Notes under the pieces: model-generated
Databases searched by the model: none
What the model was told of the DNA's origin: nothing
What the model saw: the letters and a program-made list of their open reading frames with translations, nothing else
Assembly: GCF_003019675.1 (NCBI RefSeq)
Contig: NZ_CP028105.1
Coordinates: 1,380,282-1,444,281, forward strand
From: Fusobacterium ulcerans
GTDB lineage: Bacteria; Fusobacteriota; Fusobacteriia; Fusobacteriales; Fusobacteriaceae
DNA: 64,000 nt
Direction of reading: 5' to 3'
Shown: piece by piece, positions 1 through 64,000 of the stretch
How the letters are laid out: every line of letters begins with the position of its first letter
Position numbering within the stretch: position 1 is the first letter of the stretch
Program-made: the position numbers and the translations under genes

Positions 1-753
1 GAATTTTTTTAATTTTTTAAAATCTCTATGGAAACCAAATTTATATATATTTACTCTAGCCCCTTCATTTTCCACTATCAATTTAACAAGGAGAGCCTCT
101 GCTTCTTTTGAAACAGGATAAATTTTAGATAAAATCATACATGTAGAGATATCAGCAAATTTTTCTGCATAATCTATTATAGGTTTAAGATATCTTTCGT
201 ATTTTACTGGGTCTTTCTTGTAAAGAAGAGAACCAGTGATTAAAAGAGTAAAAAACATATGACTTTCATTTTTCTTTTCTATGAGAGTATCTATATTACT
301 TTTAAAAAGATTGTCAGCAAATTTTGCAAAATCTTCATCAGTATAGTATTTCCATAATTTTTCAAGAATAGGCTCTATAGAATCAACAGAAAGATTTTTT
401 TTGAATCTAATAATAGACTCTTCAATAATATTAGGAAGAGAGTAACCAATTTTTACTGCAATATCTATGTCATCAAACATATAGTAGTAATCGACTATAA
501 CTCCTTCTCTTCTCCATTGTGAAATAACAAAAAGTATTCTTTTAGCAATAGATTCATTTTCTGTTCCTATCTCTTTAAGTAACACTAGAGGATATTTAGC
601 AGACCAAGATGTTTGTCTTTTTTCAATAGTACTGTTAATGCCATTTATATATTCTTCAGCTTCTTTTACATATTCAACAGGAAGGGGTTTCCTAGAATAT
701 GTATTTCCTTGTTTTGCAAGTTCCCAAATTTCCCACAATTCATTTTTAGTCAT
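1..753 (-). CDS. Hypothetical protein, C-terminal end outside the window
   Basis: I do not recognise this protein. Read on the minus strand it starts with ATG at 753-751, about nine bases after an AGGAAAG Shine-Dalgarno sequence, and stays open to base 1, so at least 251 residues are present and the C-terminus is missing. The visible protein begins MTKNELWEIWELAKQG and is helical and rich in Lys, Glu, Ile and Tyr, with no signal peptide, membrane segment or catalytic motif that I can see. It is transcribed away from tRNA-Gln. A helical-repeat or other soluble cytoplasmic protein is possible, but that is only an impression from composition. The reading frame is real: long, free of stops and well started. 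Confidence 0.72.
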   Translation of the reverse strand, partial: MTKNELWEIWELAKQGNTYSRKPLPVEYVKEAEEYINGINSTIEKRQTSWSAKYPLVLLKEIGTENESIAKRILFVISQWRREGVIVDYYYMFDDIDIAVKIGYSLPNIIEESIIRFKKNLSVDSIEPILEKLWKYYTDEDFAKFADNLFKSNIDTLIEKKNESHMFFTLLITGSLLYKKDPVKYERYLKPIIDYAEKFADISTCMILSKIYPVSKEAEALLVKLIVENEGARVNIYKFGFHRDFKKLKKF

Positions 754-953
754 AATCTTTCCTTTCTAAATTTATTTAAAGTATTACTCAAAATATATCA
801 TCTTTATAGTTTAAAAACAAGAAAGAGAAGTTGAAACTTTGTAAATCATTAGTTGCAACTAAGGTAAAATCTATAAGAAGATAAAATATTTTAGTTTTTT
901 TACAAGCTTTTTAAAAAGAGATATTCTTTTTTTATAATTTTTTAAAAATTTTA

Positions 954-982
954 TTGACAAACAAAGCTAAATTTGATACTAT
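954..982 (+). promoter_or_regulatory. Promoter for tRNA-Gln
   Basis: TTGACA at 954-959 is a perfect -35 box. A 17-base spacer leads to TACTAT at 977-982 (4 of 6 to consensus). Transcription would start a few bases before the tRNA at 994. A second -10-like TATACT at 983-988 lies too far from the -35 box. Confidence 0.6.
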
Positions 983-993
983 TATACTGTTGT

Positions 994-1068
994 TGGGCTG
1001 TCGCCAAGCGGTAAGGCAACGGACTTTGACTCCGTCATGCGCTGGTTCGAATCCAGCCAGCCCAGCCA
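994..1068 (+). tRNA. tRNA-Gln (anticodon UUG)
   Basis: The sequence folds as a full cloverleaf. The acceptor stem TGGGCTG (994-1000) pairs with CAGCCCA (1058-1064). The anticodon stem ACGGA/TCCGT holds loop CTTTGAC with anticodon TTG at 1026-1028, and the T arm has GGTTCGAATCC. The discriminator is G and the 3' CCA is encoded (1066-1068). It is a single tRNA with its own promoter and terminator, not part of a tRNA cluster. Confidence 0.97.
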
Positions 1069-1084
1069 CCAATAAGAAATTAAG

Positions 1085-1116
1085 CTGTCTTAGATAAGGC
1101 AGTTTTTTTATTTTTT
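1085..1116 (+). terminator. Rho-independent terminator after tRNA-Gln
   Basis: CTGTCTT (1085-1091) pairs with AAGGCAG (1096-1102), with one G-T wobble, and is followed by a long T run to 1116. Confidence 0.85.
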
Positions 1117-1143
1117 GACAACAATTTTTTTCTGTAGTAAGAT
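1115..1143 (+). promoter_or_regulatory. Promoter for the methyltransferase leader
   Basis: TTGACA at 1115-1120, a 17-base spacer and TAAGAT at 1138-1143 form a good sigma-70 promoter. Its start point falls near 1150, the exact left edge of the inverted-repeat leader at 1149. Confidence 0.55.
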
Positions 1144-1268
1144 ATTCTTAGTGATATGAGAAAATATTCTATTTGAGGTGAGGTAGTCCAACATACTTGA
1201 TATTATACAATCAGTAATATGAGAATGTCGTGGAAATGAAGGGTAAATCATAATTGAACAAAATTTTT

Positions 1269-1291
1269 AAGCTGTTAATATCAGCTTTTTT
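1269..1291 (+). terminator. Terminator-like hairpin in the leader
   Basis: AAGCTG (1269-1274) pairs with CAGCTT (1282-1287) across a seven-base loop, followed by six T residues. It lies inside the leader, before any gene. Confidence 0.5.
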
Positions 1292-1342
1292 GCGTTCATA
1301 TGATTTCAGCCATTTATTTCACACTGGGTATAATGATTTTCC

Positions 1343-1370
1343 AGCTGTGGGTAAAACCATAGCTTTTTTT
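1343..1370 (+). terminator. Strong leader terminator before the methyltransferase gene
   Basis: AGCTGTGG (1343-1350) pairs with CCATAGCT (1357-1364) over a six-base loop (8 bp, one wobble) and runs into seven T residues. Because it sits 40 bases upstream of the start codon at 1411, it would stop the leader transcript unless antiterminated. Confidence 0.65.
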
Positions 1371-1410
1371 ATTCTCATATCACTAGAATAATTCAAAAGG
1401 GAGACATATC

Positions 1411-2247
1411 ATGAATAAAAAAATAATGAAATACCTCAAAGGAATACATGTAGAATATACACCAAGCAGTAAAAAGTTTTGGGATGATGAGCATATATCT
1501 AAATTTATGTTGGAAGCTCATATTAATCCAGATATAGAAAATGCTTCAAGGAATCATAGATTTATAGAAAAATCAGTAGAATGGATAACTTCTTTGATAC
1601 CAGATATGAAGGGAAAGAAGATTCTTGATTTAGGATGCGGTCCTGGAATATATGCAGAAAAGTTTTATGAAAAAGGATTTGAAGTGACAGGAATAGATTT
1701 TTCAAAGAGATCAATAGAGTATGCTGTAAACTCAGCAGCAGAAAAAAATATGAAGATAGAATATAAATATATGAACTATTTGGAAATAGATTATGAGAAT
1801 GAATTTGATATGGCAGTTTTGATATACTGTGATTTTGGAGTACTTTCTCCAGAGGAAAGAAAAATTCTATTAGATAAAATATGCAAAGCTTTGAAATTTG
1901 GAGGAATACTAATTTTAGATGTATTTACAGAGGTCTTCTTTAGAGAGTTTGAAGAAAAAGTAGAGATAACATATGCAGATAGAGGATTTTGGAGTGAAAT
2001 ACCATATTCATGTATTCAGAGAAATAAAATATACAAAGATACATTGACATCTTTAGAGCAATATATAATTATAACAGAGAATGATTGTGAGTGTTATAAT
2101 ATTTGGAATCATATCTTTGATAAGGAATCTGTAAGTATAGAATTAAAAGTAGGAGGTTTTTCAGAAATTAGATTTTTTAATAATGTAGCAGGAGAAAAGG
2201 GAAAAGAAGAAAGTCCAGAATTTTGTATTTATGCTAAAAAAATATAA
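1411..2247 (+). CDS. Class I SAM-dependent methyltransferase
   Basis: A 278-residue soluble protein with a Rossmann-type methyltransferase core. The SAM-binding motif I is DLGCGPG at residues 73-79, followed by the acidic motif II region GIDFSKRS and the post-motif segment FGGILILDVF. An N-terminal region of about 60 residues precedes the core. The family transfers a methyl group from S-adenosylmethionine to a small molecule, lipid, RNA or protein; nothing here tells which. The ATG start has a GGGAG ribosome site eight bases upstream. It stands alone behind a leader with an attenuator-like terminator (1343-1370), so it may be conditionally expressed. The family call is firm, the substrate unknown. 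Confidence 0.88.
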   Translation: MNKKIMKYLKGIHVEYTPSSKKFWDDEHISKFMLEAHINPDIENASRNHRFIEKSVEWITSLIPDMKGKKILDLGCGPGIYAEKFYEKGFEVTGIDFSKRSIEYAVNSAAEKNMKIEYKYMNYLEIDYENEFDMAVLIYCDFGVLSPEERKILLDKICKALKFGGILILDVFTEVFFREFEEKVEITYADRGFWSEIPYSCIQRNKIYKDTLTSLEQYIIITENDCECYNIWNHIFDKESVSIELKVGGFSEIRFFNNVAGEKGKEESPEFCIYAKKI

Positions 2248-2270
2248 TTACTTATAAAAGCATATATTTC

Positions 2271-2299
2271 TTGACTTATTACTTATAAATACTTATAAT
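2271..2299 (+). promoter_or_regulatory. Promoter for the DeoR/HAD operon
   Basis: TTGACT (2271-2276), a 17-base spacer and a perfect TATAAT (2294-2299), 27 bases before the DeoR start. The spacer contains repeated ACTTATAA half-sites that could serve an operator. Confidence 0.7.
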
Positions 2300-2325
2300 A
2301 AAAAGAAAAAGTTAAGGAGTATCTT

Positions 2326-3102
2326 ATGTATCAAGAAGAAAGAATATATGAAATATTGAAAATGCTGAAGAATAAAAAAACATTATCTATTCATGAAATA
2401 ATAAGTATATTTGAAATATCAAGAGATACTGCCAGAAGAGATATTGTAAAACTTGTAAATGAAGGGTTAGCTTTGAGAACCCATGGAGGGATAACCATAC
2501 CAGAGTTTCAGACAGAAATATATTCTTACCAAAAAAGAATTCCTGAAAACATTGAAATAAAAAGTCTTCTTGCAGAAAAAGCAGCAATGTACATAGAAAA
2601 TAAAAAAATATGTTTTTTAGATGTATCAACCACTATTGAAGGTATGTGCAGCTATATACCAGAAAATATTCATGTTTATACACATTCACTAGATAATATG
2701 GATAGACTTTCAGAGAAACAGTGTGCTGTACATATATTTGGTGGAACATTGAACAAAGAAAATAGATTTTTTTATGGAAATGATACTTTGGAACAGATCA
2801 AAAGAGTGCATTTTGATGCCGCTTTTTTAGGTGGAGCTGCCATTCATTCTGATGGAGTGTATGTGGAAGATAATGAAGATGCTGCTATAAAAAATATAGT
2901 TTCTCAAAGAGCAGATTTTGTATGTGTTTTAGTGGACAATAGTAAGTTTTTTAAAAAAAGCCATTTTAAAGGGATAGAATTTGAAAATATAGATATGATT
3001 ATGACAAATGGAGATATTCCTAAAGAAATAGCTGGAAAGATAGAAAAATATGGTATTGAGATTCGAATAGTTCATATAGGGGGAAAAGATGAAAAAATAT
3101 AA
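2326..3102 (+). CDS. DeoR-family transcriptional regulator
   Basis: A 258-residue DNA-binding repressor of the DeoR family, which usually controls sugar or sugar-phosphate metabolism and responds to a phosphorylated sugar. The N-terminal helix-turn-helix spans about residues 19-54, with the family signature SRDTARRDIVKL and the trailing RTHGG. The C-terminal sensor domain has the expected FLGGAAIHSDGVYVEDN and VLVDNSKF segments. It has its own consensus promoter and overlaps the next gene, a HAD phosphatase, by 14 bases, so the two are translationally coupled. Coupling suggests the phosphatase acts on a metabolite linked to the regulator's effector, which is inference. The start has an AAGGAG site. 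Confidence 0.92.
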   Translation: MYQEERIYEILKMLKNKKTLSIHEIISIFEISRDTARRDIVKLVNEGLALRTHGGITIPEFQTEIYSYQKRIPENIEIKSLLAEKAAMYIENKKICFLDVSTTIEGMCSYIPENIHVYTHSLDNMDRLSEKQCAVHIFGGTLNKENRFFYGNDTLEQIKRVHFDAAFLGGAAIHSDGVYVEDNEDAAIKNIVSQRADFVCVLVDNSKFFKKSHFKGIEFENIDMIMTNGDIPKEIAGKIEKYGIEIRIVHIGGKDEKI

Positions 3103-3892
3103 GATGATATTCAGCGATATAGATGGAACTCTTCTGGACTCAACACATCAAGTAAGAGAAAATACAAAGAAAAAAATAAAGGAAATAGAAAAAAAAGGAA
3201 TACCCTTTATTTTAGTATCAGCAAGAATGCCAGAGGGAATATATACAATACAGAAGGCTGCTGATTTAGAATCGCCAATAGTTGCATATAGCGGAGGACT
3301 GGTATTAGATACAGACAGAAAAATTATCAAAAGTAATGGAATGAGTCAAAAAAAAGCTGATGAGATAACAGGATATATTAAAGAGAAATGGAATAATATG
3401 TGTATAAGTATTTATTCAGGAAGTTTGTGGATATCTTTTAATAGAAGCGACTGCTGGATAAGGCAAGAAGAAGAGATAACTACGCTGAAATGTATTGAGG
3501 GTAACTTTATAGATATTCTTGAAAATAATACTGATGTACATAAAATAATGTGTATGGGCGACCCTGAAAAGATAGCTGAAATAGAAAATATATTAAAGAT
3601 AAAATACCCTGAACTTTCAGTGTACAGATCAAAAGATACATATTTAGAGATAATGGATGGAAAAACTTTAAAATCTAATGCTGTAAAAGTATTATGTGAG
3701 ATAAAAAATATTTCTATTGAAGAGACAATCTCTTTTGGAGATAATTTCAACGATATAGATATGCTTACAGCAACTGGAATGGGTGTAGCTATGGGCAATG
3801 CTCCTGACGAGGTAAAAAAATATGCTGATAAAATAACTTTGGATAATGACAGTGAGGGACTTTTACATATGCTTGAAAAACTTGGAATGTAA
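3089..3892 (+). CDS. Cof-type HAD-superfamily phosphatase
   Basis: A 267-residue cytoplasmic phosphatase of the Cof/YidA subgroup, which dephosphorylates small phosphorylated sugars or cofactors. Motif I is DIDGT at residues 10-14, with D10 the nucleophile and D12 the acid/base. Motif II is the LVSAR segment, and the Mg-binding motif IV is FGDNFNDIDML near residue 212. The middle is the type IIB cap. Its start lies inside the upstream DeoR gene behind a GGGGGAAAAG ribosome site. The exact substrate cannot be read from the sequence. Confidence 0.92.
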   Translation: MKKYKMIFSDIDGTLLDSTHQVRENTKKKIKEIEKKGIPFILVSARMPEGIYTIQKAADLESPIVAYSGGLVLDTDRKIIKSNGMSQKKADEITGYIKEKWNNMCISIYSGSLWISFNRSDCWIRQEEEITTLKCIEGNFIDILENNTDVHKIMCMGDPEKIAEIENILKIKYPELSVYRSKDTYLEIMDGKTLKSNAVKVLCEIKNISIEETISFGDNFNDIDMLTATGMGVAMGNAPDEVKKYADKITLDNDSEGLLHMLEKLGM

Positions 3893-3974
3893 AGGTATAA
3901 TTAAATAATAAGAATATGTATATGCTCAGTAATAAAATTAGTGTAGATTAATTTTACATAGGGAGGGAAATGTT

Positions 3975-4610
3975 ATGACAGTAAAGGAAATGAGAGATTC
4001 TCTACGTGGAGAGCAGTTAGTCAAAGCTTTGAAATCAAGAAATATGGAGGCATATCTTGTAGACACAAAAGAAGATGCTTTGAAAAAAGCTCTTGAACTT
4101 ATCCCAGAAGGAAGCAGTATAGGCTGGGGAGGATCAGCAAGTATAGAGGAAATAGGTTTGAAATCTGCTGTAAAGAATGGAAAATATGCTGTAATTGACA
4201 GAGAGCAGAGTTCTTCTAAAGAGGAAGCTGAAAAACTTATGCGTGATATTTTCTTTTGTGATTACTTTCTTGCCAGCAGTAATGCTGTTTCAGAAGATGG
4301 GATTCTGGTTAATATAGATGGAAATTCAAATAGAGTAGCAGCTCTATGCTATGGACCAAAGCATGTGGTGATGATAATAGGAATGAACAAGGTTGTAAAA
4401 AGTGTAGAAGATGCAATGTCTCGTGCAAGAAATACGGCTGCACCCCTTAATGCTCAGAGATTTGATATAGACACTCCTTGTAAAAAAACTGGATGCTGCT
4501 ACGACTGTAAAAAACCAGATACAGTATGCTGCCAGATATTAATTACACGTTACAGCAGACATGTAGGAAGAATAAAAGTAATTTTAGTAAAAGAAGATTT
4601 AGGATTTTAA
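3975..4610 (+). CDS. LUD-domain (lactate utilization type) protein
   Basis: A 211-residue LUD-domain (DUF162) protein. The family includes LutC-type proteins of L-lactate oxidation, but lone copies are common in anaerobes and their role is not settled. Recognisable segments are the N-terminal LVKALKSRNMEAYLV, the Gly-rich IGWGGSASIEEIGL, and LMRDIFFCDYFLASSNAVSEDGILVNIDG, which is typical of the domain. The C-terminal third has six cysteines (including TGCCYDC and VCC), so a metal or redox role is conceivable. LutA and LutB partners are not next door. The start has a GGGAGG site, and an intrinsic terminator follows at once. Confidence 0.85.
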   Translation: MTVKEMRDSLRGEQLVKALKSRNMEAYLVDTKEDALKKALELIPEGSSIGWGGSASIEEIGLKSAVKNGKYAVIDREQSSSKEEAEKLMRDIFFCDYFLASSNAVSEDGILVNIDGNSNRVAALCYGPKHVVMIIGMNKVVKSVEDAMSRARNTAAPLNAQRFDIDTPCKKTGCCYDCKKPDTVCCQILITRYSRHVGRIKVILVKEDLGF

Positions 4611-4619
4611 ATAATTGCA

Positions 4620-4649
4620 GCACCCTTCAAATAATGAGGGGTGTTTTTT
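4620..4649 (+). terminator. Terminator after the LUD gene
   Basis: CACCCTT (4621-4627) pairs with AGGGGTG (4637-4643), followed by six T residues. Confidence 0.85.
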
Positions 4650-4804
4650 ATTGAAAAATTTATGAAGTTATATTTATGATTCTTAATTATTTTATCAAAA
4701 TAATATCTCTGCTTATATGTATATGAATAATAATAAAATATAAAATAATAATTTTTAACATAATAAGTTGCTCATTTCTATAAGTGGTGCGATGAATTGT
4801 TGAA

Positions 4805-4833
4805 TTGATTTTTAGATAATATAGTGATAAAAT
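4805..4833 (+). promoter_or_regulatory. Promoter of the c-di-GMP operon; remainder of 4651-4970
   Basis: TTGATT (4805-4810), a 17-base spacer and TAAAAT (4828-4833) form a plausible promoter, giving a leader of about 130 bases. The gap 4651-4970 contains no convincing gene. A nine-base direct repeat TAAGTGGTG occurs at 4781 and 4891, one copy upstream of the promoter and one in the leader. The rest is very AT-rich. Confidence 0.5.
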
Positions 4834-4925
4834 AAAAGCAATATATATCTTAAAATGTATAGAAGAGTAATTCGAAATAATAAAAAATTTTAAGTGGTGA
4901 GAGATTAACAAGAGCAGGGAGTGTT

Positions 4926-4945
4926 AAAGAAGTAAGCTTCTTTTT
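4926..4945 (+). promoter_or_regulatory. Hairpin just before the c-di-GMP gene
   Basis: AAAGAAG (4926-4932) pairs perfectly with CTTCTTT (4937-4943) across a TAAG loop, and two further T residues follow. It sits 17 bases before the ribosome site of 4971. It resembles a weak terminator or attenuator. I do not see a known c-di-GMP riboswitch core upstream. Confidence 0.35.
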
Positions 4946-4970
4946 AGGAAGAAAATATAAAAGGAGAAAA

Positions 4971-6542
4971 ATGATGCCGATGAAAAAAATGGTGTTGGTA
5001 ATTGATGACAACTATATGAACCGGTTAATACTAAAAAATATATTAGATTCTGAATATAGAGTTTTGCAGGCAGAAAATGGAGAAGAAGCTCTGGAAATAC
5101 TGAGAAAGGAAAAGGACAACATTTCAGCAGTGCTTCTTGATACTGTTATGCCAGTAATGGATGGCTATGCTTTTTTATCTGAAAAATTAAAAGATGAAGA
5201 ATTAGTTCATATTCCTGTAATAGTGACAGCACAGTATGAGGATGAAGCCTTGGAAGTGGAAGCTTTATCAAGAGGGGCCTCAGATTTTTTGGCAAAGCCT
5301 TATAGACCAGCTATTATTCTTCATAGATTAGCTAATATCATTAAAATAAGGGAATCATCATCTTTTATAAATAAAATAGAAAAAGATAGTCTGACAGGTA
5401 TATATAATAAAGATTTCTTTTATTTTAAATGTACTAATTTTTTTAAAGACATTCCACAAAAAAATTATTATATAGTTTTTGCTGATATAGAAAGATTTAA
5501 ACTTGTAAATGATATATATGGAAGTAAACAGGGAGATGCCCTTCTTAAATATACAGCAGATGTAATCAGAGATGAAATAGGGGAAAACGGAATCTGTGGA
5601 AGGTCAGAGGCAGATCATTTTCTTATGTGCATTGTAGATGTATCAAATATAAAAGAACTTTTAAATAATATATCTAAAAGAGTATCAGAGTTTAATAAAA
5701 ATATGAATATTGTTATACACTATGGAATATATCAAGTGGAGGATAAAAATATTTCCATTGAACTTATGTGTGACAGAGCTATAATTGCTGCAAGTATGGT
5801 AAAAAACAGATATAATATCAAGTATTCATATTATGATGATTCTATTCGTAAAAAACTTCTTCAAGAGCAGATAATGATAAATGATATGAGGCCATCTCTT
5901 GCTGAAAAAAGATTTAAGGTATATTATCAGCCTAAATATGATTTTAAAACTGAAAAAATAGTAGGAGTAGAAGCTCTGGTAAGATGGGATCATCCTCAAT
6001 TGGGAATGATATCTCCAGGAATATTTATAGAACTTTTTGAAAAGAGTGGGTTTATCACAGAGATAGATCATTTTGTGTGGGAGGAAGCTTGTAAAAAGTT
6101 AAAAGAATGGAAAGAAAGGAAATATGAAAACTTATCAATTTCAGTAAATGTATCTCGTATAAATCTATATAACAACAATCTTCCTGAAATATTGATAGAT
6201 ATGGTAAAAAAATATAATATATCTCCCCATTCTCTACATCTTGAAATAACAGAGTCAGCTTATACAGAAAATTCAGAGCAGATAATAGAAGGAGTGAAAA
6301 GACTTAAAAAAATTGGATTTATCATAGAAATGGATGATTTTGGAACTGGGTATTCCTCTTTGAATATGCTATCAAAGCTTCCTATCGATATCTTAAAATT
6401 AGATATGAGCTTTGTACACAGCATAGAAAAAGATAAAAATAGTAAAATAATGCTTAAAGTAATAATGAATCTGGCTAAAGAGCTCAATCTGGTGGTGGTA
6501 GCAGAGGGAGTGGAAACAGAAAAACAGGTGGATACTCTTTAA
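4971..6542 (+). CDS. REC-GGDEF-EAL protein, first part of a frameshifted c-di-GMP enzyme
   Basis: A 523-residue fragment with three domains. Residues 1-120 are a response-regulator receiver with acidic pair D12-D13, phospho-acceptor D57 (LLDTVMPVMDG) and K109. Residues 140-295 are a GGDEF domain whose active site is degenerate (GRSEADHF), so it probably no longer makes c-di-GMP. From about residue 310 comes an EAL phosphodiesterase domain with intact catalytic segments: EALVRW, the ITE segment, DDFGTGYS, KLD and AEGVE. The frame ends in a TAA inside the EAL C-terminus, and the missing end (GCQYAQGYYYSPP) follows in the +1 frame at 6541. Start ATG follows AGGAG. The Hpt gene downstream could phosphorylate D57. 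Confidence 0.85.
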   Translation: MMPMKKMVLVIDDNYMNRLILKNILDSEYRVLQAENGEEALEILRKEKDNISAVLLDTVMPVMDGYAFLSEKLKDEELVHIPVIVTAQYEDEALEVEALSRGASDFLAKPYRPAIILHRLANIIKIRESSSFINKIEKDSLTGIYNKDFFYFKCTNFFKDIPQKNYYIVFADIERFKLVNDIYGSKQGDALLKYTADVIRDEIGENGICGRSEADHFLMCIVDVSNIKELLNNISKRVSEFNKNMNIVIHYGIYQVEDKNISIELMCDRAIIAASMVKNRYNIKYSYYDDSIRKKLLQEQIMINDMRPSLAEKRFKVYYQPKYDFKTEKIVGVEALVRWDHPQLGMISPGIFIELFEKSGFITEIDHFVWEEACKKLKEWKERKYENLSISVNVSRINLYNNNLPEILIDMVKKYNISPHSLHLEITESAYTENSEQIIEGVKRLKKIGFIIEMDDFGTGYSSLNMLSKLPIDILKLDMSFVHSIEKDKNSKIMLKVIMNLAKELNLVVVAEGVETEKQVDTL

Positions 6543-6549
6543 AGGTATG
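6526..6549 (+). other. +1 frameshift junction in the c-di-GMP gene
   Basis: The upstream frame reads CTT (6537-6539) then TAA (6540-6542). Skipping the single T at 6540 lets reading continue AAA-GGT-ATG-GGA and restores the conserved EAL C-terminus. AGGTGG at 6526-6531 lies five bases before CTT, reminiscent of the SD-CUU-stop arrangement that drives +1 frameshifting in prfB. It may equally be a simple one-base insertion. No long homopolymer is present, which makes a sequencing slip less likely. Confidence 0.6.
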
Positions 6550-7569
6550 GGATGTCAGTATGCACAGGGGTATTATTATTCTCCTCCTGTATCAGAAGAA
6601 AAATTAGATCAGATGTTTATTGAAGATAAGACTATCATTTCTTCAGGGAAAATAGAGGATCTTTTAAATTTAGATGATAAAGAATTAGTTAAAGTAGTAG
6701 GTTCAGAAGGAATTGATTTGAATATAAAAAATATGATTTTTGATTTAAAATATCATTCACAGCACGATCCACTCACTGGACTGTTGAATAGAAGAGAGAT
6801 GAAATCAAGAGTGAACAAGCTATTGGAAAATGGCGATGTAGAAGGAACTTTTATTATAATTGATGTTGATAATTTCAAAAAAATAAATGATGTGCAAGGG
6901 CATGTAAAGGGAGATGAAATTCTTAAAAAGATAGCAGAAAGTTTGAGAAAAAGCTTTTTGGAAATAGATGATATCTCAAGGATAGGTGGAGATGAATTTG
7001 TGGTATTTGCTCTGGGAGATATATCTAAAGAAAAATTAGAAGAAAAGATGAATAAATTTTTTGAACTGATAAAAGATGCAGAGATAACATGTTCGGCTGG
7101 AGTATGTAAAACTTCCCATAGAGATGACTATGATTCACTGTACTACAATGCAGATATGGCATTGATATCAGCTAAGATTTCAGGAAAGAATAAATATAAA
7201 GTATTTACAGAGGGAATGCAAAAATATTCTCCTATCAACCATTTAAAAAATGTAGAATGGATGCTGGATCAAATTTTTGATATGGTCTTTATATCTGATG
7301 CAGAGACTTCTGAAATAATGTATATCAATCAACCTGCTTGTGAAAAATTTGGAAAGAAAAGAGAAGAGTGCTTGGGAGAAAAATGTCATACTCTTATGTG
7401 GCATTCTCCAACACCATGTGGAAGATGCTCTAAAATAAGTAATTGTAAAAATGGATTCTACAATGAAGAAACAGAACTTAATGATGGAACACCAGTTCAA
7501 ATTAAAGCTAAAGTAGTTGAATGGGGAGGAAATAAATATAAGATTCATTATTTGAATAAAAAAATATGA
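6541..7569 (+). CDS. EAL C-terminus-GGDEF-PAS, second part of the frameshifted c-di-GMP enzyme
   Basis: Given here from the first +1-frame codon after the shift at 6541. The first ATG is 6547, but no ribosome site precedes it, so separate translation is doubtful. It begins with the missing end of the EAL domain (GCQYAQGYYYSPP). A second GGDEF domain follows (about residues 70-225 of this part) with an intact RIGGDEF active site and the DPLTGLLNRR signature, so it can probably make c-di-GMP. The last 110 residues are PAS-like and contain the cysteine cluster PCGRCSKISNC, which could bind metal or sense redox. Joined to 4971-6542 it gives a protein of about 865 residues: REC-GGDEF(inactive)-EAL-GGDEF-PAS. 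If the shift is a mutation, this part is silent. Confidence 0.75.
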   Translation, partial: KGMGCQYAQGYYYSPPVSEEKLDQMFIEDKTIISSGKIEDLLNLDDKELVKVVGSEGIDLNIKNMIFDLKYHSQHDPLTGLLNRREMKSRVNKLLENGDVEGTFIIIDVDNFKKINDVQGHVKGDEILKKIAESLRKSFLEIDDISRIGGDEFVVFALGDISKEKLEEKMNKFFELIKDAEITCSAGVCKTSHRDDYDSLYYNADMALISAKISGKNKYKVFTEGMQKYSPINHLKNVEWMLDQIFDMVFISDAETSEIMYINQPACEKFGKKREECLGEKCHTLMWHSPTPCGRCSKISNCKNGFYNEETELNDGTPVQIKAKVVEWGGNKYKIHYLNKKI

Positions 7570-7579
7570 GGGAGTAATT

Positions 7580-7939
7580 ATGAATTATAAAGAGGTATTG
7601 AAGGAGCATGGAACTGATATTGAGGTGACATTGCTAAGATTTTGTCAAGATGAAAAGCTTTATAAAAGATTTTTAGAAAGATTTTTTAGAGGAGAAAATG
7701 TAGAAAGAATAAGAGAAATCTATAAAGATGAAAAATATCAAGAATTAGAAATAGCAACTCATACATATAAAGGAGTCTGTGGAAATTTAGGGTTATCTAA
7801 ACTTCAGAAATATTTTGAAGAAATTAGAGAAAAAATTCGTAAGGAAAATTATGAAAATCTAGAGGAGTTAATAGAAAAAGCTTTAAAAGAAAAGAAAGAG
7901 TTGGGAGAAGCATTAGAAAAATCAAGAGATTGGTATTAA
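7580..7939 (+). CDS. Hpt-domain phosphotransfer protein
   Basis: A 119-residue all-helical protein with the Hpt signature ATHTYKGVCGNLGL. His61 fits the phospho-accepting position of the HxxKG motif. Hpt proteins relay phosphoryl groups between receiver domains in phosphorelays. It lies 10 bases after the REC-GGDEF-EAL-GGDEF-PAS gene with a GAGGGAG ribosome site, so the two form one operon, and it is the natural partner for receiver residue D57. No histidine kinase is encoded nearby, so the phosphate must come from elsewhere. A strong terminator follows. Confidence 0.88.
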   Translation: MNYKEVLKEHGTDIEVTLLRFCQDEKLYKRFLERFFRGENVERIREIYKDEKYQELEIATHTYKGVCGNLGLSKLQKYFEEIREKIRKENYENLEELIEKALKEKKELGEALEKSRDWY

Positions 7940-7944
7940 ATATT

Positions 7945-8002
7945 AAAAGCAGAGAAGGTTTTGTCTAGTGAGTGTACTAGACTTAAAATTTCTGCTTTTT
8001 TT
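7945..8002 (+). terminator. Terminator after the Hpt gene
   Basis: AAAAGCAGA (7945-7953) pairs with TCTGCTTTT (7991-7999). An inner hairpin GTCTAGT/ACTAGAC sits in the loop, and a T run follows. Confidence 0.88.
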
Positions 8003-8116
8003 ATATTTTAAAGAAAAAAATTACTTTAAGAAATAATTTAAAACGGACAGTTCTCATTTGTATAAGAAAGCGAACATTAACAGACTTTAAGTCCTTATTT
8101 TTTCAGTACTTGTTTT

Positions 8117-8145
8117 TTGACACTATTAAAAATTACATTTATTTT
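8117..8145 (+). promoter_or_regulatory. Upstream promoter inside the inverted-repeat segment
   Basis: Perfect TTGACA (8117-8122), a 17-base spacer and TATTTT (8140-8145, 4 of 6). It reads toward the HU genes. Confidence 0.45.
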
Positions 8146-8150
8146 TTAAG

Positions 8151-8179
8151 TTGATATTTTTAATATTAAAGAGTATAAT
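8151..8179 (+). promoter_or_regulatory. Main promoter of the HU pair, inside the inverted repeats
   Basis: TTGATA (8151-8156), a 17-base spacer and perfect TATAAT (8174-8179). The right repeat arm (8204-8229) would lie in the 5' end of the transcript. Inversion of 8050-8229 would turn this promoter away from the HU genes. Confidence 0.72.
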
Positions 8180-8349
8180 AAGATGGAAAAATACTTTTTA
8201 AAAGTTCGCTTTTTTATACAAATGAGAACACTTGCATAATTATTTGGATTATAGAATATTTTCGAAGTGTGAAACAGAGATTAAAATATAAATATATAAA
8301 AGAGAATAATTATAGAGAAAAATTAAAATATAATTCTATTGGAGGAAAA

Positions 8350-8646
8350 ATGACAGAGACAGAATTTATTAAATTTTATAAAGAAAGAAATGGACTTAAA
8401 AGTAAGAAAGAAGCGAAAGAAAAAATAGATAATTTCTGGAAGGCATTATTTAAAGCTATAGATGAAGATAAAAAAGTAGTATTTAAGAATTGGGGAATAT
8501 TTGAAGAAAAAGATGTAAAATCAAGAAAAATAGTGATTCCAAAGCATCCAAAAGAGATATATACTCAACCTAAAAAAGTATTAAAATTTAGAGCAGGAGA
8601 AGGATTAAAAAACTCAGTGAGCAGAAGAGGTGAAAGCAGTGAATAA
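8350..8646 (+). CDS. HU/IHF-family DNA-binding protein
   Basis: A 98-residue histone-like protein that bends DNA as a dimer. The N-terminal half is the helical dimerisation body (MTETEFIKFYKERNG...). The second half has the HU beta-arm region VVFKNWGIFEEKDVKSRK, the proline-containing arm tip IPKHPKEIY, and the closing KKVLKFRAGEGLKNSV. I chose ATG at 8350 because GGAGGAA precedes it directly; an earlier in-frame GTG at 8269 lacks a ribosome site and adds residues foreign to HU. It overlaps the next HU-like gene by eight bases. The two differ, so they may form a heterodimer like IHF. Expression depends on the promoter held between the 26-bp repeats. Confidence 0.88.
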   Translation: MTETEFIKFYKERNGLKSKKEAKEKIDNFWKALFKAIDEDKKVVFKNWGIFEEKDVKSRKIVIPKHPKEIYTQPKKVLKFRAGEGLKNSVSRRGESSE

Positions 8647-8920
8647 AAGAAGATTTGCAAAAGTATACAGGGACTTGAGCAATGAAAAGATTGATATAAA
8701 TCGGGCATTAAAAGAGATAGAGAATTTTTTAAAAACAATAGAAGAAGCTTTGATAGCTGATGGAAAAATAAAGTTTATAGAAAAAGGAACTTTTGAAATA
8801 TTGGAAAGAAAGCCAAGAATAATATCAAATCCACTAACAAGAGAATTGATGACAATATATCCCAAGAAAAGTGTAAAATTTACTTCTTCAAAAAAATTAA
8901 ACAAAAAAGAAGCTGACTAA
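8639..8920 (+). CDS. Second HU/IHF-family DNA-binding protein
   Basis: A 93-residue HU-like protein divergent from its upstream neighbour. It shows the HU body followed by IKFIEKGTFEILERK, the arm segment SNPLTRELMTIYP and the closing KKSVKF. GTG at 8639 is chosen as start because AGAGGTG lies seven bases upstream and the resulting N-terminus (MNKRRFAKVY) fits HU; an in-frame GTG at 8630 has no ribosome site. It overlaps the first HU gene, so the pair is translationally coupled and probably made in equal amounts. A bidirectional terminator follows 110 bases later. Confidence 0.85.
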   Translation: MNKRRFAKVYRDLSNEKIDINRALKEIENFLKTIEEALIADGKIKFIEKGTFEILERKPRIISNPLTRELMTIYPKKSVKFTSSKKLNKKEAD

Positions 8921-9030
8921 AATTATTTGTTTTAGCTAGCTTTAGATAAGTATGTATTGTTTATTGAATAAGTTTAAGGAAGATTTTTTGATTTTAATAA
9001 AAATACAATAGAATGAAAAATAGTATATTA

Positions 9031-9057
9031 AAAAAAGCTGAATATCAGCTTTTTTTA
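9031..9057. terminator. Bidirectional terminator between HU and reductase genes
   Basis: AAAAAAGCTGA pairs with TCAGCTTTTTT around a short loop, giving T runs on both strands. It serves the plus-strand HU pair and the minus-strand reductase. Confidence 0.85.
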
Positions 9058-9084
9058 ATATGTATATAGATAATAATAAAATAT

Positions 9085-9627
9085 TTATTTTAGCCTTCTT
9101 CCAATTTCTTTTAATTCTTTGATTCTTTCAATTTGTTTAGCCATATCTCCTATATCGCCAGCAGAGATAGCTTCATTTATAACAAGGTTCCAGTCTAAAT
9201 ATTCGCAGATACATTTGAATTGTCTGCTGATAAGATCATACTGTTCCCCATTTACTTCATCAGCTCCAACTGCTACTATTCCTATATTTTTCTTTTGTTT
9301 AGGAAGAATTGCATTTTTGAAATACATTTTATCAATGAGCATTTTAAGCTGAGCAGTTATTCCCCACCAGTAAACAGCTGAACCAAATATTACAGTATCA
9401 GCTTCACATATTTTTTCTACCAGAGGAATACAATCATCTTTTATAATACAAGTTCCACCATTAGTATGACAGCTGTTACATCCTGTACACCCACTCAATT
9501 TGTATTTTGTTATATCTACAAATTCTACTTGATTAGATAAAGTATCTATTCCAGATTCAATAGCTTTTAGAGCAGTTCTAGTATTTCCATTCATTCTTGG
9601 ACTTCCATTTAATATCAAAACTTTCAT
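9085..9627 (-). CDS. NADPH-dependent FMN reductase / flavodoxin-like oxidoreductase
   Basis: A 180-residue flavodoxin-fold protein of the NADPH-dependent FMN reductase family. The FMN phosphate loop is GSPRMNGNT near residues 8-16. A cysteine motif GCTGCNSCHTNGGTC follows near residue 46, typical of the iron-sulfur-flavoprotein-like subgroup. FGSAVYWWGITAQLKMLIDK contacts the flavin. Such enzymes reduce quinones, nitro- or azo-compounds or iron. Start ATG follows GGAGG. It is a single-gene unit facing away from the next plus-strand genes. The exact electron acceptor is unknown. Confidence 0.9.
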   Translation of the reverse strand: MKVLILNGSPRMNGNTRTALKAIESGIDTLSNQVEFVDITKYKLSGCTGCNSCHTNGGTCIIKDDCIPLVEKICEADTVIFGSAVYWWGITAQLKMLIDKMYFKNAILPKQKKNIGIVAVGADEVNGEQYDLISRQFKCICEYLDWNLVINEAISAGDIGDMAKQIERIKELKEIGRRLK

Positions 9628-9865
9628 AAAAATTACCTCCTGTATTTAAATTTAACCTATCTTGATTATACTGTATTTAAATGTTTTTTTATAGTAAAAG
9701 ATTATAGAAATAATTGTATATTAAAAAGGGATGCTTTATTTTATGAAAAAAATAATGTAAACTATATTTAAAGAAAAAATATTGAAAAAGAGAATAAAAC
9801 AATAGAAAAGATATACTTAAAAGGAATAAACTAAAATTTAAGATTAAATTTTTTTGGAGGGGAAG

Positions 9866-10366
9866 ATGGAAAATATAAGAAAATATTTGAATGCAGAGTT
9901 GGAAGAAAGAATTGATATACTTTGGGATGATAATGGAATTTTATGGGTAGATTGGCGTGAATATGATGAGGAAATAATAAAATGTTGTGAGAAGTTTCTT
10001 AAGACAGGAGATTTAGATGGAGAAGCAAGAGAGTCAGAAAATGATATGGGTTTTGATATAATTATAAAATTTAAAGGAAAAGAACATATCATAGAATACA
10101 AGAAAGAGGGAACAGATAGAGATACTACTATTAAAACATTGAATAAGGTATTAAGTCCTGATTATGAAATTCGTTTTTGGATGGATTCAATAGGAAGTGA
10201 TACATTAGGATTTTTTCCCAAGACATCAAAATTCTGGAAGGAATTAGAAGATGAGTTTGGGGCAGAAAAAGTAAGAAAATATTTTTCTATTATAGACGAA
10301 AATAGTAGAATGTTTGATATGAATATGAATGAAATTTTTAAATTAATGGAAGAATTAAAAAAATAG
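9866..10366 (+). CDS. Small acidic protein of unknown function
   Basis: A 166-residue acidic soluble protein with no membrane segment. ATG 9866 is chosen because GGAGGGG precedes it; a TTG at 9854 would overlap that site. The segment PDYEIRFWMDSIGSDTLGFFP is distinctive. From memory, unverified, similar stretches occur in uncharacterised proteobacterial proteins near secreted effectors. The next gene, 54 bases on, encodes a hydrolase-like protein without a nucleophile. By analogy with immunity-effector pairs the two could be partners, but that is inference only. Confidence 0.75.
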   Translation: MENIRKYLNAELEERIDILWDDNGILWVDWREYDEEIIKCCEKFLKTGDLDGEARESENDMGFDIIIKFKGKEHIIEYKKEGTDRDTTIKTLNKVLSPDYEIRFWMDSIGSDTLGFFPKTSKFWKELEDEFGAEKVRKYFSIIDENSRMFDMNMNEIFKLMEELKK

Positions 10367-10420
10367 TATATAATTAGATAGTGAAAGAGTTGTTACAAGG
10401 TTAAAGCAGGAGGACCAAAT

Positions 10421-12001
10421 ATGAGAGATATAGATTATGCCTTTTTTAGTCAAATGAGTTATTTGAATTGGGAAAATCTAAATAAAGAAAATATAAGAAA
10501 GGCTGAATCTAGTGATTTAGTGACAAACATATTAAATACAAAAGAATTATGGGGTATATTGAGTCCAAGTACAAATTTAAAGAAAAAAAAAGTAAGTGAA
10601 TATACAGGAAATGATAAAAGGCTTTTTATGAAGTATAGATTAGAAGGTAGAAAAGGACCTTTTTTTGATTTTTCAGAATGGAAATTTCTCTTAGGTGTAA
10701 GATACAGTGATATATGTAAATTATATTTAAAAGAAAATGAAAAAATTTTAAATAATAAATATAAAGGAAGTTTTAAAGGAACCGTTTTTAAAAGAAAAAA
10801 TAAAATAATTATTGCATTTAATGGTGGAGAAAAACTCATAAGTATCAAAAAAGATGTTATTACAGTTGATGATATGAAAATGTATGAGAGAAATTATGCA
10901 CCTCTTGTAGCTGGATATTGGCTTTATAAATATGTAAAAGAAAATTATGCTGAAGAGGGAGATGAAATACATTTAACAGGAAATAAATATGGGGGATTTA
11001 TTGCACAATATGTATATATGGCAACAGGAGGAAAGGACAGAACTGTTTTGTGGAATCCTATTGGTTCTGGAATAAATTCAGAAATGAAAGAAGCTGATAA
11101 GCCCCATAGAGAACTTACAGGATTGAAAAATATTGTAGGTTATACAGAATTTACTAAAGAAATAATAAAGAGAATATATTCAAAATTTATATTGGAAAAT
11201 GGGGGGGTATCTCCTGCCATATTAGAGGAGGATGCAAAAGATAAAATATTTCAGATATTTGAAGAAGTTGACAATGAAGCAGATAAGATTTCAAAGAAAT
11301 CTTTAGTAAAGCTTAGTGAACCAATGGAGGTATTGTATTGTATTCTTCTTACAACATATTTGTACAATGATGATTATGAAAGAAAAAGAAAACAGAGCCT
11401 TATGTATACATATTTAATTGAAGATGAATGGGCAGTACATGCTATAAACAGAATAGGAGCAGTAATAGATATAGCAACTGGAATTAGAACTGAAAGAAGA
11501 AGAGTGGAAAGGAAAATAGCTCCTCCTTATGAACTTCCTTTTCTGACTTCAGAGCTTAACGATGTAATTATGTTTATGAATGACCAAGGAAATTTGGAAT
11601 ATGGAAAAATGAGAAGAGAATTTGCAAGGAATAGTCTAAAAAGTGTAATTAAAGCTCAAATGAAAATATTAATAGAAAATAATATAATTATAAAAAATGA
11701 AGCAAGAATGGAGATAAAAAGAGAAACACTTGAAGAATTTGATATTAAATATTATTCAGCAGGAGTTCTTTATAGTGGAAGAAAATTTGGTTTGGAAAGA
11801 AAGTTAGATTTAAAGATATTCAGATATATAAAAACTATGAGAGATAATATTCTTTTTTCAAAGGAACCATATAAAATAATTTCATGTAAAGAAAAGGGAG
11901 AAAAAAGTAAAGAATATATAGAACTTGGAGACTATATAAATATAAGATCTTTAGGTGATATTAAATGTGGAGCTCCAATTAAAATATATATAATAGAGTA
12001 A
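10421..12001 (+). CDS. Alpha/beta-hydrolase (Mbeg1/DUF2974-like) protein lacking the catalytic serine
   Basis: A 526-residue protein. The N-terminal 220 residues look like an Mbeg1/class-3-lipase-type alpha/beta hydrolase: YAFFSQMSY at the start, IIIAFNGG (residues 129-136) where active relatives have a (V/A)FRG strand, and HLTGNKYGGFIAQY (184-197) where they have TGHSLGGALAQ. The nucleophile serine is replaced by Lys189. VLWNPIGSGINSE matches the following strand. The remaining 300 residues are helical and unfamiliar. No signal peptide is present. It lies 54 bases after the small acidic gene, behind AGGAGG. A catalytically dead binding protein is the simplest reading; an unrecognised nucleophile is possible. 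Confidence 0.72.
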   Translation: MRDIDYAFFSQMSYLNWENLNKENIRKAESSDLVTNILNTKELWGILSPSTNLKKKKVSEYTGNDKRLFMKYRLEGRKGPFFDFSEWKFLLGVRYSDICKLYLKENEKILNNKYKGSFKGTVFKRKNKIIIAFNGGEKLISIKKDVITVDDMKMYERNYAPLVAGYWLYKYVKENYAEEGDEIHLTGNKYGGFIAQYVYMATGGKDRTVLWNPIGSGINSEMKEADKPHRELTGLKNIVGYTEFTKEIIKRIYSKFILENGGVSPAILEEDAKDKIFQIFEEVDNEADKISKKSLVKLSEPMEVLYCILLTTYLYNDDYERKRKQSLMYTYLIEDEWAVHAINRIGAVIDIATGIRTERRRVERKIAPPYELPFLTSELNDVIMFMNDQGNLEYGKMRREFARNSLKSVIKAQMKILIENNIIIKNEARMEIKRETLEEFDIKYYSAGVLYSGRKFGLERKLDLKIFRYIKTMRDNILFSKEPYKIISCKEKGEKSKEYIELGDYINIRSLGDIKCGAPIKIYIIE

Positions 12002-12092
12002 AAATTATTATTGAGTATATACATATTAAAAAATAAAATATTTTATTGAAGAATTTATGTAAATGGAAAGAAAGATGAATAAAATGCAAAAA

Positions 12093-12116
12093 AAGCACGA
12101 TAATTCATCGTGCTTT
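12093..12116. terminator. Bidirectional terminator between convergent genes
   Basis: AAAGCACGAT pairs with ATCGTGCTTT across a five-base loop, flanked by A and T runs. It serves the hydrolase-like gene and the minus-strand gntP operon. Confidence 0.88.
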
Positions 12117-12121
12117 CTTTA

Positions 12122-12820
12122 TCATTTCATAAGAATATCTCCAATATAAGTAATATGTTCTAAAATATACTTTTTACATTTCTTTACATTGCGCTCTTCT
12201 AATGATTTTATAATATTAAAATGCTGTGCAATTTGAGCTTTTTTAAATTTCTGTTTTTCTGATAATAGAATTTTTTTCCAGTTATCATTTGATATGTATG
12301 TAATGTATGTAACGCTCATATTATATACAAAAGAAATTAATTCATTATCAATGGAATTTACATAAATGGAATGAATTAATATATCATTTTTACTTGCTTC
12401 CATATAATCATCTGTATTTTTAATATTTTCAATTGCTTCATACATTTTATTAATATCTTCTGTGGTTATTTGCTGTATAACTTTTTCTACTATTCCTATT
12501 TCAATAATTCTTCTAAAATCTAATGTTTGTAAAGGATCACCTTCTAGTAAAAATGCTAATATACACAAAGGAGAATTCAAAACACTGTTATCTACCTGTT
12601 TTAAATAAGTTCCTTTTCCATGAATACATTCAAGTATTCCCATACATTCTAAAGCTGTATACACTTCATGTACCATAGAACGATTTATGCCAAGTTTATG
12701 GGCAATAAAATTTTCAGAATATAATTTTTGTGAAGCTTTAAATTTTCTTTCTTTAATTAAATTAATTAAAAATTTCATAACATCTTTTCTAGTTAAATTT
12801 TCTTTATCATTATCATACAA
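12122..12820 (-). CDS. GntR-family (FCD subgroup) transcriptional regulator
   Basis: About 232 residues. The N-terminal winged helix-turn-helix (roughly residues 12-75) carries SENFIAHKLGINRSMVHEVYTALECMGI and the wing IHGKGTYL. The rest is an all-helical FCD-type ligand domain, which in this subgroup binds sugar acids or other carboxylates, often through a metal. TTG at 12820 is preferred because GGAG lies eight bases upstream; GTG at 12829 is an alternative three codons longer. It is the last gene of the gntP-dehydratase operon and probably autoregulates it. A near-palindrome at 15880-15893 is a candidate operator. Confidence 0.85.
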   Translation of the reverse strand: MYDNDKENLTRKDVMKFLINLIKERKFKASQKLYSENFIAHKLGINRSMVHEVYTALECMGILECIHGKGTYLKQVDNSVLNSPLCILAFLLEGDPLQTLDFRRIIEIGIVEKVIQQITTEDINKMYEAIENIKNTDDYMEASKNDILIHSIYVNSIDNELISFVYNMSVTYITYISNDNWKKILLSEKQKFKKAQIAQHFNIIKSLEERNVKKCKKYILEHITYIGDILMK

Positions 12821-12837
12821 ATTAACCACTCCATTAA

Positions 12838-14499
12838 TTATTCTACAACAGCTCCTTTATTTGCAGATGATACCATTCTAGAATATCTTACTAAATAACC
12901 TTTTTTGACTTTTAGAACTGGTTTTTTCCAATTTTTTATTCTTTCTTTTATTATATCATCTTTAACTTCTAGATTTATACTTCTATTTTTAATATCTATA
13001 GTAATAATATCTCCATCTTCAATAATAGAGAAGACACCTCCTTCCATAGCTTCAGGAGAAATATGACCTATTGCAGCTCCTCTTGTTGCACCTGAAAATC
13101 TTCCATCTGTAATTAAAGCGACATCTTTGTCTAAATGCATTCCTACAATTGCAGCTGTTGGGCTAAGCATTTCTCTCATTCCAGGACCACCTTTAGGGCC
13201 TTCATATTTTATTACAACAATATTACCTTTTTTTACATCCCCATTAAAAATACTTTCAGCTGCTCCTTCCATACTTGTATAAACTTTGGCAGGACCTGTG
13301 TGTATCATCATTTCAGGACAAACAGCTGCGGCTTTAACGACACAACCATCAGGAGCAATATTTCCTTTTAATATAGCTATTCCTCCTTCAATATTATAAG
13401 GATTATTAATATCTCTTATAACATCATAATCCTTAACAGATATTGATTTTATATTTTCTCCTAAAGTTTTTCCATTTACATTAATTGTATTACAATTTAA
13501 TAGATTTTTCTTATTTAATTCATTCATTACTGCTGGAATGCCTCCAGCGATGTAAAAATCAAACATAAAACTATCTCCAGATGGACTTATATGACATAAA
13601 TTTGGAGTTTTTTTAGATATCTCATCAAATAGTTCTAAACTAATTTCAATATCAGCTTCATGAGCGATTGCAGGTAAGTGGAGAGTAGTGTTAGTTGATC
13701 CAGCAATTGCCATATCAACAGTTATAGCGTTGTAGAAAGATTCTTTGCTGACAATATCTCTAGGTTTTATATCTTCTTTGACAAGATCAACAACTCTTTC
13801 CCCACTAAGTTTTGCTAAAGCTATTCTTTCACCGTAATATGAAGGAATAGTTCCGTTTCCTGGTAATGCAAGACCTAATACTTCAGATAGACAGTTCATA
13901 CTATTTGCTGTAAACATTCCAGCACATGAACCACATGAAGGACATGCTGAGTGTGCATATTCTTCCATTTCACTTTCATCCATTTCTCCAAGTTTATATG
14001 ATGCTATTTTTTCTATACATGTGCTGTAGTCTGCTGGTTTTCCTCTATAATGACCTGTTGCCATTGGACCTCCACTTACTAAAATAGCGGGGATATTAAG
14101 TCTTAAAGCAGCCATCATCATGGCAGGAACAATTTTATCACAGTTTGCTATCAATACAAGCCCATCTAAACCGTGTGCTAGTGTCATAGCTTCAATACTA
14201 TCTGCTATAAGTTCTCTTGAAGCTAATGGGTATCTCATTCCTTCATGACTCATTGCTATTCCATCACATATTGCTATTGCAGGAAATTCAACTGGAATTC
14301 CTCCTGCTGATGCTACTCCTAGTTTAGCAGCTTCTGCTATTGTTCTTAAATGAAAATGTCCAGGAACTATTTCATTAAATGAATTAACTACTCCAATTAA
14401 AGGTTTTTTTCCAACTTCTTTTTCTAATTTTCCTGTTGCATATAATAGAGCTCTTGCCTCTATTCTATTAGGACCTTCATAAACTTTTTTACTACGCAT
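12838..14499 (-). CDS. IlvD/Edd-family dehydratase (dihydroxy-acid or sugar-acid dehydratase)
   Basis: A 553-residue iron-sulfur dehydratase. Family markers are [15 protein letters not shown] (C78), [16 protein letters not shown] (C120), [20 protein letters not shown] (C186, C189, C192), [15 protein letters not shown] and [15 protein letters not shown]. It resembles dihydroxy-acid dehydratase of branched-chain amino-acid synthesis most, which acts on 2,3-dihydroxy-isovalerate. However, it sits between a gluconate-type permease and a GntR regulator and no other ilv gene is present, so dehydration of a sugar acid to a 2-keto-3-deoxy acid is at least as likely. The gene follows gntP by 15 bases with a GGGAGG site. 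Family certain, substrate open. Confidence 0.88.
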
Positions 14500-14514
14500 T
14501 TTATCTATCCTCCC

Positions 14515-15813
14515 TTATAAGAAAAAACTAAAAATAAATACTATAAAACAACCTGTTATACTCATGACAAAAGTAGTAGTACTCCAAGCTTTTAAACCAA
14601 CTTTTACATCCATTCCAGAGAATTTTGTAACAACCCAGAAATAACTATCATTAATAATTGATGCACACTGTGCTCCAACACATATTGCTAGAGTTGTTAT
14701 TAATGGTGAAATACCTAGCCCAGAAATCATTGGTGATAAAATTGATGCTGTTGTTATCATAGCTACTGTTCCACTTCCTTGTGATAATTTAAGTAGTGAT
14801 GACATTATCATAGGCAAAAGAATAGGTGGAAAACTTGATGAGGCAATTATATTTGCAACATAATCTCCTATTCCAGAAGTTCTTAATACTGAACCTAAAG
14901 CCCCCCCTGCCCCAGTTATACATATAATCAGTCCAGCATCTGCTAGTGATGCTTCTAGTGTTCTTACTACTTCATCTCTTGAAACGCTAGCAGTTAAACC
15001 ATATATAGCAAGAAGAGTACCAATTAAAATTGCAGTTATAGGATTACCAACAATAGAGATTATAGGATTATTAATTCCTTTTGCTGTACTTACTGTATTA
15101 ATAAGAATTAAAATAACAGGAACGATTATTGGTAAAAAAGACATAAGACCATTAGGTAAATTTTCATCTGTAAATTTTACTTCACTTGTTGATTCAGGAA
15201 TTATATCTGGAAGTTTATTTGATATATATTTAGAATAAATAAGGGCAACAGGCATCATTAACACTGAAACTATAGTTCCCCATATAATTAATTGACCAAC
15301 ATCAACACCTAGAATTGCAGCAACACCAAGTGGACCAGGTGTTGGAGGAACTAAGTGATGTGTTAAATATAACCCAGCTCCAAGACAGCAACCTAATTTA
15401 ACCATTGATTTTTTTGTATTACGTGAAAATTCTTTTGCTAATTCTGATAATATAACAAAACCAGAGTCACAAAATACAGGAATAGAAATTAGCCATCCAG
15501 ATAGTAATAAAACTACTTCAGTTCTTTTGATTCCTACTAACTTTAAGATTACAGAAGCCATTTTTTTTGCTCCACCTGTAACTTCAAGAATTTTTCCCAT
15601 CATAACACCAAGGCCGATAACTATTCCTATACTTGATAATGTTCCACCAAACCCTGATGATATAGAAGCCATTATCTCGTTAGTTGGCATACCTGCAAGT
15701 AACCCTATAAATATAGCACTTATAAGTAATGCTGGAAATGCTTGAATTTTAGTTTTAAGTATAAAAAAGATAACAAGAGCCAATCCTAATAATAAAGCTA
15801 TTACTAATTGCAT
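14515..15813 (-). CDS. GntP-family gluconate:H+ symporter
   Basis: A 432-residue integral membrane protein with about 12-14 hydrophobic segments. Typical GntP segments are PVFCDSGFVILSELAKEF, the cytoplasmic LTHHLVPPTPGPLGVAAILG and the C-terminal SGTVAMITTASILSP. The family imports gluconate and related sugar acids with protons. ATG at 15813 is chosen because GGAGG lies seven bases upstream; the longer frame adds eight unsupported residues. It is the first gene of an operon with the dehydratase and the GntR regulator, which supports sugar-acid uptake and dehydration. A sigma-70 promoter lies about 100 bases upstream. Confidence 0.9.
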   Translation of the reverse strand: MQLVIALLLGLALVIFFILKTKIQAFPALLISAIFIGLLAGMPTNEIMASISSGFGGTLSSIGIVIGLGVMMGKILEVTGGAKKMASVILKLVGIKRTEVVLLLSGWLISIPVFCDSGFVILSELAKEFSRNTKKSMVKLGCCLGAGLYLTHHLVPPTPGPLGVAAILGVDVGQLIIWGTIVSVLMMPVALIYSKYISNKLPDIIPESTSEVKFTDENLPNGLMSFLPIIVPVILILINTVSTAKGINNPIISIVGNPITAILIGTLLAIYGLTASVSRDEVVRTLEASLADAGLIICITGAGGALGSVLRTSGIGDYVANIIASSSFPPILLPMIMSSLLKLSQGSGTVAMITTASILSPMISGLGISPLITTLAICVGAQCASIINDSYFWVVTKFSGMDVKVGLKAWSTTTFVMSITGCFIVFIFSFFL

Positions 15814-15879
15814 ATTCAACCTCCTTTGTATAATCAATAATTATTCAAAATTTAAAAATTTTAGATTCATATGATTTTT

Positions 15880-15893
15880 AATAACTAGTTTTT
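15880..15893. promoter_or_regulatory. Candidate GntR operator
   Basis: AATAACTAGTTTTT is a near-palindrome centred on ACTAGT (one mismatched pair). It lies between the -10 box and the gntP start, where a repressor would block transcription. Inferred from position and symmetry only. Confidence 0.35.
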
Positions 15894-15909
15894 ATTTTCA
15901 TATATTCAA

Positions 15910-15938
15910 AGTATACTATCTGAAAAATTAAACTTCAA
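15910..15938 (-). promoter_or_regulatory. Promoter of the gntP operon; gap 15839-16121
   Basis: On the minus strand TTGAAG (15938-15933), a 17-base spacer and TATACT (15915-15910). The divergent gap to the SLH gene is about 400 bases. Apart from this promoter, the palindrome at 15880 and the SLH promoter at 16122, I see no gene in it. Confidence 0.62.
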
Positions 15939-16121
15939 TCTTGTCAACAACTTTATTGTCCTATTATGGAAAAAAATATCCTTAAATTGAGTAAACTGTG
16001 GATAAATACCAACACTTATTTTACAAAAGAAGAAGAGATAAGAGGGAATTTAAAAGTTAAATTTATAATGATATATTTTAATGGCTTATGATAAATAGAA
16101 ATTTTTTTACCTTGATTTTCG

Positions 16122-16150
16122 TTGTCAGCAAGAGGGCATTGTGATATACT
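16122..16150 (+). promoter_or_regulatory. Promoter of the SLH-protein gene
   Basis: TTGTCA (16122-16127), a 17-base spacer and TATACT (16145-16150). The leader holds a nine-pair hairpin CTATTTAAA/TTTAAATAG at 16166-16189, without a T run, perhaps an mRNA-stabilising stem. Confidence 0.65.
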
Positions 16151-16238
16151 GAAAGTAGAGCGTTTCTATTTAAAATAATTTTTAAATAGGTAGATTATTC
16201 AGAAATTATACAGGAAGAGGTGAGGGAAAATTAAGGTT

Positions 16239-16676
16239 TTGAAAAAAATATTAATAATTAACTTTATGATTTTCAACATAGGATTTGCTGCTTTAGGTTA
16301 TGAAGATCTTAACAAAGAGCATTGGGCTTATTCCTCAGTAGAAAATCTTGTAAAAAAAGGAATAATAAAAGAAAATTCATATAAATTCAATGGAGGAGAT
16401 CCTGTATCTAGATATGAGTTTGCTTATGATCTTTCAAAAGTACTAGACAAAGTAGATCTTGAAAAGGCCAATAAAGAAGATTTGAATATACTTGAAGCTT
16501 TAATTCTTGAGTTTTCAAAAGAACTGAACAAAATAGGATTTGATACAGAGACTTATAATTCAAAAATAGATAATATAAATGAAACTGTAGAATTGTTAAA
16601 AAGAAGAGTAAATGAAAATGAAATAATAATAGATCAGCTTAAGGTAAGGATAGAAAAGTTAGAAAATAAGAAATAG
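16239..16676 (+). CDS. SLH-domain envelope protein with C-terminal coiled coil
   Basis: A 145-residue exported protein. Residues 1-20 are a signal peptide (MKKILIINFMIFNIGFAALG). Residues 20-70 form one S-layer-homology unit (YEDLNKEHWAYSSVENLVKKGII...GGDPVSRYEFA). The C-terminal 45 residues make a heptad coiled coil (INETVELLKRRVNENEIIIDQ). In diderm Fusobacteria and relatives, SLH domains tie outer-membrane proteins to peptidoglycan, and a short SLH plus coiled coil suggests a periplasmic tether or oligomer. The start is a TTG with AAGG only two bases upstream, so the start is uncertain, although the signal peptide supports it. It may share a transcript with pgi, 28 bases downstream. Confidence 0.78.
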   Translation: MKKILIINFMIFNIGFAALGYEDLNKEHWAYSSVENLVKKGIIKENSYKFNGGDPVSRYEFAYDLSKVLDKVDLEKANKEDLNILEALILEFSKELNKIGFDTETYNSKIDNINETVELLKRRVNENEIIIDQLKVRIEKLENKK

Positions 16677-16704
16677 ATAAGGTAATAAACAGGGAGGAAA
16701 CAAA

Positions 16705-18057
16705 ATGGAAAAACTGTCATTGGATTATTCAAAAGCATTGGGATTTTTTAACGAAGCTGAACTGTCTATGATGAAAGAACAGGTAGCTGTGGCTGAGAAA
16801 TTTTTAAATGAAAAAACAGGAGCTGGAAATGACTATCTAGGGTGGATAGAGCTTCCTACTAATTATGACAAAGAGGAATTTCAAAAAATAAAAGCAGCAG
16901 CTGAAAAAATCAAGGGAGACTCAGATGTATTGCTTGTAGTAGGTATAGGGGGATCATATTTAGGAGCAAGAGCAGCTATAGATTTTCTTTCTCATACTTT
17001 CTATAATAGCCTTTCAAAAGAAAAAAGAAATGCACCTGAAATTTACTATGTAGGAAATAATATTTCTGGAACATACCTTTCTCATCTTTTAGATATATTA
17101 GAAGGGAAAGACTTCTCGATCAATGTTATTTCTAAATCAGGAACTACTACAGAGCCTGCAATAGCTTTTAGAGTATTGAAAAAACATATTGAAGAAAAAT
17201 ATGGAAAAGCAGGAGCAAAGGATAGAATATACGCTACTACTGACAAAGCTAAGGGAGCATTAAAAAAACTTGCTGATGAGGAAGGGTATGAAACATTTGT
17301 TATCCCTGATGATGTAGGAGGAAGATTCTCTGTACTTACACCAGTAGGGCTTCTGCCAATTGCTTGCAGTGGAGTAAATATAGATGAATTAATGGAAGGA
17401 GCAAGAGCAGCTCAAAAAGCATATACAGCCCCATTTGAAGAAAATGATTGTTATAAATATGCTGCTATTAGAAATATTCTTAATAGAAAAGGAAAAAATA
17501 TTGAAATGTTGATCAACTATGAGCCAAGACTACATTATCTTGGAGAATGGTGGAAACAATTATTCGGAGAATCAGAAGGTAAAGATGGAAAAGGGCTTTT
17601 CCCAGCAGCAGCAGATTTCAGTACTGATCTTCATTCAATGGGACAATATATACAAGATGGAAGAAGAGAATTGTTTGAAACAGCTGTACTGATAGGAAAT
17701 CCAGAAAAAGATATAACTATAGAAGAGGAAGCAGTAGACTTAGATGGACTTAACTATTTAAGTGGAAAAGGAATGGACTTTGTAAATAAGAAAGCATCAC
17801 AAGGAACACTTCTAGCTCATGTAGATGGTGGAGTACCAAATCTAGTAGTAAGTATACCAAAAGCTACTCCTTTCAATCTTGGATACCTGTTCTACTTCTT
17901 TGAAAAAGCATGTGGAATCAGCGGATATCTTCTAGGGGTAAATCCTTTCAATCAGCCAGGAGTAGAGTCTTACAAAGCTAATATGTTTGCTCTTCTTGGA
18001 AAAAAAGGCTATGAAAAAGAAGCTGAAATATTAAATAAAAGATTAGAAAATAAATAG
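16705..18057 (+). CDS. pgi: Glucose-6-phosphate isomerase
   Basis: A 450-residue cytoplasmic enzyme interconverting glucose-6-phosphate and fructose-6-phosphate in glycolysis and gluconeogenesis. Family segments are present in order: [35 protein letters not shown], the signature [18 protein letters not shown], and the C-terminal substrate-closing HVDGG...[15 protein letters not shown]. The length matches the short bacterial form. ATG follows GGGAGG. It is followed by a good terminator, so it ends the transcript that may begin at the SLH gene. Confidence 0.97.
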
Positions 18058-18068
18058 TATAAAAATTT

Positions 18069-18098
18069 GAGGATAGGAAGTTTCTTATCCTCTTTTTT
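18069..18098 (+). terminator. Terminator after pgi
   Basis: GAGGATA (18069-18075) pairs with TATCCTC (18086-18092), followed by six T residues. Confidence 0.88.
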
Positions 18099-18258
18099 AG
18101 TATTAAATAATAAAAGATATTTTAATATTTTTCTAAATATCAAATTTATAGATAGAAAAATATTCTAAAAAGGTATATTTCTAAATAAGTTCTTGCTAAG
18201 AGTAATCAAATAAAGATATAATAAATTAAAAGCTGAAAACATAGGGGGTTGTACTGCA

Positions 18259-18831
18259 ATGAAAGAGATCAGAAGATGTGAGTGGGCAAAAGGGGAACTG
18301 GATATAAAATACCATGATGAAGAGTGGGGAAAACCAGAATTTAATGATGAAAAACTTTTTGAGATATTTATTCTGGAAACTATGCAGGCAGGTTTGAGCT
18401 GGAGTACTATCTTGAAAAAAAGAGAAAATATGAGAAAAGCTTTTGATAAATTTAACTATAAAGTAATTGCTGAATATGATGATAAAAAGAAAAAATCTCT
18501 TTTGGAAAATGAGGGGATAATTCGTAACAGACTAAAAATAGACGCTTTGATTTCTAATGCTAAGGCTTTTATGAAGATACAGGAAGAGTATGGAAGTTTC
18601 AGTAAATATATATGGGAATTTACTGATAATAAGCCAATAGTAAATAAATGGGAAAATATTTCTGAGGTTCCAGCTAAGACAGAAATATCTGATAAGATGA
18701 GCAAGGAATTGAAGAAAAAAGGATTTAAATTTGCAGGGTCAACTATCTGCTATGCCTTTATGCAGGCCACTGGAATGGTAAATGATCATATGGTCTGGTG
18801 TGAAGAGTATAAGGAATCAAAAGCCAAATAG
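18259..18831 (+). CDS. tag: DNA-3-methyladenine glycosylase I
   Basis: A 190-residue base-excision repair enzyme that removes 3-methyladenine from alkylated DNA. It has the Tag family start RRCEWAKGELDIKYHDEEWGKP with Cys6 and the early His, the segment LFEIFILETMQAGLSWSTILKKRENMRKAFDKF, and the C-terminal FKFAGSTICYAFMQATGMVNDHMVWCEEY, whose His and Cys complete the zinc site of the family. The start follows AGGGGG. It is a single gene with 200 bases of AT-rich sequence before it. Confidence 0.95.
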   Translation: MKEIRRCEWAKGELDIKYHDEEWGKPEFNDEKLFEIFILETMQAGLSWSTILKKRENMRKAFDKFNYKVIAEYDDKKKKSLLENEGIIRNRLKIDALISNAKAFMKIQEEYGSFSKYIWEFTDNKPIVNKWENISEVPAKTEISDKMSKELKKKGFKFAGSTICYAFMQATGMVNDHMVWCEEYKESKAK

Positions 18832-18969
18832 AGCAACACCACTTAAATTGTATAAAAATTAACATAATAAGTACTTGTCAAAATTTAAAAAGAGATATAT
18901 AATAACCTTCTATGTCATATTTGAATTTAAAAAATTTATATAAATATTTAATCTGATACAGGAGGAAAA

Positions 18970-19071
18970 ATGCATAACAAAAGTAAAGAAGTTCTAGCAA
19001 CAGAACAAATGATAAATGAAGATATGCTGGAGCAGCTGACATTATGGGCAGATGCAGAGATGGCAAAATAG
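18970..19071 (+). CDS. Possible 33-residue small protein
   Basis: ATG at 18970 follows a near-perfect AGGAGG five bases upstream. The frame gives 33 residues, beginning MHNKSKEVLATEQMINED and ending LTLWADAEMAK before TAG, and is predicted helical and acidic. A terminator-like hairpin lies just downstream at 19091. I do not recognise a family. The strong ribosome site and the terminator argue for expression; the short length keeps confidence moderate. Confidence 0.45.
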   Translation: MHNKSKEVLATEQMINEDMLEQLTLWADAEMAK

Positions 19072-19090
19072 AATGAAGAAAACAGCAAGG

Positions 19091-19128
19091 AAAGAGGAAG
19101 TGTAGAAAACTATAACTTTCTCTTTTTT
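19091..19128 (+). terminator. Terminator-like hairpin after the small ORF
   Basis: AAAGAG-GAAGT (19091-19101) pairs imperfectly with ACTT-T-CTCTTT (19115-19124), followed by a T run. Confidence 0.55.
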
Positions 19129-19205
19129 ATTTTTTAGATAAAAAGCTTAAAGAGTAACTAACGAATTAAAAAGGAAGTATACTTTAGAAAAAAATTATGT
19201 TATGA

Positions 19206-19440
19206 TATTTAATATCAATATTAATTTATTATGAAAATATTTGTTTTTTATTTTAAAGTACACTTAATATTAAAATACATAATAGTAACTGAAAAGTTTT
19301 TAAATATATTAATTTGTTATGAATATATTATGAATAGAATAATAACTAAAAGTTTTAAAATAATTTGTGTACTTTATTAAAAAATAGTGTTATTATAAAT
19401 ACATAATAACATCAATATTAATTTGTTATGATTAAATTTT
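19206..19440. repeat. AT-rich region with recurring ATTAATTTGTTATGA motif
   Basis: A core close to AATATTAATTTGTTATGA occurs at about 19216, 19302 and 19412 in the same orientation. AATACATAATA occurs at 19274 and 19398. TAAAGTACAC (19254-19263) is inverted at 19367-19376. No recognisable gene lies here (19129-19473). The pattern looks like repeated binding sites before the small ORF at 19474, but in sequence this AT-rich some of it may be chance. Confidence 0.45.
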
Positions 19441-19473
19441 TAGAGATGGAATATAATTTTGGGAGGAAAAACA

Positions 19474-19605
19474 ATGAAGACTAGATTAGCAGAAAAGAGA
19501 ATAGTAGAAGAAAGAGAGTATAGCTTAAAAGTACAAGTCCTATTAGGAATAGGGTTATCTGTAAAAATAAATGCTATATTTAAAGGATGTATAATTAAAT
19601 ATTAA
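19474..19605 (+). CDS. Possible 43-residue small protein
   Basis: ATG at 19474 follows GGGAGG eight bases upstream. The 43-residue product is basic at the start (MKTRLAEKRIVEEREYS) with a hydrophobic middle (VQVLLGIGLSVKINAIF), and ends in TAA. I do not recognise it. It could be a remnant of a larger gene or a small peptide. It follows the repeat-rich region and precedes the M18 peptidase promoter. Confidence 0.4.
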   Translation: MKTRLAEKRIVEEREYSLKVQVLLGIGLSVKINAIFKGCIIKY

Positions 19606-19646
19606 TAAAAGTGGTTTCTTTTTTATAGATAGTTATCTCTTCCCTA

Positions 19647-19675
19647 TTTAGAAAAGCTCTAATATATGGTATACT
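19647..19675 (+). promoter_or_regulatory. Promoter of the M18 aminopeptidase gene
   Basis: TTTAGA (19647-19652, 4 of 6), a 17-base spacer and TATACT (19670-19675), about 30 bases before the ribosome site. Confidence 0.5.
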
Positions 19676-19714
19676 GTAGGAGTAAGATAACATCTAAAAA
19701 GGAGGACGGTAGAA

Positions 19715-21097
19715 GTGAATTACAAAAAAGAAAATGGATGGAATTGTATCGACAGCAGAGAGGCAGTATTTGATTTCTCTGAGGGATATAAGAAATTTCT
19801 GGATGGAGCAAAAACTGAAAGAGAATTCGTAACTGAAGGAATAAAACTTGTTGAGAAAAATGGATTTGTAAATGCTGAAAAAAAAGATAAATTAACAGTT
19901 GGAGATAAAGTATATTATGTAAATAGAGGTAAAAATCTCGTTCTTGCTGTTATAGGTAAAGAAGATATAGAAAATGGAATAAATTATGTAGTATCTCATG
20001 TAGATTCTCCAAGACTGGACTTAAAAGGAAATCCTCTATATGAAGATCTTGATCTTGCATATATGAAAACTCACTACTATGGAGGAATAAAGAAATATCA
20101 ATGGGCTTCTCTTCCGTTAGCTTTACACGGAGTAGTAGTATTAGCTTCAGGAGAAAAAGTTGAAATAACTATTGGAGAAAAGGATGAAGATCCTGTATTT
20201 ACTATTCCCGATATATTACCTCATCTTTCTGCTAAAATACAGGGAGATAGAAAAACTGGAGAGGTAATAAAAGGGGAAGAACTTCAAATAATAGTTGGAA
20301 GTATTCCATCTTCTATAGAAGATAAAGATGTAAAAGAAAAAATAAAATATACAGTTCTTGAAATATTAAACAGAGATTATGGAATGATAGAAGAAGACTT
20401 TATTTCTGCTGAATTGGAATTAGTTCCAGCTGGAAGATGCAGAGATTTAGGATTTGATAGATCAATGATAGGTGGATATGGACAGGACGACAGAATATGT
20501 GGTTATACTTCTATGATGGCTATAATAGATCTTAAAGAAATTCCAGAGAGAACAGCAGTATGTTTCCTAGCTGATAAAGAAGAAATAGGTTCTACAGGAA
20601 GTACAGGGCTTAAATCAGACTATATCAACTATGTTACAGGAGATATGATATATAAGCTAAAAGGAAACTTTAATGAAATGATGCTGAGAAAAACATTGTG
20701 GAATTCAAATGCAATGTCATCAGATGTAAATGCAGGGATAGACCCTATATTCAGAAGTGTACATGATGCACAGAATGCTGCTAAAATAGGATATGGAGTA
20801 GTAGTTACAAAATATACTGGAGCAAGAGGGAAAAGTGGAACTAATGACGCTGATGCAGAATATGTAGGGAAGATAAGAAAAATGCTTAATGATGCTAAAG
20901 TTAACTGGCAGATAGGAGAGCTTGGAAAAGTAGATGAAGGTGGAGGAGGAACAGTTGCTATGTACCTTGCTCATTTAGGTATCAATACCATTGATATAGG
21001 GCCAGCTCTGCTAGCTATGCACTCACCTTTTGAAGTTTCATCTAAACTAGATGTATATGAAACTTACAGAGCCTACAAAGTATTTTTTAGAAACTAA
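19715..21097 (+). CDS. M18-family aspartyl aminopeptidase
   Basis: A 460-residue zinc aminopeptidase of the M18 family, which removes N-terminal, often acidic, residues from peptides in the cytoplasm and usually assembles as a dodecamer. Metal and catalytic segments are visible: VSHVDSPRLDLKGNP (His/Asp ligands), FLADKEEIGSTGSTGLKSDY (catalytic Glu pair), MSSDVNAGIDP and the C-terminal AMHSPFEVSSKLDVYE (last His ligand). The start is GTG at 19715 with GGAGG nine bases upstream. A GNAT gene follows ten bases later, so the two form an operon. Confidence 0.93.
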   Translation: MNYKKENGWNCIDSREAVFDFSEGYKKFLDGAKTEREFVTEGIKLVEKNGFVNAEKKDKLTVGDKVYYVNRGKNLVLAVIGKEDIENGINYVVSHVDSPRLDLKGNPLYEDLDLAYMKTHYYGGIKKYQWASLPLALHGVVVLASGEKVEITIGEKDEDPVFTIPDILPHLSAKIQGDRKTGEVIKGEELQIIVGSIPSSIEDKDVKEKIKYTVLEILNRDYGMIEEDFISAELELVPAGRCRDLGFDRSMIGGYGQDDRICGYTSMMAIIDLKEIPERTAVCFLADKEEIGSTGSTGLKSDYINYVTGDMIYKLKGNFNEMMLRKTLWNSNAMSSDVNAGIDPIFRSVHDAQNAAKIGYGVVVTKYTGARGKSGTNDADAEYVGKIRKMLNDAKVNWQIGELGKVDEGGGGTVAMYLAHLGINTIDIGPALLAMHSPFEVSSKLDVYETYRAYKVFFRN

Positions 21098-21106
21098 GGT
21101 GATAAA

Positions 21107-21607
21107 GTGGAATATGGAGAAGTAAGTTTTAGAAAAGGTGTAAGAGATGATGTGGAAACTGTTGTAGAGCTGCTGAGAGAAAGATGCAGATGGATGGACA
21201 GAAAAGGTATACAGCAGTGGAACAATGAAGGGTATCTGAGTTTCTATAATCAGAATTATTTTTCCAGCAAAGCAGATAATGGAGAATTGTATGTAGCTGA
21301 AATAGGAGAAAAAATAGTTGGAATGTTTGTTCTTCTAGAGAAAGACAAGAGATGGGATGATGATATTTCAGCTTACTATCTTCATAATTTTACTACTGAT
21401 CCAGAGATAAGAGGGCTTGGAGGAATAATACTTAAATATTGTGAGGAAAAAGCTATTCAAGATGGAAAAGAAAGATTCCGTTTAGATTGCAGTGTGAAAA
21501 GCAAAGAATTAAATGATTACTATGCAAGTAAAGGTTTTGTTTTTGCTGGAATATGTGATGAAAGCCCTTATTATATAGGGAACAAAAGAGAGAAAAAATT
21601 AAGTTAA
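21107..21607 (+). CDS. GNAT-family N-acetyltransferase
   Basis: A 166-residue acetyltransferase. The GNAT core shows LYVAEIGEKIVGMFVLLEKD (beta-strand pair), YYLHNFTTDPEIRGLGGIILKYCEEKA with the acetyl-CoA pyrophosphate loop RGLGG, and the final RLDCSVKSKELNDYYASKGFVFAG. The family acetylates amines on small molecules or proteins; the substrate here is unknown. GTG start with AAGGTGAT just upstream, ten bases after the peptidase stop. A terminator follows. Confidence 0.9.
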   Translation: MEYGEVSFRKGVRDDVETVVELLRERCRWMDRKGIQQWNNEGYLSFYNQNYFSSKADNGELYVAEIGEKIVGMFVLLEKDKRWDDDISAYYLHNFTTDPEIRGLGGIILKYCEEKAIQDGKERFRLDCSVKSKELNDYYASKGFVFAGICDESPYYIGNKREKKLS

Positions 21608-21628
21608 AATAATTTTTAAATATAATTG

Positions 21629-21658
21629 GTGGGAGGCTGATAAGTCCCCCACTTTTTT
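21629..21658 (+). terminator. Terminator after the GNAT gene
   Basis: GTGGG (21629-21633) pairs with CCCAC (21648-21652), followed by six T residues. Confidence 0.75.
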
Positions 21659-21750
21659 ACATTTATTTTACAAAAAAGAAAAACTCCTTTAACATTCTGA
21701 GGTTAGAATACCTTTGAAAACAAGAATAAAATATCAAGGAGGAAATGATA

Positions 21751-23124
21751 ATGAATAGAAAAAAAATGGTTTTGGCAGGTATGCTTCTTATGGCAGCTAC
21801 AAGTTTTGCACAGGCAAAATATATATTCTACTTTATAGGTGATGGTATGGGAGCTGCTCAAAGACAGATTACAGAAGAGTACAAAAAAGGAGTAATGAAA
21901 GAGGATGGAAAACTTCTTATGAACTCACTTCCATTTTCAGCAATAACTACTACTTATTCAGCAGATACTCTTATTACAGACTCAGCAGCAGCAGGAACAG
22001 CACTGGCTACAGGACATAAAACAAACAATGGATACATAGCAAAGGATACAAAGGGAAATGATTTGAAGACTCTGCTTGAAATGGCTCAGGAAGAGGGAAG
22101 AGCAACAGGACTGGTAACAACAACAAGAATCACTCATGCTACACCAGCAGTGTTTGCTTCTCATAATATAGATAGAGATGATGAAAATGGAATAGCATCA
22201 GATTATGTAAAAAGCAATGTTGATTACTTTGCAGGTGGAGGATACAGACATTTTACTTCTAAAGATGGAGAACTTGCAAGCAAAAGAAAAGATGATAGAA
22301 ATCTTGTAAAAGAATTCCAAGATAAAGGATACAAAACATTTGTAGGACAAAACTCAGCAAAAGATTTTAAAAAGTGGGTTCCTAAAGATGGAGAAAAGGC
22401 ATTTGCAGCCTTTGAAGCTTCTCATATGCCTTACGAAATAGATAGAAAATCTGACAGTCCAAGTCTTAGTGTGATGACTGAAAAAGGTATAGAGTTATTG
22501 AAAAAAGATAAGGATGGATTCTTCATGATGGTAGAAGGAGGAAGAATCGACCACGCTTCTCATGCTAATGATGTTATGGGAACTATCTATGACACCATAG
22601 CCTTTGATGATGCTCTTAAAACAGCCTACAAATTCTATAAAGAAAATCCAAATGATACTTTGATAGTAGTAGCAGCAGACCATGAAACTGGAGGTATGGG
22701 GCTTGGATTTGGAGCAAACTATTTTCTGAAACTTGATGAGCTTAAAAATGTAAAAGTTTCTGTTGAAGATGTTCTGCAAAAAGCTTATACAGGTGACAGA
22801 GATAAATTCTTTGAATATATTGGAAAAAATATGGGACTTGTAAAACTTACAGCAGATGAAAAAGATAAAATAGTTAAAGCTATGGATCTTCAAGATAAAA
22901 ATAAGAATGCAAGTGAACTATATGGAGGATACAGTCCAGTAGCTATTGCAGTGACTCATATAGTTTCTGAAAGATCAGGAATGCAATGGACATCTTATGC
23001 ACATACAGCTGTACAAGTACCTTTAGCAGCAATTGGAAAAGATTCTCAAAAATTCATTGGATTTAAAGACAACACAGAGGTGGCGAAACTTATTGGGAAA
23101 AGCATGGGAAAAGAGATAAAATAA
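21751..23124 (+). CDS. Alkaline phosphatase
   Basis: A 457-residue exported phosphomonoesterase of the PhoA superfamily. Residues 1-22 are a signal peptide ending SFAQA. Metal ligand D31 lies in FIGDGMGAAQ, the nucleophile is Ser78 in TDSAAAGTALATGHKT, and further metal ligands are in VEGGRIDHASHAND, VVAADHETGGMG and SYAHTAV. ATG 21751 is preferred over 21745 because AGGAGG then sits at ideal distance. The YibE/F membrane gene follows 18 bases later and is probably co-transcribed. No Pho box is obvious. Periplasmic release of phosphate is the expected role. Confidence 0.93.
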   Translation: MNRKKMVLAGMLLMAATSFAQAKYIFYFIGDGMGAAQRQITEEYKKGVMKEDGKLLMNSLPFSAITTTYSADTLITDSAAAGTALATGHKTNNGYIAKDTKGNDLKTLLEMAQEEGRATGLVTTTRITHATPAVFASHNIDRDDENGIASDYVKSNVDYFAGGGYRHFTSKDGELASKRKDDRNLVKEFQDKGYKTFVGQNSAKDFKKWVPKDGEKAFAAFEASHMPYEIDRKSDSPSLSVMTEKGIELLKKDKDGFFMMVEGGRIDHASHANDVMGTIYDTIAFDDALKTAYKFYKENPNDTLIVVAADHETGGMGLGFGANYFLKLDELKNVKVSVEDVLQKAYTGDRDKFFEYIGKNMGLVKLTADEKDKIVKAMDLQDKNKNASELYGGYSPVAIAVTHIVSERSGMQWTSYAHTAVQVPLAAIGKDSQKFIGFKDNTEVAKLIGKSMGKEIK

Positions 23125-23142
23125 CCTCAGGGGGATAAAAAG

Positions 23143-24291
23143 GTGAAGAAAATAGGAATAGGAGTAGTAATGACATTCCTTGCCCTTCTAGTTTTCAGTG
23201 GGAAGCTGGAGGGGTATTTCTTTAAAAAAGAAAATATAGGAAGAGTTCTTACAGTTGATAACAGTGATGCAATAGTTCAGGGAATATCTAAAGTAGGGTG
23301 TCAGCATCTTACTGTGGAGGTCCTTACTGGAAAATTTAAGGGGAAAATATTAGAGGTAAATAATCTTTTGAGCGGAAGTATGGAGTATGATGAATTTTAT
23401 ACAGAAAAAGATAAAGTTCTTATGGCAGTTATGGAAAATGATGAAAAAATAGATGGGAAAGTATTATCTCTTTTAAGAATAGAGAAAATAGCTGCACTAG
23501 GCCTTATATTTGTTGCTCTTCTTGTTGCTTATGCAGGGAAAGTAGGCTTGAAATCTCTTCTTTCTTTTGCAGGAAGTATTGTAATAATCTGGGAATATCT
23601 TATACCTGCTTTAAGAAAAGGCGAAAATATATTTGCTGTAACAGTATCTGCTCTTGTTCTCTTGTCAGCTTTAATAATATTTTTAGTAGCTGGGTTTACT
23701 AAAAAGGGTTTCAGTGCTTTTCTTGGAACTATGTCAGGACTTTTTGTCACTGCTGCTCTTACATTTCTTTTTGGAGATACCTTCAGAATAGATGGAATGA
23801 ACCAGCCTCTTGCTCAAAGTGTAGTATTTTCTAGTTTTATGAGTATAAATATTCTCGATATTTTCTATGCAGCAATAGTAATAGGGGCAAGTGGGGCAGC
23901 TATGGATATAGCCATGGATATGACAGCAACTATTGAAGAACTGAAACTTCACAATCCAGATATTTCCAGAAAATCTTTGATAAAATCAGGATTCAATGTT
24001 GGAAGATCAGTTATAGGAACTATGACAACTACTCTTTTACTTGCATATTCAGGAGGCTTTCTTACTTTGATGATACTATTTATGGAGAGGAATACAACTA
24101 TACTTCAAATATTGAATATGAAAATGGTAACCTCTGAAGTTATTAAAATAATAATAGGAAGCATAGGACTTGTGGTAGTTGCTCCAATTACTACTTACAT
24201 AGCTTCGTTCATTTACTCTGCAAAAGAAAAGAGTTCAGAAAAGAAGATTTTTAATATAGGAATGTTTTGTAAAAAACAACAAGAGTTTTAG
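23143..24291 (+). CDS. YibE/F-family membrane protein
   Basis: A 382-residue protein of the YibE/F family. One N-terminal anchor (residues 5-22) is followed by an extracytoplasmic domain of about 90 residues (GRVLTVDNSDAIVQG...), then some seven membrane helices containing the family's conserved YAAIVIGASGAAMDIAMDMTATIEEL and GRSVIGTMTTTLLLAYSGGFLTLMI. The function is not established; homologues often accompany transport genes. GTG start behind AGGGGG. It follows the alkaline phosphatase as an apparent operon partner. Confidence 0.88.
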   Translation: MKKIGIGVVMTFLALLVFSGKLEGYFFKKENIGRVLTVDNSDAIVQGISKVGCQHLTVEVLTGKFKGKILEVNNLLSGSMEYDEFYTEKDKVLMAVMENDEKIDGKVLSLLRIEKIAALGLIFVALLVAYAGKVGLKSLLSFAGSIVIIWEYLIPALRKGENIFAVTVSALVLLSALIIFLVAGFTKKGFSAFLGTMSGLFVTAALTFLFGDTFRIDGMNQPLAQSVVFSSFMSINILDIFYAAIVIGASGAAMDIAMDMTATIEELKLHNPDISRKSLIKSGFNVGRSVIGTMTTTLLLAYSGGFLTLMILFMERNTTILQILNMKMVTSEVIKIIIGSIGLVVVAPITTYIASFIYSAKEKSSEKKIFNIGMFCKKQQEF

Positions 24292-24381
24292 CTTTTATCT
24301 CAATTTAAAATATTATTAAAAGAATTTTCTAAGCTTTTATATTAAATTTAGATTTTAAAATACTACATAGGTGACTAATAG

Positions 24382-24582
24382 GTGAAAATATTTCTTGGAG
24401 ATTACAACAGTTTTGCTTTTATATCTAAATTAATCACAGCAGATAAAATTACTGATTGTTTAATCATAGGAAATTCAATTTATCTTTTTAGTTGCCTATT
24501 TTTTATTTTTTTTATAATTTTTGTAAAATTTTTAAAATATTTTTCAGATAATTTTTCAACATTTAAGATAAAAACAAAATGA
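24382..24582 (+). CDS. Possible small membrane protein
   Basis: A 66-residue frame starting at GTG 24382 with AGGTGA eight bases upstream. It contains one strongly hydrophobic segment (IYLFSCLFFIFFIIFVKFL) and a basic tail. I know no family. In such AT-rich sequence, phenylalanine- and isoleucine-rich frames arise by chance, so support is weak. Otherwise 24292-24682 holds only the rRNA promoter. Confidence 0.25.
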   Translation: MKIFLGDYNSFAFISKLITADKITDCLIIGNSIYLFSCLFFIFFIIFVKFLKYFSDNFSTFKIKTK

Positions 24583-24682
24583 AAATAAATATTTTTTCAA
24601 ACTCTATCCTATTGAGAGCCTAATAAAATAAAGGGTTCTTTAAAAGAATAAAAAATATTTGAAAATAATTGAAAAAAAGTTG

Positions 24683-24711
24683 TTGACGGGAATTAGTATT
24701 TGTGATATTAT
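24683..24711 (+). promoter_or_regulatory. rRNA operon promoter
   Basis: TTGACG (24683-24688), a 17-base spacer and TATTAT (24706-24711); an overlapping TATAAT (24709-24714) has a 20-base spacer. The leader (about 24718-24859) starts with a CCGC/GCGG hairpin at 24722-24735. Confidence 0.7.
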
Positions 24712-24783
24712 AATCAATGTGCCGCAGGAAAGCGGAACAAAACATGAAACAAATTAAATAAAGAAAATAAGGACATTAACAAC

Positions 24784-24800
24784 AGAATAGAGAGAGATGA
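24784..24800 (+). other. Left arm of the 16S pre-rRNA processing stem
   Basis: This segment (AGAATAGAGAGAGATGA) is complementary, with a four-base bulge, to 26377-26397 just after the 16S gene. Such bracketing stems are cut by RNase III in bacteria. Confidence 0.6.
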
Positions 24801-24859
24801 AAAAATCAACAAACAATAAATAGGTGTAAACAATCAGTTATATAACTGAGTAAATAGAT

Positions 24860-26367
<1,508 letters not shown>

Positions 26368-26540
26368 CTAAGGAGATCATTTCTCTTTCTCTATTCTATT
26401 GATAATGTTCTTACAGCGTATTAAGCGCTGGATAACTTATCAAATGGACATTGGAAACTATATAGTAGATTAAATACAATTTTAACTCTTGTTTATATAA
26501 ACAGAGTTAGCTGTCAATCAAATTAAACAAAAACAAAATA
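26368..26540 (+). other. 16S-23S internal transcribed spacer without tRNA
   Basis: About 173 bases that contain no tRNA gene. They hold the right arm of the 16S processing stem (26377-26397) and the left arm of the 23S stem (26447-26468), which pairs with 29477-29498 at about 20 of 22 positions. Confidence 0.85.
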
Positions 26541-29451
<2,911 letters not shown>

Positions 29452-29476
29452 AAGATTGAAAGCGCGAAAGCGTATG

Positions 29477-29498
29477 CTACTATATAGTTTCAAGTGTC
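29477..29498 (+). other. Right arm of the 23S pre-rRNA processing stem
   Basis: Complementary to 26447-26468, with the core CTACTATATAGTTTC perfect. Brackets the 23S gene as an RNase III substrate would. Confidence 0.75.
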
Positions 29499-29519
29499 TA
29501 TTAGAAATAATACACACAC

Positions 29520-29639
29520 AGCTTGGTAAGAATAGCTGCGGGGGTACACCTGGTCCCATTCCGAACCCAGAAGTTAAGCCCGTAAACGCTGAAAGTACTT
29601 GGAGGGAAGCCTCCCGGGAGGATAAGAACTTGCCAAGCT
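29520..29639 (+). rRNA. rrf: 5S ribosomal RNA
   Basis: The terminal helix AGCTTGG(T)AAG pairs with CTTGCCAAGCT. The conserved loop segment CCATTCCGAACCCAGAAGTT is present, and the length of about 118-120 bases is normal. It follows 23S by 70 bases with no tRNA between. Confidence 0.96.
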
Positions 29640-29652
29640 TTTTTTTATTTTT
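29629..29652 (+). terminator. rRNA operon terminator
   Basis: The 3' strand of the 5S terminal helix runs straight into a long T-rich tract (TTTTTTTATTTTTT), so the 5S helix itself serves as the terminator stem. Confidence 0.65.
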
Positions 29653-29783
29653 TGAAAAAAATTATGTACAAACATTAAAATATAAGGTATATTTTAAGTG
29701 GTTGTTTTTTTACTGAAAGAGAGAATAATATATTCAGAAAATCTGCCAAAAAATATAAAAAAATGAAATAAAGGATGTTATAA

Positions 29784-30332
29784 ATGAAAAAAGCAATTTT
29801 ACTGGATAGAGATGGAACTATAAATGTAGAAAAAGATTATCTTCATAGGATAGAAGACTTTGAATTTGAAAAAAATGTGGTGGAGGCTCTAAAGATATTT
29901 TCTTCTCTTGGATATACAATGGCAGTTGTAACTAATCAGTCTGGTATAGCAAGGGGATATTATACAGAAGAGGATCTTCAAAAATTAAATGAACATATAA
30001 AAAAAGAACTGGAAAAAAATGGAGTAATAATAGAAAAATTCTACTACTGCCCTCATCATCCAGAAAAAGGTGTAGGAAAATACAAAACTGATTGTATATG
30101 CAGAAAGCCAAATACTGGAATGCTGGATGCTGCAATAAAAGAGTTTGATATAGATACAGCAGTGTCTTTTATGGTAGGAGATACTCTTGCAGATATAGAT
30201 GCAGGACAAAAAGCTGGTCTTACTCCTATTCTAGTAAAAACAGGTCATGGTATGGAGACATTGGAAAAACTTGGAGATAGAAAAATAGATATTTTTACTT
30301 CTCTTTATGATTTTGCATTGAGCTTGAAATAA
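29784..30332 (+). CDS. gmhB: D-glycero-D-manno-heptose 1,7-bisphosphate 7-phosphatase
   Basis: A 182-residue HAD phosphatase of the GmhB/HisB-N group, which removes the 7-phosphate during ADP-heptose synthesis for the LPS core. The nucleophile motif is LLDRDGTIN (D8, D10). TNQSGIARGYY carries motif II, and the zinc-binding loop YYCPHHPEKG...CICRKP supplies Cys/His ligands specific to this group. The late MVGDTLADIDAG is motif IV. It is the first gene of the mur-fts cluster, which agrees with an LPS-bearing diderm. The start follows AAGGATG. Histidinol-phosphatase is a less likely reading because no his gene is near. Confidence 0.9.
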   Translation: MKKAILLDRDGTINVEKDYLHRIEDFEFEKNVVEALKIFSSLGYTMAVVTNQSGIARGYYTEEDLQKLNEHIKKELEKNGVIIEKFYYCPHHPEKGVGKYKTDCICRKPNTGMLDAAIKEFDIDTAVSFMVGDTLADIDAGQKAGLTPILVKTGHGMETLEKLGDRKIDIFTSLYDFALSLK

Positions 30333-30404
30333 TTGTGAAAATCCTTGTATACAAAAGTTTTTAATGATAAAATAAAGGTATTTAAAAGGAAAAGGAATGA
30401 TAAA

Positions 30405-31691
30405 ATGAAAATACTTTTTAATATTCTGGATAAAATATTTGGAATAAAGAGTGTAGTTGAAAAAAATGAAATAGGTCATGTAGTTATGGACAGCAGAAAA
30501 GTCCAAAAAGGGGATCTGTTTTTTGCTATAAATAATGGGAACAGCTATATAGATGATGTACTTGAAAAAGGTGCAGCCTTAGTAATAGCTGATAATTACA
30601 AAGGAAATGATAAAAGAGTAATTAAAGTAGAGGATACTATAAAGTGTATGCAGGAGCTTGCTAAAAAATACAGACATACTCTTGATGTAAAAGTTATTGC
30701 TATAACTGGAAGCAATGGGAAAACTACTACAAAAGATATGATATATTCTGTATTGTCCCAAAAATATGTAACTGCTAAAACTATGGGAAATCTTAATAAT
30801 CATATAGGAGTCCCATTTACAATTCTGCAATTAGATGAAAAATGTGAAGCAGCAGTTCTTGAATTAGGAATGAGCGGCTTTGGAGAGATAGACTTATTAT
30901 CTAGTATAGTTGAACCTGATATTGGGGTTATAACTAATATAGGAGACTCTCACTTGGAGTTCCTGAAAACTAGAGAAAATGTTTTTAAAGCAAAAACTGA
31001 ATTAGTAAAATATGTTTCAGCAGAAAATTTAATTGTATTTGGAGATGATCCATTTCTTAAAGATCTTAATGGAATAAAAGTAGGTTATGAAAATAATAAT
31101 AACTATCAAATTAAAAATTTTACTGACAGTGATGAGGGGCTGTCTTTTGAGATGGAAGAGAAAAAATATACTGTATCTCTAAATGGAAAACATAACTGTA
31201 TAAATACAGCTATGGCAATAGTAATAGGAAAGAAAATGGGAGTATCTTATGAAGAAATAAGTAATGGATTGAAAAATCTTGAGCTTACTCCAATGAGATT
31301 TCAAAAAATAGAGAAAGAAAATATTATTTATATAAATGATGCATATAATGCCAGCCCGATATCGGTAAGCTTCTCTCTTGAAACTTTTGATAAACTGTAT
31401 AATGATGCCTTAAAAATAACAGTTTTGGGAGATATGTTGGAACTTGGAGAAAAAGAGATAGAATATCATGAAAATATTATAGAAAAAGCTTTAATTATCC
31501 ATACTGATAAGATATACTTATATGGAGAGAGAATGGCAAAAGCTTTAAAAGTTATACAGGGAAACAAAGAAAAAATAACTCATTTCACAAATAAAGAAGA
31601 TATAAAAAATATTCTTGAGAAAGAACATGGAAAAACTGCTGTTCTTTTAAAAGGGTCTCGTGGAATGAAACTTGAAGAGATAATAAGATAA
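30405..31691 (+). CDS. murF: UDP-MurNAc-tripeptide--D-Ala-D-Ala ligase
   Basis: A 428-residue Mur ligase that adds D-alanyl-D-alanine to the UDP-MurNAc tripeptide in the cytoplasm, using ATP. The ATP loop is GSNGKTTTK at residues 102-110. Preceding MDSRKVQKGDLFFAI is the MurE/MurF N-terminal signature, and AYNASPISV and DMLELGE mark MurF. ATG 30405 is chosen because AAAAGGAA lies just upstream; the longer frame adds 20 unsupported residues. Next gene is mraY. MurE, the preceding enzyme, is not in this cluster. Confidence 0.95.
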   Translation: MKILFNILDKIFGIKSVVEKNEIGHVVMDSRKVQKGDLFFAINNGNSYIDDVLEKGAALVIADNYKGNDKRVIKVEDTIKCMQELAKKYRHTLDVKVIAITGSNGKTTTKDMIYSVLSQKYVTAKTMGNLNNHIGVPFTILQLDEKCEAAVLELGMSGFGEIDLLSSIVEPDIGVITNIGDSHLEFLKTRENVFKAKTELVKYVSAENLIVFGDDPFLKDLNGIKVGYENNNNYQIKNFTDSDEGLSFEMEEKKYTVSLNGKHNCINTAMAIVIGKKMGVSYEEISNGLKNLELTPMRFQKIEKENIIYINDAYNASPISVSFSLETFDKLYNDALKITVLGDMLELGEKEIEYHENIIEKALIIHTDKIYLYGERMAKALKVIQGNKEKITHFTNKEDIKNILEKEHGKTAVLLKGSRGMKLEEIIR

Positions 31692-31739
31692 TTGAAAATA
31701 TAAAATCAGAAAAAATATTGTGAGGAGATTAATAATAGA

Positions 31740-32828
31740 ATGTTATATATAATAGGGGAGTACTTTGAGAGCCTTGCTTTCTTGAAGTCTATGTATTTAA
31801 GAGGATTCATAAGTTTTACACTATCTTTTGTTTTAGTTTTGATCTTAGGAAAACCATTCATAAACTATCTTAAAGTTAAAAAATTTGGGGAAAAAATCAG
31901 AGATGATGGTCCTGCTTCACACCTTTCTAAAAAAGGAACGCCTACAATGGGTGGAGTTCTTATAGTTGTAGTAATGCTGGTAACAAATCTCCTTGTATCA
32001 GATATTTCCAATGTTTTTATAGATGTACTTCTTGTTGCTATGATGGGATTTGCCTCTATAGGATTTATTGATGATTATAAAAAATTTACTGTCAATAAAA
32101 AGGGCCTTTCTGGAAAGAAAAAACTTTTAGGTCAGGCTTTGATAGCTATTTTAGTATGGCTTTTTGTAACTCACATAGGTTTGACAGGGGACAGGGCATT
32201 TGATCTCTCTATAATAAATCCTCTAGTTTCTGGAAGTATGTTTTACATAGGAAGTATAGGTATGCTGATTTTCATTCTTATAATTCTTATGGGAACATCT
32301 AATGCAGTAAATATAACAGATGGACTAGATGGACTGGCTATAATGCCAATGATAATATGTTCTACTATCCTTGGAGCAATTTCTTACTTCACAGGAAATG
32401 TAAATATGAGTGAACACTTGAAACTTTTCTATATACCAGGTTCAGGAGAGATGTCTGTATTCCTTGCTACTATATGTGGATCAGGACTTGGATTTCTATG
32501 GTATAACTTCTATCCAGCCCAGATATTTATGGGAGATACTGGTTCTCTTACTCTAGGTGGAGTATTGGGAGTAGTTGCTATTCTTTTGAAGCAGGAACTA
32601 ATTCTTCCAATAATTGGAGGCGTATTTGTAATGGAAGCTCTTTCAGTTATACTTCAAGTAGGATCTTTCAAGCTGAGAGGAAAAAGAATATTCAAGATGG
32701 CACCTATTCATCATCACTTTGAACTCAGTGGTCTAGCTGAAACAAAGGTGACAATGAGATTCTGGATAACTACTTTAATATTCGGAATGGTAGCACTTGG
32801 AATAATAAGATTAAGAGGAATTCTCTAA
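31740..32828 (+). CDS. mraY: Phospho-N-acetylmuramoyl-pentapeptide-transferase
   Basis: A 362-residue inner-membrane enzyme with about ten helices that transfers phospho-MurNAc-pentapeptide to undecaprenyl phosphate, forming lipid I. Catalytic segments are all present: SKKGTPTMGGVLI, the acidic IGFIDDYKKF, NAVNITDGLDGLA, FMGDTGSLTLGG and the late MAPIHHHFELSG. GAGGAG lies 12 bases before the ATG, a little far. It is followed by a hairpin at 32835 before murD. Confidence 0.97.
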   Translation: MLYIIGEYFESLAFLKSMYLRGFISFTLSFVLVLILGKPFINYLKVKKFGEKIRDDGPASHLSKKGTPTMGGVLIVVVMLVTNLLVSDISNVFIDVLLVAMMGFASIGFIDDYKKFTVNKKGLSGKKKLLGQALIAILVWLFVTHIGLTGDRAFDLSIINPLVSGSMFYIGSIGMLIFILIILMGTSNAVNITDGLDGLAIMPMIICSTILGAISYFTGNVNMSEHLKLFYIPGSGEMSVFLATICGSGLGFLWYNFYPAQIFMGDTGSLTLGGVLGVVAILLKQELILPIIGGVFVMEALSVILQVGSFKLRGKRIFKMAPIHHHFELSGLAETKVTMRFWITTLIFGMVALGIIRLRGIL

Positions 32829-32834
32829 TAAAAG

Positions 32835-32857
32835 AACCACGGAACCCCCGTGGTTTT
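32835..32857 (+). promoter_or_regulatory. Intra-operon hairpin between mraY and murD
   Basis: AACCACGG (32835-32842) pairs perfectly with CCGTGGTT (32848-32855), followed by only a short T stretch and then CC. This may act as a partial terminator or an mRNA processing or stability element that lowers or separates downstream expression. Confidence 0.55.
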
Positions 32858-32897
32858 CCGTCTATATAGGAAACAGGAAAAAAGGAAGGGATATGTT

Positions 32898-34205
32898 ATG
32901 AAAAAAGCAATGGTCTTCGGAGCTGGTGTAAGCGGTCTTGGAGCTGAACATCTGCTAAAAAATATGGGATATGAAGTAATATTAGTTGATGATAAAAAGG
33001 GAATATCTTCTAAAGAAGGAATGGAACATCTGAATGAAATAGAGGTTTTTGTAAAAAGTCCAGGAGTGCCATACAATGAACTTGTAATGAAAGCTAAAGA
33101 AAAAAAAATAAAATTGATAGATGAAATTGAATTAAGTTATGAATATATGGTACAATATGGAATAAAAAGTAAAATAATAGCTGTGACAGGGACAAATGGA
33201 AAGACTACTACTACCTCTAAAATCACAGAATTGCTTCAATATGCTGGATATAAAGCTGAGTATGCAGGAAATATAGGTGTTTCCTATGCAGAACTGCTTT
33301 TAAAATATCAAGATCTGGACTATATTGTTTTAGAGTTAAGTTCATATCAACTTGAAAATCTTCTTGATTTTAAACCTTGGATAACTATGGTTATAAATCT
33401 TACTCCTGACCATCTTTCTAGATATAAGGATATAGATGATTATTATAAAACAAAATTCAATATTGGTAAAAATCAAACTGAGGATGATTATTTTATCTTT
33501 AATCTTGATTCTAAAGAAGTGGTAGAAAGAGAAGCGCTTGTATTGGGTAAAAAGATAAAAATATCTCAGAATATCAGTGAAAAATGTGATTTCTGGGCGG
33601 AAAATGGAAAGCTCTATGGAAAAGATGGAGAGATATTGGAATGCTCTAAACTTTCATTAAAAGGAAAACATAATCTTGAAAATGTGCTTTTTATTACAGC
33701 GACAGCTGAAATAGTAGGAATATCAAATGAGAAGATAAGAGAGTTTCTATACAATACAGAAACTATTGAACATAGAATGGAAGACTTTTTTGATTATGGA
33801 AAAGTAAAATTCATAAATGATTCTAAGGGAACAAATATTGATTCAACAAAATTTGCAGTGGAGGCTTTTGATCAGTGCATTCTTATTTGCGGAGGATTTG
33901 ACAAAAAGCTTGACTGGGTTCCTCTGGCAGACCTGATAAAGATTCATGCAAAAGAGACATATCTCATAGGTGAAACTGCTGAAGATATTAACAGGATACT
34001 TTTAGAAAAAGGTTATGACAGCAGCAAGATATTTCTTCTTAGAGATTTAAGAAGCTGTTTATTAAATATGAAGGAAAGATTTAACCCAGAAGAACATCAA
34101 GTGGTACTTCTTTCCCCAGCAACTTCCAGCTTTGATCAGTTTAAAAGTTATGAACACAGAGGGGAAGTATTCAAGGAATTAGTAAGAGAAATCTTTGGTA
34201 GGTGA
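32898..34205 (+). CDS. murD: UDP-MurNAc-L-alanine--D-glutamate ligase
   Basis: A 435-residue Mur ligase adding D-glutamate to UDP-MurNAc-L-alanine. It begins with the dinucleotide-fold-like VFGAGVSGLGAEHLL, carries the ATP loop GTNGKTTT at residues 98-105, then LELSSYQLE and NLTPDHLSRY, and ends with LLSPATSSFDQFKSYEHRGE, the MurD C-terminal signature. ATG 32898 is used because AGGAAGGG lies upstream; the longer frame has no ribosome site. It overlaps or abuts murG. Confidence 0.96.
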   Translation: MKKAMVFGAGVSGLGAEHLLKNMGYEVILVDDKKGISSKEGMEHLNEIEVFVKSPGVPYNELVMKAKEKKIKLIDEIELSYEYMVQYGIKSKIIAVTGTNGKTTTTSKITELLQYAGYKAEYAGNIGVSYAELLLKYQDLDYIVLELSSYQLENLLDFKPWITMVINLTPDHLSRYKDIDDYYKTKFNIGKNQTEDDYFIFNLDSKEVVEREALVLGKKIKISQNISEKCDFWAENGKLYGKDGEILECSKLSLKGKHNLENVLFITATAEIVGISNEKIREFLYNTETIEHRMEDFFDYGKVKFINDSKGTNIDSTKFAVEAFDQCILICGGFDKKLDWVPLADLIKIHAKETYLIGETAEDINRILLEKGYDSSKIFLLRDLRSCLLNMKERFNPEEHQVVLLSPATSSFDQFKSYEHRGEVFKELVREIFGR

Positions 34206-34210
34206 GAAAT

Positions 34211-35278
34211 TTGAAAAAAATTATTTTAACGACTGGAGGAACAGGAGGGCATATTTATCCTGCTCTAGCTGTAGCAGAAGGTCTTAAATTAAAAAATATA
34301 GATGTCCTTTTTGTAGGAACAAGTATTAGAATGGAAAAAGAAATAGTTCCAGAAGCAGGATTTAGATTTATTGGTCTGGATATAAAACCTCCTAAAAATA
34401 TAAAAAGTATATTTAAATATTTAAAAGGAGTATGGCAGGGGATAAAGATAGTTGCAAAGGAAAAACCTGATGCAATAATAGGGTTTGGAAACTATATTTC
34501 TGTTCCTGCTATAATTGGAGGAATACTTCTTAGAAAAAAAGTTTATCTTCAAGAGCAGAATGCTAATTTGGGATGGACAAATAAAGTATTATATAAATTT
34601 GCTGAAAAAACATTTCTTGCATTTGATAAAACATACGATGATATACCTTTAAAATATCAAAAGAGATTTGATGTAACTGGAAATCCTTTAAGAGAAGAAA
34701 TCAATTATGTAAATGAAAATGAAGAAAGAGAAAGACTAAAACTGGAAGAGGATGAAAAAGTAATCCTTATAACTGGAGGAAGTCTGGGAGCAAAAGATAT
34801 AAATGATGCAGTAATAAAAAGCTGGGACAAGTTTCTTGAAGATAAAAAACTGAGAGTTTATTGGGCGACTGGAGAGAACAACTTTGAAGATATCACTAAA
34901 AGAATAGTGAAAACTAAGATGTCTGATACAGTAAAACCATATTTTAATAACATGATAAATATTATGGCTGCTGCTGACCTGATAATATGTCGTGCAGGGG
35001 CTTTGACGATTTCTGAAATAATAGAACTAGAGAAACCATCAATTATTATTCCATATAATTCTTTAAAAGTTGGACAATATGACAATGCAAAGATATTAGA
35101 AGAAAATAATTCTGCTCTTGTATATACCAATACAGAGGCAGACACTGCAATTGAAAAGGCTCTTGAGTTAGTAAAAAATGAGGAAGCATTGAAGTCTATG
35201 AGAGTAAGGATAAGATCCTTAAAAAAATCCAACGCTGTAGAAAAAATTATAAATGATTTAGATATTTGGAGGAATTAA
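34211..35278 (+). CDS. murG: UDP-GlcNAc--undecaprenyl-pyrophosphoryl-MurNAc-pentapeptide GlcNAc transferase
   Basis: About 355 residues. A GT28 glycosyltransferase that converts lipid I to lipid II on the inner face of the membrane. The N-terminal LTTGGTGGHIYPALAVAEGL is the glycine-rich loop, and IITGGSLGAKDINDAV and CRAGALTISEIIELEKPSIIIPY bind UDP-GlcNAc. TTG 34211 is preferred because AGGTGAG precedes it; GTG 34202, which overlaps the murD stop, is three codons longer but has no clear ribosome site. Tightly packed with murD and murC. Confidence 0.95.
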   Translation: MKKIILTTGGTGGHIYPALAVAEGLKLKNIDVLFVGTSIRMEKEIVPEAGFRFIGLDIKPPKNIKSIFKYLKGVWQGIKIVAKEKPDAIIGFGNYISVPAIIGGILLRKKVYLQEQNANLGWTNKVLYKFAEKTFLAFDKTYDDIPLKYQKRFDVTGNPLREEINYVNENEERERLKLEEDEKVILITGGSLGAKDINDAVIKSWDKFLEDKKLRVYWATGENNFEDITKRIVKTKMSDTVKPYFNNMINIMAAADLIICRAGALTISEIIELEKPSIIIPYNSLKVGQYDNAKILEENNSALVYTNTEADTAIEKALELVKNEEALKSMRVRIRSLKKSNAVEKIINDLDIWRN

Positions 35279-35281
35279 TTG

Positions 35282-36637
35282 ATGAAAAAGATTTACTTTA
35301 TTGGTATAAATGGTATAGGAATGAGCGGTCTTGCTAAAATAATGAAAACAAAAGGTTATGAAGTAAATGGGGCTGACTTAAACAGAGGATATGTTACAGA
35401 AGAATTAGAAAATATGGGAATAACTGTCTACAATACTCATGAAGGAGAACATGTTAAAGGGTGTGACATGGTGATAGCTTCAAGTGCCATAAAACATGAT
35501 AATCCTGAGTATAAATATGCAGTGGATAATGGAATAAAAATAGTAAAAAGAGGAGAGCTTTTAGCTATGCTTCTAAATGATGAAACTGGAATAGCAGTAG
35601 CAGGAACACATGGAAAAACTACTACAAGCTCTATGATGTCATCAGTTATGCTTGACCTTGATCCTACTATTGTAGTAGGAGGAATACTTCCAGAGATAGG
35701 TTCAAATGCAAAGCCTGGAAAGTCAGAGTATTTTGTAGCTGAAGCTGATGAAAGTGACAATTCTTTTCTATTTATGAAGCCATCATATGCTGTGATAACC
35801 AATGTAGAGGAAGATCATCTAGATACTCATGGATGTCTTGAAAATATAAACAAATCTTTTTCTCAATTTATTGATCAAACTAAAAATGAAGTAGTTGTGT
35901 GTATAGACTGTGAAAATCTAAAAAAATTAATTGAAAAGAAAGAAAAAGAAAAAATAGTAACATACAGTATAAGGGATAGAGAAGCAGATATATTTGCTTA
36001 TGATATTCAGATAGAAAATGGGAAAACAAGTTATAACATAGCAATAAGAGGTAAGAATGCAGGAAGATATACAATATCTATTCCTGGATATCATAATATT
36101 CTTAACTCTCTGCCAGTTATTTATTATGCTAAAAAATTCGGAGTAAATGAAGAATTTTTGAAAAAAGCTTTAGAAAACTTCAAAGGTTCAAAAAGAAGAT
36201 ATGATATTCTTTACTGCAATGAAGATAAAGGAATAAAAATAATAGATGACTATGCACATCATCCAACAGAAATCAAAGCAACTCTACAAGGAGCGAAATC
36301 TATAGAACATGAAAAACTTACTATAATATTTCAGCCTCATCGTTACAGCAGAGTTAAGTTCCTTCTTCAAAATTTTAAAGATGCATTTGATGGAGCTGAA
36401 GAGGTACTTCTTCTTCCTATATATAGTGCTGGAGAAAAAGATGAATTTGGAGTAACTGTAGAGGATCTTGGAAATATATTAAAAAATGAGAAAGTAGTAA
36501 TTGAAAAAAACAGTGAAAAAATAGATGAAAGAATATTAAACTGCCAAGGGCATGAAGTGTTTATGTTTATGGGAGCAGGAGATATCTCTAAAGTAGCTCA
36601 CAGGATAGCTGATAAATTAGAAGGGAAAAACAGATAA
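35282..36637 (+). CDS. murC: UDP-N-acetylmuramate--L-alanine ligase
   Basis: A 451-residue Mur ligase that attaches L-alanine to UDP-MurNAc, the first amino-acid step. It has FIGINGIGMSGLAKIM at the N-terminus, the ATP loop GTHGKTTTS at residues 108-116, EADESDNSFLFM, NVEEDHLDTHG, DDYAHHPTEIKATL and FQPHRYSR, all typical of MurC. ATG 35282 has GGAGGA eight bases upstream; TTG 35279 is an alternative one codon longer. The last base overlaps the murB start. Confidence 0.96.
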   Translation: MKKIYFIGINGIGMSGLAKIMKTKGYEVNGADLNRGYVTEELENMGITVYNTHEGEHVKGCDMVIASSAIKHDNPEYKYAVDNGIKIVKRGELLAMLLNDETGIAVAGTHGKTTTSSMMSSVMLDLDPTIVVGGILPEIGSNAKPGKSEYFVAEADESDNSFLFMKPSYAVITNVEEDHLDTHGCLENINKSFSQFIDQTKNEVVVCIDCENLKKLIEKKEKEKIVTYSIRDREADIFAYDIQIENGKTSYNIAIRGKNAGRYTISIPGYHNILNSLPVIYYAKKFGVNEEFLKKALENFKGSKRRYDILYCNEDKGIKIIDDYAHHPTEIKATLQGAKSIEHEKLTIIFQPHRYSRVKFLLQNFKDAFDGAEEVLLLPIYSAGEKDEFGVTVEDLGNILKNEKVVIEKNSEKIDERILNCQGHEVFMFMGAGDISKVAHRIADKLEGKNR

Positions 36638-37488
36638 TGAAGATACTTGAAAATCATGAAATGAAGCTGCATTCTAATATGAAAGTAGGAGGAACAGCTA
36701 AAAAATTTATAACTGTAGAAGATAAAAATGAACTTAAGGAGATATTTGAAAAAAATAGTAATATTTTCCTCATAGGAAATGGGACAAATACCCTGATAGA
36801 TGAAGGAAATTTAGATATGACCTTTGTTTCTCTGAAAGAATTTGATAATGTAAGAGAATTGGAAAGAGGTCTGGTAGAAGTAGAAGCTGGATTGGATTTT
36901 AATAAGCTTATTGCTTATATGAACAAAAATAATTACAGTGGACTTGAAAATCTTGCTGGAATCCCTGGAAGTGTAGGGGGACTTGTCTACATGAATGGAG
37001 GAGCTTATGGAAGTGAAATATTTGACTGCATAAGTGAGATAGAGATATTTGATGAAAATCATGAGATAAGAAGAATAAAAAAAGAGGATTTAGATTTTTC
37101 ATATAGAAGAACTGAGATACAAAGTAAAAAATGGATAATAATAAGTGCTGTATTTAAGTTCAAAGATGGATTTGATCTTCAAAAAGTTGTAGAAATACAG
37201 ACTATGAGAGAAAGTAAGCAGCCTCTTGATCTTCCTAACCTTGGAAGTACTTTCAAAAACCCAGCAGGAGATTTTTCAGCAAGACTTATATCAGAGGCAG
37301 GACTGAAAGGAACTGTTATAGGAGGAGCTCAAATATCAGAAAAACATCCTAACTTTATAGTTAATAGAGGTACTGCTACATTCAAGGATATTTCTGAAAT
37401 ATTAAAACTTGTGAAAAAGACTATAAGTGAAAAATATGGAATAAACCTTGAAGAAGAAATAATAATAATTAAAAATTCGGATAAATAG
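36637..37488 (+). CDS. murB: UDP-N-acetylenolpyruvoylglucosamine reductase
   Basis: A 283-residue FAD enzyme that reduces enolpyruvyl-UDP-GlcNAc to UDP-MurNAc with NADPH. The FAD-binding segments are LIGNGTNTLI and GLENLAGIPGSVGGLVYMNGGAYG. The catalytic serine is in LGSTFKNP. The short length and the serine fit the type II MurB group. Its ATG shares a base with the murC stop, so translation is coupled. MurC uses the product directly, which matches the order. Confidence 0.95.
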   Translation: MKILENHEMKLHSNMKVGGTAKKFITVEDKNELKEIFEKNSNIFLIGNGTNTLIDEGNLDMTFVSLKEFDNVRELERGLVEVEAGLDFNKLIAYMNKNNYSGLENLAGIPGSVGGLVYMNGGAYGSEIFDCISEIEIFDENHEIRRIKKEDLDFSYRRTEIQSKKWIIISAVFKFKDGFDLQKVVEIQTMRESKQPLDLPNLGSTFKNPAGDFSARLISEAGLKGTVIGGAQISEKHPNFIVNRGTATFKDISEILKLVKKTISEKYGINLEEEIIIIKNSDK

Positions 37489-37499
37489 GGGGAATAATT

Positions 37500-38366
37500 T
37501 TGAAGATAGCAGTATTTATGGGAGGAATATCTTCTGAAAGAGAAGTGTCTCTCAATAGTGGAAAAGCAATTTTAGAAAGCCTTTTAAAGCAGGGCTATGA
37601 TGCATATGGAATTGATGTTACAAAAGAAAATCTGGTTTCAGCCTTCATTGATAATGAATATGATTTTGCATATCTTGCATTTCATGGAGGATTTGGAGAG
37701 GATGGAAGAGTACAGGGACTTCTTGATATGCTTGGAAAGCCATACACTGGTTCAGGAGCAGAGGCAAGCGGAATAGCTATGGATAAAGTTATTACTAAAA
37801 AACTTGCTGAAAGTGCAGGAGTGAGAGTTGCAAAAAATTATGACAAAGTATCTGATATAGATTCGTATCCTGTTGTAATTAAACCAGCTCTTGAGGGTTC
37901 AAGTGTAGGAATATTCTTCTGCCATAATAGAGAAGAAGCAGAAAAAGCAGCAGGAGAACTTGTTGGGAAAAAAATAGTCATAGAAGAGATGATAACTGGA
38001 GATGAACTTACAGTTGGAGTAATCAATGGAGAAGGAATTGGAGTACTTAGAATAATTCCCAAAAATGAATTTTATGATTATGAATCAAAGTATGCTGAAG
38101 GTGGATCGGTACATGAATACCCTGCTAAAATAGATAAAAAAGCATATGATGAAGCACTTGAAAATGCTGTGAAAGTACATAATGTACTTGGACTTGCAGG
38201 AATATCAAGAAGCGATTTCATTCTTAAAGATGATAAAGTATATTTCCTTGAAGTAAATACGCTTCCTGGAATGACAAAAACAAGTCTTATTCCAGATCTA
38301 GCAACTTTAAAAGGATATACATATGATGATGTTGTAAGAATAATGGTGGAAACATTTAAAAGATAG
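37500..38366 (+). CDS. ddl: D-alanine--D-alanine ligase
   Basis: A 288-residue ATP-grasp ligase making the D-Ala-D-Ala dipeptide used by MurF. N-terminal MGGISSEREVSLNSGKAI, FHGGFGEDGRVQGLLD, the grasp loop PALEGSSVG and the C-terminal YFLEVNTLPGMTKTSLIP are diagnostic. The start is TTG at 37500 behind AGGGGG. It sits between murB and ftsQ, as ddlB does in many bacteria. Confidence 0.96.
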   Translation: MKIAVFMGGISSEREVSLNSGKAILESLLKQGYDAYGIDVTKENLVSAFIDNEYDFAYLAFHGGFGEDGRVQGLLDMLGKPYTGSGAEASGIAMDKVITKKLAESAGVRVAKNYDKVSDIDSYPVVIKPALEGSSVGIFFCHNREEAEKAAGELVGKKIVIEEMITGDELTVGVINGEGIGVLRIIPKNEFYDYESKYAEGGSVHEYPAKIDKKAYDEALENAVKVHNVLGLAGISRSDFILKDDKVYFLEVNTLPGMTKTSLIPDLATLKGYTYDDVVRIMVETFKR

Positions 38367-38393
38367 ATCAAATCTAAAAGTGAGGAGATTTTT

Positions 38394-39089
38394 TTGAAAT
38401 TTATAATAAGACTTTTCACAATATTAGGAATAAGTTTTTTAGTTTTCTCTATTCCTTCAAAATTCTTAAAGCTGGATTTCTTTAAGATAAAGAGGGTTAA
38501 TATAAAAGGAGAACCAAAATTATTATTAAGGGAATTGACAGAACTAGGGAAAACAACATATAATAAGAACATATGGGACTTAGATTTTAAGAGTATAGAA
38601 GATGCATTAAAAAAAGATGTCAGAGTAAAAGATGCCAGTATAAAAAATAATGCATTGGGAGAACTCACTATAAGTGTAGAAGAAAAAGAGCTATATTACT
38701 ACGCCCAAATCAAGGATAAAATATATTTAGTGGATTCAGAAGGGATAGTCTTTGGAACTTTCAATGAAAAAGAAAAGAAGGATATTCCTCTTATTTCAGT
38801 AAATAAAGAAGAGGATATAAAAAGTCTGCTGAATGTTTTAGTCTTGATGGATGACTACATATTAAAAGAATTAGTGTCTCAAATCTACATAAAAGATAAA
38901 AATTGCATTGAAATAATCCTTGTAGATGGTACAATATTAAAAACCAATGAAGAGATAAAGAGAGAAAAATATAAGGTTGTAGAAACTTTATATTCGGAAC
39001 TTATCAAAAGCAAAAAAGTAGAGTATATAGATTTGAGATTCAATGACTTTATAGTAAAAAGTTTGGGGGATAAAAGCGATGACAGATAA
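38394..39089 (+). CDS. ftsQ: Cell division protein FtsQ/DivIB
   Basis: A 231-residue bitopic divisome protein: a short cytoplasmic start, one membrane helix (residues 3-20), then the POTRA domain beginning FFKIKRVNIKG and the FtsQ/DivIB beta domain (LYYYAQIKDKIYLVDSEGIVFG). It links early FtsZ-ring proteins to the septal synthase. The TTG start follows GAGGAG. It overlaps ftsA by 11 bases. Sequence conservation is low, as usual, and position before ftsA supports the call. Confidence 0.87.
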   Translation: MKFIIRLFTILGISFLVFSIPSKFLKLDFFKIKRVNIKGEPKLLLRELTELGKTTYNKNIWDLDFKSIEDALKKDVRVKDASIKNNALGELTISVEEKELYYYAQIKDKIYLVDSEGIVFGTFNEKEKKDIPLISVNKEEDIKSLLNVLVLMDDYILKELVSQIYIKDKNCIEIILVDGTILKTNEEIKREKYKVVETLYSELIKSKKVEYIDLRFNDFIVKSLGDKSDDR

Positions 39090-40380
39090 TAAAGATAGTA
39101 TAATAAAAACAGCAGTAGATATGGGAAATATGAAAATAAAAGCTGTCACTGGAGAATTATCTGCTGACGGTGAACATTTAAAAATATTAGGATATGTTGA
39201 AGTACCAAGTCGTGGGATAAAAAAGTCAGTTGTGGAAAATCCAGAAGAATTAAGTCACTGTCTAGCTTACGCGTTAGGACAGTTAAGAGAACAGACTGGT
39301 ATCCCTATTGAAAAAGTATCTATAGGAATAAGTGGAGAAGCTATTAAATCAAGAACTACTAATGTAAGATATTCTTTTGATGAAAAAGAAATTGGTGAAA
39401 AAGAGGTAGATACACTGATAAGAATGGCTGAACATGAACTTCTTACAGGAAAAGAAAGAGTGCTAAAAAGAGAAATATACAATATCAGAGTAAATAATTC
39501 AGGGATAATCAAAAATCCAATAGGTGTTACTGGAAAAGAGATGCAGGGAGATGTCCATCTGATATATATAGACGAAGCAGAAGCGGAAAAACTAGTAGAA
39601 GTAGTGAATAGGATAGGACTGGAAGCAGAAAATGTCCTTTTAAATGCTTATGCATCTGCTAAAGCTTCTCTTGATGACGAAGATAGAAGAATGGGAGTTG
39701 CCTTGATTGATATTGGTGAAGGCTCAACAGATATAATTCTGTTTAAAAATGATAAACTCATCTATTCTAAATCACTTCCTTTAGGTGGAATGCACTATGT
39801 CAATGACATAAGTTATCTATTCCAGATATCTAAACAGGAAGCTTTTGAGATATTATCAAAATTGAAAGATAAAGATATACATGAAGAGCATATATTTTGT
39901 GGTGATACTAAAAAGGTATCAGTAGCAGATATAAAAAATATAATAGATGCAAGAACAGAAGATATAATCAGCTTTATTACTCAAACTATTGAGGAATCTG
40001 GATTTAACGGATACCTTGGAAAAGGTTTGGTTTTAACAGGAGGAGCCATTGTTATTGATGGTCTTCTTGAAAAAATAAATAAAAAAACAGGATATGTTGT
40101 GAGAAAGGTACTTCCTCATGCTTTTCGAGGTCTGGAGGATGTAGATGCCAGTATGGCTACAGTTATAGGAATCTTTAGTGAAATAATGGAAGAGGAATAT
40201 AATAGAATGCAGTCAGGTTTTTATTCGCAGCAGAATGAATCTGAAGCCCCTTCAAAAAATACAATGGAAGAGACAGAAGAGGACGACTTGGATAAATTAC
40301 TAGAAGATGATAAAGATAACAGCAAAAAGAAAAGTGGAACACTCAGCAGTATAAAAAACTGGTTTTCTAATTTTATTTAA
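39079..40380 (+). CDS. ftsA: Cell division protein FtsA
   Basis: A 433-residue actin-like ATPase that tethers FtsZ to the membrane. The first phosphate loop is AVDMGNMKIKAVTGE, followed by the SHS2/1C domain, then VALIDIGEGSTDIILFK (second phosphate loop) and LTGGAIVIDGL. A long acidic linker (EETEEDDLDKLLEDDKD) leads to a C-terminal amphipathic helix (GTLSSIKNWFSNFI), the membrane-targeting tail. It overlaps ftsQ and is followed by ftsZ. Confidence 0.95.
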   Translation: MTDNKDSIIKTAVDMGNMKIKAVTGELSADGEHLKILGYVEVPSRGIKKSVVENPEELSHCLAYALGQLREQTGIPIEKVSIGISGEAIKSRTTNVRYSFDEKEIGEKEVDTLIRMAEHELLTGKERVLKREIYNIRVNNSGIIKNPIGVTGKEMQGDVHLIYIDEAEAEKLVEVVNRIGLEAENVLLNAYASAKASLDDEDRRMGVALIDIGEGSTDIILFKNDKLIYSKSLPLGGMHYVNDISYLFQISKQEAFEILSKLKDKDIHEEHIFCGDTKKVSVADIKNIIDARTEDIISFITQTIEESGFNGYLGKGLVLTGGAIVIDGLLEKINKKTGYVVRKVLPHAFRGLEDVDASMATVIGIFSEIMEEEYNRMQSGFYSQQNESEAPSKNTMEETEEDDLDKLLEDDKDNSKKKSGTLSSIKNWFSNFI

Positions 40381-40410
40381 ATTCAGAATGAAATGATAAA
40401 AGGGGGTATT

Positions 40411-41484
40411 ATGTTGATAGATCAAGATTTAGTTAAGATAAAGGTATTAGGAGCTGGAGGAGCTGGAGGAAATGCGATCAATGATATGATCGAATCTGGA
40501 GTAGGAGGAGTAGAATATATTGCGGCCAACACAGATGCTCAAGATTTAAATAAATCTCTGGCTGACATAAGAATCCAACTTGGAGAAAAATTAACAAGAG
40601 GACTTGGAGCTGGAGCTGATCCTGAAATAGGAAGACAGGCAGCAGAAGAGGATGTAGAGAAAATCAAAAATCTTTTAGAAGAAACAGATATGCTTTTCAT
40701 AACAGCAGGAATGGGAGGAGGAACTGGAACAGGAGCTGCACCAGTAATTGCTAAAGTAGCAAAGGAGCTAGGAGTATTAACTGTAGCAGTTGTAACAAGA
40801 CCATTCTCATTTGAAGGAAAGAAAAGAAAAAATAATGCTGATATAGGTGTTGAAAATCTTAAAAAGGCTGTAGATGCTTTAGTAATAATACCAAATGATA
40901 AGCTTTTTGAATTACCTGATAAAACAATAACTTTACAAAATGCATTTAAAGAAGCAAATAATATCCTAAAAATAGGTATCAGAGGGGTAGCAGACCTTAT
41001 GATAGGTAATGGACTTATCAATCTGGACTTTGCTGATATTAAAGCAACAATGATGAATTCTGGTGTAGCTGTACTCGGATTCGGAGAAGGAGAAGGAGAA
41101 AACAGAGCTGTAAAAGCTACTGAGAAAGCTTTATTATCTCCATTACTTGAAAAATCTATACTGGGAGCAAGCAAAATACTTATTAATATAACTGGAGCAC
41201 CAGATATAACTCTTATGGAAGCTCAGACTATTTCTGATATGATCAGAGATGCAGCTGGAAAAACTGCTGATGATGTTATGTTCGGACTTGTTATCGATCC
41301 AGAAGTTGGAGACAGAGTACAGGTTACTATTATAGCTAACAACTTTGTAAATGAGCAGGAAAAAAGTGAGCCGTTTATTAATGTTGATGCTAAAAAACCT
41401 GTAACAGTAGTTACTCCTGAAGAAGCAGATGTAAAGAGATCTGAACTTGATCTTCCACCTTGGATAAGAAGTTCTAAAAAATAA
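40411..41484 (+). CDS. ftsZ: Cell division protein FtsZ
   Basis: A 357-residue tubulin-like GTPase forming the division ring. The N-terminal KVLGAGGAGGNAIN and the G-loop GGGTGTG (residues 102-108) bind GTP; NADIGVENLKKAVDALVIIPND and the catalytic NLDFADIKATM (T7 loop) follow. The linker is very short and ends in the conserved C-terminal peptide ELDLPPWIR, which binds FtsA. ATG 40411 follows AAAGGGGG at good distance; ATG 40393 would place that site inside the coding sequence. Last gene of the division run. Confidence 0.97.
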   Translation: MLIDQDLVKIKVLGAGGAGGNAINDMIESGVGGVEYIAANTDAQDLNKSLADIRIQLGEKLTRGLGAGADPEIGRQAAEEDVEKIKNLLEETDMLFITAGMGGGTGTGAAPVIAKVAKELGVLTVAVVTRPFSFEGKKRKNNADIGVENLKKAVDALVIIPNDKLFELPDKTITLQNAFKEANNILKIGIRGVADLMIGNGLINLDFADIKATMMNSGVAVLGFGEGEGENRAVKATEKALLSPLLEKSILGASKILINITGAPDITLMEAQTISDMIRDAAGKTADDVMFGLVIDPEVGDRVQVTIIANNFVNEQEKSEPFINVDAKKPVTVVTPEEADVKRSELDLPPWIRSSKK

Positions 41485-41495
41485 TAAATAAATAC

Positions 41496-41524
41496 TTGAA
41501 AAAATCATCAAAAGATGGTATAGT
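41496..41524 (+). promoter_or_regulatory. Promoter of rpsF-rpsR
   Basis: TTGAAA (41496-41501), a 17-base spacer and TATAGT (41519-41524). It separates the ribosomal genes from ftsZ, whose own terminator is not evident. Confidence 0.7.
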
Positions 41525-41532
41525 ATTTAGTG

Positions 41533-41579
41533 CCCTGCTCAAAATCAACGTGTTTTGGGCTAAAACCATAGGGAGGAGG
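41533..41579 (+). promoter_or_regulatory. Candidate S6:S18 autoregulatory leader
   Basis: GCTCAAAA (41537-41544) pairs with TTTTGGGC (41553-41560), with one wobble. Outside it CCCT (41533-41536) can pair with AGGG (41570-41573), which overlaps the Shine-Dalgarno sequence GGGAGGAGG. This fits a repressor leader in which the S6:S18 complex closes the ribosome site, known from other bacteria. Assignment is by position and fold only. Confidence 0.45.
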
Positions 41580-41586
41580 TTAAAAA

Positions 41587-41871
41587 ATGAAAAAATATGA
41601 AATTATGTACATCATCAACCCAACAATTTTAGAAGAGGGTAGAGATGCAGTAGTTGAAAAAGTAACAGGAATTTTAACTGCCGCTGGAGCTACAGTAGCT
41701 AAAAGTGAAAAATGGGGAGAAAGAAAATTAGCTTATCCTATTGATAAGAAAAAAACTGGATTCTATGTACTAGCAACTTTTGATATTGATGGAACTCAAT
41801 TATCAGCAGTTGAAGGAAAGCTTAACATTACTGAAGAAGTAATAAGATATATCATCGTTAAGCAAGACTAA
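41587..41871 (+). CDS. rpsF: 30S ribosomal protein S6
   Basis: A 94-residue small-subunit protein that binds the central 16S domain with S18. It begins MKKYEIMYIINPTILEEGRD and carries EKWGERKLAYPIDKKKTGFYVLATFD and the C-terminal EEVIRYIIVKQD, all typical. The start has an optimal GGGAGGAGG site. Usually ssb lies between rpsF and rpsR, but here rpsR follows directly, so the single-strand binding gene must be elsewhere. Confidence 0.97.
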   Translation: MKKYEIMYIINPTILEEGRDAVVEKVTGILTAAGATVAKSEKWGERKLAYPIDKKKTGFYVLATFDIDGTQLSAVEGKLNITEEVIRYIIVKQD

Positions 41872-41912
41872 TTATTTTAGAATGTAGTTAAAATCAAGAG
41901 GAGGTTATAAAA

Positions 41913-42131
41913 ATGGCAGAATTCAGAAGAAGAAGAGCTAAATTAAGAGTTAAAGCTGAAGAAATTGATTATAAAAATGTAGACCTTTTAAAAAGATTTG
42001 TATCTGATAAAGGAAAAATCAATCCTTCTAGAGTAACTGGAGCTAATGCTAAGTTACAAAGAAGAATAGCTAAAGCTATAAAAAGAGCTAGAAACATCGC
42101 TTTGATTCCTTATACAAGAATTGAAAAATAG
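41913..42131 (+). CDS. rpsR: 30S ribosomal protein S18
   Basis: A 72-residue basic small-subunit protein, partner of S6. Typical segments are [52 protein letters not shown]. The start follows GAGGAGG. A strong terminator closes the two-gene operon. No zinc-binding cysteines are present, so it is the C-minus form. Confidence 0.97.
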
Positions 42132-42140
42132 TTTCTTATA

Positions 42141-42169
42141 GGCTGGACATTAAAAGTTCAGCCTTTTTT
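42141..42169 (+). terminator. Terminator after rpsR
   Basis: GGCTGGAC (42141-42148) pairs with GTTCAGCC (42156-42163), followed by six T residues. Confidence 0.9.
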
Positions 42170-42331
42170 CTTTTTTTGAAAAACTTAAAAGAACTAAAAA
42201 ATTCATTTTAAAGAATATTATTGCAAATTAATTATAGACTTTTAAATTTATATATGATAAACTTGGGTAACAACTAAAATAGAAAAATTAATCTTATTGT
42301 TGTATATTGTGGACAAAATGAGGTAATCAAA

Positions 42332-43708
42332 ATGGGAAAGATGATGAGAAAAAAAGAGGATCCACTACACTGGTATAAATTTTTAGTAATAGCAGCAATA
42401 GAACTGCTTTTAGCATTTTCATCTTTTGGATATATTATTATAAAGCCTTTAGCTATAACTATGATGCCTATTCCTGTAATTATTGGAGCATTTTTCTTAG
42501 GTCCTTTAGAAGGAATGGCATTGGGAGGAATATTTGGGCTTACTAGTATGTGGAAGGCATCTATATCTGGAGTCTCATATGTTGACAGCATATTTTCTCC
42601 TTTTAATAGCGGAGCTCCATTTTCAAGTGTGATTCTCAGTGTAGGAACAAGAATGGCATTTGGGTTTTTAGCGGGTATTATATTCAAAAGTGTTGAATGG
42701 AGTAAATATAAGAAACTAGCAGTATCTGTAGCTGCTTTTTTAAGTGACATGGTACATTCTTTTTTGGTTTATACAGCTCTATATTTTCTTTTTCCAGAAC
42801 TTGGATTCAGTCCTTTAAATACATTTGAAGACATGATTAAGTTAAACAGTATAGTAAATAGATTAGGGACTATACTGATAATTCTTGCTATTTATATAAT
42901 AAGCACTAATAAGAAAGTAAAGGAATTTAAAAGGCAGATAGAGGTCATAGAAATATCTGAAAAAAAGGAAAAAAGTGGACGAATATTGATTGTTTTTGCA
43001 GGAGTAGTTACTGCTTTGGTTATGAGTCTTGGATATCATTTTTTTACTAGAATCAAGATACTTCTCCTTGAAGGGGGAATTGTTTTAGACTCACATTTAT
43101 TAGGAGAATTTGTGCATATAGGATTGCAGTTCTTTATATCATCTATTTCCTTGATATTTTTAATAATGGTAGTATTAATATTTATAAGAAAATATTCTAA
43201 TGAAATGGAATTGAAATCAGAGTTAGATATAATGACAGGGATATATAATAAAGGAACTGTTATTTCATACATAAAAGAAAAATTAAAAAAATCAGAGGTT
43301 GATTCTTCAGGATTTTTTATCATACTGGATATAGATTATTTTAAAATTATTAATGATAAATATGGGCATCTTTTTGGGGATACAGTATTGATAAAAGTAG
43401 CAGAAATTCTTATGAATTCTTTTAGAAAAAAAGGGATAGTAGGAAGATTTGGGGGAGATGAATTTTGTATTCTAACCTATGAACCTTTTTCTGTAGAATA
43501 TTTAGAAGATAAAATAAATAAGTTGAGGCATCAGATAAATAAGATAGAAATCCCAGATAAAGAAGCAAGAAATATAACATGCAGTATAGGAATATCTCAC
43601 TGGCAAGGGAATGAAAAAACTTTTGAGGAACTTTATCACGAAGCTGACACTGCTCTATATACAGTGAAAAATAAAGGAAGAGATGGATACGCTTTTTGGG
43701 AAGAATAA
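42332..43708 (+). CDS. Membrane GGDEF protein with ECF S-component-like sensor
   Basis: A 458-residue protein. Residues 12-200 hold about five to six membrane helices whose motifs (IIIKPLAITMMPIPVIIGAFFLG, GPLEGMALGGIFGLTSMW) resemble vitamin-binding S components of ECF transporters. Two more helices (about 215-290) follow, then a GGDEF domain (295-455) with IMTGIYNKGTVISYI, DIDYFKIINDKYGH and an intact RFGGDEF. It should make cyclic-di-GMP at the membrane, perhaps gated by a small ligand; that gating is inference. ATG behind GAGG, single-gene unit with its own terminator. Confidence 0.85.
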   Translation: MGKMMRKKEDPLHWYKFLVIAAIELLLAFSSFGYIIIKPLAITMMPIPVIIGAFFLGPLEGMALGGIFGLTSMWKASISGVSYVDSIFSPFNSGAPFSSVILSVGTRMAFGFLAGIIFKSVEWSKYKKLAVSVAAFLSDMVHSFLVYTALYFLFPELGFSPLNTFEDMIKLNSIVNRLGTILIILAIYIISTNKKVKEFKRQIEVIEISEKKEKSGRILIVFAGVVTALVMSLGYHFFTRIKILLLEGGIVLDSHLLGEFVHIGLQFFISSISLIFLIMVVLIFIRKYSNEMELKSELDIMTGIYNKGTVISYIKEKLKKSEVDSSGFFIILDIDYFKIINDKYGHLFGDTVLIKVAEILMNSFRKKGIVGRFGGDEFCILTYEPFSVEYLEDKINKLRHQINKIEIPDKEARNITCSIGISHWQGNEKTFEELYHEADTALYTVKNKGRDGYAFWEE

Positions 43709-43722
43709 TAATATATAAAATT

Positions 43723-43751
43723 AAGACCAACTGTGATTTTTAGTTGGTCTT
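43723..43751. terminator. Bidirectional terminator between convergent genes
   Basis: AAGACCAACT (43723-43732) pairs perfectly with AGTTGGTCTT (43742-43751), with T-rich sequence on the plus side and A-rich on the other. Confidence 0.88.
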
Positions 43752-43759
43752 TTCTTTTT

Positions 43760-45148
43760 TTAATAATGAATATATTTTTTTAAATCATATTTTTTAATTT
43801 TATGGTTGAGGAGTTGCCTTGATATTTTTAATGCATCAGCTAACTCTGAAAAAGAAGAAGTATTTTGAGAAGCTTCAATTATATAGCTTTTTTCAAAGTT
43901 TTCAATAGCAGTATTTAGAGACTCGTTTTCAGAGGACTTATAAATAGAATTATTACAGTAATTAGGTTTATTGTTAGCAGTTAAAATATAGTCAGGAACA
44001 TCATCTAATTTAATAGTATTAGATGATGTAAAGTTAAATGCAGTTTCAATTACATTTTTCAGTTCTCTGACGTTTCCAGGCCATGGATATTTATAGAAAA
44101 GATCTAGAACATTTTTTGAAATATCTGAGATATTCATATTCATTTTTTTATTGTAGAATTCAATGAAAAACTGAGCTAGCTTTTCTATGTCATTTTTTCT
44201 TTCAGTTAAAGAAGGAGTCTTTATCTGAACACTGGACAATCTGTAAAAAAGGTCAGGACGGATTCTTTTTTCAGCAAGGCATGCTTCTGGAGTCTGATTG
44301 ATTGCTGCAATTATTCTCACATCAACCTCTTTAGTTTCTATTCCTCCAATTCTTGTTATTTTTTTATCCTCTATTATTCTTAAAAGCTTTGCCTGCATAT
44401 TGAGATTCATAGAATTAATCTCATCTAAAAAAATTGTTCCCCCATCTGCCATTTCAAAGATTCCAGGTCTGTTTATGGCATCAGTATAGCTTCCTTTTGT
44501 AGTTCCAAAAAGAATACTTTCCAGAAGATTGTCAGGAATAGCAGCACAGTTCTGAGAAATAAATATTTTGTTTTTTCTAGCACTGTTGCTGTGAATAGAT
44601 TGAGCCACCATCTCTTTTCCAGTTCCAGTTTCTCCGTAAATAAATATATTTGAATTAGTTCTGGAAACTTTAGATATCTTCTTTTTTAAATTTATTATCT
44701 CTTCAGAAGCACCTATTATATCTTCAATTGAATAAAGTTCATTAGAACATGGAGCAAGTATATTTGAATGATTGGTAAAATTATTCTTTTTAAAATTGCT
44801 GACAAATCTTACTGTATTTACAGCTCCTATAATTTTTCCATCAGCAATAATGGGGATTGTACTGTCAACTATAGGTTCTTTTTTCCCATTGGCATAGACG
44901 ATAATTTGCGTATTATTTAAAATAGTTTCTCCATATTTTACTGCTCTATAGAAAGTAGAAGTTTCTTGATCAATATTTGCAAAAATATCTAGAGGAGTTT
45001 TTCCAATAGCTGTTTTTACATCAACACTTCCAAGTCCAGAAGCAGAAAAGTATCGGCAGTACCTAACTATGAGATTTTCATCTACAACCATTATTCCATC
45101 AAAAGAATTATCTATCGTTTTTATTAAATCAATATAGCTTTCGATCAT
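43760..45148 (-). CDS. Sigma-54-dependent activator with PAS domain (RocR-like)
   Basis: A 462-residue enhancer-binding protein. Residues 5-120 are a PAS sensor (TIDNSFDGIMVVDENLIVRYC). The AAA+ domain (142-385) has Walker A GETGTGKE (172-179), Walker B GGTIFLDE (236-243) and the R-finger region. The sigma-54-contacting loop, normally GAFTGA, reads GSYTDA (219-224). A Fis-type helix-turn-helix (FSELADALKISRQLLNHKIKKYDL) ends the protein. ATG 45148 is set by GGAGGG. It is divergent from an amidohydrolase-BrnQ operon that has a textbook -24/-12 promoter, and is almost certainly its activator. The effector is unknown, possibly an amino acid or peptide. Confidence 0.9.
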   Translation of the reverse strand: MIESYIDLIKTIDNSFDGIMVVDENLIVRYCRYFSASGLGSVDVKTAIGKTPLDIFANIDQETSTFYRAVKYGETILNNTQIIVYANGKKEPIVDSTIPIIADGKIIGAVNTVRFVSNFKKNNFTNHSNILAPCSNELYSIEDIIGASEEIINLKKKISKVSRTNSNIFIYGETGTGKEMVAQSIHSNSARKNKIFISQNCAAIPDNLLESILFGTTKGSYTDAINRPGIFEMADGGTIFLDEINSMNLNMQAKLLRIIEDKKITRIGGIETKEVDVRIIAAINQTPEACLAEKRIRPDLFYRLSSVQIKTPSLTERKNDIEKLAQFFIEFYNKKMNMNISDISKNVLDLFYKYPWPGNVRELKNVIETAFNFTSSNTIKLDDVPDYILTANNKPNYCNNSIYKSSENESLNTAIENFEKSYIIEASQNTSSFSELADALKISRQLLNHKIKKYDLKKYIHY

Positions 45149-45190
45149 TTTAATCCCTCCTTGAATTACTTTAACATATTCAAAATAGAT

Positions 45191-45210
45191 TTGTAAAATA
45201 TTTTTTACAA
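45191..45210. promoter_or_regulatory. Candidate upstream activator site
   Basis: TTGTAAAATATTTTTTACAA is a 20-base near-perfect palindrome about 100 bases upstream of the -24 element, the usual position for an enhancer-binding protein dimer. Confidence 0.55.
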
Positions 45211-45305
45211 GCTTATAAAAAATTTTATGATTTCTTAAATAGATTGAAAAAGGAATAAAGATAAAAGTTATATATTTTAGAGGAAATTGGTACATGGGGG
45301 AATTT

Positions 45306-45320
45306 TGGCACAAAACTTGC
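45306..45320 (+). promoter_or_regulatory. Sigma-54 (-24/-12) promoter
   Basis: TGGCAC (45306-45311), five bases, TTGC (45317-45320): a perfect RpoN consensus. It lies about 40 bases before the amidohydrolase start and beside the divergent sigma-54 activator gene. Confidence 0.88.
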
Positions 45321-45358
45321 TTTTAATTAGAGCAATGAAATTTAAGGAGGGGAACAAA

Positions 45359-46969
45359 ATGACTTTAGATACGTTATTATATAATGGGGAGTTTCATTCA
45401 ATGGATGATACCAACTCTATTTATGAAGCAATGGGAATAAAAGATGGGAAGATATCTTTTATTGGAAAAGATAAGGAAGCTGGAGAGATAGAAGCAAAAG
45501 AAAAAATAGATATGAAAGGTAAATTAGTTCTTCCAGGGTTTGTGGATACCCATCTTCATGCTATGGATTATGCAGAAACAAAAAAATTTATAAGGCTCAA
45601 TGGTTCAAATTCGGTAGATGAAGTTATTAAGAGAGGGAAAGAACATTATAGTAAGCATGGGCTATATAAAGGATGGTTAATAGGTTGGGGATGGAATCAA
45701 GCAGACTTTGAAGATGGAAATGAGTTTATTTATAAAAAGGATTTAGATAAAATATCTACAGATTATCCAATAATTTTAGTGAGAGTATGTGGCCATGTTG
45801 CAGTGACAAATTCAAAGGCCATGGAATTGATAATTAAAAATGGAGTTCCAGAAGAAGATATGGAATATATAGATACAGAAAAAGGAATATTGAGAGAATC
45901 AGCAGTAACAATCTACAGAAAAATTTTAGAAAAACCGACTGTTGAAAATATTAAAGATATGATTCTTACAGTACAGGAAGATTTTTTGAAAGAGGGAATA
46001 ACACAAGTACATAGTGCTGACTACTTCTCAGCAGTTCCAGAAGAAGATTGGGAAAAAGTAATAATAGCATATACAGAACTTGAAAAAGCAGGAAAATTAA
46101 AAGTAAGAACTTATGAACAATGTATGTTTTTTGTTTATGAAAATTTTGAAGAATTTATAGATAAAGGGTATAGAACAGGGCAAGGTGGAGAATATTTTAA
46201 AATCGGACCTTTGAAAGTTATATCAGATGGGTCACTAGGAGCTAGAACAGCATATATGAATGAGCCATATAGTGATGACCCAAGTACTCGTGGAATACAG
46301 GTTTTAGATGAAAAACAATTGAGAAAATTCTTTACAAAAGCTAAAGAAAAAAATATGCAGGTAGCAGTACATGGTATAGGAGATGGAGCTATTGAAATAG
46401 CAGCAGATATTTTGAATGAAGTAAATAAAGACGATCTTTCTAATCCTATGAGAAACGGAATAGTGCATGCTCAAATTACAAATGAAAGAATATTAGACAA
46501 AATGGTAAAAGGAAATATAACTGCCTATATACAGCCAGTTTTTATAGAAGATGATATGGAAGTAGCAGAAGTAAGACTTGGAAAGGAAAGAGTAGCTACA
46601 TCATATGTCTGGAAAACAATGCTGGATAAGGGAATTCATATATCAGGGGGATCAGATTCTCCAGTTGTAAGCTTTAGTATTATGGAAAATATATATTTTG
46701 CAGTAACAAGCAAAAATAAAAAAGGACTTCCAAAAGAGGGATGGATGCCAGCTCAAAGATTGAGTATAGATGAAGCAGTAAGATTATTTACAATAAATGC
46801 TGCATATCAGTCTTTTGAAGAAAATATTAAAGGTACACTAGAAATTGGAAAGTATGCAGATATAGTAGGATTAGAAAAAAATATTTATAATATTCCAAAA
46901 GATGAGATAAAAGATGTAAAAATTTCTTTCACAATGGTCAATGGAGAAACTGTATATAAAAAAGATTAA
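45359..46969 (+). CDS. YtcJ-family amidohydrolase
   Basis: A 536-residue metal-dependent hydrolase of the amidohydrolase 3 group. The beta-strand 1 metal ligands are HLH in LPGFVDTHLHAMD. Downstream come the Lys region IGPLKVISDGSLGARTA, AVHGIGDGAIEIAADIL and the Asp ligand in ISGGSDSPVVSF. The C-terminal KYADIVGLEKN closes the urease-like beta sandwich. Members hydrolyse cyclic or N-acyl amides; the substrate here is unknown. The real start is ATG 45359 after AAGGAGGGG. Transcribed from the sigma-54 promoter with a branched-chain amino-acid carrier, so it may release an amino acid. Confidence 0.9.
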   Translation: MTLDTLLYNGEFHSMDDTNSIYEAMGIKDGKISFIGKDKEAGEIEAKEKIDMKGKLVLPGFVDTHLHAMDYAETKKFIRLNGSNSVDEVIKRGKEHYSKHGLYKGWLIGWGWNQADFEDGNEFIYKKDLDKISTDYPIILVRVCGHVAVTNSKAMELIIKNGVPEEDMEYIDTEKGILRESAVTIYRKILEKPTVENIKDMILTVQEDFLKEGITQVHSADYFSAVPEEDWEKVIIAYTELEKAGKLKVRTYEQCMFFVYENFEEFIDKGYRTGQGGEYFKIGPLKVISDGSLGARTAYMNEPYSDDPSTRGIQVLDEKQLRKFFTKAKEKNMQVAVHGIGDGAIEIAADILNEVNKDDLSNPMRNGIVHAQITNERILDKMVKGNITAYIQPVFIEDDMEVAEVRLGKERVATSYVWKTMLDKGIHISGGSDSPVVSFSIMENIYFAVTSKNKKGLPKEGWMPAQRLSIDEAVRLFTINAAYQSFEENIKGTLEIGKYADIVGLEKNIYNIPKDEIKDVKISFTMVNGETVYKKD

Positions 46970-47005
46970 ATTACAAAATAAATAAAAAGAGGAGAGGAAA
47001 AATTT

Positions 47006-48301
47006 ATGGACAGTAAAGTGATTAAGAAAGGAATTATTGTAGGGTTTGCTCTTTTTTCAACTTTTTTCGGAGCAGGGAATCTAATATTTCCTCCTGGAAT
47101 AGGAGCAGCAAGTGGAACACAATGGGTAGCAGGAGCTTTGGGGTTATTTTGTTCAGGAATACTGCTTCCAGTAATTGCTGTAATTGCAGTAAATAACTCA
47201 GGGGGAGATGTTAAAAATATTTTGAATCCCGTTACCCCTTGGTTTTATAACTTTTTTTATCTGATAATGGTATTGATACTAGCTACTACTTCAACTATGC
47301 CTAAATTAGCAGCTACAACACATGAAATGGGAGTTCGTGCCCTGACAGATAAAGTTCCAATGCCAGTAACAATACTAATATTCTTTCTGATTATATTTTT
47401 TATATCAAAAGATGCTAGTTCAGTAGTAGATAAAATTGGGAAATATCTTACGCCAGTACTTTTAGTTGCATTGTTAATAATAGTTGCAGCAGCAGTGATT
47501 ACTCCAATAGGAGCACCAGTTCCTACAGGAATAGAAAAACCATTTGTTGGAGCTCTCATAACAGGATACAATACTGGAGATCTGACTTTAGGCTTGATGT
47601 GTGCCTCACTGTTTTTTAATGCCTTGAGAGATGGAGAGATAAAGAAAAGTCAGATAAATGCAGGAATATATATTACAGCTTTAGTAGCTATAATAGGTCT
47701 TACAATTATCTATGTGGGGTTGTTGTATTTAGGAGCAACAGGGAATGAATATGTAACAACAGATATGTCTATGGCAACAATGTTGATAATATTAGTAGAA
47801 CAGCTTCTTGGAAAAATTGGTTCAGGAGTTCTGGCAATTATTGTTATGCTTGCATGTATTACTACTGGAGTAGGAATAGCAACTATTGGTGCAGAATTTG
47901 TAGAGGAATTTACAAAGGGAAGAATAAAATATACAACATGGCTGATAGTTGTATGCATATTAGGAGGGTGCCTGGGGATTCTTGGAGTTAATAGAATAGT
48001 TGGGTATGCATCATTTATGTTTGCAGTAATTTATCCAATATGTATAGTGCTGACTTTCTTAGGGCTGATAAAGAAATTTCTTCTAAATGATGGTCCTTTT
48101 AAAGGTGGAGTTTTAATGGCTTTTCTCTTTAGTTTAATGGAGACTTTAGTGAATGCAGGGTTAAATATTTCTATATTTAAAATAATTTTAAGTAAAATGC
48201 CTTTAGCTGAATATGGCTTTTCATGGCTAGTTCCATCAATAGTAGGAATGATAATAGGAGCTTTTATAATAAAGACAAAAGTTCCAGACGTAATTGAATA
48301 A
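47006..48301 (+). CDS. brnQ: Branched-chain amino acid carrier (BrnQ, LIVCS family)
   Basis: A 431-residue inner-membrane carrier with about 12 helices. FALFSTFFGAGNLIFPPGIGAASG is the LIVCS signature, and TSTMPKLAATTHEMG and GYNTGDLTLGLMCASLFFNALRD are further family segments. It imports leucine, isoleucine or valine with a cation. GAGGAG precedes the ATG. It is 36 bases after the amidohydrolase and shares its sigma-54 promoter. A terminator follows. Confidence 0.92.
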   Translation: MDSKVIKKGIIVGFALFSTFFGAGNLIFPPGIGAASGTQWVAGALGLFCSGILLPVIAVIAVNNSGGDVKNILNPVTPWFYNFFYLIMVLILATTSTMPKLAATTHEMGVRALTDKVPMPVTILIFFLIIFFISKDASSVVDKIGKYLTPVLLVALLIIVAAAVITPIGAPVPTGIEKPFVGALITGYNTGDLTLGLMCASLFFNALRDGEIKKSQINAGIYITALVAIIGLTIIYVGLLYLGATGNEYVTTDMSMATMLIILVEQLLGKIGSGVLAIIVMLACITTGVGIATIGAEFVEEFTKGRIKYTTWLIVVCILGGCLGILGVNRIVGYASFMFAVIYPICIVLTFLGLIKKFLLNDGPFKGGVLMAFLFSLMETLVNAGLNISIFKIILSKMPLAEYGFSWLVPSIVGMIIGAFIIKTKVPDVIE

Positions 48302-48376
48302 AAAATGTAAGGGAAATTTAGATTATTCAAAAGTAATATTTTTAGTAAGATATAAATTAACTTCTAGTTAAAACAA

Positions 48377-48419
48377 AATGAGAATAGTAGAAGGGACAAT
48401 GACTTCACTATTCTCATTT
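48377..48419 (+). terminator. Terminator after brnQ
   Basis: AAATGAGAATAGT (48377-48389) pairs perfectly with ACTATTCTCATTT (48407-48419). The T run is short, and the element may also serve the convergent AraC gene. Confidence 0.75.
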
Positions 48420-48434
48420 CTTTATGCCATATAT

Positions 48435-49295
48435 CTATTTTCTCTCAACAGGTATCCATAGTTCACAAAATATATTTTCATTATTTTCATAATAATATTC
48501 TAAATCAGCCTGTTCAGTCATTTTGTAAGGAGAAGTGGGCAGGAATTCACTAAATATCCTTTCCCACATATCAGCTATACATTGGCCATCATTTCCAACG
48601 CACTTAAAAACAGCCCACATAGATGGTTTTACTGTCCATATTTCAAAATTTTCTACATTGTTGTGAATATCAGTGCTTTTTACTCCAATTCCATATTTAA
48701 AGCTATCAGATTCTTTAGATACAGGAAGGCATAAGCCATATATTCCACTATCAACAGAATTTTTTTTCAATGTTTCTATAGTTCCATTTTTAAAAGATTT
48801 AGTCCAGAAATCAGAAACTTCTCGATTCCCCTTTTCATTTATTATCTCATTCAGAAAACTTTTAGATGCAGTTAAAAATTTCATAGAACCTTTTTCTTCA
48901 ATTTTGTAATCCATAATTTTACCCCCTTCAACTTTTACTTTAATAGAAAAACGAGAGAATTTTTTTAGAGATGTTCCAGACTTCTTGGCATCACTTGGAT
49001 TAAATCCATGAAATCGGCTAAAAGCTTTTGAAAAACTTTCTGGAGTTTCATAGCCATATTTAAATGCAATATCTATGATTTTAGCATTGGACATAGAAAG
49101 TTCTTCTCCAGCCATAGACAATCTTCTCTTACGAATATATTCATTTGCTGTCATTCCTGCAAGTAGAGCAAAAGTCCTATGAAAATGAAAATTAGAAAAA
49201 CCAATTCGTTTTGCTACATCATTGTAATCAATTGATTCAAGAAGATTATCTTCTATATAATCAATAGCATTCTGCATATAAAATATCCAATCCAT
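48435..49295 (-). CDS. AraC-family regulator with GyrI-like effector domain
   Basis: A 286-residue regulator. Residues 1-110 contain two helix-turn-helix units of AraC type (DYNDVAKRIGFSNFHFHRTFALLAG and IIDIAFKYGYETPESFSKAFSRFHGFNPSDAKK). The C-terminal 155 residues match the GyrI-like/bacterial effector-binding fold (MDYKIEEKGSMKFLTASKSF...DLEYYYENNENIFCELWIPV), which binds hydrophobic or cationic small molecules, as in Rob or SoxS relatives. ATG 49295 follows GAGAGGTGGG; the longer frame adds residues without support. Targets are unknown. Confidence 0.88.
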   Translation of the reverse strand: MDWIFYMQNAIDYIEDNLLESIDYNDVAKRIGFSNFHFHRTFALLAGMTANEYIRKRRLSMAGEELSMSNAKIIDIAFKYGYETPESFSKAFSRFHGFNPSDAKKSGTSLKKFSRFSIKVKVEGGKIMDYKIEEKGSMKFLTASKSFLNEIINEKGNREVSDFWTKSFKNGTIETLKKNSVDSGIYGLCLPVSKESDSFKYGIGVKSTDIHNNVENFEIWTVKPSMWAVFKCVGNDGQCIADMWERIFSEFLPTSPYKMTEQADLEYYYENNENIFCELWIPVERK

Positions 49296-49385
49296 AACAT
49301 CCCACCTCTCAGTTAAAGTATATCTTAAAAGTAAAATAAATTCCTGTTCATTGTTGTTGTCATTTGTCAGGGTAAAAAAAGATAT

Positions 49386-49424
49386 AAAAAAAAGACATGC
49401 TTTTTTCAAGCTGTCTTTTTTTAT
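49386..49424 (-). terminator. Terminator after rpmB (minus strand)
   Basis: Read on the minus strand, AAAGACAGCTT pairs with AAGCATGTCTTT around an A-rich loop (one mismatch), followed by a T run. Confidence 0.7.
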
Positions 49425-49452
49425 TAAAGGTATCCCATTGTTAAGATTAAGA

Positions 49453-49710
49453 CTATTTGCTCAAGAATTTAGCAAGTCTAGCACTTAAAGTAGAAGCATT
49501 AGCTTTTAAAATATTCATAACTTCAACTTCACTGGCACCTCTTAAAGTTTTTAAAGTTCTTGAACAAACTTTAACTTTAACTGGAGATCCGTTTACAACG
49601 ATAGTAGTAACTTGTAAGTTTGGTTTCCATACTCTTCTAGTAAGTCTATGAGAGTGAGAAATTTGGTTACCACTGATAATTCCAGTTCCTGTGATTTCAC
49701 ATCTTTGCAT
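49453..49710 (-). CDS. rpmB: 50S ribosomal protein L28
   Basis: An 85-residue large-subunit protein. [21 protein letters not shown] is the L28 start, followed by [11 protein letters not shown] and [13 protein letters not shown] 49710 is correct because GAGGTG lies eight bases before; the longer frame adds 19 residues unlike L28. It is a single-gene unit with promoter at 49758-49786 and its own terminator. Only one short CxxC-like cysteine pattern is present, so no zinc ribbon is obvious. Confidence 0.96.
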
Positions 49711-49757
49711 CTTTGTCACCTCTTTCCTGATTGCAATTGAACACACAATTGCAAATA

Positions 49758-49786
49758 ATTGTATCATTAAATAAAGAAAATATCAA
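49758..49786 (-). promoter_or_regulatory. Promoter of rpmB
   Basis: On the minus strand TTGATA (49786-49781), a 17-base spacer and TACAAT (49763-49758). Confidence 0.7.
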
Positions 49787-49813
49787 GTTTTTTTTAAATT
49801 TCTTCAACTTTCT

Positions 49814-49842
49814 TTAAGAAAAATAGAGATTTGTGATATAAT
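49814..49842 (+). promoter_or_regulatory. Promoter of the mutS2-holB gene run
   Basis: TTAAGA (49814-49819, 4 of 6), a 17-base spacer and perfect TATAAT (49837-49842), 35 bases before mutS2. It may drive the tightly packed run through holB. Confidence 0.6.
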
Positions 49843-49876
49843 AAAATGAACGTAAATATATAACAAGGTGGTAAAA

Positions 49877-52213
49877 ATGAATAGACATAGTTATACAGTT
49901 TTGGAATTTGATAAGCTAAGAGAAGAAATTTCAAATTATAGTGCTATAGAAGAGAACCATTATAAAATATTGGGGCTTGAACCTTTCAAAGACTTCAGCT
50001 CTTTAAATAGAGAACTTGATGTGTTGAGAGATTTTACAGATTTTTTGAAATTTGATGGGGGATTAGAAACTGCTGGAATGAAAGATATTTGCAAGCTGAC
50101 AAAGAAATCACAGCTGATAGGGACATATCTGGATGTAGAAGATTTGTGGGATATCAATCATAACCTAAGACTTTTCAGAGTATTTAAAAACAGATTGGAA
50201 GATTTAAATAAATACAAAGATTTAAGAGATAAATTTAATGATGTTCCTATTTTGAGAGGAATAGAAGATATTATAAACAAGGCTATTGATAATAACAAAG
50301 AGATAAAAGATGATGCTTCTCTTGACTTGAGAGATATCAGAATACATAAGAAGACTCTCGCTATGAATATCAAGAGAAAATTTGATGAACTTTTTAATGA
50401 ACCTCAGTTTGCTAAAGTATTTCAGGAAAAGATAATTACTGAAAGAGATGGAAGAAGTGTAGTTCCTGTAAAAGCAGATTTCAAAGGGCAGATAAAAGGT
50501 ATCGAACATGACAGATCATCAAGTGGGCAGACAGTATTTATTGAGCCATTATCAATAGTTGCTTTGAATAATAAAAACAGAGAATTGGAGATAAAAGAAA
50601 AAGAAGAGATAAGAAAAATACTTCTTAGAATAACTGACTATATAAGAAACAGCAAAGATGATATAGACAGAGTTGGGGAAGCAGTTATCACACTGGACAT
50701 ACTTAATGCAAGAGCCATGTATGGGATAGAGAAAAAATGTGTAGTTCCTAATATCAATAATAGAGAGATACTGACACTGGTAGACGCGAGACATCCCTTT
50801 ATACCAGTTTCCTCAGTTGTTCCTCTTACATTTGAAATAGGAAAAGATTATAACACTCTCCTTATAACAGGGCCAAATACAGGAGGAAAGACTGTTGCAC
50901 TAAAAACAGCTGGGCTTCTTACATTGATGGCATTGAGCGGAATACCTATTCCTGCTCATGAACATTCAAGTATTGGATTTTTTACAGGAGTTTATGCTGA
51001 TATAGGAGATGAGCAAAGCATTGAACAGTCTCTGTCTTCATTCTCAGCTCACTTAAAAAATGTTCAGGAAATACTTGAAAATGTAACTAGAGCTTCTCTT
51101 GTATTATTAGATGAATTAGGATCAGGAACAGACCCTGCTGAAGGGTCAGCTTTTGCTATGGCAGTTATAGATTATCTGAAAGATAAAAAATGTAAATCAA
51201 TAATAACTACTCACTATAGTGAAGTAAAAGCTCATGGATATAATGAAGAGGGAATAGAAACAGCATCAATGGAATTTAATGTTGAAACTCTTTCTCCTAC
51301 TTACAGACTATTGATAGGGATACCTGGAGAAAGTAATGCTCTTACTATTGCCAGAAGACTTGGAGTATCTGAAGAGGTAATCAACAAGGCAAAGAGCTAC
51401 ATAAGTGATGACAATAAAAAAATAGAGAAAATGATAAGCAATATCAAGGATAAAGCAGATGAACTCGATATAATGAAAAGACAAGTAGAGTTCTTGAAAG
51501 AAGCTGCCCAAAGAGATAAAGAAGCCTTTGAGGAGAAACTTAGAGTTCTGGAAAAGGAAAAAAATGATATCTTGAAGGAAGCTTATGAAAAAGCAGACAG
51601 AATGATGAAAGAGATGCAGTCTAAGGCAGCAGCTCTAGTTGAGAAGATACAAAAAGAAGATAATAAAAAAGAAGATATTAAGAATGTTCAGAAAAGTCTA
51701 AATATGCTTAGATCGGCTTTACAGGATGATAAAACTAAAACTGTTGCAGAAAAACCAAAAGTTGCAAGAAAAGTTGATTTTAAAGTGGGAGAAAGATTGT
51801 TTGTAAACAGTCTTAACCAGTTTGCAAATGTATTAAAGATAAATCTTTCTAAAGAAACAGTACAGGTACAGGCAGGAATATTAAAGCTGGAAGTATCTTT
51901 AGACGATGTGAAAGTAGTTGAAGAGAAAAAACAGAAAGTATATAATTCATTCTCTCATAAGAAAACAGCTGTAAGAAGTGAAATAGATTTGAGAGGGAAA
52001 ATGGTGGATGAAGCAGTTTATGAACTGGAGACTTATCTGGACAGAGCTGTTATGAATTCATATAATGAAGTTTATGTGATACACGGAAAGGGTACTGGAG
52101 CACTTAGAGAGGGAATACTTAACTACCTGAAAAAATGTCCTTATGTAAAAGAATATAGAATAGGAGGACATGGAGAGGGAGGATTAGGATGTACAGTAGT
52201 GACTCTGAAATAA
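49877..52213 (+). CDS. mutS2: Endonuclease MutS2 / ribosome rescue factor
   Basis: A 778-residue protein. The N-terminal half is the MutS core and clamp without a mismatch-recognition domain. The ATPase has Walker A GPNTGGKT near residue 333 and Walker B LVLLDELGSGTDP. A long coiled coil (residues 510-620) precedes the Smr nuclease domain (from about 705) with EIDLRGKMVDEAVYELE and HGKGTGALREG. The family suppresses recombination and, in Bacillus, rescues collided ribosomes. ATG 49877 follows AAGGTGG; the GTG at 49868 overlaps that site. It overlaps ispD by 25 bases. Confidence 0.95.
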   Translation: MNRHSYTVLEFDKLREEISNYSAIEENHYKILGLEPFKDFSSLNRELDVLRDFTDFLKFDGGLETAGMKDICKLTKKSQLIGTYLDVEDLWDINHNLRLFRVFKNRLEDLNKYKDLRDKFNDVPILRGIEDIINKAIDNNKEIKDDASLDLRDIRIHKKTLAMNIKRKFDELFNEPQFAKVFQEKIITERDGRSVVPVKADFKGQIKGIEHDRSSSGQTVFIEPLSIVALNNKNRELEIKEKEEIRKILLRITDYIRNSKDDIDRVGEAVITLDILNARAMYGIEKKCVVPNINNREILTLVDARHPFIPVSSVVPLTFEIGKDYNTLLITGPNTGGKTVALKTAGLLTLMALSGIPIPAHEHSSIGFFTGVYADIGDEQSIEQSLSSFSAHLKNVQEILENVTRASLVLLDELGSGTDPAEGSAFAMAVIDYLKDKKCKSIITTHYSEVKAHGYNEEGIETASMEFNVETLSPTYRLLIGIPGESNALTIARRLGVSEEVINKAKSYISDDNKKIEKMISNIKDKADELDIMKRQVEFLKEAAQRDKEAFEEKLRVLEKEKNDILKEAYEKADRMMKEMQSKAAALVEKIQKEDNKKEDIKNVQKSLNMLRSALQDDKTKTVAEKPKVARKVDFKVGERLFVNSLNQFANVLKINLSKETVQVQAGILKLEVSLDDVKVVEEKKQKVYNSFSHKKTAVRSEIDLRGKMVDEAVYELETYLDRAVMNSYNEVYVIHGKGTGALREGILNYLKKCPYVKEYRIGGHGEGGLGCTVVTLK

Positions 52214-52890
52214 AAAAGAAGAAAATAACGCTAATATTGGCAGCAGCTGGAATAGGAAAAAGAATGGGGCTGGATTATCCAAAACAGTTCTTTGAGCATA
52301 ATGGGAAGCCTCTGTTTATTTTTCCCTTAGAGACAGCAGAAAATTCTTCTTTGATAGATGAAATAATTATTGTAACTAATGAAAATAATATTGACTTAGT
52401 GAAAAAACAATGTAATAAATATAATATAAAAAAAGTTAGGAAAATTCTTGCAGGAGGAAAAGAGAGACAAGACTCTATTTATAACGCTCTGAAAGAAGAT
52501 GAGGGGAGCACATACATACTAGTACAGGATGGAGTGAGACCTTTTATGAAGGAAAAATATATAAAAATGACTTGTGAAGCGCTGGATAATGATAAAACTC
52601 TTGCTGGAGCAGTGATAGGAGTACCTGTAAAGGATACTATAAAAGTAGTGGGAATAGATGGAGAAATACTTGCTACTCCAAACAGAGCAGGGCTTGTAGC
52701 TGTTCATACACCTCAGACATTCAGAGGAGATATATTAAAGGAAGCGTATAAAAAAGCAGAGGCAGAAAAATTTCTTGGAACAGATGATTCTTCTCTTGTA
52801 GAAAGAGCAGGAGAAAAGGTAAAAATAATTACAGGAGATTATGATAATATAAAGATAACTACATTAGAAGATTTGTTATCTCTTAAATAG
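52189..52890 (+). CDS. ispD: 2-C-methyl-D-erythritol 4-phosphate cytidylyltransferase
   Basis: A 233-residue enzyme of the non-mevalonate isoprenoid pathway, joining CTP and methylerythritol phosphate. The CTP-binding loop is LILAAAGIGKRMGLDYPKQF, with LAGGKERQDSIYNAL, VQDGVRPF, and TPNRAGLVAVHTPQTF following. ATG 52189 lies inside the end of mutS2 and has GGAGG six bases upstream, so the overlap is real. The nitrilase gene follows eight bases after its stop. Confidence 0.95.
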   Translation: MYSSDSEIKKKKITLILAAAGIGKRMGLDYPKQFFEHNGKPLFIFPLETAENSSLIDEIIIVTNENNIDLVKKQCNKYNIKKVRKILAGGKERQDSIYNALKEDEGSTYILVQDGVRPFMKEKYIKMTCEALDNDKTLAGAVIGVPVKDTIKVVGIDGEILATPNRAGLVAVHTPQTFRGDILKEAYKKAEAEKFLGTDDSSLVERAGEKVKIITGDYDNIKITTLEDLLSLK

Positions 52891-52898
52891 GGGGAGTT

Positions 52899-53729
52899 AT
52901 GAATATTCGTATAGAACAAATGAAGCCTGTATTAGGAAGTACAGAGCAGAACTTATTGAAAATGGTAGAGTCAATAGAAAAGGGAATAGAAGCTGGAGAT
53001 GATATCATAGTATTTCCTGAACTGGCATTAAATGGATATATGCTGGAAGATATAGTCTTTGAAACAGCTATGAGAGATGTTCCAGAAATACTGTTGGAGA
53101 AAAGTAAAGAGATAAGTATAATATTTGGTATGGCAGAGTTGGGAGAAGAGGAATATCCATATAATACAGCTTATTATCTGGAAGATGAAAAAGTTATACA
53201 CAAACATAGAAAAGTTTATCTTCCTGACTATGGTATGTTTTCTGAAGGAAGATATTTTGCAGCTGGAGAAAAAATAAGGGCATTTGATACAAAGTTTGGA
53301 AGAATGGGAATGCTTATATGCGAAGATGCATGGCATCAGTCAGCTCACTACATTCTTGCACAAGATGGAGCTAAGTATATATTCTCAATAGCTAATGCAC
53401 CAGCAAAGCTTGGAGTAAATAAAGCTTCTGTATCAGCTACATGGAAAGCTTTGTTAAAGAGCAGTTCCATATCTAATGGGGTATTTAATATAATGACAAA
53501 TAGAACAGGAGTAGAAGATGGGATAACATTCTTTGGAAATTCTGTTGTAATAGATCCTACTGGAGAGGTTGTAAAAGAAGCAGGGTATTTTAATGAGGAA
53601 ACTTTATGTTGCTGTATTAATCCATGCTGTATAAGGAGAGCAAGAACAAGTGCTCCAGTATTCAAAGCTGAAAAACTTGATCTGACTATTAGAGAGTTAA
53701 AAAGAATACAAAAAAATAGATTTGAGTAA
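52899..53729 (+). CDS. Carbon-nitrogen hydrolase (nitrilase superfamily)
   Basis: A 276-residue cytoplasmic amidase-type enzyme. The catalytic triad is visible: E41 in VFPELALNGY, K105 in HKHRKVYLPDYGMF and C141 in MLICEDAWHQSAH. The arrangement resembles NAD-synthetase-type glutaminase and omega-amidase-like members, and the exact amide substrate is unknown. A cysteine-rich segment LCCCINPCCIRRAR near residue 230 is unusual for the family. ATG behind GGGGGAG, in a run with ispD and the next unknown gene. Confidence 0.88.
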   Translation: MNIRIEQMKPVLGSTEQNLLKMVESIEKGIEAGDDIIVFPELALNGYMLEDIVFETAMRDVPEILLEKSKEISIIFGMAELGEEEYPYNTAYYLEDEKVIHKHRKVYLPDYGMFSEGRYFAAGEKIRAFDTKFGRMGMLICEDAWHQSAHYILAQDGAKYIFSIANAPAKLGVNKASVSATWKALLKSSSISNGVFNIMTNRTGVEDGITFFGNSVVIDPTGEVVKEAGYFNEETLCCCINPCCIRRARTSAPVFKAEKLDLTIRELKRIQKNRFE

Positions 53730-53741
53730 GGAGAAAAGCTT

Positions 53742-54986
53742 ATGAAAAAAAGATATATACTGCTTTTTGTTATAATTGTTTTTGTCGGTTTTCTAGCGGG
53801 ATATAGATTTGGATATAAAGTATCTCCAAGAGATTTTATAGGGGAAGATACAAAGATAATATATGCAAATGAAGGTATAGCAGATAAGGATTTTAAAGAG
53901 GTAATGCCTTTGATAAATGCAGCTGGAAAAGAAGCTGACTATAAGAAATTTGAAGAAACAAAAAAATATATTTCGAAAATATATGCTTTTTCTGATTCGG
54001 ATTTCTATAATAAGGATATAAAAAGTGCAGTAGTTGTAGATACAGGATACTGGTATTTCTTTATATTAAAAGACAGTGTAAAATACTTTGATAAAGATGG
54101 AGAATTTTACAGACTAAAAAGCAAATATATGGAAAAATATGGATTAAAAAGAGATATATACATGTGTTTCCATAGAGGTTTAATAATTTTTTCTGAAAAT
54201 AAATCAGTTTTGAAAAAAATAATTAACAAAAAAGGGACTTATAATGCTAAAATAGAAAATATAATAGATGAAACAAGAGATAATCTTCTAGGAACTCTTA
54301 TATATAATAATGTGAAAACTAAAGATCTTGGAATTGAAGCTGTATCTCTTACAGGAACTATAGATAAAGATGTAGTAAAATTACAGGGGAAAATTATTGG
54401 AGATAAGGATGTATTTGCTGCATTCAATGATCAGCCAGAAGAGAGAAAGCTATTGAAATACACTGGAAAAAATACTATATATCTTTCAATGAAGGATTTT
54501 TCAAAGCTGGAAAAACTTGTATTTAACTCATATACTCTTGGAAATAATAAAGATTTAATACTGGCTATGTGGCAGGGATTTATTGGAACAAAACCGTCAG
54601 ATCTTCTTAAAGAGATAGATGGAGAGATAATAGCTGACACTAATAATGCAACTATGATGATACCATTGAAAAATGCTGAAAAAGTAAAAAAAGCTTTAAG
54701 TATGTTCAAGACAGAAGATGGATATAGAATTTCAAACAGAGCAAGGTTGTTTTTTAAAGATGAAAATACACTTGTTTATGGAAAGGATAGTTTTGTAGAA
54801 AATCCTCATCCAGCAGTGTTGGTAAGAGGACAATTCCTATATGGGTCTCTGGATATTTACAGCAATTTTGGTATAGAGGAATTACAGGGAACAGATTTGA
54901 ATATAGCAGGAATTGGTAATGAAGTAACTTTTGAAGCAGAAATTAATTCTAAAAATATAGAAAGACTATTAAGGAGGGTAAAATGA
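53742..54986 (+). CDS. Membrane-anchored protein of unknown function
   Basis: I do not recognise a family. The 414-residue product has a basic N-terminus and one hydrophobic segment (residues 5-24, ILLFVIIVFVGFLAGYRFGY), with no lipobox, so it is probably anchored in the inner membrane with the rest in the periplasm. The body looks like a repeated alpha/beta fold with beta-rich stretches (AVVVDTGYWYFFILK, GLIIFSENKSVLKKII, KNTIYLSMKDFSKLEKLVF). It overlaps cysS by four bases and follows the nitrilase by 12, so it belongs to the same transcript. Its housekeeping neighbours give no functional hint. Confidence 0.8.
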   Translation: MKKRYILLFVIIVFVGFLAGYRFGYKVSPRDFIGEDTKIIYANEGIADKDFKEVMPLINAAGKEADYKKFEETKKYISKIYAFSDSDFYNKDIKSAVVVDTGYWYFFILKDSVKYFDKDGEFYRLKSKYMEKYGLKRDIYMCFHRGLIIFSENKSVLKKIINKKGTYNAKIENIIDETRDNLLGTLIYNNVKTKDLGIEAVSLTGTIDKDVVKLQGKIIGDKDVFAAFNDQPEERKLLKYTGKNTIYLSMKDFSKLEKLVFNSYTLGNNKDLILAMWQGFIGTKPSDLLKEIDGEIIADTNNATMMIPLKNAEKVKKALSMFKTEDGYRISNRARLFFKDENTLVYGKDSFVENPHPAVLVRGQFLYGSLDIYSNFGIEELQGTDLNIAGIGNEVTFEAEINSKNIERLLRRVK

Positions 54987-56404
54987 TAAAGATATATAAC
55001 ACGCTTAGTGGAAAAGTTGATGAATTCAAACCTGTAAGAGAAGGGGAAGTGTCAATGTATGTCTGCGGGCCTACAGTATATAACTATATTCATATTGGAA
55101 ATGCCAGACCAGCTATTTTCTTTGATACAGTAAGAAGATATTTTGAATATAGAGGATACAAAGTAAAGTATGTACAAAACTTTACTGACGTAGATGATAA
55201 AATGATAAGAAGAGCTAATGAAGAGGGAGTTTCTCTTAAAGATATAGCTGAAAAATATATAAAAGCATATTTTGAGGATACTTCAAAAGTAAACCTTAAA
55301 GAAGCTGGAATGATAAGACCTAAAGCGACTGAACATATTGGAGATATGATAGAAATAATCCAAAACCTTATAGAAAAAGGATATGCTTATGAAGCAGAGG
55401 GAGATGTATACTTCAATGTAGAGAAATACAAAGATGGATATGGAGCTCTTTCTAAACAAAATGTAGATGATCTTAAAAGCGGTGCAAGAATAGAAGTTGC
55501 AGATATAAAAAAATCACCTGTGGATTTTGCTCTTTGGAAAGCTGCAAAAGAGGGAGAGCCAAGTTGGGAATCGCCTTGGGGAAAAGGGAGACCAGGATGG
55601 CATATAGAATGTTCAGCAATGTCTCATAGATATTTAGGAGACACTTTTGATATACATGGTGGAGGACAGGATTTAATATTCCCACATCATGAAAATGAAA
55701 TAGCACAATCTAAATGTTCTTGTGGAGGAGAATTTGCAAGATACTGGATGCACAATGGATACATCAATATCAATGGAGAAAAAATGTCTAAGTCAGGAAC
55801 ATTTATGCTTCTTAGACAAGTATTGGATCAATTTGAAGGAAGAGTAATAAGATTATTCATACTTGGAGCTCATTACAGAAAACCTATGGATTTCTCTAAC
55901 TATGAATTAAATCAAGCTAAGTCATCACTGGAAAGAATAGAAAATGCTTTATTAAGAGCTAAAGATGCACTGGCAGCAGATACAAAAGAGGATGGAGCAG
56001 ACTGCGCTGAGCTGGCAGAAGTACTAAAATCTTCAAGTGAAAAATTTGTAACTGCTATGGATGATGACTTTAATACTGCACAAGGGCTTGGAGCTATATT
56101 TGAACTTATTAAAGAATTAAACAAAGCTCTTGAGGAAGATAAACTAAGTGCAAAAGGAAAAGAAACTGTAAAAGAAACTGTGGACTATGTAGTTAATATA
56201 ATGCAGGAAGTTTTAGGAGTTATACTTAAACTTGATAATGAAGTTGGAAATCTAACTTCAGAGCTTGTTGAATTTATTCTTGAATTAAGAAGAGAAGCAA
56301 GAGCTGACAAGAACTGGGCTATGTCTGACAAAATCAGAGACAGATTGGCAGAGATAGGTATAAAAATCAAGGATGGAAAGGATACAACTACATGGAGCAT
56401 GTAG
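54983..56404 (+). CDS. cysS: Cysteinyl-tRNA synthetase
   Basis: A 473-residue class I synthetase. The zinc-bound start MYVCGPTVYNYIHIGNARP contains the HIGH-like HIGN. Further zinc ligands appear in WHIECSAMSHRYLG and DLIFPHHENEIAQSKCSCGG, and GEKMSKSG is the KMSKS loop. The C-terminal DALR region is helical. It overlaps the upstream gene by four bases and mrnC by 13, the common cysS-mrnC order of Gram-positive-like genomes. Length is normal. Confidence 0.97.
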   Translation: MIKIYNTLSGKVDEFKPVREGEVSMYVCGPTVYNYIHIGNARPAIFFDTVRRYFEYRGYKVKYVQNFTDVDDKMIRRANEEGVSLKDIAEKYIKAYFEDTSKVNLKEAGMIRPKATEHIGDMIEIIQNLIEKGYAYEAEGDVYFNVEKYKDGYGALSKQNVDDLKSGARIEVADIKKSPVDFALWKAAKEGEPSWESPWGKGRPGWHIECSAMSHRYLGDTFDIHGGGQDLIFPHHENEIAQSKCSCGGEFARYWMHNGYININGEKMSKSGTFMLLRQVLDQFEGRVIRLFILGAHYRKPMDFSNYELNQAKSSLERIENALLRAKDALAADTKEDGADCAELAEVLKSSSEKFVTAMDDDFNTAQGLGAIFELIKELNKALEEDKLSAKGKETVKETVDYVVNIMQEVLGVILKLDNEVGNLTSELVEFILELRREARADKNWAMSDKIRDRLAEIGIKIKDGKDTTTWSM

Positions 56405-56775
56405 ATTTGAAGGAAACAAGTGGAGTAGTATTGGCATACCTTGGAGATGCTGTCTGGGAACTCTGTATAAGAAAATATTGGATAAGTAAAGGACTGAATC
56501 TCCAGAACCTCAATAAAAGAGTTAAGGAGTGTGTCAATGCCAAAAGACAGAGTGTATTATACAAGGAGATAGTTCCTCTATTAGAGGAAAAATATCAGAT
56601 GCTGGGAAACAGGGCAAAAAATGGAAATATAAAGACATTTCCTAAATCATGCTCAGTTTTGGAATATAAAGAAGCAACAGCTTTTGAAGCACTTATAGCT
56701 GGATTTTATGTTGATGGAAGAGAAGATTTGATTGAATTAGCAATAAAAAAATGTATAGAGGGTGAAAAGCGATGA
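56392..56775 (+). CDS. mrnC: Mini-ribonuclease III
   Basis: A 127-residue RNase III catalytic domain without an RNA-binding domain. Conserved acidic segment VVLAYLGDAVWELCIRKYWI and the later EYKEATAFEALIAGFYVDGRED supply metal-binding acids. In Bacillus, Mini-III matures 23S rRNA, which fits the bracketing stem found at the rRNA operon here. It overlaps cysS and its stop overlaps the mreB start by four bases, so translation is coupled. Confidence 0.93.
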   Translation: MEHVDLKETSGVVLAYLGDAVWELCIRKYWISKGLNLQNLNKRVKECVNAKRQSVLYKEIVPLLEEKYQMLGNRAKNGNIKTFPKSCSVLEYKEATAFEALIAGFYVDGREDLIELAIKKCIEGEKR

Positions 56776-57803
56776 GATTATTCCCAAGTTTTAGATTGAA
56801 TAGAAGTATAGGAATCGATTTAGGAACGGCAAATACACTGGTTTATAGTAAAAAACATAAGAAAATAGTTCTAAATGAACCATCAGTAGTGGCGGTAGAA
56901 AGAGAAAGTAGAAAAGTATTGGCAGTAGGAAATGAAGCCAAAGAAATGCTTGGAAAAACTCCAGATACAATTGTAGCTGTAAAACCACTTAGTGAGGGAG
57001 TTATAGCTGACTATGATATTACTGAAGCTATGATAAAATATTTTATTAAAAAGGTTTTTGGGTCATATAATTTTATTATGCCTGAAATTATGATATGTGT
57101 TCCTATTGATGTAACAGGGGTAGAAAAAAGAGCTGTATTGGAAGCTGCTATATCTGCTGGAGCAAAGAGAGCATATCTTATAGAAGAAGCAAGAGCAGCA
57201 GCTCTTGGATCAGGGCTTGATATAGCTGTGCCTGAAGGAAATATGATAATAGATATCGGAGGAGGGTCTACTGACGTAGCTGTCATCTCTCTGGGTGGAA
57301 CAGTAGTAAGTAAAACTATAAGAACTGCTGGAAATAACTTTGATAATGATATCATTAAATATGTAAAGAAAACTCATAATCTTCTTATAGGAGATAAGAC
57401 AGCTGAAGAAATAAAAATAAGAATAGGAACAGCATTGCCTTTAGAGGAAGAGGAAAAAATGACTATAAAAGGTAGAGACCTAATAATTGGACTTCCTAAA
57501 ACAGTGGAGATAACTTCTGAAGAAGTAAGAGAAGCTATAAATGATTCTCTTATGGAAGTTGTAGATTGTGTAAAATATGTTCTTGAAAGAACTCCACCTG
57601 AACTTGCAGCTGATATAGTTGATAAGGGAATAGTTATGGCTGGAGGAGGTTCTCTTATTAGAAACTTCCCAGAAATGATAGCTAAATATACTAACCTAAA
57701 TGTAAAATTAGCTGAAAATCCTCTTGAAAGTGTAGTAAAAGGGGCTGGACTGGCTCTTGATCAGTTAAATATCCTTAGAAAGATAGAGAAGGCTGAAAGA
57801 TAA
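56772..57803 (+). CDS. mreB: Rod-shape protein MreB
   Basis: A 343-residue bacterial actin that guides lateral cell-wall synthesis. The actin fold shows SIGIDLGTANTLVYSK (phosphate 1), EEARAAALGSGLDIAVPEGNMIIDIGGGSTDVAVISLGG (phosphate 2, split here by residues 140-178) and MAGGGSLIRNFPEMI (adenosine). It overlaps mrnC by four bases and holB by one. Usual partners mreC/mreD are not next to it. MreB agrees with a rod or fusiform cell. Confidence 0.95.
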   Translation: MRLFPSFRLNRSIGIDLGTANTLVYSKKHKKIVLNEPSVVAVERESRKVLAVGNEAKEMLGKTPDTIVAVKPLSEGVIADYDITEAMIKYFIKKVFGSYNFIMPEIMICVPIDVTGVEKRAVLEAAISAGAKRAYLIEEARAAALGSGLDIAVPEGNMIIDIGGGSTDVAVISLGGTVVSKTIRTAGNNFDNDIIKYVKKTHNLLIGDKTAEEIKIRIGTALPLEEEEKMTIKGRDLIIGLPKTVEITSEEVREAINDSLMEVVDCVKYVLERTPPELAADIVDKGIVMAGGGSLIRNFPEMIAKYTNLNVKLAENPLESVVKGAGLALDQLNILRKIEKAER

Positions 57804-58714
57804 TGATAAAAGATATCGTTTCTAATGAAGAGGTTAAAACTTTTTTTAGAAATGAACTTAAAGCAGAAAAAAAATCAGGAACATATCTTTTTTATGGAAG
57901 CGATTCAGAACAACTTATGGAGTTTGCTCTTTATTTTACCAAAGGACTATGTTGTGAAACTTTGGAAGGAGATTTTTGTGATACATGCAGTGTATGCAGA
58001 AAGATAGATAAGCTTATCTACAGTGATTTGGAAGTGCTTGATGATTCAAGTGGAATAAAAGTAGATGCTGTAAGAGAGCTTGCATATAAGTCTTCATCCA
58101 GTTCTTATGAAGGCGGAAGAAAGATATTCATACTGAAAGATATACAGAAAATGAAAAAAGAGGCAGGAAACTCTCTTTTAAAACTTATAGAGGAACCTAA
58201 TGAAGGAAGTTTTTTTATTCTTCTCAGCAGTAGCTTAAATATACTTCCTACAATTAAATCAAGAAGTATATTGGTGAAGATAAAGAAGAGAAATGCACAA
58301 GAATTAAATGTAGATGACTTTACATATTCATTTTATATGGGAAACAGTGAAGATATTAAGGGATTTAAAGATTCTGAACTAGATTTAAATAAATCAGAAT
58401 TTTATGGAAATATAGGGAATTTTCTTAAAAAATATACTGAAACTAAAGAATTGGAATATAAAACTGGAATATATAAGTGCATAAGGGATTTTATTAAAGG
58501 AAAATACTATATATCACCTCAGGAAAAGATATTTTTTGTAGAGGAGATAACGAGAGGAACTTCCGACAAAGAGATTTATCGAAAAATAATAGAGTATACT
58601 ATCTATGTATTAGGAGATATGAAAGGTCTGGAAGAGAGACTTACTTTAAAAGGAATGTTAAGATATCCAATCAACATGAAGCTTGTGCTTTTGGAATTAT
58701 TTTTAAAAATTTAA
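57803..58714 (+). CDS. holB: DNA polymerase III clamp-loader subunit delta'
   Basis: A 303-residue AAA+-like protein resembling HolB. The Walker A region is degenerate (YLFYGSDSEQLMEFAL, no GKT), as expected for delta'. The zinc module has CETLEGDFCDTCSVC, and IFILKDIQKMKKEAGNSLLKLIEEPNEGSFFILLSS with the SRC-like SRS follows. It helps load the beta clamp. The start overlaps the mreB stop. Sequence identity to model HolB is modest by eye, so an alternative label is clamp-loader-like ATPase. Confidence 0.85.
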   Translation: MIKDIVSNEEVKTFFRNELKAEKKSGTYLFYGSDSEQLMEFALYFTKGLCCETLEGDFCDTCSVCRKIDKLIYSDLEVLDDSSGIKVDAVRELAYKSSSSSYEGGRKIFILKDIQKMKKEAGNSLLKLIEEPNEGSFFILLSSSLNILPTIKSRSILVKIKKRNAQELNVDDFTYSFYMGNSEDIKGFKDSELDLNKSEFYGNIGNFLKKYTETKELEYKTGIYKCIRDFIKGKYYISPQEKIFFVEEITRGTSDKEIYRKIIEYTIYVLGDMKGLEERLTLKGMLRYPINMKLVLLELFLKI

Positions 58715-58774
58715 AAATTAAAATTATTTTTATGACTTTTCATTAAAATGGAATTGATAAAAAAATAGAATTTT

Positions 58775-58817
58775 AAAAAGACTCTGGCATTGAAATTAAA
58801 TTGTTGGAGTCTTTTTT
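58775..58817 (+). terminator. Terminator after holB
   Basis: AAAAAGACTC (58775-58784) pairs with GAGTCTTTTT (58807-58816), followed by more T residues. Confidence 0.8.
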
Positions 58818-58913
58818 CATTGTAAAATATTTATTTTTTGTACTAAAAAGTTTAGAATACTAAAATAATTTTTTGATAATTTTATCAGAAAAACTGAAAA
58901 GAAAATACTTTGT

Positions 58914-58953
58914 ATAGATATCTATTTTCATTCTAAGGCAAAAGTGATATAAT
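58914..58953 (+). promoter_or_regulatory. Promoter and palindrome before the RraA-like gene
   Basis: TTTTCA (58925-58930), a 17-base spacer and TATAAT (58948-58953). The perfect palindrome ATAGATATCTAT (58914-58925) touches the -35 box and could bind a regulator such as the AraC protein encoded next. Confidence 0.5.
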
Positions 58954-58981
58954 CAAAATATCTACTAAATAAGGGGGAAAT

Positions 58982-59650
58982 ATGATGAAAGAGTGGAATA
59001 ATGATAAGGAACTTTTTGAGCTTGTAAAGAGAGAGCTTTACACACCAGTAATTGGAGATATATTAGATGGAATGGGGTATTACCATCAAATTCTATTTCC
59101 AGAAATACAGCCTGCACTTTTAGATATGAAGATAGCAGGAAGAGCTATGCCAGTAAATATGATAGATGTATATGGAGAGCAAAGTGAGCCTTTTGGAAAA
59201 TTAACTGAGGCATTGGATCAACTGCAAGAGGGAGATGTATACATAGCTCATGGAGGAAATATGAGATGTGCTTACTGGGGAGAAATACTTACAGCAACAG
59301 CTAAAAAAAGAGGAGCAGCAGGGGCTGTAATAAATGGATACCACAGAGATACTAAAATGATGCTTGAACAAAATTTTCCAGTATTCAGTAGAGGAAGATT
59401 TGCACAGGATTCATCAGTAAGAACTAAAATAGTTGATTACAGATGTCCTATTGAAATAGGAGCTGTATGGATAAATCCAGGTGATTTAGTAGTTGCAGAT
59501 ATGGATGGAGTACTTATTGTTCCTAAAAATATAGAGGAAGAAGTAATAGTTAAATCATTGGAAAAAGTAAGAGCAGAAAAGAAAGTAAGAGAAGAGATAG
59601 AAAATGGAATGTCTAGTACAGATGCATTTAAAAAATATGGAGTATTATAG
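58982..59650 (+). CDS. RraA-family protein (possible aldolase/decarboxylase)
   Basis: A 222-residue member of the RraA/HMG-aldolase fold. [53 protein letters not shown] (glycines and Arg that bind oxaloacetate-like acids) and [18 protein letters not shown] match the family. Members either inhibit RNase E or act as 4-hydroxy-4-methyl-2-oxoglutarate aldolases. Without an rne context an aldolase or decarboxylase of a keto acid is more likely. The start is ATG 58982 (or 58985) after AGGGGG. An AraC regulator follows five bases later. Confidence 0.85.
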
Positions 59651-59655
59651 AATTT

Positions 59656-60414
59656 ATGGATAAAGATAGAAAAGATATGGAAAAAAATATACTTACAGAC
59701 TATACAGAGGATATCTTTTCTCAAAGAGAAAATGATGAATATCATATATCTATCCGTTATGAAAGAGAACTTATGGATGCTGTAAAATGTGGAGATGTAG
59801 AAAGACTGAAAAAGATTTCTCTGAAAAAATATCAGGGAAATGTTGGAAGATTATCAGATGATCCAATAAAAAATTTTAGATATTTTGCAATCTGCTGTGT
59901 GACTCTTTTTACTAGGGCAGCTATGGAGGGAGGAGTCTCTCCTGAAAATGCTTTTGCTCTGAGTGATGCTTGTATCAGAAAACTTGATAAAAGTACCACA
60001 GAGGAAGAGATACAAAAGAGTATGGACTATGCCAAAGAAAAATTTGGACAATTGGTAAATGAGAGCAACAGCCAGAAAGGGAATAGCAAAATACTGGAAA
60101 AGATTAAAAGATACATATTCAAACATCTTCATAAAAAAATAAGTGTAGAAGAAATGGCACGTGAACTTGGAATGAACAAGGAATATCTTTCTCATATTTT
60201 TCATAAGCTGGAAGGAAAAACGATTGTGAACTATATTCAGCAGGAAAAAATTAGAGAGGGAGAGAATCTCTTGAAATATTCAGAACATGAAGTAGCAACT
60301 ATCAGCAGCTATTTAGGATTTAGTTCTCAAAGCTATTTTAATACAGTATTTAAAAAATACACTGGAATGACACCAGCAAAATATAGGGCAGTTCATCAGA
60401 GAGAAATTTATTAA
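59656..60414 (+). CDS. AraC-family regulator
   Basis: A 252-residue regulator of the type with an N-terminal helical domain that contains FTRAAMEGGVSPENAFALSDACIRKLDK, common in AraC proteins of Firmicutes and Fusobacteria. The DNA-binding domain at the C-terminus has two helix-turn-helix units: VEEMARELGMNKEYLSHIFHK and VATISSYLGFSSQSYFNTVFKKYTGMTPAKYR. It is translated just after the RraA-like gene without a strong Shine-Dalgarno sequence, so coupling is likely. It may control its own operon or the adjacent 6-phospho-glucosidase. Confidence 0.9.
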   Translation: MDKDRKDMEKNILTDYTEDIFSQRENDEYHISIRYERELMDAVKCGDVERLKKISLKKYQGNVGRLSDDPIKNFRYFAICCVTLFTRAAMEGGVSPENAFALSDACIRKLDKSTTEEEIQKSMDYAKEKFGQLVNESNSQKGNSKILEKIKRYIFKHLHKKISVEEMARELGMNKEYLSHIFHKLEGKTIVNYIQQEKIREGENLLKYSEHEVATISSYLGFSSQSYFNTVFKKYTGMTPAKYRAVHQREIY

Positions 60415-60430
60415 AAACAAAGAATATTAA

Positions 60431-60472
60431 AAAGATGCAAAGAAAATTGAAATATTTCTGCATCTTTTTTTT
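60431..60472 (+). terminator. Terminator after the AraC gene
   Basis: AAAGATGCA (60431-60439) pairs with TGCATCTTT (60459-60467), followed by a T run. Confidence 0.85.
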
Positions 60473-60490
60473 ATATAATAGAAGTATTAA

Positions 60491-61948
<1,458 letters not shown>

Positions 61949-61981
61949 AGCAATAAATAAATTAAATTGGTTATTAAAAAT

Positions 61982-62038
61982 AGGAGATAAAAAGTTAGAT
62001 TAAATTTTATATTTCTGCTTTTAAGGTCTCCTTTTTTT
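61982..62038 (+). terminator. Terminator after the GH1 gene
   Basis: AGGAGA (61982-61987) pairs with TCTCCT (62027-62032) across a long AT-rich loop, followed by T residues. Moderate support. Confidence 0.55.
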
Positions 62039-62113
62039 AATAAAGGAAGAAATTTTATGAGTATGCTAAAATAGCTAGTTAGGAGAAATGAAGAATAATT
62101 TGAATAAAAAAAC

Positions 62114-62142
62114 TTGCAACGTTCTATTAGATATATTATAAT
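62114..62142 (+). promoter_or_regulatory. Promoter of the periplasmic-binding GGDEF gene; gap 62039-62331
   Basis: TTGCAA (62114-62119), a 17-base spacer and perfect TATAAT (62137-62142). The leader of about 180 bases has no gene. A stretch near 62228-62286 reads as a short stop-bounded frame without a start and is probably chance. Confidence 0.65.
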
Positions 62143-62331
62143 GGAAATGTTCTGTTTTTAAGCTGTAAATTGTTTTTTTTATGTAGGGTAGATATAAAGA
62201 TATTCATGAAGTAACTAAAAATTAATATAAAATCAGAAAATTTAAATTTAGAAGACTGTGAAGATATAGCAAGGGAGATACTGTAAAAAAGAGAATATTA
62301 TATAAGATTATAGTATTTTTGGGGGAGGAGT

Positions 62332-64000
62332 GTGAAGAGAATAGATTTTTTAAAGAAAAAAATATTTTTTGGAGTTATTCCAATTTTTATTATATTATTT
62401 GCTTTGCTTTTCATTTTAATGAAGACATTTATTTTAGAAAAACCAGTTAATAATAAAATAATTGCTAAAAATATTTTTAAAAGAACAATGATAGTAGTTG
62501 CAGATATTGATTATGAACCTTATTCTTTTATAAGCGAACAGGGGTGTCCTTCAGGACATGATATTGAATTGGTAAATGCTCTTGCTAATAAAATGGAGTA
62601 TAATTTAGAGATTAGATTAATGAAATGGAAAGATTGCATTGAAACAGTAATTGCTGGAAGAGCAGATATGATTCTTGGGTTAGATTATAAACCAAAAGAT
62701 TTTCCAGAATTAGCTTTGTCAGCTGCTATATCAAGTGATCCTTTTGTTTGTTTTGGAAAAAAACATTATAAATCTATTCATGAACTTCATGAGAAAAAAT
62801 TAGCATCCCTTGAAAATAGTGGATGTAAATCAGAATTTTTAGAGCCATATGAATTAGTAGAGAATACAAAAGAGTATGGAACTTATACAGAAGTATTACA
62901 ATCAGTTATTTCTGGAGAAAATGATTATGCTCTTGTAAGATATTCAGTAGGAAGACGCATACTGGCAAAACAGGGAATTCACTCTGTCTCAGCAGTAGGA
63001 CCTAAGATGACAAATACTTCTATGTGTATAGGAGTTAGTAGGAAAAGTTCGATTTCTATTGAAGAGGTTAATAAAAATTTAAGGGAATTGATGCATAATG
63101 GAGTTGTAGAGGAACTATCAAAAAAATGGTTAGGTCATTATGTAGAGCTTATTGAATTTAAAGATTTTATAAAAGAATATTGGTATATAGGTTTTATAGC
63201 TGTGAGTTTGATATTGCTTTATTTAGCATTTTCTATGCTGTATTTCTACAGAAAAAAATCTGAAATAATACTGAATAAAAATGAAAGTATGAAAAGAGTT
63301 CAAGAGTATCAGAATTTTATGATTGATGCAACTCAGGGATTGTATGAAAATATTTATGAGCTTGATATAACTCATAACTGTGCTGGTAGTGATGAAACAA
63401 AAAGATATTTTGAACGTCTGGGAATGTCTGGAGATATTTCTTACGATGAAGCTTTATCTGAAATTGCAAGGCAACAGATAAAGGATGAGTTTGTACAAGG
63501 ATATCTGGATACCTTTAATACTAAAAATGTAATAAAATCATTTAAAGAAGGGATCAATAATCTATCATATGATTTTATGATTACTGCAAATGGAAAAGAT
63601 TATTATTGGCTTAGGATTTCAGCACGTATTTTTTATTGGAAATATGATAACTCTGTTCGTATGCTTACTTTTAGAGAAAATATTGATAAGAGAAAGAGAA
63701 TGGAATTTGAAGCAAAGATGGATGTTTTAACAGGACTTTATAATAAAAAATCATTAGAAGCTCTTATTAAAAAAAGACTTAAAGATGAAAGAAATGAGAA
63801 TAAAGAGTGTGCTTTTATTATTATTGATGTGGATCATTTTAAGTTAGCTAATGATTATTGGGGACATGCTTTTGGAGATAAAGTGCTTTTAAAGATAGCT
63901 GAAAAAATTAAAAATTACTTTAGAAATACAGATATTTTAGGGCGTTTTGGTGGAGATGAATTTGTGGTATTTGTTCAAGATTTTTCTTCTGCTGAATGGC
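62332..64000 (+). CDS. Periplasmic-binding-domain GGDEF protein (3' end outside window)
   Basis: At least 556 residues; the frame is open to the window end. GTG 62332 follows GGGGGAGGAG. A membrane helix (about 12-36) leads to a periplasmic SBP_bac_3-type solute-binding domain (MIVVADIDYEPYSFISEQG...GHDIELVNALANKMEY), as in amino-acid ABC receptors. A second helix (about 284-305) precedes a PAS-like cytoplasmic domain and a GGDEF domain with DVLTGLYNKKSLEAL, DVDHFKLANDYWGHAFGD and RFGGDEF. It should make cyclic-di-GMP in response to an extracellular small molecule, probably an amino acid. The rest of the GGDEF domain is cut. Confidence 0.85.
   Translation, partial: MKRIDFLKKKIFFGVIPIFIILFALLFILMKTFILEKPVNNKIIAKNIFKRTMIVVADIDYEPYSFISEQGCPSGHDIELVNALANKMEYNLEIRLMKWKDCIETVIAGRADMILGLDYKPKDFPELALSAAISSDPFVCFGKKHYKSIHELHEKKLASLENSGCKSEFLEPYELVENTKEYGTYTEVLQSVISGENDYALVRYSVGRRILAKQGIHSVSAVGPKMTNTSMCIGVSRKSSISIEEVNKNLRELMHNGVVEELSKKWLGHYVELIEFKDFIKEYWYIGFIAVSLILLYLAFSMLYFYRKKSEIILNKNESMKRVQEYQNFMIDATQGLYENIYELDITHNCAGSDETKRYFERLGMSGDISYDEALSEIARQQIKDEFVQGYLDTFNTKNVIKSFKEGINNLSYDFMITANGKDYYWLRISARIFYWKYDNSVRMLTFRENIDKRKRMEFEAKMDVLTGLYNKKSLEALIKKRLKDERNENKECAFIIIDVDHFKLANDYWGHAFGDKVLLKIAEKIKNYFRNTDILGRFGGDEFVVFVQDFSSAEW

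Follow-up and report, generated by a model that had tools for sequence, protein, structure and literature searches.

An invertible promoter is a known kind of switch. In Bacteroides fragilis, Mpi, a serine recombinase, reportedly acts on invertible promoters for surface molecules genome-wide, as Coyne is said to have described in 2003 in a paper listed in PMC11868660. In Escherichia coli, the fimS promoter is inverted by a small tyrosine recombinase that lacks the N-terminal domain of lambda Int, so as to control a surface adhesin, and IHF is essential to the process (PMC9993118); in Clostridioides difficile one recombinase, RecV, inverts several genome sequences, including the switch before the regulator cmrRST (PMC8844915). 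As to Fusobacterium, 44 T5SS autotransporters are given for F. varium Fv113-g1 and 32 for F. ulcerans ATCC 49185 in a report on the former strain, whose text lacks the word stem ‘invert’ and uses ‘phase’, in the passages displayed, for growth phase and for extraction rather than for phase variation (PMC5720691). In the literature searched on Fusobacterium invertible promoters, DNA inversion and invertons we found no description of a system such as that discussed here; published inverton catalogues could include some of its loci.

We consider it very probable that positions 8050–8229 of the window (the whole 64,000-nucleotide stretch of F. ulcerans DNA analysed) constitute an invertible promoter which is flipped by a short tyrosine recombinase, likeliest the protein we term TR-A2 or a relative, and which is one of a genome-wide set. 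With fimS and its FimB–FimE enzymes it would share promoter inversion, a FimB-sized tyrosine recombinase (here a candidate) and a surface adhesin target; however, fimS has 9-bp repeats, a single locus and a housekeeping IHF, whereas here we see 26-bp sites, many loci and HU/IHF-like genes placed under the switches. The multi-locus inversion recalls the RecV system as described, but phylum and sites differ, and the genes under the switches here are chiefly autotransporter-like ones and HU/IHF-like pairs. Whereas Mpi is a serine recombinase, a tyrosine recombinase is indicated here by the identical 6-bp core and by the candidate enzyme.

At the locus itself, the arms at 8050–8075 (GTTCTCATTTGTATAAGAAAGCGAAC) and 8204–8229 (reverse complement GTTCTCATTTGTATAAAAAAGCGAAC) are inverted with respect to each other, are identical at 25 of 26 positions and enclose 128 bp (8076–8203), a layout shared by the orthologues in three sister genomes (L050, L051 and L052). 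The left site, on the forward strand, is made up of a 10-bp half-site, the core GTATAA and another 10-bp half-site, and belongs to a genome-wide site family; the right site, on the reverse strand, has the same core when inverted, and the single mismatch between the arms (position 17) lies outside this 6-bp core. Both arms are partial dyads of the form GTTCKCNTTT – 6 bp – AAANGMGAAC, and the window holds two matches to the 26-bp site with up to three mismatches (none in 100 shuffles). The enclosed segment carries, on the forward strand, the main promoter at 8151–8179 (TTGATA-17-TATAAT, 11/12 consensus), which faces the HU pair, is the best promoter of the stretch and, when aligned with the orthologues from the three sister genomes, proves near-invariant in four species in its hexamers and most of its spacer. 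A second promoter-like match on the same strand at 8117–8145 (TTGACA-17-TATTTT, 10/12 consensus) is not conserved and is probably unimportant. A terminator-like inverted repeat (7940–8004; arms 7940–7953 and 7991–8004) separates the upstream gene from the switch.

The initial annotation of this DNA had described a 26-bp inverted pair around 128 bp, a partial dyad in each arm, two promoters facing an HU-like pair and that pair downstream. The arms were found again at 25/26 and the dyads reappear as a half-site consensus around the 6-bp core; both promoters are present on the forward strand, and conservation across the four species extends to the one at 8151–8179 and not to the one at 8117–8145. 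The HU-like pair was likewise confirmed, since both proteins score above the curated cut-off of PF00216 (Bac_DNA_binding; E 1.1e-13 and 1.1e-14): gene 1 occupies 8350–8646 (98 aa) and gene 2, which has a GTG start and overlaps gene 1, occupies 8630–8920 (96 aa), both on the forward strand. In the NCBIfam ranking IHF alpha is nearest to both, with a score under its cut-off, and the HU and IHF equivalog cut-offs are unreached. A search of a genome contig collection with the first HU protein gave no match, probably since close relatives are excluded from it. A GTG at 8269 was rejected as the start of gene 1; the ATG at 8350 and its GGAGG are conserved across species. A likely terminator with a 17-bp perfect stem follows the pair (9025–9061). 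The pair at 8350–8920 stands alone, without an autotransporter, whereas at most other switches an autotransporter-like gene comes first and a HU/IHF-like pair follows. Since its neighbours are kept in sister genomes (the downstream FMN-reductase-like gene in G008, G009 and G010, the upstream GGDEF gene in G008 and G009), we regard the solitary pair as an old arrangement.

The site family extends well beyond the window. In the 3.54-Mb genome of the window (G000) the 26-bp site has 12 matches with up to three mismatches and its reversed control none, and a degenerate site pattern gives 70 strand-hits as against 4 in the control. These matches form at least 17 inverted pairs around promoters, with start-to-start distances of 142–207 bp, and a few more are single or widely spaced. 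With a degenerate pattern at two mismatches, the sister genomes G008, G009 and G010 have 43–46 forward hits each and the other 57 genomes of the family 0 to 2 per strand, so that the sites are abundant in 4 of 61 genomes. There would be about 17 to 25 such switches per genome, the HU locus being one of the set, and they seem to turn giant surface proteins and HU-like genes on and off in a group of gut Fusobacterium species. At one locus (L036:2630-3531; G000:C1:2934129-2935030) the two sites lie 876 bp from each other and enclose a 153-aa transposase-like ORF, as if an insertion sequence had entered the switch.

When pairs were selected by the outer half-site letters alone, with the core left out of the selection, positions 11–16 of one arm matched those of the other, read in inverted orientation, in all 42 scorable pairs, that at the HU locus included, and in none of the 42 in direct orientation; shuffling gave a mean of 7.4 and a maximum of 15 pairs in 2000 trials. 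After removal of near-duplicates the identity held in 22/22 pairs (shuffle mean 3.8, maximum 13 in 5000). Eleven core strings, or seven if strand is ignored, occur among the 42 pairs, and at the HU locus the core, which is the same in both arms within each species, is GTATAA here and ATATAA in L147, L051 and L052. Outside the core, identity falls to the level of unrelated pairs at most positions, with positions 7, 17, 20, 21 and 22 staying somewhat higher. A fully identical 6-bp region between 10-bp half-sites falls within the 6–8 bp of strand exchange in FimB/RecV-type systems. A tyrosine recombinase requires identical strand-exchange regions and a repressor does not; since the cores match within pairs yet vary between pairs, they argue for site-specific recombination over mere binding.

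Related loci are moreover found in opposite orientations. Homologous flanks with the interior turned round were seen in L029 as against L031, L128 and L129, and in L131 (958543 of G008) as against eleven autotransporter switches that belong to G000 and G008; among the loci so related, 2099442 and 2279891 have flanks that are 82–88% alike and interiors that are reversed (87% alike on opposite strands). A further comparison, of L136, L140 and L141 with L150, was left uncounted, with interiors just 72–75% alike against flanks 93–98% alike. Judged by consensus match, the autotransporter switches of G000 that have a clear promoter have it pointing away (OFF), with 2099442 ON on a weak match; by the same measure 958543 is the clear exception to the OFF state in G008, where at the switches 1140060 and 3333651, which precede HU-like genes, the better promoter also points away. 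One further strain fragment, found among viral contigs, carries an autotransporter switch in the OFF orientation. The HU locus is ON, as judged by the consensus promoter match, in 4/4 orthologues, with none reversed, and two related solo HU loci are likewise ON. The idea of site-specific inversion put forward in the initial annotation gains support from core identity and opposite orientations for the set as a whole; at the HU locus itself the four species show ON only, and both orientations were seen only at homologous members of the set.

We suggest that TR-A2 or a relative would bind the two inverted 26-bp sites and that strand exchange inside the identical 6-bp cores would flip the 128 bp. 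In the assembled orientation the promoter at 8151–8179 would transcribe the overlapping HU/IHF-like genes (ON); flipped, it would face the upstream terminator-like stem at 7940–8004 (OFF). We infer the flipping of the HU locus, the identity of the recombinase and the silencing in the flipped state.

Considering other explanations, the two 26-bp dyads might be operators at which a repressor loops the 128 bp, the HU genes and autotransporters forming one ordinary regulon; the sites are indeed palindromes of 26 bp that stand on either side of promoters and recur genome-wide, but operators give no reason for the central 6 bp to match within pairs yet differ between them (42/42), nor can a repressor reverse the enclosed DNA, yet homologous loci show opposite orientations, and we regard this explanation as very improbable. 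Just as little commends the view that the pairs are the ends of small mobile (MITE-like) elements that carried promoters to positions before genes: terminal inverted repeats, a total length of ~170–260 bp and interiors similar in several copies would suit it, but the interiors of many unrelated loci are unalignable, interior and flanks are co-homologous at paralogous loci, the cores are private to each pair and no target duplications were obvious on inspection (without systematic scoring) of the printed flanks, so that we hardly credit it. The possibility that the HU locus is a former switch locked ON, its sites being relics while other loci still invert, concerns this locus in particular and draws on the ON state in four species and at the two related solo HU loci, and on the arm mismatch at position 17. 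However, that mismatch falls outside the core, and the arms stay 24–26/26 identical within species while their sequence has changed between species, which would be unexpected for relics; we hold such locking to be unlikely.

Even if the HU locus inverts, the enzyme may be another than TR-A2. The initial annotation was right that the window encodes no recombinase, in that 1380282–1444281 contains no PF00589 or PF00239 protein; elsewhere the genome encodes nine PF00589 proteins, three of them short. TR-A2 (2057857–2058453, outside the window) is FimB-sized, with 198 aa, and TR-A1 (3280797–3281393) is 75% identical to it; the TR-A proteins match PF00589 and have the conserved R, K, HxxR, H and Y residues. 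TR-A proteins of 73% identity or more are confined to the four site-rich genomes, but more distant relatives (47–56%) turn up where the sites are absent, so that co-occurrence cannot by itself identify the enzyme. Inversion by TR-A1, TR-B, a Xer protein or the large serine recombinase of the genome is a possibility of some substance, though not the one we favour: TR-A1 resembles TR-A2 closely and is found in the same four genomes, and several tyrosine recombinases are encoded. TR-A1 was nevertheless demoted as the main enzyme, for it is a pseudogene in G009, where 46 sites per strand are kept, and sits on a cassette of its own, whose 27-bp repeat is a different one; TR-B (189 aa, 3006125) was rejected as a dedicated enzyme, being genus-wide and present also in genomes without sites. 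Since the TR-A1 copy is broken in G009 while the 26-bp sites abound there, TR-A2 is the better of the two candidates and, most likely, the best candidate invertase for the 26-bp sites.

The cassette of TR-A1 is itself invertible (27-bp repeats; L151:6677-7481, G000:C1:3280676-3281480; also in L153, L155 and L157), and in G008 and G009 its segment has the opposite orientation to that in G000 and G010. The adjoining cluster (L151:3243-5201; G000:C1:3277242-3279203) holds two FadA-family adhesin genes (PF09403), small lipoprotein-like genes and a HU pair. In G008 a HU pair is followed, 0.9 kb further on and on the same strand, by a TR-A2-like gene, and TR-A1 is ~3 kb from a HU pair.

Most switches precede large autotransporter-like proteins with a common N-terminus, so called by sequence resemblance; the one 904-aa stretch of this kind that was searched against Pfam gave no match. 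HU pairs lie ~3–4 kb downstream of most autotransporter switches on the same strand, according to coordinates (two were read out). Other targets, several of which are also named from sequence resemblance alone, are a polysaccharide chain-length-like gene, an outer-membrane protein (PF13505), a MBOAT-like acyltransferase gene and a sugar-biosynthesis-like operon. At G000:C1:271343 and 2372032 (L022 and L032), ~95%-identical copies of a switch sit between a HU pair and a MBOAT-like acyltransferase gene. Near-identical modules (MENKRNTKNQPFCWQEKK..., MELKMKKCEYCGKEYVKN..., 79-aa protein) precede the autotransporter switches at L019, L024, L033, L037 and L165, one of them in an IMG/VR contig, and the autotransporter cassettes may have spread with a prophage-like or mobile module.

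Finally, the position of HU/IHF-like pairs inside phase-variable operons and beside recombinase genes, together with the essential role of IHF at fimS, suggests that these pairs have a role in the switching itself. More tentatively, and with rather less than an even expectation of being right, we propose that they are phase-variable architectural cofactors which, when made from an ON locus, could promote, bias or block inversion or transcription at other switches and in this way coordinate the choice of adhesin through a switchable nucleoid protein. The findings suggest that DNA inversion controls much of the autotransporter surface in the F. ulcerans/F. varium group. A reference assembly would then represent one state per switch, and comparisons of expression between cultures may mislead. 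If true, genes for DNA-bending proteins inside switches would add an unusual layer of phase-variable regulation.
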